Positions 1-32,591 of a DNA stretch of 32,591 nt are shown here, in pieces. Under the pieces are notes generated by a model. That model saw only the letters and a program-made list of their open reading frames with translations. It ran no database searches and had not been told where the DNA came from. The position numbers and the translations under genes were made by a program. The stretch spans positions 1 to 32,591 of the forward strand of contig CALUFQ010000035.1 of the NCBI GenBank assembly GCA_944319925.1. The letters are read 5' to 3'. The stretch's first letter is position 1. Each line of letters begins with the position of its first letter. Source of the stretch: an uncultured Paraprevotella sp. Lineage in GTDB: Bacteria > Bacteroidota > Bacteroidia > Bacteroidales > Bacteroidaceae.

Positions 1-24
1 CTCCCCTACAAGGCGGAGGAGTTT
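1..24. repeat. Partial copy of a dispersed palindromic repeat
   Basis: The window opens with CTCCCCTACAAGGCGGAG followed by GAGTTT. The same 24 bases, in reverse complement, are the left arm and left flank of the foldback repeat at 20667-20690. The copy is cut by the window edge, so its partner arm would lie upstream. Bases 25-201 hold no gene I can recognise. Confidence 0.8.
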
Positions 25-160
25 TGCCTCCGGACGGACAAACCTTTGTTGCGATGGATCTCAAATCTGTCGCAGCAATCAGCAGGGAAGCATGAAACCG
101 TTCTTCCCCACTGAATTTCGACTGTGCCATTAAAAGTTCATCTTGCCATAAAATGAATTC

Positions 161-183
161 TGATACACCCTCCTTTTGTATCA
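161..183 (-). terminator. Weak hairpin downstream of the lipoprotein gene
   Basis: TGATACA (161-167) and TGTATCA (177-183) form a 7-bp stem with a 9-nt loop, about 20 nt past the stop codon of the minus-strand gene. There is no good U tract on the minus strand, so termination by this hairpin is only a guess. Confidence 0.3.
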
Positions 184-201
184 CGCGCGGACATTAGAAA
201 A

Positions 202-594
202 TCACTGCATTTTCCATTCCCCGCCACATTTCACCATCGGCACAACCACTTCTTCGCGGGTGCTGTCCCCAAAAAGCACCTCCAGAAAGACACTGGCCAC
301 ATCCCCGGAAACAGTGTCTCTCAGGGCTTGCGCCGCAATCACGCCGCCATGCGCCTTTTTCTCCCGCGCCGCAAACTGCGCCACAAGGTCAACCATCTGG
401 CTACGATAAACATCCGTCATGCTGTCGCTGTAGGCAATGCCATTTACATATTCCTCATAACGCCCGTCGATAAGACATTCATAATATGACATGGCCGCAC
501 GGCGCGCTTGTTCCCCGTCGTCTTTACGGCTGCAAGCCACCCACAGGGATGCTCCCGCACAAACACACAGGCACGCCCAAAAATGTTTCATCAT
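202..594 (-). CDS. DUF4878-like small lipoprotein
   Basis: This encodes a protein of about 130 residues with an N-terminal hydrophobic stretch ending in ..[11 protein letters not shown], a relaxed lipobox, so export and lipid anchoring are likely. The mature part has the pattern of the DUF4878 (NTF2-like fold) lipoproteins common in Bacteroidales: a helical start ([23 protein letters not shown]) then strands ending in a GEWKM motif. Its function is unknown. The start ATG at 594 overlaps the der stop codon as ATGA, so it is translationally coupled to der; the ATG at 591 is the next in-frame choice. A longer start at 639 would lie inside der and removes the signal peptide from the N-terminus, so I reject it. 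The family assignment is from pattern, not a search. Confidence 0.8.
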
Positions 595-1904
595 TTTTGA
601 CGGATAAAGATGTTGATTGGCGTCCCGCAGAAATCCCACCGCTCCCGAATCTTATTTTCCAGGAAACGGCGGTAAGGCTCTTTGACGTACTGCGGCAAAT
701 TGGCATAAAACACAAAAGAAGGTATCTGCGTGGCCGGCAACTGCATGCAATACTTTATCTTGATATACTTGCCTTTGATGGAAGGAGGCGGAAAAGCCTC
801 AATCAACGGCAACAACTCTTCGTTCAGTTTGGCCGTGGACACCCTCTTCTTGCGGTTCAGGAACACATCCTTGGCCGTCTCAAGCACCTTGAATATACGC
901 TGCTTGGTCAATGCGGAAGCAAATATGATGGGGAAATCGTCAAAAGGCGCCATGCGATGCCGGATGGCCTCCTCATAGCCTTTCATCACCGCCGTCGTCT
1001 TCTCGGGCACCAAGTCCCATTTGTTCACCACCACCACAAGGCTCTTGTTGTTGCGCTGTATCAGTTGGAATATGTTCAGGTCTTGCGCCTCAATTCCGCG
1101 TTCTGCATCAATCATCAGGATGCACACATCCGAGTTCTCTATCGCCCGGATGGAACGCATCACGGAATAATACTCCAGATCCTCCGTCACCTTGTTTTTC
1201 TTACGTATCCCGGCCGTGTCCACCAAATAGAAGTCAAAACCAAATTTGGTGTAACGCGTATAAATAGAGTCACGCGTCGTGCCGGCTATATCCGTCACGA
1301 TATTACGTTCCTCGCCGATAAATGCGTTAATCAGGCTGGATTTTCCTGCATTAGGACGACCGACAACAGCAAAACGAGGAATATTCTCCTCCACGTTGTC
1401 ATCCACCGACTTGGGAAATTTGGAAACAATCAGATCCAACAAGTCCCCCGTTCCGCTTCCGGTGGCAGCGGAAATGCAATAGGGCTCTCCCAAGCCCAAA
1501 GAATAGAACTCGGCCGCGCCGTATGCCAGATCATTCGTATCAGCCTTGTTGGCAACCAAAATCACAGGTTTGTTCACTCGGCGCAAAATCCTAGCCACGG
1601 CATCGTCCAGATCCGTCACTCCGTTTTTTACATCCACAAGAAAAAGTATCACGTCGGCTTCATCCGTGGCCAAAGACACTTGCTTGCGGATTTCTTCCTC
1701 GAACACATCATCGGAATTGACAACCCATCCGCCTGTATCTATCACAGAAAACTCACGCCCGTTCCAATCCGACTTGCCGTATTGGCGGTCGCGCGTCGTG
1801 CCGGCTTCATCGCTCACGATGGCATGGCGTGTTTTGGTCAAACGGTTAAAAAGAGTGGATTTTCCCACATTGGGGCGTCCCACGATAGCTACTATATTTC
1901 CCAT
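591..1904 (-). CDS. der: Ribosome assembly GTPase Der (EngA)
   Basis: Der is a tandem GTPase needed for maturation of the large ribosomal subunit. The 437 residues are the usual family length. Both G domains are complete: the first P-loop GRPNVGKS lies at about 9-16 with DTGG and NKAD, and the second GRPNAGKSS at about 182-190 with DTAG and NKWD. A KH-like domain fills the C-terminus, including the typical [13 protein letters not shown] stretch. It lies 35 nt downstream of era and overlaps the following lipoprotein gene by 4 nt (ATGA), so the three genes probably share a transcript. Nothing looks damaged. Confidence 0.98.
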
Positions 1905-1939
1905 TATTAAATATGTTTACGGCTTCACAGCCTGAGTGA

Positions 1940-2824
1940 TTAATCTAAGTTATATCCAAAATTCTTCAATTCTTTCTCTGAACTCCGCCAATCTTTGTCC
2001 ACTTTCACGTAAGTCTCCAAATAAATGGCCTTGCCAAAGAACTTTTCCAAAGCCTTGCGCGCCTCCGTGGACACTTTCTTCAGGGCAACTCCTTGATGGC
2101 CGATGATGATGCCTTTCTGCGATTCGCGCTCCACGTAAATCACGGCACGGATATGGATTATTTTCGGGCTTTCCTTAAACTGATCTACCGCCACCTCCAC
2201 CGCATAAGGAATCTCCTTGTCGTAATACAGCAATATCTTTTCGCGGATAATCTCACTCACGAAGAAACGCGCCGGTTTGTCCGTCCATTGGTCTTTGTCG
2301 AAATAAGGCGGAGAATCCGGGAGCAGATCCTTTATCCGCTTCAGCACCGTGTCGATATTGAATTTGCAAAGGGCGGAAATCGGAATGATTTCAGCCTTGG
2401 GCAACACACCGTGCCAGGCTTCCACCTTCGCCGCCAAATCCTGTTGATTACTCAAGTCAATCTTGTTAATCAGCACCAAAACGGGAACATCCATTTTCGA
2501 CACCTTTTCCAAAAAATCCCCATTTTTATCCGGTGTCTCCACCATGTCGGTCACATATAGCAACACGTCGGCGTCTTGCAAGGCGGATTCCGAAAAATTC
2601 AACATGGACTCCTGAAGCTTGTAATTAGGCTTCAGCACCCCCGGAGTGTCCGAAAAACAAATCTGCATGTCATCCGTGTTCAAGATGCCCATGATGCGAT
2701 GGCGCGTGGTCTGCGCCTTAAAAGTGGCGATGGAGATGCGCTCTCCCACCAAAAGGTTCATCAATGTGGACTTGCCCACGTTTGGATTGCCCACAATATT
2801 CACAAAACCGGCCTTATGCGACAT
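1940..2824 (-). CDS. era: Ribosome assembly GTPase Era
   Basis: Era binds 16S rRNA near its 3' end and takes part in small-subunit assembly. The 294-residue protein has the full set of GTPase motifs: GNPNVGKST at about 12-20, DTPG and NKID. The C-terminal KH domain shows the IIGHQG loop used for RNA binding. The start is set by the G1 motif so close to the N-terminus. It is followed by der, and it is separated from the upstream fabH by an intrinsic terminator, which suggests that era-der-lipoprotein can be transcribed separately, although I did not find a clear promoter box in the short gap. Confidence 0.97.
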   Translation of the reverse strand: MSHKAGFVNIVGNPNVGKSTLMNLLVGERISIATFKAQTTRHRIMGILNTDDMQICFSDTPGVLKPNYKLQESMLNFSESALQDADVLLYVTDMVETPDKNGDFLEKVSKMDVPVLVLINKIDLSNQQDLAAKVEAWHGVLPKAEIIPISALCKFNIDTVLKRIKDLLPDSPPYFDKDQWTDKPARFFVSEIIREKILLYYDKEIPYAVEVAVDQFKESPKIIHIRAVIYVERESQKGIIIGHQGVALKKVSTEARKALEKFFGKAIYLETYVKVDKDWRSSEKELKNFGYNLD

Positions 2825-2841
2825 ATCTCTTTGTTTTGAAC

Positions 2842-2872
2842 AAAAAAACGCATCTTTACACGGATGCGTTTT
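2842..2872 (-). terminator. Intrinsic terminator after fabH
   Basis: AAAACGCATC (2845-2854) and GATGCGTTTT (2863-2872) make a 10-bp stem with an 8-nt loop. Read on the minus strand the stem runs into a T tract (2842-2848). It sits between the fabH stop (2915) and the era start (2824), 17 nt upstream of era. Confidence 0.8.
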
Positions 2873-2914
2873 CCTATTTTGATTTACCTAAATGTTTTCA
2901 GAAAAAGGGTTTTA

Positions 2915-3919
2915 TCATTTATCCGCCCCGTCATACCCCCACTTCATGTAAGCCGCACCCCACGTGAATCCGGCACCAAAAGCAGTGAATATCAGGTTAT
3001 CCCCTTTCTTCAACTGCTTCTCATAATCCCACAAAGCCAAAGGCAAGGTGGCAGCCGAGGTGTTCCCGTAACGCTGAATATTCAGCATCACCTTCTCCAT
3101 CGGCAGCTCCAAGCGGTGTGCCACAGCCTCAATAATGCGCACATTAGCCTGGTGCGGAATCACCCAAGCGATATTGTCTTTCGTCAAACCGTTTCGCTCG
3201 GCAATCAAAGCCGAAGCATCGCTCATGTTCGTCACTGCGAACTTGAACACCGTGCGTCCCTCTTGATGCAAATAATGCAAACGGTGGTCTATAGTGAAAT
3301 AAGACGGCGGGCAAACCGAGCCACCAGCTTTCATGCACAGGAAAGGCAACCCCTTCCCGTCTGTCCGCAAATAGGAGTCTTTCCATCCCAAATCTTCCGT
3401 GGTCGGTTCCACCAACACGGCTGCCGCCCCGTCGCCAAAGATAGGACAGGTCGCACGATCCGTATAGTCCACCATTGAAGACATCTTATCCGCACCAACC
3501 ACCACAATCTTCTTGTAACGGCCACATTCAATTAACGCCGCAGCCGTATCCATGGCAAACAGGAAACCGCTGCATGCAGCCTGGAGGTCATAGGCAAAGG
3601 CATTGGACATTCCCAGCTTGCCTATCACAATCGAAGCCACAGACGGGAAATGATAATCCGGTGTGGAAGTGGACACAATCACACAGTCTATTTCCTCCGG
3701 GCTGACCCCCGTCTTCTGCAACAGTTGCTTGGTGGCCTTGCGGGCCATGTAGCTCGTGCCCAAGCCTTCTTCATTCAAGATACGCCTTTCCTTCACGCCG
3801 ATACGGGTCATAATCCATTCGTCGTTGGTATCCACCATACGCGAAAGCTCATCGTTATTCAAGACGTATTCCGGAATATAACCACCGATTCCGGTGATCA
3901 CCGCATTTACTTTTTCCAT
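2915..3919 (-). CDS. fabH: 3-oxoacyl-ACP synthase III (KAS III)
   Basis: FabH condenses acetyl-CoA with malonyl-ACP to start fatty acid synthesis in the cytoplasm. The protein is 334 residues, the usual size. The nucleophile Cys is at about residue 116 in DLQAACSGF; the catalytic His is in WVIPHQAN and the Asn in RYGNTSAAT, completing the Cys-His-Asn triad. The gene follows rpmF in the order seen in many bacteria where ribosomal protein L32, DUF177 and lipid synthesis genes cluster. An intrinsic terminator lies 15 nt before its start and another follows its stop, so its expression probably depends on read-through from rpmF or on a promoter I cannot see. Confidence 0.97.
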
Positions 3920-3933
3920 TCCTATCCTATATT

Positions 3934-3970
3934 AAAAAAGTAGCCCGAGGGCTACATCGCCCCCCGGGCT
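3934..3970 (-). terminator. Intrinsic terminator between rpmF and fabH
   Basis: AGCCCGAGGGC (3942-3952) pairs with GCCCCCCGGGCT (3959-3970), a GC-rich stem with one bulge and a 6-nt loop. On the minus strand it is followed by six Ts (3934-3939). It lies 15 nt after the rpmF stop and ends 14 nt before the fabH ATG, so it could limit or regulate entry into fabH. Confidence 0.8.
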
Positions 3971-3984
3971 CAGTTCAAACACCC

Positions 3985-4170
3985 TTATACCGCAGCTTCT
4001 TTCTCGATAGCCACCTTGCCCCGGTAATAACCGCAAGTCGGGCATACGGTATGGTAAATGTGAAACGCTCCACAATTCGGGCATACTGCCAACGTCGGGA
4101 CTGTAGCCTTGTCGTGGGTTCTTCTTTTACGGGTTCTTGTTTTTGATTGTCTTCTTTTAGGATGTGCCAT
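3985..4170 (-). CDS. rpmF: 50S ribosomal protein L32
   Basis: This 61-residue protein begins MAHPKRRQSKTRT, the highly conserved start of L32, and is rich in Arg and Lys. It has a zinc ribbon, CPNC at about 30-33 and CPTC at about 43-46, so it is the zinc-binding form. It starts 13 nt after the DUF177 stop, in the common DUF177-rpmF pairing, and is followed by a terminator. Confidence 0.98.
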   Translation of the reverse strand: MAHPKRRQSKTRTRKRRTHDKATVPTLAVCPNCGAFHIYHTVCPTCGYYRGKVAIEKEAAV

Positions 4171-4183
4171 TTTCTTTAACTAT

Positions 4184-4723
4184 TTAATTATTTATTATAT
4201 CTTTCAATTTATCCCATCTCGGATCCGTAACCTCCGCCTTTTCCCCGCCGCCAGTGTCATCCATATCCTCAGAAGTCACCAAATGCGCAGCCAACATTTC
4301 CATCATCGCGGCATTGCATTTTCCTTCTTCATGCACATGGGCTACGGGGATGGACAATGCGATAAACTCATAAATGTTCCATGCCACATTACATGCGGGA
4401 TCATCCTCCGGCACCACTACCACGTCACCTTCATCGGAATACTCCGTTCCCACTTTCACATTCAGCACATTTTCTGTGTCCACCGCCACGTCCATGTCAT
4501 CCAAGCAACGGTCGCACGGCACACACACCACACCCCGGATATGGAAAATCAAAGCATAAATGCCTCCTTTTTCTTCCACAGAGAGCATGACATCCGCATG
4601 TCCGCCTTTCACCAATGTGCCCCCGACAAGTTCAAAGAATGCATCATCCAGCTCAAACCGATATGTTGCGACACCGGCTTGCAAGTCCTTCAAATTCACC
4701 TTATATTTGTCAAGTGCATCCAT
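4184..4723 (-). CDS. DUF177 (YceD-like) 23S rRNA accumulation protein
   Basis: The 179-residue protein belongs to the DUF177/YceD family, whose genes nearly always precede rpmF; E. coli YceD is linked to 23S rRNA accumulation. The family signature Cys residues are present in GVVCVPCDRCLDDMDV at about residues 105-120, likely a metal or RNA contact site, and the acidic C-terminal part ends in DPRWDKLKDI, also typical. The start at 4723 lies only 8 nt after a -7 promoter box, which would give a very short or absent untranslated leader. Confidence 0.9.
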   Translation of the reverse strand: MDALDKYKVNLKDLQAGVATYRFELDDAFFELVGGTLVKGGHADVMLSVEEKGGIYALIFHIRGVVCVPCDRCLDDMDVAVDTENVLNVKVGTEYSDEGDVVVVPEDDPACNVAWNIYEFIALSIPVAHVHEEGKCNAAMMEMLAAHLVTSEDMDDTGGGEKAEVTDPRWDKLKDIINN

Positions 4724-4731
4724 TTGGGTTG

Positions 4732-4739
4732 CAAAATTA
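4732..4739 (-). promoter_or_regulatory. Bacteroides-type -7 box for the DUF177-rpmF operon
   Basis: TAATTTTG on the minus strand fits the TAnnTTTG consensus. It lies 8 nt upstream of the DUF177 ATG, so transcription would begin at or almost at the start codon. A TTTGG occurs 24 nt upstream, wider than the usual 19-21 nt, so the -33 element is uncertain. Confidence 0.6.
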
Positions 4740-4788
4740 CAAAAAAAAACGTTTAACGCCCACCAAACTCCCTAAAAAAGCATTCCTT

Positions 4789-5967
4789 TTAATACTTTTT
4801 CAACTCCACCCGAAAGGTTGTGCCCACGCCTATCTCGGAACTTTTCACGAAAATGCGCCCTTTATGGTATTCTTCTACAATCCGCTTGGCTAAGGACAGC
4901 CCTAAGCCCCAACCTCTTTTCTTGGTCGTGAATCCAGGGCGGAACACAGTCTTGAAATGGTTCTTGGCGATACCCTTCCCGGTGTCTGCCACCTCCACCA
5001 CGACTTTGCCCGGTTCTTCAAATGCAGCGACGCGGATACTTCCTTTCCCGCCCATTGCATCAATGGCATTCTTACACAAATTCTCTATCACCCACTCGAA
5101 AAGCGGCGCACACATTTTGACCACTACCGATTCCGAGGGCATTTGGCAAATCATGCTCACTTTATTGGACGTACGCCGCGAAATATAATCCACCACATGG
5201 GCTATCACCACATTCAAGTCCTCATCGTGCGGCTCTGGCAAGGACCCAATCTTGGAAAAACGTTCGGCTATTATCTCCAAACGCTTCACATCCTTGTTCA
5301 TTTCCGGAATCAGCTCGTCATCCGGGTAATTCTCCCGCAAAATTTCCACCCAAGCCATCAAAGAAGATATAGGAGTTCCCAACTGATGCGCAGTTTCTTT
5401 TGACAAACCGACCCACACCTTATTCTGCTCTGCCTTTTTAGAAGTCAAAAGGGCAAAAATGGCTACACCGACAAAAATCAGCACCACCGCCAATTGCACA
5501 TAAGGATACGAAGACAGGCGTTTCAGCATAATGGAATCGTCATAACATATTTCCATATAATCTTCCGTACCCGTATGCGTCTCGGCATCATCTAAATAAA
5601 TCCTGATTACCTTTCCGGCGTGCCGCATCTCCTCTGCCATGCGGTGCACCTGCATCAAGCTGTCTTCCTCGTCACGGGCTTTGAGCTTCAAATTCCGGAA
5701 GCCTTGGATTTCCCCCGATTTATACTGCACGATAACCGGTATCGTGTTGTTGCCATTCAACACTTTCAACACCAATGTCACATCCGTATTTTCATCCGCG
5801 TTGTTCAATGTCCGCATGGCTTCCGCCCATACTTCCATATTCCTGCGTTCGCCTTGCTCCAAATCATGCACCAAAGAGTGGGAAACCACAAGTGAGCCCA
5901 CGGCAATCAGCACAGCCATCACGACCAGCAAGAACTTCACTTGCTTCATTCTGTCATACCACTGCAT
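4789..5967 (-). CDS. Membrane sensor histidine kinase (HQLGTP type)
   Basis: From the ATG at 5967 the protein has 392 residues. Two transmembrane segments (about 10-30 and 156-175) enclose a periplasmic sensor domain of about 125 residues. The dimerisation box is ETAHQLGTPISSLMAW with the phospho-acceptor His at about 194, followed by the N box (ENLCKNAIDAM), DTGKGI and a GWGLGLSLAKRIV G box, so the kinase looks complete. The HQLGTP variant in place of HELRTP is common in Bacteroidetes kinases. I chose 5967 because AAAAAGGGAAATAT precedes it and because the 31 residues upstream from an ATG at 6060 have no relation to a signal anchor; 5949 is also possible. No response regulator lies next to it, so its partner is unknown. 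Confidence 0.9.
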   Translation of the reverse strand: MQWYDRMKQVKFLLVVMAVLIAVGSLVVSHSLVHDLEQGERRNMEVWAEAMRTLNNADENTDVTLVLKVLNGNNTIPVIVQYKSGEIQGFRNLKLKARDEEDSLMQVHRMAEEMRHAGKVIRIYLDDAETHTGTEDYMEICYDDSIMLKRLSSYPYVQLAVVLIFVGVAIFALLTSKKAEQNKVWVGLSKETAHQLGTPISSLMAWVEILRENYPDDELIPEMNKDVKRLEIIAERFSKIGSLPEPHDEDLNVVIAHVVDYISRRTSNKVSMICQMPSESVVVKMCAPLFEWVIENLCKNAIDAMGGKGSIRVAAFEEPGKVVVEVADTGKGIAKNHFKTVFRPGFTTKKRGWGLGLSLAKRIVEEYHKGRIFVKSSEIGVGTTFRVELKKY

Positions 5968-6200
5968 ATATTTCCCTTTTTCTTTTCCAAACGCCCAAAT
6001 GGGAATTTTATTGTTCCATGCACAAGAAGGGTAAGCTGTTTGTATTCTTGGGGATTTCACGCCATATTGGAAAAATGAATTGAAGAAATTGAGGACGCGG
6101 AGTTTCGGGCAGATGAATGTCCGCAGTCAAAGCTGGAAGGAATAAAAACAGCCCCGCCTCTCCTGTAAGGGAGGGCACTGAAAAAGTGTTTTTCGATTTC
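5968..6200. other. Intergenic stretch without a recognised gene
   Basis: No coding sequence is supported here. A short CTCTCC-TGTAA-GGGAG dyad near 6150-6165 resembles a decayed copy of the CTCCCCT repeat found at 1-24 and 20670-20801, but the match is too short to be sure. Confidence 0.5.
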
Positions 6201-6395
6201 AGAAACTGTTTTGAATTTATCGTGCGATGATTTGGGATGAGTTTTCGAGTCAGTTTAGCTTCCGTGATGAGGAAGATAGCGAGCTATCTGACGAAGAACA
6301 GAAGCGAAACTGGCCGGAAAATCGCCCAAAGCACACACGAAAACGAGTACATCAAGCAGGAAAAAAACTTTTTGTAGAAATTCAAAACAGTTTCT
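6201..6395. mobile_element. 195-bp foldback (MITE-like) element
   Basis: The ends are perfect 18-bp inverted repeats: AGAAACTGTTTTGAATTT at 6201-6218 and its reverse complement at 6378-6395. The similarity continues inward: GGG..GA.TTTTC, then CAGTTTAGCTTC (6251-6262) against GAAGCGAAACTG with one mismatch, and a central AGATAG-CGAG-CTATCT hairpin (6274-6289). The whole unit can therefore fold into one long imperfect hairpin. The plus strand has a 58-codon frame (6227-6403, starting MIWDEFSSQF) whose sequence follows from the palindrome; I do not call it a gene. No clear target duplication is visible. Confidence 0.7.
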
Positions 6396-6399
6396 CAAT

Positions 6400-6570
6400 A
6401 TGAAGACCAATGAAGGGGCAATGGACAATGCAGTCATATATTCACTCTTGGGAAGCTGCGAAATCGCCAATGTCAATCCGCTCAAATGGATGTAACACGC
6501 ACTTGACAACTTATACCCGGGCATCTCAGAGGACGAACTCACAAAGTTACTGCCTTGTAACTTCATTTGA
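6400..6570 (+). pseudogene. IS66-family transposase C-terminal remnant
   Basis: In the frame beginning at 6400 the translation has the hallmark of the IS66 transposase C-terminus: AMDNAVIYSLLGSCEIANVN, PLKWM, an in-frame TAA, then HALDNLYPG, ELTKLLPCNF and a stop at 6568-6570. IS66 proteins of Bacteroidetes end with this DNAxIYSLxGxC ... LLPxxF pattern. Only about the last 56 of the roughly 500 codons remain, and the internal stop confirms decay. The fragment begins exactly where the foldback element ends, so an insertion or deletion there removed the rest. Confidence 0.8.
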
Positions 6571-6600
6571 AACACGGCGAGTTTCGGGTGCTTACGCTGC

Positions 6601-6663
6601 GGCGGATTTGTATCCGTCGCAATTGGGGTGCGGATTTTCGAATCCGCAAGCCCGTAAGGGCTT
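6601..6663. repeat. Cluster of short palindromes
   Basis: Two strong hairpins lie back to back: GCGGATT-TTCG-AATCCGC (6630-6647) and AAGCCC-GTAA-GGGCTT (6648-6663). A weaker GGATttgtATCC dyad (6603-6615) precedes them. The arrangement looks like interspersed non-coding repeats rather than a gene. Confidence 0.65.
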
Positions 6664-6735
6664 TCCGCAACACCTGCGAAAAGCATATATTTATACTGTG
6701 CCCGGCATGAATTTGTGTATTCGATAGGAATTTAT

Positions 6736-6826
6736 AGGAGGTGCCGCATTCCTGCGGCACAATTGCAAGATTGGTCACAGACATACGCAATAGTGCGAAT
6801 AGTGCAGCAAGAATGCTGTACCTCCT
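6736..6826. repeat. Nested palindromic repeat unit
   Basis: GTGCCGCATTCCTGCGGCAC (6741-6760) is an 8-bp stem with a TTCC loop. The flanking AGGAGGTGCCGCATTC (6736-6751) is matched by an inverted partner GAATGCTGTACCTCCT (6811-6826) with three mismatches, which itself contains a TGCAGCA-AGAA-TGCTGTA hairpin (6803-6820). A related copy in opposite orientation is at 30489-30515. Confidence 0.7.
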
Positions 6827-6921
6827 ACCCGTTGCGGTAAGAAAAGCTGGAAAAAAGCAAAAATCAACGTGGTTAACCGGAAAATCAACATGAGTAACCT
6901 GGGTTTTGATGGAAAAGGGGA

Positions 6922-6929
6922 TAATTTTG
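6922..6929 (+). promoter_or_regulatory. -7 promoter box for the GH31 operon
   Basis: TAATTTTG matches the TAnnTTTG consensus and lies 37 nt before the first GH31 start codon. A TTTTG is found only 13 nt upstream, too near for a normal -33 element, so activation by a regulator is possible. Confidence 0.55.
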
Positions 6930-6966
6930 CAGTGAAATCAAAACTAAATCACTAATCTCAATACTC

Positions 6967-9453
6967 ATGAAGATGACGAAGAACCAATCATTCGTTCTGT
7001 GTGGACTCCTTTGCGCGGCCATGGCGCAGGCACAGGAGGTGGAACGCACGGCTGGTGGCGTGAAAAATTACGTTCACACGCAGGAGGTCACGCAGGAAAT
7101 CTGTTTCTATTCTGATGACATTGTGCGTGTCGTCAAGTATCCCGGGAAGCAGAAACCCGAAAAGAAAAGCTATCCGGTCATCCTGACACCGGAAGATGTG
7201 AAAGTCACTTATGCGGAACAAGGCGACAGGTTGTCCATGAAGACGGCCAACTTGGAAGTGGTCATGGACAAGAACTCCGGAAAAATCACTTTTAAGGATG
7301 CCGGGGGCAACCTGCTGGTGCAGGAGAAGGAGTTCGGCACGAACTTCGTCCCCTGCAAGGACGGCCCGCGCGACAGTTACCGCGTCAGCCAGCGGTTCAT
7401 GCTGCAGCCTGACGAGACCATTTACGGCCTCGGACAACAACAGACCGGGAAACTGAACCAACGCGGGCAGGAACTGATGTTGCGCAACGAAAACACCCGC
7501 GTATGCATCCCCTACATCACTTCGGAGAAAGGCTACGGACTCTATTGGGACAACCCTTCGCCCACCGTGTTCTCCGACACCCCGCAGGAAACGAGCTTCA
7601 ACAGCGAGGCCGGGCTAATGAGCGACTATTACCTTATATATAAAGACGGCTCCCAGGACGGTGTCATCGCCGGCATCCGCGAGCTGACGGGGCAGGCCAC
7701 CATGCTCCCGCTTTGGACGATGGGCTACTGGCAGTGCCGCGAACGCTACAAAAGTCCGGACGAACTGTGCGAGGTGTTGGACAGGCACCGCGAACTGAAG
7801 GTGCCTCTCGACGGCATCGTGCAGGATTGGCAGTATTGGGGATGCGACTCCAACTGGAACGCCATGAAGTTCATGAACCCGCGCTACATCAACAAGATGG
7901 GCGACCCGCAATGGATGAAATACCTGCCTTACGACGAGGATCCGAACGCCCGTTATCCCGAACCGCGAATCAAGAGTCCGCAAGAGATGATTGACTACGT
8001 GCACAAGCACAACGCGCATATCATGATTTCCGTATGGGCCAACTTCGGCCCCTGGACCGACCAATACAAGGAACTGGAAGCCATGGGCGCCCTCCTGCCT
8101 TTCGAAAGCTGGCCGCGCCACCGGGGCGTACATCCCTACGACCCGTTCAACCCCGAGGCCCGCGACCTCTACTGGCGTTACCTGAAAAACCTCTACGACC
8201 TGGGCATCGATGCTTGGTGGACCGATTCCACCGAACCGGACCGCTTCGACATGACCGAGGCCGACTTCAGCCTGCCCACGGCAGACGGCACCTTCCGCAG
8301 CGTACACAACGCCTTCCCCCTCATGAGCAACATGGGCGTGTATGAGCACCAGCGCGCCGTGTCGGACAGCAAGCGGCTGTTCCTCATGACTCGTTCTTCT
8401 TACTTCGGCCAGCAACGTTACGGCTCGTTCTGCTGGAGCGGCGACGTGGTGTCGCAATGGGACGTGATGCGCCGCCAAATCGCGGGCGGACTGAACTACT
8501 CGCTCTGCGGCATCCCCTACTGGAACACGGACATCGGCGGCTTCTTCGGATGGGAATACAACAACGACTGGAAGGACGTGGCCATGCAGGAACTGCAGGT
8601 GCGCTGGATGCAGTGGGGCTGCTTCATGCCCATCATGCGCAACCACTGCTCCTCCCCCATGGAGTCTGAAATTTACAAGTTCGGCGAACCGGGTTATTGG
8701 GCTTTCGACGTGCAGAAGAAGTTCATCGAGCTGCGCTACCGTCTCTTGCCTTACATCTATAGCCTTTGCGGCGCGGTGACACAGGAAAGCGGCAGCATCA
8801 TGCGCCCCTTCGTGATGGATTTCCCGAAAGACAAGAAAGCCATCCGGGTGGATAATGAATACATGTTCGGCCGGAACTTGCTGGTGATGCCGGTGACCGA
8901 CTCGCTCTACACCTACTTCGACAAGACGGCCAAGAAGGGCTTCACGACAGTGCCCGACGTGGCCAAAGCCTCGAAGGACGTGCAGGTCTATCTGCCACAA
9001 GGCGCGAAATGGTATGACTTTTGGACGAACGACATGCTCGACGGCGGACAGACCGTCAGCCGCCCCTGTCCCATCGACCTCATGCCGGTGTATGTGAAGG
9101 CCGGCAGCATCCTTCCCTTCGGTCCGGCGGTGCAATATGCCGCAGAGAAGAAGTGGGACGACCTCGAAATCCGCGTCTATCCGGGTGCAGACGGAGACTT
9201 CACGCTCTATGAGGACGAAGGCGACAGCTACAACTACGAGAAAGGCGCGTTCACGCAGATCCGCTTCCACTGGGACGATGCCGACCGCACCCTCACCATC
9301 GCCGACCGCAAGGGCGCATACGACGGCATGCTGAAGAAACGCACGTTCCGCATCCTCGTGGTGGACGGAAAGTCTCCTTCAGGTGACCAAAAGCCTGCCA
9401 AGTTCACCCGCACGGTGCGCTACAACGGCAAAGCACAGGCCATACAGCTTTAA
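6967..9453 (+). CDS. GH31 family alpha-glycosidase (alpha-xylosidase/alpha-glucosidase)
   Basis: The 828-residue protein starts with a signal peptide (cleavage likely after AQA, about residue 22) and is exported. The GH31 catalytic barrel shows the nucleophile Asp at about 420 in DAWWTDSTEPD and the acid/base Asp at about 493 in WSGDV. The N-terminal beta-sandwich carries IYGLGQQQTGKLNQRG and the barrel has IVQDWQYWG, both typical of the family, and the C-terminal sheet domains have GSILPFGP and YEDEGDSYNYE. The DSTEP form of the nucleophile motif is more like alpha-xylosidases than starch alpha-glucosidases, but the substrate cannot be read from sequence. It is the first of two GH31 genes in tandem; no SusC/SusD pair accompanies them here. 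Confidence 0.93.
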   Translation: MKMTKNQSFVLCGLLCAAMAQAQEVERTAGGVKNYVHTQEVTQEICFYSDDIVRVVKYPGKQKPEKKSYPVILTPEDVKVTYAEQGDRLSMKTANLEVVMDKNSGKITFKDAGGNLLVQEKEFGTNFVPCKDGPRDSYRVSQRFMLQPDETIYGLGQQQTGKLNQRGQELMLRNENTRVCIPYITSEKGYGLYWDNPSPTVFSDTPQETSFNSEAGLMSDYYLIYKDGSQDGVIAGIRELTGQATMLPLWTMGYWQCRERYKSPDELCEVLDRHRELKVPLDGIVQDWQYWGCDSNWNAMKFMNPRYINKMGDPQWMKYLPYDEDPNARYPEPRIKSPQEMIDYVHKHNAHIMISVWANFGPWTDQYKELEAMGALLPFESWPRHRGVHPYDPFNPEARDLYWRYLKNLYDLGIDAWWTDSTEPDRFDMTEADFSLPTADGTFRSVHNAFPLMSNMGVYEHQRAVSDSKRLFLMTRSSYFGQQRYGSFCWSGDVVSQWDVMRRQIAGGLNYSLCGIPYWNTDIGGFFGWEYNNDWKDVAMQELQVRWMQWGCFMPIMRNHCSSPMESEIYKFGEPGYWAFDVQKKFIELRYRLLPYIYSLCGAVTQESGSIMRPFVMDFPKDKKAIRVDNEYMFGRNLLVMPVTDSLYTYFDKTAKKGFTTVPDVAKASKDVQVYLPQGAKWYDFWTNDMLDGGQTVSRPCPIDLMPVYVKAGSILPFGPAVQYAAEKKWDDLEIRVYPGADGDFTLYEDEGDSYNYEKGAFTQIRFHWDDADRTLTIADRKGAYDGMLKKRTFRILVVDGKSPSGDQKPAKFTRTVRYNGKAQAIQL

Positions 9454-9463
9454 GCTTATTCGG

Positions 9464-9498
9464 GCATTCCCCGTCCGGAGCCCCCGCGCGGGGAATGC
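9464..9498 (+). terminator. GC-rich hairpin between the two GH31 genes
   Basis: GCATTCCCCG (9464-9473) and CGGGGAATGC (9489-9498) form a perfect 10-bp stem with a 15-nt loop. It lies 11 nt after the stop of the first GH31 gene. No U tract follows (TTCACATCTAATTTC), so it may protect the upstream mRNA 3' end or reduce read-through rather than terminate fully. Confidence 0.5.
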
Positions 9499-9544
9499 TT
9501 CACATCTAATTTCAAGCAATTATTAACCTTTAAACATTTCAATC

Positions 9545-12500
9545 ATGAAACAAACCTTTTTTCCACGGTGCTACCTGTTCCGTCTCTTCACGCTCGGTGC
9601 GCTCGGACTGGCCGCCAACGAGATGATCGCGCAGGACGTCTATCGCTTCCACTGCCGCGACTATGTGACCACACCCGACCGTCTTGGCAACACGTTCGTA
9701 TATGACGATGAAGCCAACACGTTCACCATTCAGAACGCCGGAACAGACACAAACAACACGGCTTTCCAAATGGACAAGTCGAAAGACGGCGACTACTACA
9801 TCAACAACACGCAAGAGTGGTTCCTCGTGCGCGGCACGGATTTGAATGCCAATGGCAACGTCATTTGGTGGTTCAACGGCTTTAACAATCCGGGAAATTC
9901 CCAAAATCACAACGTGACCGACGAAAACGGCATCACTTATCTACTGTGGGACATGAAGAACACACCTGCCATCAACGGAGGCATGGACTTCAGCAGTCCT
10001 ACGATCTTACTCTCGTCAGGCGGGAAAGAGTTCATCAACTGCGTAGGCCTGACTTCCACGACCGGCAGCTCCACCATCTCCGACATTGGCTATTATGCCC
10101 CATACGAGGCGGCTGCCACCTATCCCGTCTTGATGGAAACTTTGGGTTACACGGACGAAAGCCTGACCACGGAAACCAAGGAGGCATTGAGCCAGGCCAT
10201 CCAAGACGCACAGGCCGCCATCCAAGATGACGTAGTCCAGTCGGAGGCCAAGACGGCGGTGGAGAACGCCATCAACGTGGCACAAGGCATCATCTCTACG
10301 GGAGAAACCACGGACTACACGACTGCCTTCAACGCGCTGAACGAACTACGCGGCGCGATGGATACCTATAAAAACACCGTGGTCACCTATTCCTACAAGA
10401 CCACGGACTACGGCATCCAAGCCCGGCTGAACGACCAATACGTCCACATCATGTGCTATGCCGACGACATCGTGCGCGTGGTGAAAGGCTACACGGAGGA
10501 CATCGCCAAGAAGAGCCTTTCCGTGGTGGACACGCCGCAAAGCGGACTTTGCAAAGTGGCGGAAGACACGGAGAACAAGACCGTGACCGTAAGCACGTCG
10601 AAAGTGAAAGTGGTCTATCACCTCGCCACGGGACAAGTGGAGGTGCTCCGCTACAACGGTGCCGAGCTGCTCCGCGAAAAGGCAGGCGGCACCTCGTTCC
10701 TCGCCAAGAAGGACGGCCCCTTCGACAGCTACCAAATCACCAACACCTTCCAGTTGGAGGACGACGAACAGATTTACGGCATGGGGCAAATCCAGGACGG
10801 CAACTTGAACCGCCGCGGATTGACTTTCACCTTGGCGCAGGACAACATGAAGGTCTGCATTCCTTACTTCCAGTCCACCAAGAATTATGCCCTTTTCTGG
10901 GACAACTATTCGCCCACCACGTTCACGGACAACGAGGAAGGCACCCGCTTCCAATCGACCGGCACGGAAATCGACTATTACGTGCTCTGCGGTGATGACA
11001 GCGGCGATGTGCTGGCCTCCATGCGTGAACTGACGGGAAAAGCCCCGCTCATGCCGCTTTGGAATTTCGGCCTTTACCAAAGCAAGGAACGTTACATGAG
11101 TACCACCGAAGTGCGGGAAGTCGTTGACCGGTACCGTGAACTAGGTGTGCCCCTTGACTGCATCGTGCAGGACTGGCAGTATTGGGGCGGTGACAACCAA
11201 TGGAACGCCCTGGCCTTCCTGAACCCGGCCTACAGCGACGCGGAAGAGATGATCGACCATGTGCACGACCAAAATGCCAAACTGATGATTTCCATTTGGG
11301 CTAACTTCGGGCGCGACACCGAGGCCGGCCATGAATTGGGCGCTTTGGGGCGGCTCATCCCTATCAACAGCTACCCTTGGAACCAAGGCGTACAGCCATA
11401 CGATGTCTATGACGCGGGGGCGCGGGACATCTATTGGAAGTATCTCTACAACGGTCTCATCAGCAAGGGTATCGACGCTTATTGGATGGACTCCACCGAA
11501 CCTGACTATCTGAATTGGAAAGAGTCCGACTTGGACTATGTGAGCGGCGAGGGGCGTACTTGGCGCAGCCTGCGCAACGCTTTCCCCATCGCCCATGTGG
11601 GCGGCGTGTCCACCCATCATCGTGACTTGGAAGCCAAGAGTGATCCGTACCTGACGGGCAAGCGCGTGTCCATACTCACCCGCTCGGCCTTCGCCGGACA
11701 GCAACGCTACGGGGCCAACACCTGGAGCGGCGACGTGACGGCCAGCTGGCAGAACTTCGCGGCCCAGATTCCGGCGGCCTGCAATCTTTCCGTCTGCGGC
11801 ATTCCCTATTGGAACAGTGACATTGGTGGCTTCTTCACTGGCGGTTATGGCGGCGTGAACGACCCCAATTGGCGACAGCTCTACATGCGCTGGATGCAGT
11901 TTGGCACGTTCACACCCATGATGCGCTTCCACGGCACGAACACCCCGCGCGAGATTTGGCAGTTTGGCAGCGCGGATGACGGACTGGGCGACTACGATCA
12001 AATCCTGAAATACGTGAAGATGCGCTACCGCATGCTGCCTTACCTTTACAGCACGGCATGGCAGGTGTATAAGAACGACGCTACTTTCATGCGTGCCCTG
12101 GCCATTGCCTTCAACGGCGACCCGCAGGGCTACGACGTGAAGGACGAATACATGTTCGGCGACGCCTTCCTCGTGGCACCCGTGGTGCAGGAATCCGCGC
12201 CCGGCCGCAATGTTTACTTGCCGGAGGGCACCAAGTGGGTTGACTTCTGGACGGGCGAAACGCTCAACGGCGGACAGACCGTAAACAAACAGGCCAATGT
12301 GGATATCATCCCGCTCTACGTCCGCGCGGGCAGCATCCTGCCCTGGGGGCCGGACGTGCAGTACTCCACCGAAAAGCCTTGGGACGACCTCGAAATCCGC
12401 GTCTATCCGGGTGCCGACGGCAGCTTCACCCTCTATGAGGACGAGAACGATGGTTATGGTTACGAAGACGGAGCTTATACGGAAATTCCCTTCACTTGGG

Positions 12501-13882
12501 ACGACGACACGCAGACGCTGACCATCGGCGCACGTAACGGACAGTTCGACGGCATGTTGGAAAGCCGCACCTTCCGCATCGTCAAGGTTTCGACCCGCCG
12601 CGGCACAGGCGACCTGCACACGACGCAGTACGAGGCCGTGGTGACCTATGACGGCACGGCCACAGAAGTAGTACTGGACAGCGAAGACCAAGAAATCGGC
12701 CTGACCGACATCACGGCGGATTACATCAAAAACCCCAGCTTCGAGGAAAACAACGGCTCCACCGACGGATGGACAGTAAACTGCAACACCACCAATTGGG
12801 GCGTGAATTCCAGTGGCGGCATTGAGAATCCCTTGGCCACAGATGGAAACCATCTGTTTTACGTATGGGACAATTCAACTGGCAGAAATGCCGACATCAG
12901 CCAGCAAATCACCTTGCCCGCAGGCACCTATCGGCTGACAGTCGATATGCACGCGCCAGACAGGACAAACGAGAAACGCGTGGGCAACCAGCGGTTATAT
13001 GTAGATGACGCCATAGCTTACTTCAAAGACCAGGTTCCCTCCGCAGGCATGACCGACTACTATCCCCTGCAGACCATCAGCCTCGACTTCACCGTGGCTA
13101 CCGACAACACGCCGGTGACCATCGGTGTGACCACCTCGGATGCCCCGGCGGAAACGTGGTACAAAATTGACAACTTCCGCCTCTATGCCGTGAGCCGCCC
13201 CGTGTTGGAACTTGATGAAGAGAAAGACTACACGAACGGGCAAGAGGGCATGACGGATGTCCACATCTTGCGCTCGCTGAAGGCCGACACGTGGAACACG
13301 TTCTGTGTGCCGTTCAGCCTCGACGAGGCACAAACCAAAGCCGTGTTCAGCGAAGTGAAAGCCCTCTCCTCCGTGGAGAAGGACGGCGAAAGCTACACGC
13401 TGAATTTCACCGATGCCGCCCGCATCGAAGCCGGAACGCCTTACCTCGTCAAACCGGCAGCAGCCACCACGGAATTGACGCTACAGGACGTGGCCGTGAC
13501 GAACACGGAGACAACCAGCGCGATGGTGGACGGCGTGAGCCTCATCGGCACCTACAGCCCGATGACCATCGCGAACGGTGAGTTCTTCATCTCCGACAAT
13601 GCCTTCTATCTGGCCGACGTGTCGGTGCCGATGAAAGGCTACCGCGCCTACATCAAGTTGGATGAGAATCCGGGCAACCGGGTGAACCGCCTGCTGATTG
13701 CCATTGACGGCATCGTGACGGGCGTCGGGGAGGTCTTGGATGCCAAAGCCGATGGCGACAAGCCAGTGGATGTCTATACCGTGGGTGGCTTGCAGGTGAA
13801 AGCGGGTGTGCGCAAAGCCGACGCCCTCCGTGGCCTGCCCAAAGGCGTGTATGTCGTGGACGGTGAAAAATACGTGAAATAA
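9545..13882 (+). CDS. Multidomain secreted GH31 glycosidase
   Basis: This 1445-residue protein is almost twice the usual GH31 length. In order I see a signal peptide (to about residue 30), a beta-rich domain (about 31-192), an all-helical FIVAR-like segment (about 205-276, ETKEALSQAIQDAQAAI...), the GH31 core (about 285-1050), a jelly-roll CBM-like domain (about 1062-1210, beginning NPSFEENNGSTDGW), a further domain (about 1225-1395) and a C-terminal tail VYTVGGLQVKAGV ... LRGLPKGVYVV resembling sorting tails of exported Bacteroidetes proteins. The nucleophile is Asp at about 649 (DAYWMDSTEPD) and the acid/base Asp at about 730 (WSGDV). Both are kept, so it should be active. It is closely related to its upstream neighbour in the core but lacks that protein's roughly 25-residue insertion after the MNPRY stretch. 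Surface attachment is an inference from the tail and binding modules. Confidence 0.92.
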   Translation: MKQTFFPRCYLFRLFTLGALGLAANEMIAQDVYRFHCRDYVTTPDRLGNTFVYDDEANTFTIQNAGTDTNNTAFQMDKSKDGDYYINNTQEWFLVRGTDLNANGNVIWWFNGFNNPGNSQNHNVTDENGITYLLWDMKNTPAINGGMDFSSPTILLSSGGKEFINCVGLTSTTGSSTISDIGYYAPYEAAATYPVLMETLGYTDESLTTETKEALSQAIQDAQAAIQDDVVQSEAKTAVENAINVAQGIISTGETTDYTTAFNALNELRGAMDTYKNTVVTYSYKTTDYGIQARLNDQYVHIMCYADDIVRVVKGYTEDIAKKSLSVVDTPQSGLCKVAEDTENKTVTVSTSKVKVVYHLATGQVEVLRYNGAELLREKAGGTSFLAKKDGPFDSYQITNTFQLEDDEQIYGMGQIQDGNLNRRGLTFTLAQDNMKVCIPYFQSTKNYALFWDNYSPTTFTDNEEGTRFQSTGTEIDYYVLCGDDSGDVLASMRELTGKAPLMPLWNFGLYQSKERYMSTTEVREVVDRYRELGVPLDCIVQDWQYWGGDNQWNALAFLNPAYSDAEEMIDHVHDQNAKLMISIWANFGRDTEAGHELGALGRLIPINSYPWNQGVQPYDVYDAGARDIYWKYLYNGLISKGIDAYWMDSTEPDYLNWKESDLDYVSGEGRTWRSLRNAFPIAHVGGVSTHHRDLEAKSDPYLTGKRVSILTRSAFAGQQRYGANTWSGDVTASWQNFAAQIPAACNLSVCGIPYWNSDIGGFFTGGYGGVNDPNWRQLYMRWMQFGTFTPMMRFHGTNTPREIWQFGSADDGLGDYDQILKYVKMRYRMLPYLYSTAWQVYKNDATFMRALAIAFNGDPQGYDVKDEYMFGDAFLVAPVVQESAPGRNVYLPEGTKWVDFWTGETLNGGQTVNKQANVDIIPLYVRAGSILPWGPDVQYSTEKPWDDLEIRVYPGADGSFTLYEDENDGYGYEDGAYTEIPFTWDDDTQTLTIGARNGQFDGMLESRTFRIVKVSTRRGTGDLHTTQYEAVVTYDGTATEVVLDSEDQEIGLTDITADYIKNPSFEENNGSTDGWTVNCNTTNWGVNSSGGIENPLATDGNHLFYVWDNSTGRNADISQQITLPAGTYRLTVDMHAPDRTNEKRVGNQRLYVDDAIAYFKDQVPSAGMTDYYPLQTISLDFTVATDNTPVTIGVTTSDAPAETWYKIDNFRLYAVSRPVLELDEEKDYTNGQEGMTDVHILRSLKADTWNTFCVPFSLDEAQTKAVFSEVKALSSVEKDGESYTLNFTDAARIEAGTPYLVKPAAATTELTLQDVAVTNTETTSAMVDGVSLIGTYSPMTIANGEFFISDNAFYLADVSVPMKGYRAYIKLDENPGNRVNRLLIAIDGIVTGVGEVLDAKADGDKPVDVYTVGGLQVKAGVRKADALRGLPKGVYVVDGEKYVK

Positions 13883-13915
13883 GCCTGTCGTATAACCCAA
13901 AAGAAGAAACAACAA

Positions 13916-14098
13916 ATGGAAAAGCTCAAATATGTGGCTCCCGCAGTGGAAACCTTGGAAATGGAAAGTGCTACCGCCATGCTGCAAGCATCGGTAAAAT
14001 CCAACTTGGAAGGCACCCGCTACGGCGGGAAGGCTTCTTCCCTGACGGAACCGTTTGAGGTGGATGCCAACCGCAACAACAATTGGGATTTGTGGTAA
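13916..14098 (+). CDS. 60-residue peptide, YVAPxVE type, unknown function
   Basis: The frame starts MEKLKYVAPAVETLEMES 33 nt after the GH31 stop, with AAAAGAAGAAACAACAA before the ATG, and ends at TAA before a strong terminator. I recognise the opening pattern (Lys-Tyr-x-Ala-Pro-x-x-Glu, acidic stretch, then a Met-Leu-x-Ala-Ser bend) from small Bacteroidales proteins of unknown role. The second half is polar (TRYGGKASSLTEPFEVDANRNNNWDLW) and ends in aromatic residues. No signal peptide or transmembrane segment is apparent. It could be a peptide precursor or a small regulatory protein; I cannot assign a function. Co-transcription with the glycosidase is likely because no terminator separates them. 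Confidence 0.65.
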   Translation: MEKLKYVAPAVETLEMESATAMLQASVKSNLEGTRYGGKASSLTEPFEVDANRNNNWDLW

Positions 14099-14148
14099 CT
14101 GGTTAATAATAATACGTCCGTCCCCTCGCAGAGAAGGGGGGCGTAAAG

Positions 14149-14195
14149 GCAAAGGGGCAGGCCGCTGCAAAAAAACGGCTTGCCCCTTTGCTTTT
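14149..14195 (+). terminator. Intrinsic terminator of the GH31 operon
   Basis: GCAAAGGGGCAGGCCG (14149-14164) pairs with CGGCTTGCCCCTTTGC (14176-14191), a 16-bp stem with one G-U pair and an 11-nt loop, followed by TTTT. It closes the plus-strand operon. Confidence 0.85.
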
Positions 14196-14231
14196 CCTAC
14201 ATCCATTCATCAGATAGCAGGCGACAGTGAA

Positions 14232-14271
14232 GTTTCAAGCTCCTGGAACTCGGCGTTCCAGGCTCTGAAAC
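14232..14271. repeat. Palindromic hairpin in convergent intergenic space
   Basis: GTTTCA (14232-14237) and TGAAAC (14266-14271) enclose CCTGGAAC (14242-14249) and GTTCCAGG (14255-14262). The two stems are joined by small unequal internal loops. It may act as a bidirectional terminator between the GH31 operon and the convergent SIMPL gene, or be a repeat like the GTTTCAAG dyad near 30402. Confidence 0.5.
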
Positions 14272-14314
14272 TTTCATCTCGCAGGCATCCATACCGTATA
14301 TCCTTTCGGGAGGC

Positions 14315-15016
14315 TCAGTCTTCCAGCAGGTAGTCGATGGTGGTCACCACGCGCACCCGTTTGATGTGGGGCGTGTTGGAGTCGCGGTCGCTGATGGAGA
14401 ATTGACCCTGGTTGGCGCGCTGGATGCCTCCGAGGCGGCTGCCGGAGTCCTTGGCGAACTTCTCCGCCGCCGCGCGGGCGTTCTTTGTGGCTTCCTCAAT
14501 CATTTTGGGCTTGATGTCATTCAGGCTCGTGTAGTCGTAGGCCACGTTGTAGCGGTAGTCGCCCGAGGTGATGGCCACGCCCTGTTTGAGCAGTTCGCTC
14601 TGTTCATTGATGAGGCTGCGCACCAAGTCAACCTGCCGCGAGGTGACGGTGACCACGGTGGTCACATTGTAGCGGTAGGGTTGCGGCGTGTTGTTGTAGC
14701 GGTCGGCCTTGGTGTCGATGATTTCGGGCGCGTTGACACTGATTTCCTCTTCCTTGATGCCTTTGCTCTTCAGGAAGTCGGTGATGGTCTTGTTGGTCTC
14801 CTTGATTTCGTTGTAGAGCGACACCAAGTCGTTGCCCAGCACTTTGTAGGTGAGCGGCCAAGTCACCTTGTCGGCCTTCACTTCCATTTCGGCCAGTCCC
14901 TTGACTGTCACCACGCGGCTGCGGGCGGAGAAGTCGGAAAGCCCGTTACATACAAACAGTCCCGCCAAAGCCAGTCCCACGGCCAAAATAACGGATTCGA
15001 TGATTCGATTTTTCAT
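14315..15016 (-). CDS. SIMPL-domain (DUF541) periplasmic protein
   Basis: From the ATG at 15016 the protein has 233 residues: one N-terminal membrane segment (about 7-24, ESVILAVGLALAGLFVC) followed by a SIMPL/DUF541 domain with the typical VVTVKGLAEMEVKADKVTW start and the C-terminal AEKFAKDSGSRLGGI motif. Family members are periplasmic or membrane-anchored; roles have been proposed in stress tolerance, but the biochemistry is unsettled. I set the start here because the 74 residues upstream in the same frame cross the terminator and promoter and have no homology pattern. It has its own -7 box. Confidence 0.88.
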   Translation of the reverse strand: MKNRIIESVILAVGLALAGLFVCNGLSDFSARSRVVTVKGLAEMEVKADKVTWPLTYKVLGNDLVSLYNEIKETNKTITDFLKSKGIKEEEISVNAPEIIDTKADRYNNTPQPYRYNVTTVVTVTSRQVDLVRSLINEQSELLKQGVAITSGDYRYNVAYDYTSLNDIKPKMIEEATKNARAAAEKFAKDSGSRLGGIQRANQGQFSISDRDSNTPHIKRVRVVTTIDYLLED

Positions 15017-15048
15017 ACGTAGAGGTTTTAAGAGGATTGATTTGAGGG

Positions 15049-15056
15049 CAAATATA
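15049..15056 (-). promoter_or_regulatory. -7 promoter box for the SIMPL gene
   Basis: TATATTTG on the minus strand fits TAnnTTTG and lies 32 nt upstream of the start codon. No convincing -33 TTTG is seen at 19-21 nt. Confidence 0.5.
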
Positions 15057-15090
15057 GCATGACGGGGCGGGATTCCGGCACGGAAAGTCT

Positions 15091-15144
15091 GAAAAAAAAC
15101 TAAACCGGGCGGATTTTTAGGACTAATTAGGTTTATTCGCCCGG
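15091..15144 (-). terminator. Intrinsic terminator after the propeller regulator
   Basis: CCGGGCG (15105-15111) and CGCCCGG (15138-15144) form a GC stem with an AT-rich loop; on the minus strand it is followed by TTTAGTTTTTTTTC (15091-15104). It lies 22 nt after the stop codon of the regulator gene. Confidence 0.7.
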
Positions 15145-15165
15145 CTAGTCCGATAAGCCGTCCGG

Positions 15166-17640
15166 TCACTTGCGGCATGTTTCCTTTTTTCGCGCGGCAT
15201 ACTCCGACGGCCGGCAGCCGAACTCCTCGATGAAGCACTTGCTCATGTAGCCGGTGGAGCTGAACCCTACGGTTTCAGCAATCTCCGTGATGCTCATTTT
15301 CCCTTCGAGAATCAGGTCGGCGGCCCGCTTCAGGCGCACGTTGCGGATGAACTGACTGGGTGACGTGTCAAGCAGGGTGGTCAGCTTCTTGTACAGTCCG
15401 CTGCGTTCCATGCACAGGTCTTTGCTCAATTGTTCCACAGAATAGCCCGGTGTGCCGAGGTGGGCTTCCACGAAAGAAATGGCTTTGTTGAGGAACTCGT
15501 TGTCGGCGGGGCTGATGGGAGGTTCCTCTTTCGTTTCGGGTGCGGCAGGCGTTTCAGTTGTAGGGCAGGCGTTTTGCTGCTCGTAGTTGTTGCAGCGTTC
15601 GAGGAGGTTGCGAATGCGCAACAACAAGATTTCTTCTTTATGTTGGCGTTGTATGCGGCGTTTGGACTGTCGTGCATAGAGCCATGTGCCGCCGGCGACA
15701 GCCAGGACGGTGAGGATGGCGTAGGCGGCGTAAGCGGCGCGTGTGCGCCACCACGGCGCATGGATGATGAAAGACAACTCGGTTGGTTGCCCTTGCCAGT
15801 CTCCGACCCGGGTGGAGGCCATGACCTGGAGGCGGTAGTGTCCGGGGGGCAACATGGCGAACGACAGGTGGAGGTTGCCTTTTCCGTCCACCAGCCCGCC
15901 GCTTTTCTGCGTGTCGGCCATGTACCAGGTGGAGTCGTTTTCGTGAATCAGGCGATAACGGAACCACGTATGTGCCGGCCAGGCATAGTTGAGGGCGGAA
16001 AAATGGAATCCGAGGGAGTTTTGGTCATGGTCGAACTCATAGTGCGTCACGTAGGGAGGGGCTTGGGGCAGCAAGGGATGGCGGGCGGCGGAGTCGGTGG
16101 CGATGCCCAACGGCTGTCCGTGTAGGGATAATCCTGTCAGCAGCGGACGGAAATGGCAGGCAGGAATCTCCACGCTGTCGGGATGGAAGAGCGTCCAGCC
16201 GTCCATGCCCCCCATCAGGATGCGCCCGTCTTCGAGGACGCAGACGTCCTGGTTGCGGTATTCTTCCTTCAGTGTACCGTCTTCCCTGCGGTAGGCTGTG
16301 AACTGGAGCGAGTCGGAACCGCCTTGCACGAGGATGCGCGAGATGCCATAGCTGGTGGATACCCATATCCGCCCCCGTTCGTCCTCTGCAATGGCATGGA
16401 TGAAATTGTTGCCCAGCCCGTCTTCCGTGTAATAGTTGCGCGGCGTGTCCGCCCCGGGCAGGAAGAGGCGCAACCCGTCCGCCGTGCCTGCCCAGACCCA
16501 TCCCCGGCTGTCGGTATATACGTCGTTGTAGCTCCGTCCGTGGATGCCCCGGCGGTGTCTTTCCCTCGTCCCGGCTTTTTCCACCAGGGGGGCGGGCAGG
16601 GGGAGGGCTTCTTTCGTGGGTGCGGAGGTGAAGGCAAAGCGGTCGGGGTGGGCGTAGAGCAGCCCTTGGTTGCCCGTGCCCAGCCAGATGCCGTGTTGGC
16701 GGTCTTGGTAAATGGTGTTGAGGTCGGCTTCCATCTTCGTGCCTTCATTCGTGGCGATGGTGGATTGGAACGTGTGCCTTCCCGTGTGGAGATTGATTTC
16801 CCAAATGCCATTCAGGCTGCTGATGTAGGCTGTGTGGCTGTCGGGCACGATGAGGGTGTGCAAGGGCGTAGTGGCATCCATGAGCTTGCGCCATTGGCGT
16901 GTGCGGGGCGAAAAGGCGAAGAGGGCGGCCCTGCGTCCGGCCCGAATCTGGTAGAAATTGCCGTCCGGTCCTTTCACCACGAGGGAGGTATGGGCGTAGC
17001 GAGGGCGTTCTTCGGGGGGATAGGCCGCACTTTGGTAGAGAAGGCGGCCATCTGAGAGGGCGTGGCAACGGAGGATGCCGGTGTTGAAAAACAGGTAAGC
17101 CTGCTTGCCGTCGGTCTCCACGTCCTGCAAGATGCCGGTTTCGACGGGAAGCGGGAGGAAGCGTTTGCTTCTGCTGTCCCACAACCCGTTTCCGGTGACC
17201 AGCCACAGCCGCTGCCCGGAGTCCACGAACAGGTCGTTCACTTCCTCCGTGATACCCAGCTTGCGGAACACCTCGCCAGGACGTTCCAAGTAACGTTCGT
17301 GGCGCAGGTCGAGACACCACACCCTTTTCCAGTCCTTTACCCATAGCAGGTCATCTTCGCCCACATAGACATGATATGCCCCGACGTAGTTTTTCAGGCC
17401 ATACACGTCGGAGTCGTTGCGGTGGATGTAACGGAACTGCATGCCGTCGTAGAGGTTGATGTTGCCCCGGGTGGTGAACACCATGCGCCCGTCGGGAAGC
17501 TGGAGGATGTGTTGCACTTGGTTGTCGCTCAACCCGTCTTGTGCGCTCAGGCGGGTAAATACGTAGGGCATGGCTGCGGCAAACGCAGGCAAACAGGCGG
17601 CCAAGAGAACCACGCACAGGATGGACAGAAGATGTTTCAT
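15166..17640 (-). CDS. One-component membrane regulator: propeller sensor fused to AraC HTH
   Basis: The 824-residue protein has a signal peptide (1-23), repeated two-component-regulator propeller blades (about 28-520, e.g. DGLSDNQVQHI, DGLGNNFIHAI, GRIWVSTSYGI), a Y_Y_Y domain (about 545-620, ending LPPGHYRLQVMA), one transmembrane segment (about 632-655) and an AraC-type DNA-binding domain (about 714-818). This is the layout of hybrid two-component regulators of Bacteroidetes, but the histidine kinase and receiver domains are absent: only about 60 residues of linker separate the membrane from the HTH. It would therefore bind DNA from the membrane. The ATG is 4 nt after the cobC stop, so it is probably part of the cob transcript. 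Its target could be cob genes or the nearby GH31 operon; neither is shown. Confidence 0.88.
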   Translation of the reverse strand: MKHLLSILCVVLLAACLPAFAAAMPYVFTRLSAQDGLSDNQVQHILQLPDGRMVFTTRGNINLYDGMQFRYIHRNDSDVYGLKNYVGAYHVYVGEDDLLWVKDWKRVWCLDLRHERYLERPGEVFRKLGITEEVNDLFVDSGQRLWLVTGNGLWDSRSKRFLPLPVETGILQDVETDGKQAYLFFNTGILRCHALSDGRLLYQSAAYPPEERPRYAHTSLVVKGPDGNFYQIRAGRRAALFAFSPRTRQWRKLMDATTPLHTLIVPDSHTAYISSLNGIWEINLHTGRHTFQSTIATNEGTKMEADLNTIYQDRQHGIWLGTGNQGLLYAHPDRFAFTSAPTKEALPLPAPLVEKAGTRERHRRGIHGRSYNDVYTDSRGWVWAGTADGLRLFLPGADTPRNYYTEDGLGNNFIHAIAEDERGRIWVSTSYGISRILVQGGSDSLQFTAYRREDGTLKEEYRNQDVCVLEDGRILMGGMDGWTLFHPDSVEIPACHFRPLLTGLSLHGQPLGIATDSAARHPLLPQAPPYVTHYEFDHDQNSLGFHFSALNYAWPAHTWFRYRLIHENDSTWYMADTQKSGGLVDGKGNLHLSFAMLPPGHYRLQVMASTRVGDWQGQPTELSFIIHAPWWRTRAAYAAYAILTVLAVAGGTWLYARQSKRRIQRQHKEEILLLRIRNLLERCNNYEQQNACPTTETPAAPETKEEPPISPADNEFLNKAISFVEAHLGTPGYSVEQLSKDLCMERSGLYKKLTTLLDTSPSQFIRNVRLKRAADLILEGKMSITEIAETVGFSSTGYMSKCFIEEFGCRPSEYAARKKETCRK

Positions 17641-17644
17641 GGTG

Positions 17645-18172
17645 TCAGAGATTGATTTTCACGACTCCACCGTAGGGTGTCAAGTGCTCGAACCCTTCTT
17701 CTAAAGGAATCTCTCCGGTATAGACACGGGCGCAAATCAGCACCCCGCCATGGGCAAAGACAGCCACGCGGGAGAAGGACTGTTGCCGAAGCCCGTCCAA
17801 GAATGCGGCCACGCGGGCGTAGAGCTGGCGGAAGGACTCGCCGCCCGTGGTCGGTTGGTTGAGGAAGTCGTCGTACCACAGTTGCAGGCGTTCGTCCGTG
17901 ATGTTGTCGAAACGCTGCATCTCCCATTCGCCCATGTCCATCTCCTTGAGGCGCGCATCGTGGATGGCATCAGGGAAACCGCAGAAGGCGGCCAGTTTGG
18001 CCGCCCGGCTGAGCGGGCTGGTGAAAACCCGGTCGAACCGCAGGCCGCGCAGCCTGAGGCGGGTGGCCGTGGCTTCGCGCCGGAAAGAGGGCTTGAGCGG
18101 CACGTCTGTGAAACCGTAGCAAGTGCCTTTGGGAACGTTGACAGAAGTATGGCGGATAAGATAGACTTCCAT
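17645..18172 (-). CDS. cobC: Alpha-ribazole phosphatase family histidine phosphatase
   Basis: This 175-residue cytoplasmic protein has the RHT motif at about 7-9 (YLIRHTSVNVPKGTCYG) and the second catalytic His in VAVFAHGGVL, the signature of the histidine phosphatase superfamily, with the GESF motif. CobC removes the phosphate from alpha-ribazole-5'-phosphate or from adenosylcobalamin phosphate in the last steps of cobalamin synthesis. Family membership alone does not fix the substrate, but its place behind cobU, cobT and cobS makes this role very likely. It lies 19 nt after the cobS stop. Confidence 0.9.
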   Translation of the reverse strand: MEVYLIRHTSVNVPKGTCYGFTDVPLKPSFRREATATRLRLRGLRFDRVFTSPLSRAAKLAAFCGFPDAIHDARLKEMDMGEWEMQRFDNITDERLQLWYDDFLNQPTTGGESFRQLYARVAAFLDGLRQQSFSRVAVFAHGGVLICARVYTGEIPLEEGFEHLTPYGGVVKINL

Positions 18173-18191
18173 GATAAATGTGTTTTAAAGG

Positions 18192-18962
18192 TCAGTAAAC
18201 ATAAAAGGTAAGTGCCACGGCGGCCAAATAAAAGCCCAATTCACAGAGCAAGAACGCGGCACCGCAGCAGTCGCCCGTGTAGCAGCCTATCCGCCGTTTG
18301 AGGAAAGCCGCCAGGAGAATTTCCACAACGGGCGGAACGAGGTAAGCCCAAAAGAGGTGCGGGCCGGCAGCGTAGCCCAACAGAAGGGCGGTCGGGGCGA
18401 CGGCCAACAGGCAACGCCCGGCATGCCGCGCAAGGGCACGGGCATCCCAAGCGGCATAGACCACGCCGGACTTGGCACCTTCCGCCGTGCGTCCGTAAGG
18501 GAGCTGGCAGATGAGAAAGCTGGCGCAGGACTTGGCATAGACATCGGCAGCAAGGATGGCGACGGGAGCACAGGGAAGCGCATCCAACAGGTTTACGGCC
18601 AATGCGATGTAGAAGATAAGCCCCAACACGCCATACGTGCCGATGCGGGAATCCTTCATGATGGACAGGATGCGGTCGCGGGACGTGCCGCCACCGAATC
18701 CGTCGCAGCAGTCGGCCAACCCATCTTCGTGGAGCGCGCCAGTGAGCAGAATCCGTGTGCCGACAGCCAACAACGCCGCGACACTTCCTGGAAACCAGCC
18801 CGCTGCAAGCCAATAGACAAGGGCCATTGTACCGCCCGTGAGCCATCCGGCAAAAGGCCAATAGTCCACCACGTGTTTGAAGCATGCGGCATCCACCTGC
18901 TTGATGCGCCAAAAAGGAAGGCGGGTGAAGAACATCAGTGCGGCAAGGAGGCGGTCGGTCAT
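18192..18962 (-). CDS. cobS: Cobalamin synthase (adenosylcobinamide-GDP ribazoletransferase)
   Basis: CobS joins adenosylcobinamide-GDP with alpha-ribazole (phosphate) at the membrane. The 256-residue protein is hydrophobic with several membrane segments and contains the family motifs: FFTRLPFW near the start, ALHEDGLADCCDGFGGG with the acidic metal-binding residues at about 77-93, and DSRIGTYG. It follows cobT by a short gap and precedes cobC, as in many nucleotide-loop assembly operons. Confidence 0.95.
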   Translation of the reverse strand: MTDRLLAALMFFTRLPFWRIKQVDAACFKHVVDYWPFAGWLTGGTMALVYWLAAGWFPGSVAALLAVGTRILLTGALHEDGLADCCDGFGGGTSRDRILSIMKDSRIGTYGVLGLIFYIALAVNLLDALPCAPVAILAADVYAKSCASFLICQLPYGRTAEGAKSGVVYAAWDARALARHAGRCLLAVAPTALLLGYAAGPHLFWAYLVPPVVEILLAAFLKRRIGCYTGDCCGAAFLLCELGFYLAAVALTFYVY

Positions 18963-18977
18963 AGATACATACCTAGG

Positions 18978-20030
18978 TTAGAAGTATTTGGTGATGTGTG
19001 CATTTTCGAAGTTGTTCATCTCGCCCAGCATACGCACAGCGGAATCCACCACGGGATAAGCGCACAGCGCACCCGTGCCTTCGCCGAGGCGCAGACCGAG
19101 CTGTAACAGCCCGCGGGCATGGAGGGCGTGGAGCAACAGGCGGTGTCCCGCCTCGTCGCCTTCGTGGCAGTAAACTGCATAGGGACGCACGGCGGGACAA
19201 AGTCGCGTGGCCATCAGCATGCAGGCCGTCATGATGAAGCCATCGACGAGGATGGCCATGCCGAGTTCGGCAGCACGGAGCATGGCACCGACGGCGGCCA
19301 CCATCTCGAAACCGCCGAAATGGCGCATGACCACTTCAGGTGCCGGGCGGTCGCCGGCCCAGGTGGCCTGAAAATGTGCCACGGCTTGTCGCAAGATGTC
19401 AAGCTTGTGGCGGATGCCTTCGTTGTTCAGTCCGGCACCGGCCCCCACGCATTGTTCCAGCGGGATGTCCGTGAGCAGGTGCATCCACACCGAAGAGGGC
19501 GAGGTGTTGCCGATGCCCATTTCCCCGATGGAGATGATGTTGCATCCCTTGGCATGGCAATCGGAAACCAGCTGTGCACCGATGTTGATGCAGCGGTCGG
19601 CCTCTTCGGAGGTCATGGCGGGTTCGTGAAGGAAGTTGCGGGTGCCTCTTGCGATTTTCCGGTTCAGGATAGAGGGGTAGGGGGTAAGGTCATGATCCAC
19701 GCCCATGTCGATAAGGAACAGTTCGAAGCCGTGTTGACGGCAGAACATGTTCACGCCGCCCCCGCCGCGGCTGAAGTTGATCATCTGTTGCCACGTGATT
19801 TCGCGGGGGGAGACGCTTACGCCTTCGCGTTCGATACCATGGTCGGCACCGAAAAGCAAATGGCAGGGATGCCGGAACACCGGGTTCAGGCTTTGTTGGA
19901 TTAGCCCGATTTGCAGGGCCAGCTCTTCGAGCCTCCCCATGGAACCTTTGGGCTTGTTCAGGTTGTCGATTTTGTCTTGCAGCGCGGGGCGCATGGCCTC
20001 GTCGGGCGCAGAGATGCGGAATGTCTTCAT
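18978..20030 (-). CDS. cobT: Nicotinate-nucleotide--dimethylbenzimidazole phosphoribosyltransferase
   Basis: CobT makes alpha-ribazole-5'-phosphate from nicotinate mononucleotide and the lower-ligand base. With the ATG at 20030 it has 350 residues and starts MKTFRISAP. Motifs include NKPKGSMGRLE, FGADHGIEREGVS, GEMGIGNT and, near the end, GLRLGEGTGA with the catalytic Glu at about 317, the same number as in the Salmonella enzyme. An ATG three codons upstream (20039) overlaps the cobU stop as ATGA and is a possible alternative start. A longer frame up to 20621 is excluded because it lies on top of cobU. Confidence 0.96.
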   Translation of the reverse strand: MKTFRISAPDEAMRPALQDKIDNLNKPKGSMGRLEELALQIGLIQQSLNPVFRHPCHLLFGADHGIEREGVSVSPREITWQQMINFSRGGGGVNMFCRQHGFELFLIDMGVDHDLTPYPSILNRKIARGTRNFLHEPAMTSEEADRCINIGAQLVSDCHAKGCNIISIGEMGIGNTSPSSVWMHLLTDIPLEQCVGAGAGLNNEGIRHKLDILRQAVAHFQATWAGDRPAPEVVMRHFGGFEMVAAVGAMLRAAELGMAILVDGFIMTACMLMATRLCPAVRPYAVYCHEGDEAGHRLLLHALHARGLLQLGLRLGEGTGALCAYPVVDSAVRMLGEMNNFENAHITKYF

Positions 20031-20035
20031 GGGTG

Positions 20036-20614
20036 TCATTTGATTTTGACGGGAATGCCGCTCACCATCAGATAGACCTCGTCGGCCTGCGCGGCCACGA
20101 ACTGGTTGGTCCACCCCAGCAGGTCGGTGAAGCGGCGTTGCACTTCCTGGGTGGAGACGCCGCCCATGCCGATTTCGTTGGTCACGAAAATGAATGTGGC
20201 GTCTTGCGCGGTGAAGCGCATGAATTCTTCTTGGATGGCTTGCAGGGTTTCTTCCACTTGTCTGATGCCGGCTCGTGCTTGGCGGCTTTCCACCGTTTCC
20301 GTGCCATCGTGTGCCGGAAGTGCGGCCTGCGGGCGATGGTCGAAAAAGAAATTGGTCGCCCAAAGGGTCACGCAGTCCACCAGCACCGTCCGCCCCGTGA
20401 GGTCGTGGCGGCTCAGATGTTTTTCTTCTTCGATGTTCGTCCATTGCGGGCCGCGCCGTTCGCGGTGGATGGCCACCCGTTGGCGGAACTCTTCGTCCCA
20501 GATGCGGGCCGTGGCCAGATAGACGGGATTGGAAGAAAGGCTGAGCGCAAGCTGCTCGGCATAGACGCTCTTCCCGGAGCGTTCTCCTCCCGTAATGAGT
20601 ATGATTTTCTTCAT
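20036..20614 (-). CDS. cobU: Adenosylcobinamide kinase/guanylyltransferase
   Basis: CobU phosphorylates adenosylcobinamide and converts it to the GDP form. The 192-residue protein has the P-loop GGERSGKS at about 9-16, the guanylylated His at about 50 (RVAIHRERRG), and VDCVTLWATN and TNEIGMGG motifs. It opens the cob cluster and overlaps cobT at the alternative start. A -7 box lies directly before its ATG. I saw no cobalamin riboswitch in the 225 bases upstream, and no other corrin synthesis genes in the window, consistent with salvage of cobinamide. Confidence 0.96.
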   Translation of the reverse strand: MKKIILITGGERSGKSVYAEQLALSLSSNPVYLATARIWDEEFRQRVAIHRERRGPQWTNIEEEKHLSRHDLTGRTVLVDCVTLWATNFFFDHRPQAALPAHDGTETVESRQARAGIRQVEETLQAIQEEFMRFTAQDATFIFVTNEIGMGGVSTQEVQRRFTDLLGWTNQFVAAQADEVYLMVSGIPVKIK

Positions 20615-20618
20615 ACCG

Positions 20619-20626
20619 CAAAGTTA
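20619..20626 (-). promoter_or_regulatory. -7 promoter box for the cob operon
   Basis: TAACTTTG on the minus strand matches TAnnTTTG and ends 4 nt before the cobU ATG, which would give a leaderless or nearly leaderless mRNA. A weak TTTC is found about 20 nt upstream. Confidence 0.6.
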
Positions 20627-20669
20627 GCGAAAAGAATCGGGAAAAGGAAAGAGAGTGTGCCGAAATAAA

Positions 20670-20801
20670 CTCCTCCGCCTTGTAGGGGAGGTGGCGCGAA
20701 GCGACGGAGGGGTCTCACGTCCATAAAGGCATACTTTATGTGTGTGTCCGTGGGTGTGAAACCCCTCAGGCCCGTTGGGCCAGCTCCCCTACAAGGCGGA
20801 G
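20670..20801. repeat. Foldback intergenic repeat (CTCCCCT family)
   Basis: Perfect 18-bp inverted arms, CTCCGCCTTGTAGGGGAG at 20673-20690 and its complement at 20784-20801, bound the unit. Inner parts remain similar (GAGGGGTCTCAC on one side, GTGAAACCCCTC on the other), and CATAAAG-GCATA-CTTTATG (20722-20740) forms the central hairpin. The unit folds into one long imperfect stem. It lies between the tyrA stop and the cobU start and could terminate the Phe/Tyr operon. Another copy of one arm opens the window at 1-24. Confidence 0.85.
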
Positions 20802-20839
20802 CAGTTGCTTCTCGCAGATTTTGCTACACCCGCTTCTTC

Positions 20840-21613
20840 CTATTTGATGTTCTCCCGGATGCGGGTAAGATAGGCATTGAGCGCGTCCTCGTCGCGCGCG
20901 TCGATGATGGCGATGAGGTCTTTCAGCTCTTCCCGGATGCGTTCCACATGGTTTTTGGTGCGTGGGTTGAACAGGATTTCGCGCAACAGGCCGTCGTCCT
21001 CGCTCAACACGCCTTGGGCGATGCCCAGGTGGCGTTTGAAGGTAGTGCCCGGTGCGTCCTGATGTTTCATCACGGCAGCGAACACGAAGGTCGAGACAAA
21101 CGGGATGCTCAGCGAGTAGGCCATGGTTTCGTCGTGCTCGTCGAAGCTGTATTCACATACGTGAAGCCCCAGCCGGTTGTAGAGGTCGCGGAAAAAGATG
21201 CGCCCCATGTAGTCGCCTTCGTTGATGACGATGGCGTTTTCGTGGCTCAGGCTGCCGAGGTTGGCAAACGTGGGACCGAACATCGGGTGGGTGCTGACAT
21301 AACGCATTCCTGTGCTTTCGTAGAACTCCTTGAATCCCGTCTTGACCGAAGAGATATCGCTCAAGATGCAGTCTTGGGGCAAATGGGGAATGACCTGGCG
21401 AAACACTTCGAGCGTGTATTTCAGAGTCACGGCGTTGATGACCAGTTCGGGACGGAAATTGCCGATTTCGTCCATTGAGGTGAACCGCTGCGTGTTGTAC
21501 ATGAAGCGCAGGCGTTTGGCATCGATGTCGAACACGGCGGTCTCATGCTCGAAACTCAACAGGTCCACGAAGAAGGAGCCCATTTTCCCGGCTCCAAGAA
21601 TCAGTATTCTCAT
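20840..21613 (-). CDS. tyrA: Prephenate dehydrogenase
   Basis: TyrA oxidises prephenate to 4-hydroxyphenylpyruvate with NAD(P)+. The 257-residue protein begins with the dinucleotide-binding loop GAGKMGSFF (about 7-15) and has the conserved STHPMFGPTFAN motif and a His/Glu-rich helical C-terminus (EYSFDEHDETMAYSLSIP). No chorismate mutase or ACT domain is attached, so it depends on the separate mutase encoded just upstream. It is the last gene of the pheA operon, 12 nt after the DAHP synthase fusion. Confidence 0.93.
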   Translation of the reverse strand: MRILILGAGKMGSFFVDLLSFEHETAVFDIDAKRLRFMYNTQRFTSMDEIGNFRPELVINAVTLKYTLEVFRQVIPHLPQDCILSDISSVKTGFKEFYESTGMRYVSTHPMFGPTFANLGSLSHENAIVINEGDYMGRIFFRDLYNRLGLHVCEYSFDEHDETMAYSLSIPFVSTFVFAAVMKHQDAPGTTFKRHLGIAQGVLSEDDGLLREILFNPRTKNHVERIREELKDLIAIIDARDEDALNAYLTRIRENIK

Positions 21614-21625
21614 GGCTTGTCCGTG

Positions 21626-22699
21626 TTATTTGTTGATGAGTTCCATTTGCTGGCGCACACTCTCCTCATGGATGGCTTCGAAGATTTTTTTCACGAAGTC
21701 GGCATCCATGCCGCACAGTGAGCCTTGCGCGCCGCGCTTGTCAAGGATTTCGGAGTAGCGTCCGGTCTGTACCACGGCCATGTTGTGCTCCTTCTTATAA
21801 GTGGCGATTTCGCGGCTGATGCGCATGCGGCGTGTGAGCAGGTTCATCAGCTCGTTGTCTATCTCGTCGATTTGTGTGCGCAGGGCCGAGAGGCTTTCCG
21901 TGGTTTCCATGTTTTCGCGGATGACCAGCCGGTCGAGGATGAAATCGAGCACTTCGGGCAACACCTGTTGTTTGGCGTCGCTCCACGCGCTGTCCGGGTT
22001 GCAGTGGCTTTCCACGATGAGCCCGCGAAATCCCATGTCCATGGCCTGTTGGCACAACGGGGCTATCAGGTCGCGGCGTCCGCCGATGTGGCTCGGGTCG
22101 CAGATGATGGGCAGGTCGGGATGACGGCGGTGCAACTCGATGGGGATGTGCCACATCGGGGCGTTGCGGTAAATTTTCTGGTCGATGCTGGAGAAACCGC
22201 GGTGGATGGCCCCTAAGCGGGTGATGCCCGCGCCATTGATGCGTTCCAACGCGCCAATCCAAAGCTCAATGTCCGGGTTCACGGGGTTTTTCACCAAAAT
22301 GGGGATGTCCACGCCCCGGAGCGAGTCGGCGATTTCCTGCATGGCAAAGGGGTTGGCCGTGGTGCGCGCTCCAATCCACAGCAGGTCGATGCCCGCCTTG
22401 AGCGCGGCCTCCACATGTTTCGGCATAGCCACTTCGGTGGCGGTGAGCATGCCTGTTTCCTCCTTGACCCGTTGCATCCAGGGCAGGGCCGCTTCGCCCA
22501 TGCCTTCGAAACCTCCGGGCTTGGTGCGCGGCTTCCACACGCCGGCACGGAATATCTTGCAGCCCCGGTCGGCCAACTGGCGGGCGGTGTTCATCACTTG
22601 TTCCTCGGTTTCGGCACTGCACGGGCCGGCGATGACGAGGGGTCGCTTGTTGTCGTCCACTCCCGGAATATTCAGGGGAGAAAGTTGTAGATTGTCCAT
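21626..22699 (-). CDS. Bifunctional DAHP synthase/chorismate mutase
   Basis: The first about 260 residues are a type I-beta DAHP synthase that condenses phosphoenolpyruvate and erythrose-4-phosphate: GPCSAE at about 25-30, KPRTKPGGFEGMG, GARTTANP and CDPSHIGG are all present. The last about 90 residues are an AroQ-type chorismate mutase (LRTQIDEIDNELMNLLTRRM...). One protein therefore starts the shikimate pathway and also commits chorismate to Phe/Tyr. This order of domains is known in Bacteroidetes and allows the mutase to control the synthase. It lies 19 nt after the aminotransferase gene. Confidence 0.95.
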   Translation of the reverse strand: MDNLQLSPLNIPGVDDNKRPLVIAGPCSAETEEQVMNTARQLADRGCKIFRAGVWKPRTKPGGFEGMGEAALPWMQRVKEETGMLTATEVAMPKHVEAALKAGIDLLWIGARTTANPFAMQEIADSLRGVDIPILVKNPVNPDIELWIGALERINGAGITRLGAIHRGFSSIDQKIYRNAPMWHIPIELHRRHPDLPIICDPSHIGGRRDLIAPLCQQAMDMGFRGLIVESHCNPDSAWSDAKQQVLPEVLDFILDRLVIRENMETTESLSALRTQIDEIDNELMNLLTRRMRISREIATYKKEHNMAVVQTGRYSEILDKRGAQGSLCGMDADFVKKIFEAIHEESVRQQMELINK

Positions 22700-22718
22700 A
22701 TAGTCAGTGTTTGTTTGG

Positions 22719-23909
22719 TCAGTGGTTAAATACGGCTTGTATGCGCTTGAGCGCTTCTGCCAGTTTCTCTTTCTTGGCGCAGAGCGAAATGCGGATGTAG
22801 CGTTTGCCGTTGCTGCCGAAGATGAACCCCGGGGTGATGAACACGCGGGCTTCGTGGAGCACTTTTTCCGTGAGCTGTTCCACGTCCTTGCAACTGTCAG
22901 GGATACGTCCCCACAGGAACATGCCCACTTGCGACGGGTCGAAGGTGCATCCCAGCGTGGTCATGATTTGTTCGGCCAAGGCCCGCCGCTCGGCATAGAC
23001 ACGGAAGTTGGCTTCTTCGTGCCACTCGGTATCGTTTTGGTAGGCGGCTGCCGCAGCCAGCTGCATGGGGCGGAAGGTGCCTGAGTCGATGTTGCTCTTC
23101 ACCTTCAGGATCCATTTCACAAATTCCGCATTCGTGGCCAGCATGCCCACGCGCCATCCCGGCATGTTGTGGCTTTTGCTCATGGAATTGAATTCGATGC
23201 AGCATTGCTTGGCACCGGGCACTTGCAGGATGCTCAGCCGCTCATGGTTGAGGATGAAGCTGTAAGGGTTGTCGTTGACGATGACGATGTTGTGCCGCTG
23301 CGCGAAGTCCACCAGTTTCTCGTAGGTTTCGCGACGTGCGTTGGCACCCGTGGGCATGTTCGGATAATTGCTCCAAAGGATTTTCACGCCCGTCAAGTCC
23401 ATCTGTTCCAAGGCATCGAAATCCGGTTGCCATCCGTTTTCGGGCAGCAGGTCGTAGTAGGTGATTTGCTCCCCTAGCAGTTTGCTGAGCGAGGTGTAGG
23501 TGGGATAGCCGGGGTTGGGCACCAACACCCGGTCGCCGGGATTGGCGAGGGCGAGCGTCACGTGCAGGATGCCTTCCTTGGAGCCGATGAGCGGCTGGAT
23601 TTCGCTGTCCGGGTCCAAGTCCACGCCGTACCAGCGTTTGTAGAATGCGGCCATGGCGCGGCGCAGTTCCGGGATGCCCACGGTGGGTTGGTAGCCATGC
23701 GCGTCGGGCTTGTGTGCTTCTTCACACAATGTCTCGATGGTCTTCGGCGAAGGGGGCATGTCGGGGCTTCCGATAGCCAGGCTGATGACGTCCTTGCCTT
23801 CCGCGTTCATGCGAGCCACTTCTTTGAGCTTCACCGAGAAGTAGTATTCTTTCACGGCGGCCAGCCGGTCGGCAGGCCGTATGCCCGGGTTAAATTGTCT
23901 GTCTTCCAT
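22719..23909 (-). CDS. Class I/II PLP aminotransferase, probably aromatic or prephenate
   Basis: The 396-residue protein is a fold-type I aminotransferase. Motifs include PGDRVLVPNPGYPTY, SNYPNMPTGA, VNDNPYSF and the PLP-lysine at about 245 in SMSKSHNMPGWR, followed by the Arg that binds the substrate carboxylate near the end (RYIRISLC). The sequence resembles the aspartate/LL-diaminopimelate subgroup. Its place between pheA and the DAHP synthase fusion argues for conversion of phenylpyruvate and hydroxyphenylpyruvate (or prephenate) to the amino acids. Its start overlaps the end of pheA by 20 nt, so the two are tightly coupled. The exact substrate is inferred from context. Confidence 0.88.
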   Translation of the reverse strand: MEDRQFNPGIRPADRLAAVKEYYFSVKLKEVARMNAEGKDVISLAIGSPDMPPSPKTIETLCEEAHKPDAHGYQPTVGIPELRRAMAAFYKRWYGVDLDPDSEIQPLIGSKEGILHVTLALANPGDRVLVPNPGYPTYTSLSKLLGEQITYYDLLPENGWQPDFDALEQMDLTGVKILWSNYPNMPTGANARRETYEKLVDFAQRHNIVIVNDNPYSFILNHERLSILQVPGAKQCCIEFNSMSKSHNMPGWRVGMLATNAEFVKWILKVKSNIDSGTFRPMQLAAAAAYQNDTEWHEEANFRVYAERRALAEQIMTTLGCTFDPSQVGMFLWGRIPDSCKDVEQLTEKVLHEARVFITPGFIFGSNGKRYIRISLCAKKEKLAEALKRIQAVFNH

Positions 23910-24732
23910 CTTGATATTCTCCTAAAATTTTGAGTTCCTTGGTCAGCGGGGTAATCGCGTCAATGCTTTGCGAATAACGGGTATAATCATCAAACGCCAA
24001 GTCCACGTAAAACATGTATTGCCATTCCTTGCCCACGAAAGGCAGGGACTGGATTTTGGTCAGGTTCAGCTTGTAAAACGAGAGGATGGACAACACCTGC
24101 GAGAGGGCACCTTGTTCGTGGGGAAGAGTGAAGACCAGGCTGGCCTTGTTGGTCTGCCGGATGTCGCGCAGCAGGTTGGCGCGTTGCGGCTGGCAGAACA
24201 CGAGGAAGCGGGTGAAGTTGTGTTTGTTGGTTTCAATGCCTTCTTCCAATACCTTCATGCCGTAGAGCGGGGCGGCAAATTTGGAACAGATGGCGGCGTG
24301 GCCGTGCAGCTGTTCGCGGCTGATGATTTCGGCCGCCCCGGCGGTGTCTCCGGCTTCCACCACTTTGAGTGCGGGGTGGTGTCCCAGGAAATCGCGGCAT
24401 TGCATGAGTGCCACGGGATGGGAGTTGACTTCCTGGAGGTCGTTCCAATCGTCTTCGGGGAGGCAAAGCAGGCTGTGCGAGATGCGCAGTTTGTGTTCCC
24501 CCACGATGGTCAGCCCGCTGTTGCGAAGCAGCTCATAGTTGTGTAACAGGCTGCCGGCGATGGTGTTTTCGATGGCGGCCATGCCGATGATGGTGCTGTC
24601 CCGCTTCACGGTGTCGAACACTTCCTCGAACGTGGCGCAGCAGATAAGTTCGATGTCTTCATGTTCGAAGTAATAGTGGGCGGCCATGTCGTGGTATGAG
24701 CCTTTGATGCCTTGGATTGCGATTCGTTTCAT
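23890..24732 (-). CDS. pheA: Prephenate dehydratase with ACT domain
   Basis: This converts prephenate to phenylpyruvate. The 280-residue protein begins with IQGIKGSYHDMAA, has the catalytic-region motif HNFTRFLVF at about 165-175 and a C-terminal ACT domain (LVFTLPHEQGALSQVLSIL...), which normally binds Phe for feedback inhibition. No chorismate mutase is fused, matching the separate mutase in the same operon. It is the first gene of the Phe/Tyr operon and is preceded by a leader with a Phe/Tyr-rich peptide and a terminator hairpin, so it is probably controlled by attenuation as well as by feedback. Confidence 0.95.
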   Translation of the reverse strand: MKRIAIQGIKGSYHDMAAHYYFEHEDIELICCATFEEVFDTVKRDSTIIGMAAIENTIAGSLLHNYELLRNSGLTIVGEHKLRISHSLLCLPEDDWNDLQEVNSHPVALMQCRDFLGHHPALKVVEAGDTAGAAEIISREQLHGHAAICSKFAAPLYGMKVLEEGIETNKHNFTRFLVFCQPQRANLLRDIRQTNKASLVFTLPHEQGALSQVLSILSFYKLNLTKIQSLPFVGKEWQYMFYVDLAFDDYTRYSQSIDAITPLTKELKILGEYQDGRQTI

Positions 24733-24754
24733 GTTTCTTGGTTTGTCGTTTTAC

Positions 24755-24787
24755 AAAAAAGTCCCGCTTCGGTCGGAAGCGGGACTT
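24755..24787 (-). terminator. Attenuator terminator of the pheA operon
   Basis: On the minus strand AAGTCCCGCTTC (24776-24787) and GAAGCGGGACTT (24759-24770) make a perfect 12-bp stem with a 5-nt loop, followed by a six-T tract (24755-24760). It lies 18 nt after the leader-peptide stop and 22 nt before the pheA ATG, the standard position of a transcription attenuator. Confidence 0.88.
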
Positions 24788-24867
24788 AATCGTTTTTATG
24801 TTTGTTAATATGGTTTTCTGTTTGGTACATACACGACTTCCCGCTTCACTTTGTGGCTAAAGTAAAA
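24776..24867 (-). promoter_or_regulatory. Alternative RNA pairings of the attenuator (1:2 and 2:3)
   Basis: Segment 1 is the codons Phe15-Tyr16-Phe17 (24859-24867), which can pair for 9 bp, including two G-U pairs, with segment 2a (24844-24852, AAAGUGAAG). Segment 2b is GAAGCGGGA (24839-24847), fully complementary over 9 nt to TCCCGCTTC in the 5' arm of the terminator (24776-24784). Segments 2a and 2b share GAAG, so the two pairings exclude each other. A ribosome held on the aromatic codons would block 1:2, allow 2:3 and prevent the terminator. Confidence 0.75.
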
Positions 24868-24909
24868 GTAAAAGAAGAAGTAAAAGTATGTATTGAACAA
24901 TTCTCTCAT
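24805..24909 (-). CDS. Phe/Tyr-rich leader peptide of the pheA operon
   Basis: The frame runs from ATG at 24909 to TAA at 24805-24807, 34 codons. Residues 8-17 are ten consecutive aromatics, YFYFFFYFYF (six Phe, four Tyr), with further Phe at 5 and Tyr at 27 and 34. Such a run by chance is very unlikely, and the operon downstream makes exactly these two amino acids. The peptide is not expected to work as a protein; the ribosome translating it is the sensor of charged tRNA-Phe and tRNA-Tyr, as with PheL of enteric bacteria. The start lies about 18 nt after the predicted transcription start; there is no Shine-Dalgarno site, as is normal in this phylum. An in-frame ATG farther upstream (25008) lies before the promoter and is rejected. 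Confidence 0.88.
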   Translation of the reverse strand: MRELFNTYFYFFFYFYFSHKVKREVVYVPNRKPY

Positions 24910-24933
24910 GTTTTGCACTTTCTGAATATGTGG

Positions 24934-24964
24934 CAAAATTAGGCATTTTTTTGTTTTCTGCCAA
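24934..24964 (-). promoter_or_regulatory. Promoter of the pheA leader
   Basis: On the minus strand TTGG (24961-24964) and TAATTTTG (24934-24941) are separated by 19 nt, which fits the Bacteroides TTTG-N19-21-TAnnTTTG promoter. Transcription would begin near 24927, about 18 nt before the leader-peptide ATG, giving an attenuator RNA of roughly 170-195 nt. Confidence 0.75.
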
Positions 24965-25035
24965 TCTTGGCGTTGTTTTTTTCGCGAAAAAACAGATTTT
25001 TGTTTCAAAATACCTAATTTTGATGACGCGCAAGC

Positions 25036-25068
25036 GGGACAAACCAGGCCAATCAGCCTGATTGTCCC
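25036..25068 (-). terminator. Hairpin just after the TPR gene
   Basis: GGGACAA (25036-25042) and TTGTCCC (25062-25068), with inner AGGC/GCCT, form a stem starting 1 nt after the TPR stop codon. The U tract on the minus strand is poor (CGCTTGCGCGTC), so it may slow or trim rather than end transcripts entering the pheA leader. Confidence 0.5.
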
Positions 25069-25069
25069 A

Positions 25070-25645
25070 TCAAATATTGCTGAACTTCCCGCCCAATGCT
25101 TTCATTGTGTCGGGCGAGGTTTCCAATGCCTTTTTCAGGTCGTCCATCGCGCCGGCCTGGTCGTGTAGCAGAAATCTGACACGTCCCCGTTCCTTGTATC
25201 CTTCGCTGAAGTCCGGCAGGCGTTTCAGGGCTTCGTCCATAACAGCCAGGGCCAAGTCGAGCCGGTGTGTGGCCGTGTAGGCGGTGCTCAGTCCGATGTA
25301 GGCATTCCCTTGACGGGGGTGCTGTTCCTTCACCTTATTATAATATAAGATGGCCGATTCCGCGTCTCCTTGGGCAAGGCGCAGGGCCGCTTTGCGGAGC
25401 AGGGCTTCTTCCGGGGAATCTTCGGTTGCGGGGAGAATGCGGTCGATGTCGGCTTCGGCCTCTTTCGGGCAACCCATGCTTTGGAACACTTCGGCGCGCA
25501 GCAAGAGGGCTTCTTTGTCGTTTCCGTCTTGTGCAAGGATTTGTGTCAGCACGGCGATAGCCGCCAACGGGTCTCCCGCTTCGACTTTTTCGTGTGCTTC
25601 TTTTATATGTATATGTTTGTCCTCTTTTTCCATGTGTCGTTTCAT
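25070..25645 (-). CDS. Tetratricopeptide-repeat protein, unknown function
   Basis: The 191-residue protein has no signal peptide or membrane segment, so it is probably cytoplasmic. It consists of about four helical TPR-like repeats with the usual spacing of small and hydrophobic residues, for example GDPLAAIAVLTQILAQDGNDKEALLLRAEVF, GDAESAILYYNKVKEQHPRQGNAYIGLSTAY and HDQAGAMDDLKKAL. TPRs mediate protein contacts; no partner is evident. It diverges from glmS and has its own -7 box. The start could also be the ATG at 25633. Confidence 0.82.
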   Translation of the reverse strand: MKRHMEKEDKHIHIKEAHEKVEAGDPLAAIAVLTQILAQDGNDKEALLLRAEVFQSMGCPKEAEADIDRILPATEDSPEEALLRKAALRLAQGDAESAILYYNKVKEQHPRQGNAYIGLSTAYTATHRLDLALAVMDEALKRLPDFSEGYKERGRVRFLLHDQAGAMDDLKKALETSPDTMKALGGKFSNI

Positions 25646-25674
25646 TTTGGCGGGGAAGATGCGATGTGTGACTG

Positions 25675-25682
25675 CAAAGATA
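25675..25682 (-). promoter_or_regulatory. -7 promoter box for the TPR gene
   Basis: TATCTTTG on the minus strand fits TAnnTTTG and lies 29 nt before the start codon at 25645. No clear -33 element is seen. Confidence 0.5.
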
Positions 25683-25726
25683 GGCGTTTTTTGGTTGTGG
25701 ATGCCCTAAAAATGCTTAAAAAGATG

Positions 25727-25734
25727 TACTTTTG
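25727..25734 (+). promoter_or_regulatory. -7 promoter box for glmS
   Basis: TACTTTTG fits TAnnTTTG and lies 63 nt upstream of the glmS start, giving a leader of about 55 nt. That leader shows no glmS-ribozyme-like structure. Confidence 0.6.
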
Positions 25735-25797
25735 CAAGATAATCGGTTTTTGTCCGTTTATATATTGCATATACTTAACAGAAAAAAAGAAATTCAC

Positions 25798-27645
25798 ATG
25801 TGTGGAATTGTCGGTTATATAGGAAAAAAGGAAGCTTATCCCATATTGATAAAGGGGTTGAAGCGTTTGGAATATCGTGGTTATGACAGTGCGGGGGTGG
25901 CGCTCATCAGCGACACGGGCGAGTTGAACGTGTATAAGGCCAAAGGCAAGGTGGCAGACTTGGAGCGTTCCGTGGAGTCGAAGGATGTCAGCGGGCACGT
26001 GGGCATCGCGCATACCCGGTGGGCCACGCATGGCGAACCCTGTGCGGCCAACGCCCATCCGCATTATTCCGCTTCGGGCAACCTGGCTTTGATCCACAAC
26101 GGCATCATCGAGAACTATGCCACGCTGAAGGAGCGGCTGGTGCAACGCGGGGTGAAGTTCCGCAGCCAGACGGACTCGGAGGTGCTGGTGCAGCTTATTG
26201 AATATATCCAAATGAGCAATGGCTTGGACTTGCTGGGGGCCGTGCAGGTCGCGTTGCACGAGGTAATCGGGGCATACGCCATTGCCATCCTCGACAAACG
26301 TCACCCCGAGCAAATCATTGCCGCGCGCAAGAGCAGCCCGCTGGTGGTGGGCATCGGGCATGAACATGATTTCTACTTGGCTTCGGACGCGTCGCCCATC
26401 GTGGAATATACCGACAAGGTGGTTTACCTGGAAGACGGCGACATCGCCGTCATTCGTCCGGGGCACGAGCTGAAGGTGGTGGACATGGACAACACGCGGA
26501 TGCACCCCACCGTGAAGACGGTGGACATCAATCTCGGGCAGTTGGAGAAAGGCGGCTACCCGTTCTTTATGCTTAAAGAGATTTTCGAACAGCCTGATTG
26601 CCTGCGCGACTGCATGCGCGGGCGTATCAACGTGGACGCGGACAACGTGACGCTTTCCGCCGTCATCGACCACAAGGACAAGTTGCTCGGCGCGAGCCGT
26701 TTCATCATCGTGGCCTGTGGCACATCGTGGCATGCGGGGCTTATCGGGCAGCAACTTATCGAGAATTATTGCCGCATCCCCGTGTATGTGGAATATGCGT
26801 CTGAGTTCCGTTACCGCAATCCTGTCATCCTGCCCACCGACGTGGTCATTGCCATTTCCCAGTCCGGTGAGACGGCCGACACCTTGGCAGCCATCGAGCT
26901 GGCCCGCAAACAAGGGGCTTTTGTCTTTGGCATTTGTAACTCGGTCGGCTCGTCCATCCCTCGGGCGACGCATACGGGGGCATACATTCACGTGGGGCCG
27001 GAAATCGGGGTGGCCAGCACCAAGGCTTTCACGGGGCAGGTCACGGTGTTGGCCATGCTGACGCTGGCTTTGGCCAAGGCGCGGGGCACTATCTCGCAAG
27101 AGGAGTATGTCAAAATGGTACATGAACTGGTGGCCATTCCCGACAAGATGAAAGAGGCGCTCAAGGCCAACGACCAGATTGCCCAGTTGGCCAAGATGTT
27201 CACCTACGCGCGCAACTGCCTCTACCTGGGTCGCGGTTACAGTTATCCCGTGGCTTTGGAAGGCGCGTTGAAGCTGAAGGAGATTTCTTATATCCACGCC
27301 GAAGGTTACCCGGCGGCGGAAATGAAGCATGGCCCCATCGCGCTCATCGACTCCGAGATGCCGGTGTTTGTCATTGCCACGCGCAACGGGTTGTATGACA
27401 AGGTGGTCAGCAACATCCAGGAGGTCAAGGCGCGGCAAGGCCGTGTCATCGCAATCGTGACCAAAGGAGATACGAAGATTAGGGACTTGGCCGACGAGGT
27501 CATTGAATTGCCCGAGACGATGGAATGTTTCGACCCGTTAGTGACAGCCGTTCCCCTGCAGCTGTTGGCATACCATATCGCCGTGTGCAAGGGAAAGGAC
27601 GTGGACCAGCCGCGCAACTTGGCAAAGTCTGTCACGGTGGAATAA
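25798..27645 (+). CDS. glmS: Glutamine--fructose-6-phosphate aminotransferase
   Basis: GlmS makes glucosamine-6-phosphate, the first step toward peptidoglycan and LPS amino sugars. The start at 25798 puts Cys directly after Met (MCGIVGYIG), which is required because this Cys becomes the N-terminal nucleophile of the glutaminase domain (about 1-220). Two SIS sugar-isomerase domains follow, with CGTSWHAG, SQSGETADTLAA, and a C-terminal PRNLAKSVTVE ending typical of the enzyme. The 615 residues are the normal length. The last 14 bases overlap the 3' end of the convergent kinase gene. Confidence 0.98.
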   Translation: MCGIVGYIGKKEAYPILIKGLKRLEYRGYDSAGVALISDTGELNVYKAKGKVADLERSVESKDVSGHVGIAHTRWATHGEPCAANAHPHYSASGNLALIHNGIIENYATLKERLVQRGVKFRSQTDSEVLVQLIEYIQMSNGLDLLGAVQVALHEVIGAYAIAILDKRHPEQIIAARKSSPLVVGIGHEHDFYLASDASPIVEYTDKVVYLEDGDIAVIRPGHELKVVDMDNTRMHPTVKTVDINLGQLEKGGYPFFMLKEIFEQPDCLRDCMRGRINVDADNVTLSAVIDHKDKLLGASRFIIVACGTSWHAGLIGQQLIENYCRIPVYVEYASEFRYRNPVILPTDVVIAISQSGETADTLAAIELARKQGAFVFGICNSVGSSIPRATHTGAYIHVGPEIGVASTKAFTGQVTVLAMLTLALAKARGTISQEEYVKMVHELVAIPDKMKEALKANDQIAQLAKMFTYARNCLYLGRGYSYPVALEGALKLKEISYIHAEGYPAAEMKHGPIALIDSEMPVFVIATRNGLYDKVVSNIQEVKARQGRVIAIVTKGDTKIRDLADEVIELPETMECFDPLVTAVPLQLLAYHIAVCKGKDVDQPRNLAKSVTVE

Positions 27646-28930
27646 GAGTTCCCTTCCTCGGGATGCGGAGGACGAAGCGGCTGCCTTTGCCCGGCACGGA
27701 GCGCACGGAGAGGTAGCCGTGGTGTTGGTAGGCGATTTGCTTGCAGAGGCTCAGGCCGATGCCGGATCCGTCCGGCTTGGTGGTGAAGAAGGGGACGAAG
27801 ATGCGTTCCTGCACGTCGGCGGGGATGCCCGTGCCGTGGTCTTGCACACTGAGGAGCACTTCGTCGGTGTCCACGTCGCGTCGCAGGCTTACTTCTATCC
27901 CGCCTGCGGGGGCGGATGCCTCGCGGGCGTTCTTCACCAGGTTGATGAGCAGCTGCTCCATTTGCCCGCGGTCGGCCCGGAAGGTGAAGCCGGGATAGGG
28001 TTGGTCGAAGGTGATGTGCGGGTCGTGGAACAGCTTTCGCAGGTGGCTGAAAAGCTCGTCTGCCGGAATCGTGGAGTAGGACGGGGCGGGCAGGCGCGTC
28101 AGTTTCCGGTAGTTTTCCACAAAGTCCAGCAGGCCTTGGCTCCGGTGGTGGATGGCCTGTAGGGCTTGCCTGATGAGCTGTTGTTGCTCCGGGTCGGACG
28201 GTTGCGTGTAGTCAGCCGAGATGAGGGTCTTGCTCAGCGAGAGGATGGGCGTGAGCGAGTTCATGATTTCGTGGGTCAGCACCCGCGTGAGGTTTTTCCA
28301 CGATTCGATTTCTTGCTGTTCTAACACGTGGCGGATGTCGCGCAGCGTGAGGAGAACCAGGGGGTGCGATTCGAGGGTGAAGCGGGTGAGCGACAGCAGC
28401 AGCTCGTGGATTTGTCCGTGCCGTTCCACGTGGACGATGCGGGCAGTGCCCGAGGGAGAGGCCAGCCACGCTTCCGGCAGGACGGGGCGCGGTCCCAGTT
28501 GCTGTTCGGCGGCCCGGTTCATCCATTGTATCTGTCCTTTTTCGTCGCATGACACCACACCGGTGTCCACGTGGTCGAGCAGGTGCTTGTAGTATTGTTG
28601 TTGTGCAGTCTCGTCCAGCAGCTGTTTCCTGTACGATGCCAGCATGTTTTCGATTTCGCGTTCCAGCTCGGCGGTGCTTGCGGTTCCGCCCGTGTCGAGG
28701 ACGGGCAGCTCGTTGGTCCTTCCGTGGCTTTTCTGCTGGATGAAGGAACGGAGGATGCGGACTTGCCGGTTCTGCTTGCGGTGAAGCCAAATGCAGGTAC
28801 CGGCGAATGCGAGGAGGCAAATCGAGGCGGAGAGCCACAGTCTTTTCTCCGCGAAGAAGAAAGTGCCGGTGGCCGTCAGGAACAGGCTGGCGGCGATGGC
28901 GGCGGGCCGGAGGAGGCGCGTGGCTTTCAT
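27632..28930 (-). CDS. NtrY-like membrane histidine kinase
   Basis: From the ATG at 28930 the protein has 432 residues: two transmembrane segments (about 8-27 and 31-49) with almost no periplasmic loop, a PAS-like region (about 113-200), the H box RVLTHEIMNSLTPI with the His at about 220, the N box LINLVKNA (Asn about 334), DHGTGIP and a GSGIGLSLCKQI G box. The lack of a periplasmic domain suggests it senses a membrane or cytoplasmic signal. Its start overlaps the stop of the upstream response regulator gene as ATGA, so the two form a pair. The 3' end overlaps glmS by 14 bases in convergent orientation. Confidence 0.93.
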   Translation of the reverse strand: MKATRLLRPAAIAASLFLTATGTFFFAEKRLWLSASICLLAFAGTCIWLHRKQNRQVRILRSFIQQKSHGRTNELPVLDTGGTASTAELEREIENMLASYRKQLLDETAQQQYYKHLLDHVDTGVVSCDEKGQIQWMNRAAEQQLGPRPVLPEAWLASPSGTARIVHVERHGQIHELLLSLTRFTLESHPLVLLTLRDIRHVLEQQEIESWKNLTRVLTHEIMNSLTPILSLSKTLISADYTQPSDPEQQQLIRQALQAIHHRSQGLLDFVENYRKLTRLPAPSYSTIPADELFSHLRKLFHDPHITFDQPYPGFTFRADRGQMEQLLINLVKNAREASAPAGGIEVSLRRDVDTDEVLLSVQDHGTGIPADVQERIFVPFFTTKPDGSGIGLSLCKQIAYQHHGYLSVRSVPGKGSRFVLRIPRKGTLIPP

Positions 28931-30291
28931 AGTCCCAGTTTTTCTATTTTGCGGTAGAGTGTGTAGCGCGTGATGCCCAGCATCTCGGCAGCCTGGTTCA
29001 GGTGTCCCTCGCTCAGTTGCAGGGCGCGGCGCACGGCCTGGCGTTCCAGTTCCTGCAGGTTGAGGGTCTCGGGCACGGCTTTCGCCGGGGCGGGATAGAG
29101 CGGGAAGTCTTCCGGGGCGAGCCGTTCGTTGTGGCTCAGCACGACGGCCCGTTCGATGGTGTGCTGCAGTTCGCGCACGTTGCCCGGCCAAGGGTATTGC
29201 TGGAGTTTGTTGCGGGTGTCCCGGGTGATGCCTTTCACGGGCTTGTGGTATTTCCGGGCGTATTTTTCGAGGAAGAAGTCGGCCAGCAGCTGGATGTCGT
29301 GTCCCCGTTCGCGCAGGGGCGGGATGTGGATTTCCACGGTGTTGATACGGTAGAAGAGGTCTTGCCGGAAGCGGCCGTCCGCTACTTGGGTGTGCAGGTC
29401 GGCGTTGGTGGCGCAGATAAGGCGCACGTCGATGGGAATCTCCTTGGTGCCGCCCACGCGGACGATGCGCTTCTTTTCTAGTGCTGTCAGCAGTTTGGCT
29501 TGTGCGGAAGGGGAGAGGTTGCCCACCTCGTCCAGGAAGAGCGTGCCGCCGTGCGCCAGTTCCATCCGCCCTTTCTTGCCTTGGTGGGCATCGGTGAACG
29601 CTCCTTTCTCATGGCCGAACAGCTCGCTTTCGAACAGCGTGTCCGGCACGGCACCCACGTCGATGCGCACGAAAGGCTCGGTGGCTCGTGCGGAGCGGTC
29701 CACGAGCAGGCGGGCCAGCACGTCCTTGCCCGTCCCGTTCTCGCCGAGGAGCAGCACGTTGACGTCCGTCCCGCCGATTTGTCCGAGGAGGCCGGCCACG
29801 CGCTTCATGCAGTCCGACTCGCCGATGAGCCGGGGGCGGGCCTCCTCCCGTTCCGCGCTGAGGGCCTCCACCCGTTCCTGCAGCCGTGCCGCGTCGGCCT
29901 GCAGGCGGCGCAGCTTCATGGCCGAATGGAGGGTGGCCAGCAGCTTGTCGTTGTCGTAGGGTTTCGACACGAAGTCCGTGGCGCCGGCCTTGATGGCCTG
30001 CACGGCCTTGTCCGTGTCCGCGTAGGCTGTCATCATGATGACCACCGTGTTCGGGTCGAGCTTCAGGATGGCCTGCAGGCACTCCATGCCTTCCTGTCCG
30101 CTCACGGTGTCGCGGGTGAAGTTCATGTCGAGCAGGACGAGGTCGGGCCGGAAGTCCGTCATGGCGTGTACGAGGCGTTCCGGCGAGCGCATGGTTTTCA
30201 CTTTCTCGGCCTTCGGGCGGAGCAGGAGGTTCAGGGCGAGGAGCACGTCCTCGTTGTCGTCGATGATGAGAATTTTTCCTAATTCGGCCAT
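28927..30291 (-). CDS. NtrC-family sigma-54-dependent response regulator
   Basis: The 454-residue protein has a receiver domain (DD at 11-12, phospho-Asp 55, Thr 88, Lys 110), an AAA+ domain with Walker A GENGTGKD (about 183-190), the sigma-54 contact loop GAFTDA (about 230-235), Walker B LFLDEV, and a Fis-type HTH at the end (LNQAAEMLGITRYTLYRKIEKLGL). GAFTDA differs from GAFTGA by one residue; as far as I know this variant occurs in active members. The start at 30291 puts the receiver domain at the N-terminus. It is transcribed away from the efflux operon, which has a sigma-54-like site, so it probably activates that operon. Confidence 0.94.
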   Translation of the reverse strand: MAELGKILIIDDNEDVLLALNLLLRPKAEKVKTMRSPERLVHAMTDFRPDLVLLDMNFTRDTVSGQEGMECLQAILKLDPNTVVIMMTAYADTDKAVQAIKAGATDFVSKPYDNDKLLATLHSAMKLRRLQADAARLQERVEALSAEREEARPRLIGESDCMKRVAGLLGQIGGTDVNVLLLGENGTGKDVLARLLVDRSARATEPFVRIDVGAVPDTLFESELFGHEKGAFTDAHQGKKGRMELAHGGTLFLDEVGNLSPSAQAKLLTALEKKRIVRVGGTKEIPIDVRLICATNADLHTQVADGRFRQDLFYRINTVEIHIPPLRERGHDIQLLADFFLEKYARKYHKPVKGITRDTRNKLQQYPWPGNVRELQHTIERAVVLSHNERLAPEDFPLYPAPAKAVPETLNLQELERQAVRRALQLSEGHLNQAAEMLGITRYTLYRKIEKLGL

Positions 30292-30382
30292 GTCTGTCGT
30301 TGTTGTCGGGGGCAAAAATAAGCATACTCTTCCGGATTTCCAAGGCTTTTTTGTTTTTGGTACGCCATTGGTGTCCGCAATA

Positions 30383-30417
30383 CCAAGTCTTGGCACTCAC
30401 AGTTTCAAGCCTTGAAA
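30383..30417. promoter_or_regulatory. Two dyads, candidate activator sites
   Basis: CCAAG-T-CTTGG (30383-30393) and TTTCAAG-C-CTTGAAA (30403-30417) are perfect palindromes whose centres are 22 bp apart, about two helical turns. They lie between the divergent regulator and efflux operon, roughly 200-235 bp upstream of the sigma-54-like site. They could be sites for the NtrC-like regulator, but short palindromic repeats are frequent in this genome. Confidence 0.4.
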
Positions 30418-30488
30418 TTCACGATTCCCAAGGCGGGCTGTTCATTTCTGCGAGTGGAACTCATTCTGCAGTCTCATTTTCCCGGTTG

Positions 30489-30515
30489 TTGTGCGGTAGG
30501 AATGCCGCATCTCCT
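30489..30515. repeat. Second copy of the GCCGCATTCCT palindromic repeat
   Basis: Read on the minus strand this starts AGGAGATGCGGCATTCCT and continues ACCGCACAA, closely matching the unit at 6736-6763. The remaining bases from 30418 to 30616 contain a further small hairpin, AGTGCG-TTTC-CGCACT near 30545-30560, and no gene I can recognise. Confidence 0.65.
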
Positions 30516-30616
30516 AATCTTTTTTGTGCGATTTCGCTCACGGAAAGTGCGTTTCCGCACTGGTTTGAGATGGTTTGACTCCTGTAAGTCGTTGGTATGC
30601 GAATGGTTGCGTTTTA

Positions 30617-30631
30617 TGGCACGAAGTTTGA
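30617..30631 (+). promoter_or_regulatory. Candidate sigma-54 promoter of the efflux operon
   Basis: TGGCACG-N4-TTGA lies 26 nt before the TolC-like start codon. It matches the sigma-54 consensus TGGCACG-N4-TTGC except for the C of the -12 GC, which is A. The adjacent divergent gene encodes a sigma-54-dependent activator, which raises its plausibility. Confidence 0.5.
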
Positions 30632-30657
30632 AAGAAATCTTGGAAAAGAAACGGGAC

Positions 30658-32163
30658 ATGAGGCACATGAACGTATATGCTATCATCAACAAGTGCGTGG
30701 CCGGGTGGTGCGGCCTGTGGCTGGCTTCTCCCTTGGCGGCCCAGTCCGTCCGCATGGCGGGGAATTGGGGGCTGGAGGACGTGGTGGCCTTGGCCTGCCA
30801 GTCCTCGCCGGACGCGCAGGCCGCCCGCCACACTTTCCGTTCGGCCTATTGGGACTACCGTTCCTATCGTGCGAACTACCTGCCGTCGCTCACGCTCACC
30901 TCGAACCCCGGGCTGGACCGCGCCATCAACGAGGTGACCATGGACGACGGGTCGGTGCGCTTCGTGGAGCAGAACTACCTGAACACCGACCTCTCGCTCT
31001 CCCTGCAGCAGAACATCGCCTGGACGGGCGGCACACTCTCCCTGCAGACTTCGCTGCAGCGGATGGACTTGTTGAGCGACAAGACGTTCTCGTGGAAAAG
31101 TGTGCCGGTGAACGTGGCCTACAGCCAGTCGCTCTTCGGCTACAACAGCCTGAAGTGGAACCGCCGCATCTATCCCCTGCGCTACGAGGAGGCCCGCCGC
31201 GCCTATCTGGAGACGCTGGAACTGGTGGCCGCTACGGCGGTGGACAAGTTCTTCGCCTTCGTTCTGGCACAGAGCGACTACCGCACGGCCTGCCAGAACT
31301 ATGCCCAGGCCGACACGCTCTACCGTTTCGCCCAGGGGCGTTACCGCATCGGGACCACGACGGAGAACGAGATGCTCCAGCTGGAGGTCAACCTGCTGAA
31401 CGAGGAGACCAACCGCATGGACGCCCGCATCGCGATGAAGGAGTGCGCCCTGGACCTGCGTTCCTACCTGGGGCTGTCCGACGGCGATTCGTTGCCGGAC
31501 ATCCGGGTGTCGGACGGGTTGCCGGACGTGGTGGTCCACGAGGGAGAGGCCCTGCAATGGGCCCGCGTACACAGCCCGGACATCACGAACCTGCAACGCC
31601 GACGGGTGGAGGCCGACGCGGGCGTGGCGCAGGCCAAGGCCAATGCCGGACTGAAGGCCAGCCTCTATCTCCGCTTCGGCCTGACGCAGACTTCCGACCG
31701 CTTCTCCGAGGTTTACCGCGACCCGTCCCAACAGCAGGCCGTGAGCGTCGGCATCACCCTGCCCATCCTGGACTGGGGACGCGGACGCGGTCAGGTGCGC
31801 GTGGCCCGCTCGCAGCGCGACCTGGTGGAGACGCAGGTGGAGCAGAGCCTCACGGACTTCGACCAGAACGTGCGCAAGCTCGTCGGGCAGTTCAACCTGC
31901 AGGCGATGCGCGTCCGCGTGGCGGCCCGGACGGACAGCACGGCCTTGCGCCGTAGCGAGGTGGCCCGCCGCCTCTACCTGTTGGGACGGTCCAGCGTGCT
32001 CGACCTGAACGCTTCCATCGAGGAGAAGGATGCCGCCCGCCGGAACTACCTGAACGCCCTGCACACCTATTGGAGCCTCTACTACACCCTGCGCAGCCTG
32101 ACGCTGTACGACTTCCGCGCGGGGCGGCCCTTGCAGGCGGACTATGAAGGATTGATAGAATAA
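30658..32163 (+). CDS. TolC-family outer membrane efflux protein
   Basis: The protein of about 501 residues begins with a signal peptide (cleavage after LAAQS, about residue 30) and has the duplicated helical layout of TolC-like channels: a first half with strands (SLTLTSNPGL, LSLSLQQNIAWTGGTLSLQTSLQ) and long helices (YEEARRAYLETLELVAATAVDKFFAFVLAQ), and a second half with VSVGITLPILDWGRGRGQVRVARSQ. It would form the outer-membrane exit of a tripartite pump. A membrane-fusion gene follows 12 nt later. The start at 30658 is preceded by GGAAAAGAAACGGG; 30667 is an alternative. The long upstream extension in this frame to 30412 crosses the promoter and is rejected. Confidence 0.92.
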   Translation: MRHMNVYAIINKCVAGWCGLWLASPLAAQSVRMAGNWGLEDVVALACQSSPDAQAARHTFRSAYWDYRSYRANYLPSLTLTSNPGLDRAINEVTMDDGSVRFVEQNYLNTDLSLSLQQNIAWTGGTLSLQTSLQRMDLLSDKTFSWKSVPVNVAYSQSLFGYNSLKWNRRIYPLRYEEARRAYLETLELVAATAVDKFFAFVLAQSDYRTACQNYAQADTLYRFAQGRYRIGTTTENEMLQLEVNLLNEETNRMDARIAMKECALDLRSYLGLSDGDSLPDIRVSDGLPDVVVHEGEALQWARVHSPDITNLQRRRVEADAGVAQAKANAGLKASLYLRFGLTQTSDRFSEVYRDPSQQQAVSVGITLPILDWGRGRGQVRVARSQRDLVETQVEQSLTDFDQNVRKLVGQFNLQAMRVRVAARTDSTALRRSEVARRLYLLGRSSVLDLNASIEEKDAARRNYLNALHTYWSLYYTLRSLTLYDFRAGRPLQADYEGLIE

Positions 32164-32175
32164 AAGGTACATCTT

Positions 32176-32591
32176 ATGGATATCAAGTTACAAAAGAAAC
32201 CGTGGCTCGTGCGCCACAAGTATTACGTGATTGGAGGCGTGCTCTTTGCCGCACTGGCCGTTTACACGCTGGTGCTGCAATGCTCGCCCGCCCGGCAACG
32301 GGTGTCGGCCGGGGCGTTGGGCATCGCCGAAGTGGCGGAGGCCGACTTCCTGGAGTATGTGGAGCAGGAGGGCGTGGTGCAGCCCATGCTGGCCCTGAAG
32401 GTGAACAGCCGCGTGGGCGGCTACGTGGAGCGCATCGTCGTGGAGGAGGGTGCGCGGGTGGAGCAGGGCGACACCATCCTGTTGCTGTCCAACCCCGAAC
32501 TGATAGAGGAGGTGGAGGCGCAGGAGGACGCGCTGCACAAGCAGCTCATGGCCTACCGCGAGCAGGAAATCGAGATGGAGCAGAAGACGCT
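32176..32591 (+). CDS. Efflux pump membrane-fusion protein (HlyD/RND type), partial
   Basis: The gene begins at 32176, 12 nt after the TolC-like gene, and runs off the window after about 138 codons. A single N-terminal membrane segment (about 14-33, VIGGVLFAALAVYTLVLQC) is followed by the biotinyl-lipoyl-like part, VEQEGVVQPMLALKVNSRVGGYVERIVVEEGARVEQGDTILLLSNPEL, and the start of a helical hairpin (IEEVEAQEDALHKQL). This is the periplasmic adaptor of a tripartite exporter; the inner-membrane component (ABC or RND) should be downstream. Confidence 0.92.
   Translation, partial: MDIKLQKKPWLVRHKYYVIGGVLFAALAVYTLVLQCSPARQRVSAGALGIAEVAEADFLEYVEQEGVVQPMLALKVNSRVGGYVERIVVEEGARVEQGDTILLLSNPELIEEVEAQEDALHKQLMAYREQEIEMEQKT

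Follow-up and report, generated by a model that had tools for sequence, protein, structure and literature searches.

Architecture of the pheA leader region

The window, that is the entire 32,591-nt stretch of DNA from an uncultured Paraprevotella analysed here, carries on its minus strand an operon whose first gene is pheA, encoding prephenate dehydratase (23890..24732; PF00800, E 2.3e-54). It is followed on the same strand by genes for a class I/II aminotransferase (22719..23909; PF00155, Aminotran_1_2), a DAHP synthase fused to chorismate mutase (DAHPS/CM; 21626..22699; PF00793 + PF01817, DAHP_synth_1 + CM_2) and prephenate dehydrogenase, tyrA (20840..21613; PF02153, PDH_N). For tyrA the top NCBIfam matches are prephenate dehydrogenases, with scores below their cut-offs. 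Among the named species of the genome collection, Paraprevotella clara and P. xylaniphila come closest in PheA, at 89% each, and Paraprevotella MAGs reach up to 99%. One genome of the same genus (G020, completeness 99%) yielded no pheA and possibly belongs to a Phe auxotroph.

The sequence-only reading had placed before pheA a promoter-like TTGG-N19-TAATTTTG, a 34-codon leader with a ten-codon Phe/Tyr run, and a 12-bp terminator with a T tract; all are confirmed in the sequence, and all parts lie on the minus strand. The -33-like element TTGG (24961..24964) is separated by a 19-nt spacer from the -7 element TAATTTTG (24934..24941). We take the latter to be of the Bacteroidota TAnnTTTG type, and TTGG is an imperfect match to the -33 consensus TTTG. 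A sigma-70 promoter scan of 24500-25200 returned none, as expected for the phylum. Across relatives, TAnnTTTG occurs at most 110 nt from the leader ATG in 98/133 loci, compared with 181/2680 mononucleotide shuffles (134 loci, 20 shuffles each).

The leader frame of 34 codons plus stop (24805..24909) runs from an ATG at 24909 to a TAA at 24807-24805, translates as MRELFNTYFYFFFYFYFSHKVKREVVYVPNRKPY and is kept in relatives. Its codons 8-17 are ten consecutive Phe/Tyr codons (24859..24888), the presumptive regulatory codons, which also constitute region 1. Even eight such codons in a row (TWY x8, any frame) are found at one place only in the 3.1-Mb genome, as three overlapping matches, and the reversed-pattern control gives 0 matches. 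The leader stop codon lies 17 nt before region 3, AAGTCCCGCTTC (24776..24787), the 5′ arm of a predicted terminator hairpin of 12 pairs with a 5-nt loop (24759..24787); its 3′ arm is region 4, GAAGCGGGACTT (24759..24770), and its T tract occupies 24755..24760, the first two T also being paired in the stem. For the leader RNA of 180 nt the predicted folding energy is -47.3 kcal/mol (z = -5.2), a value matched by 0/200 shuffles.

In leader frames Phe is encoded by TTT more often than by TTC (272:96 for the family; eight genes of the window give 31:93), while Tyr codons show no significant shift in usage; the TTT bias could be caused by pairing of region 1 with region 2 (see below) or by slow decoding. 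Farther upstream, just past a TPR gene, there is an inverted repeat GGGACAA...TTTGTCCC (25036-25068), noticed by eye and lacking a T tract, possibly the 3′ end of the upstream transcript. A copy resembling region 3, TCCCGCTT (25032-25039), lies upstream of the promoter; since it occurs in only 2/8 genus loci (the window itself and its 99% neighbour, L050), it was dropped as a chance match.

Conservation of leader and terminator in Bacteroidota

Relatives were collected with PheA as query from 61 genomes of the family (49 matched), 18 of the genus (17) and 148 of the order (68), and with the prephenate dehydratase (PDT) family from 198 genomes of the phylum (172 matched). A leader was required to have at least 7 Phe/Tyr in 12 codons, and a unit was defined as an aromatic leader, Trp being counted among the aromatics, plus a terminator, for which the scan by definition demands a T-rich tract directly after the stem. 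Four of the 64 family and genus loci were left out: L060, with 2 nt upstream, and L047-L049, whose PDTs are 28-32% identical; L161, with 15 nt upstream, was retained and scored as a miss. The order sample omits G081, one of 65 order genomes outside the family in which a match was found, and the class sample comprises the upstream DNA of 26 among 44 matched same-class genomes.

Conservation of the run and the hairpin had been named as one of the tests of the original proposal, and its outcome is favourable. A leader is present in 59/60 family and genus loci, 54/65 order loci (one being a duplicate of a family locus) and 23/29 class and phylum loci, compared with 38/3080 dinucleotide shuffles and 7/154 reverse strands. 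Within the class, 21/26 loci reach 7 Phe/Tyr. The complete unit is found in 131/150 Bacteroidota loci and on 2/150 reverse strands. The 19/150 loci without a unit comprise ten that lack an aromatic leader, eight in which the leader scores too low or a scored terminator is missing, and one truncated by the end of its contig. A collection of named genomes, many probably of the same species as the family set, has the leader in 74/79 loci with enough upstream DNA. Among 43 loci inspected outside the class, a leader with a terminator was seen only in G376 and G234. Trp codons occur in or near the run in 21/70 leaders, a raw count without background from which we claim no Trp sensing. At one locus (L042, genome G049) leader and terminator are absent and the TAATTTTG promoter element stands immediately upstream of pheA, the arrangement that a deletion of the attenuator would leave.

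The prevalence of the terminator bears on the level at which such a leader might act. Its structure could govern access to the pheA start instead of transcription, and in the window the hairpin does end only about 27 nt before the pheA ATG (24732). Yet a T-rich tract follows the stem, as the scan definition demands, and such stems are present in most loci; moreover, outside the tandem loci the terminator lies anywhere from 7 to 176 nt before the gene, which is too variable for sequestering of a start site. Translational attenuation is accordingly highly improbable, and the hairpin is treated below as a terminator of transcription.

Region 2 and the predicted competing hairpins

The earlier reading regarded the attenuator as complete. 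Its leader and terminator are indeed present, but by themselves these two do not make an attenuator, and it had overlooked the strand that could form both antiterminator and protector. The strand is present at 24847-24839 and co-varies in relatives. Its core, which we call region 2 (GAAGCGGGA; 24839..24847, minus strand), starts 11 nt past the last Phe codon of the run and repeats part of the terminator's 3′ arm; it can therefore take the place of that arm in pairing with the 5′ arm, AAGUCCCGCUUC. Region 2 would thus act either as protector with the codon run (1:2) or as antiterminator with region 3 (2:3), region 3 being shared between the antiterminator and the terminator (3:4). Judged from the sequence, this adds the missing half, and the four predicted regions of a Yanofsky-type attenuator are complete.

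The minimum free energy fold of the window's leader pairs the codon run with a purine-rich stretch behind it and leaves the terminator as a separate hairpin; folded separately, the terminator, the antiterminator region and the protector reach -20.3, -22.2 and -17.4 kcal/mol. In relatives, at least half of region 2 is predicted to pair with the run in 57/58 family, 48/54 order and 19/21 class and phylum loci. The mean fraction of region 2 paired is 0.85, 0.73 and 0.72 in family, order and class, against 0.72, 0.58 and 0.51 with shuffled runs, and the mean energy of the 1:2 hairpin is -14 to -15 kcal/mol against -9 to -10 for shuffled runs. Locus by locus, the 1:2 hairpin beats shuffled runs (p <= 0.05) in only 33/58 family, 27/54 order and 12/21 class and phylum loci.

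With a simulated ribosome parked at the run, 2:3 forms in 58/58 family, 52-54/54 order and 21/21 class and phylum loci, and in the complete folded leader 3:4 forms in 57/58, 50/54 and 19/21. Nascent RNA up to region 3 and free of ribosomes favours 2:3 in 37/58 family loci (the window included), 26/54 order and 19/21 class loci, so that termination in the fed state must depend either on region 2 being covered by a moving ribosome or on 1:2 forming before 2:3 can.

Mutually exclusive 2:3 and 3:4 hairpins are also what a riboswitch would display, and the leader RNA might bind Phe, Tyr or a regulator, with the ligand setting the choice between them. No Rfam family, T-boxes included, reaches its gathering score in the window, however, and we saw no conserved aptamer-like domain; the parts that recur are the codon run and regions 2, 3 and 4. 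A switch operated by a protein or small molecule is thus very unlikely. Below the threshold, a lax scan gives 20.5 bits for Phe_leader (RF01859; gathering 55), and Thr_leader (RF00506) scores 28.8 bits against a gathering score of 55, with a match at 24753-24814 that in our reading derives from the terminator hairpin.

Co-variation and spacing of region 2

Region 2 was sought across the whole interval from run to terminator. Its pairing with region 3 beats the shuffled interval (p <= 0.05) in 54/58 family, 43/55 order (one duplicate) and 18/21 class and phylum loci; in the remaining 4/58, 12/55 and 3/21 it is no better than chance (p > 0.05). The match between the two regions is 91% compared with 74% after swapping, a comparison that is biased because region 2 was chosen by its pairing. 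A fairer control is the cross-test with foreign region 3 sequences: over the 76 order, class and phylum loci, a foreign region 3 does as well as the locus's own on the region 2 interval in a median of 7% of trials (mean 13%). The arms shift together across families, as CCCGC/GCGGG, CCTGT/ACAGG, CCCGG/CCGGG, CCTCG/CGAGG and CCCAT/ATGGG. One feature expected of a ribosome-mediated attenuator, a predicted antiterminator that competes for the 5′ arm of the terminator and co-varies with it in relatives, is present in most of these loci.

Although sought over that whole interval, region 2 starts 5-18 nt past the run in 132/133 loci, with medians of 12, 11 and 9 nt in family, order and class. According to PMC4833913, a ribosome covers about 12 nt of mRNA on the downstream side of the codon that it is reading. 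The spacing is thus roughly one ribosome footprint, so that a ribosome anywhere in the run would leave region 2 wholly or mostly free, whereas a few codons farther on region 2 would be covered. It is the arrangement in which a stalled ribosome would mask region 1 and leave region 2 exposed.

The same region allows a different explanation to be weighed, namely that the leader encodes a functional small protein and that the hairpin is an ordinary terminator with fixed leakage. A leader frame with a conserved run does exist in most relatives, and close relatives keep KVKREVV or nearly so after it. Across relatives, however, the part behind the run is read in different frames (VKRE, EAGSC, SRAG) or lies past the stop, while its RNA is kept. 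Region 2 starts in all three leader frames (57, 44 and 32 loci), and the leader stop precedes it in 25/133 loci and falls inside or after it in 108/133, which argues that the RNA is conserved rather than the tail of the peptide. A plain terminator would also leave region 2 and its co-variation unexplained. We hold a small protein followed by a leaky terminator to be highly improbable.

Tandem units

Two units in series precede pheA in 8/150 loci (L146, L151, L153, L219, L225, L229, L232 and L236). Their arm sequences differ between the two units, for example TCCCGTT and TCCCACCTT in L146. By eye, L152 appears to be a ninth tandem locus. A further pair is seen on the minus strand upstream of an aminotransferase-tyrA operon (L286, genome G163), where Tyr-rich leaders MMTTYTFSYFYYWFRTP and MVNFEFYYGFYYYLD stand in tandem and a terminator was scored for the first of them only. 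To our knowledge, leader-peptide attenuators arranged in tandem have not been described.

Leader codons and the genes of the operon

The sequence-only reading had proposed that mixed Phe and Tyr codons suit an operon serving both amino acids, and genomes in which the operon is split lend support to this. We mapped tyrA in 80 genomes (92 had been selected at first) and classed 70/79 loci, those that have both a leader and a tyrA. Leaders with at most one Tyr occur in 1/60 loci that have tyrA close to pheA and in 4/10 that have it elsewhere (p = 0.001, all ten unlinked loci included). The Tyr fraction as such differs weakly between the ten unlinked loci and the linked ones (p = 0.048). Among the linked loci the exception is L225, whose leader has 8 Phe and 1 Tyr; another leader upstream of it contains Tyr codons.

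The unlinked leaders with at most one Tyr belong to genomes in which pheA stands alone, as judged by tblastn over about 5-6 kb downstream. Two of the ten unlinked genomes, both with mixed leaders, were set aside here: G192, in which pheA is too near a contig end, and G319, which has no clear tyrA. The four genomes with pheA alone and a leader kept (G089, G099, G109 and G163) belong to four different families, and their leaders have Tyr counts of 0, 0, 0 and 1. Leaders are thus Phe-only or nearly so in 4/4 of these loci, while at most one Tyr is found in 1/64 of the others (p = 6e-6, for classes drawn after seeing the data). Where tyrA lies elsewhere and pheA is accompanied by DAHPS/CM, with or without the aminotransferase (G112, G200, G208 and G222), the leaders are mixed. 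Two more genomes with pheA alone, G172 and G201, have no pheA leader.

Seven of ten split-off tyrosine loci (G089, G200, G099, G163, G172, G201 and G109) have a unit of their own, with leaders such as MNNTFGYYAFYYYFFYNN in G089 and MILFSKYYYYYFYSLNGI in G200, and Tyr exceeds Phe in 6/7, G109 being the exception; no attenuator was found at the tyrosine loci of G112, G208 and G222. From these sequence comparisons, codon content tracks operon content, which is what amino-acid-specific sensing would predict. A ligand-binding RNA does not predict codon identities that follow the genes, and the variation of Tyr codons with operon content likewise speaks against a leader conserved for a small protein.

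Discussion

The leader very probably serves as a ribosome-mediated transcription attenuator responsive to charged tRNA-Phe and tRNA-Tyr. Sequence and comparison show which parts it has, how these are ordered and spaced, the co-variation, and the agreement of codons with genes; the transcription start, the coupling, the order of folding and the response to amino acid supply are what we infer from them. RNA polymerase would start about 20 nt upstream of the leader ATG, with a ribosome behind it. When Phe- or Tyr-tRNA is short, the ribosome would stall in the ten-codon run and cover region 1; region 2, left free, would pair with the emerging region 3 as antiterminator, and transcription would read through into pheA and the aminotransferase, DAHPS/CM and tyrA genes. 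When both tRNAs are plentiful, the ribosome would pass over region 2 to the stop codon, 3:4 would pair and transcription would end in the T tract at about 24755; once the ribosome is released, region 1 would hold region 2.

The attenuation mechanism itself is known, and what is new, as far as the sequences tell, would be the breadth, the retuning of codons and the tandem units. The enteric pheL/pheA attenuator (RF01859, Phe_leader) shares Phe codons in a leader peptide, a terminator before pheA and alternative hairpins. The window differs from it in the mixed Phe and Tyr run and in an operon that adds tyrA, DAHPS/CM and the aminotransferase, and the Bacteroidota loci differ in the leader stop, which in most of them (108/133) falls inside or after region 2. 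Some of these attenuators may already be listed by Lopatovskaya et al. (2010). In the portion of PMC1183508 concerned, pheA is named as one of the attenuated operons of E. coli and S. typhimurium, and attenuators of the trpL/hisL type are described with regulatory codons, a race between ribosome and RNA polymerase, and I:II, II:III and III:IV hairpins, all of which have observed or proposed counterparts here; the present system differs in having two amino acids in one ten-codon run, in belonging to Bacteroidota and in standing in tandem in some relatives.

In the genome of the window, hisG (L310, contig C14) is preceded by a His leader, MKNIVARHHHHPNGC, and then a terminator, AAAGGCTTGCCG/CGGTGAGCCTTT, which together are likely a His attenuator. 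No Trp leader was found within 600 nt upstream of the matched domain of trpE (L311), where an open frame ends shortly upstream.

The original claim that little is known of such control in this phylum stands in part: our searches of an open-licence library turned up no experimental study of a pheA leader in Bacteroidales, but Flavobacteriaceae had already furnished clues. The relevant part of PMC9723704 (2021) gives strong indications that leader peptides attenuate amino acid operons of Flavobacterium psychrophilum, and describes structured 5′ elements that precede pheA and hisG in Flavobacteriaceae, the one at pheA being conserved. These concern the same phylum and gene, and the description given there does not include the peptide, its codons, the antiterminator or the wider range. 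Other sources touch the subject from a distance, as far as the sections concerned go: PMC7366714 reports leader-like short frames in B. thetaiotaomicron with pheA unmentioned, PMC2965389 does not contain the words Bacteroides and Bacteroidetes, and PMC8305728 treats his attenuation in general terms only.

On balance we favour the view that the pheA attenuator is ancestral in Bacteroidota and has persisted through most of the history of the class, its codon run being re-edited as genes move (to Phe-only where pheA is alone, with Tyr-richer copies on split-off tyrosine operons) and the whole being doubled in several lineages into a serial gate whose two attenuators differ in arm sequence. If this is true, transcription would have to be tightly coupled to translation on such leaders class-wide. 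Since attenuation of this type depends on a ribosome that follows RNA polymerase closely, conservation in Bacteroidia would be indirect evidence for coupling. The split operons amount to an experiment of nature on what is sensed by the run, and the tandem units lend themselves to testing how attenuators behave in series. Aromatic amino acid control in a dominant gut phylum would thereby centre on classical ribosome-mediated attenuation.
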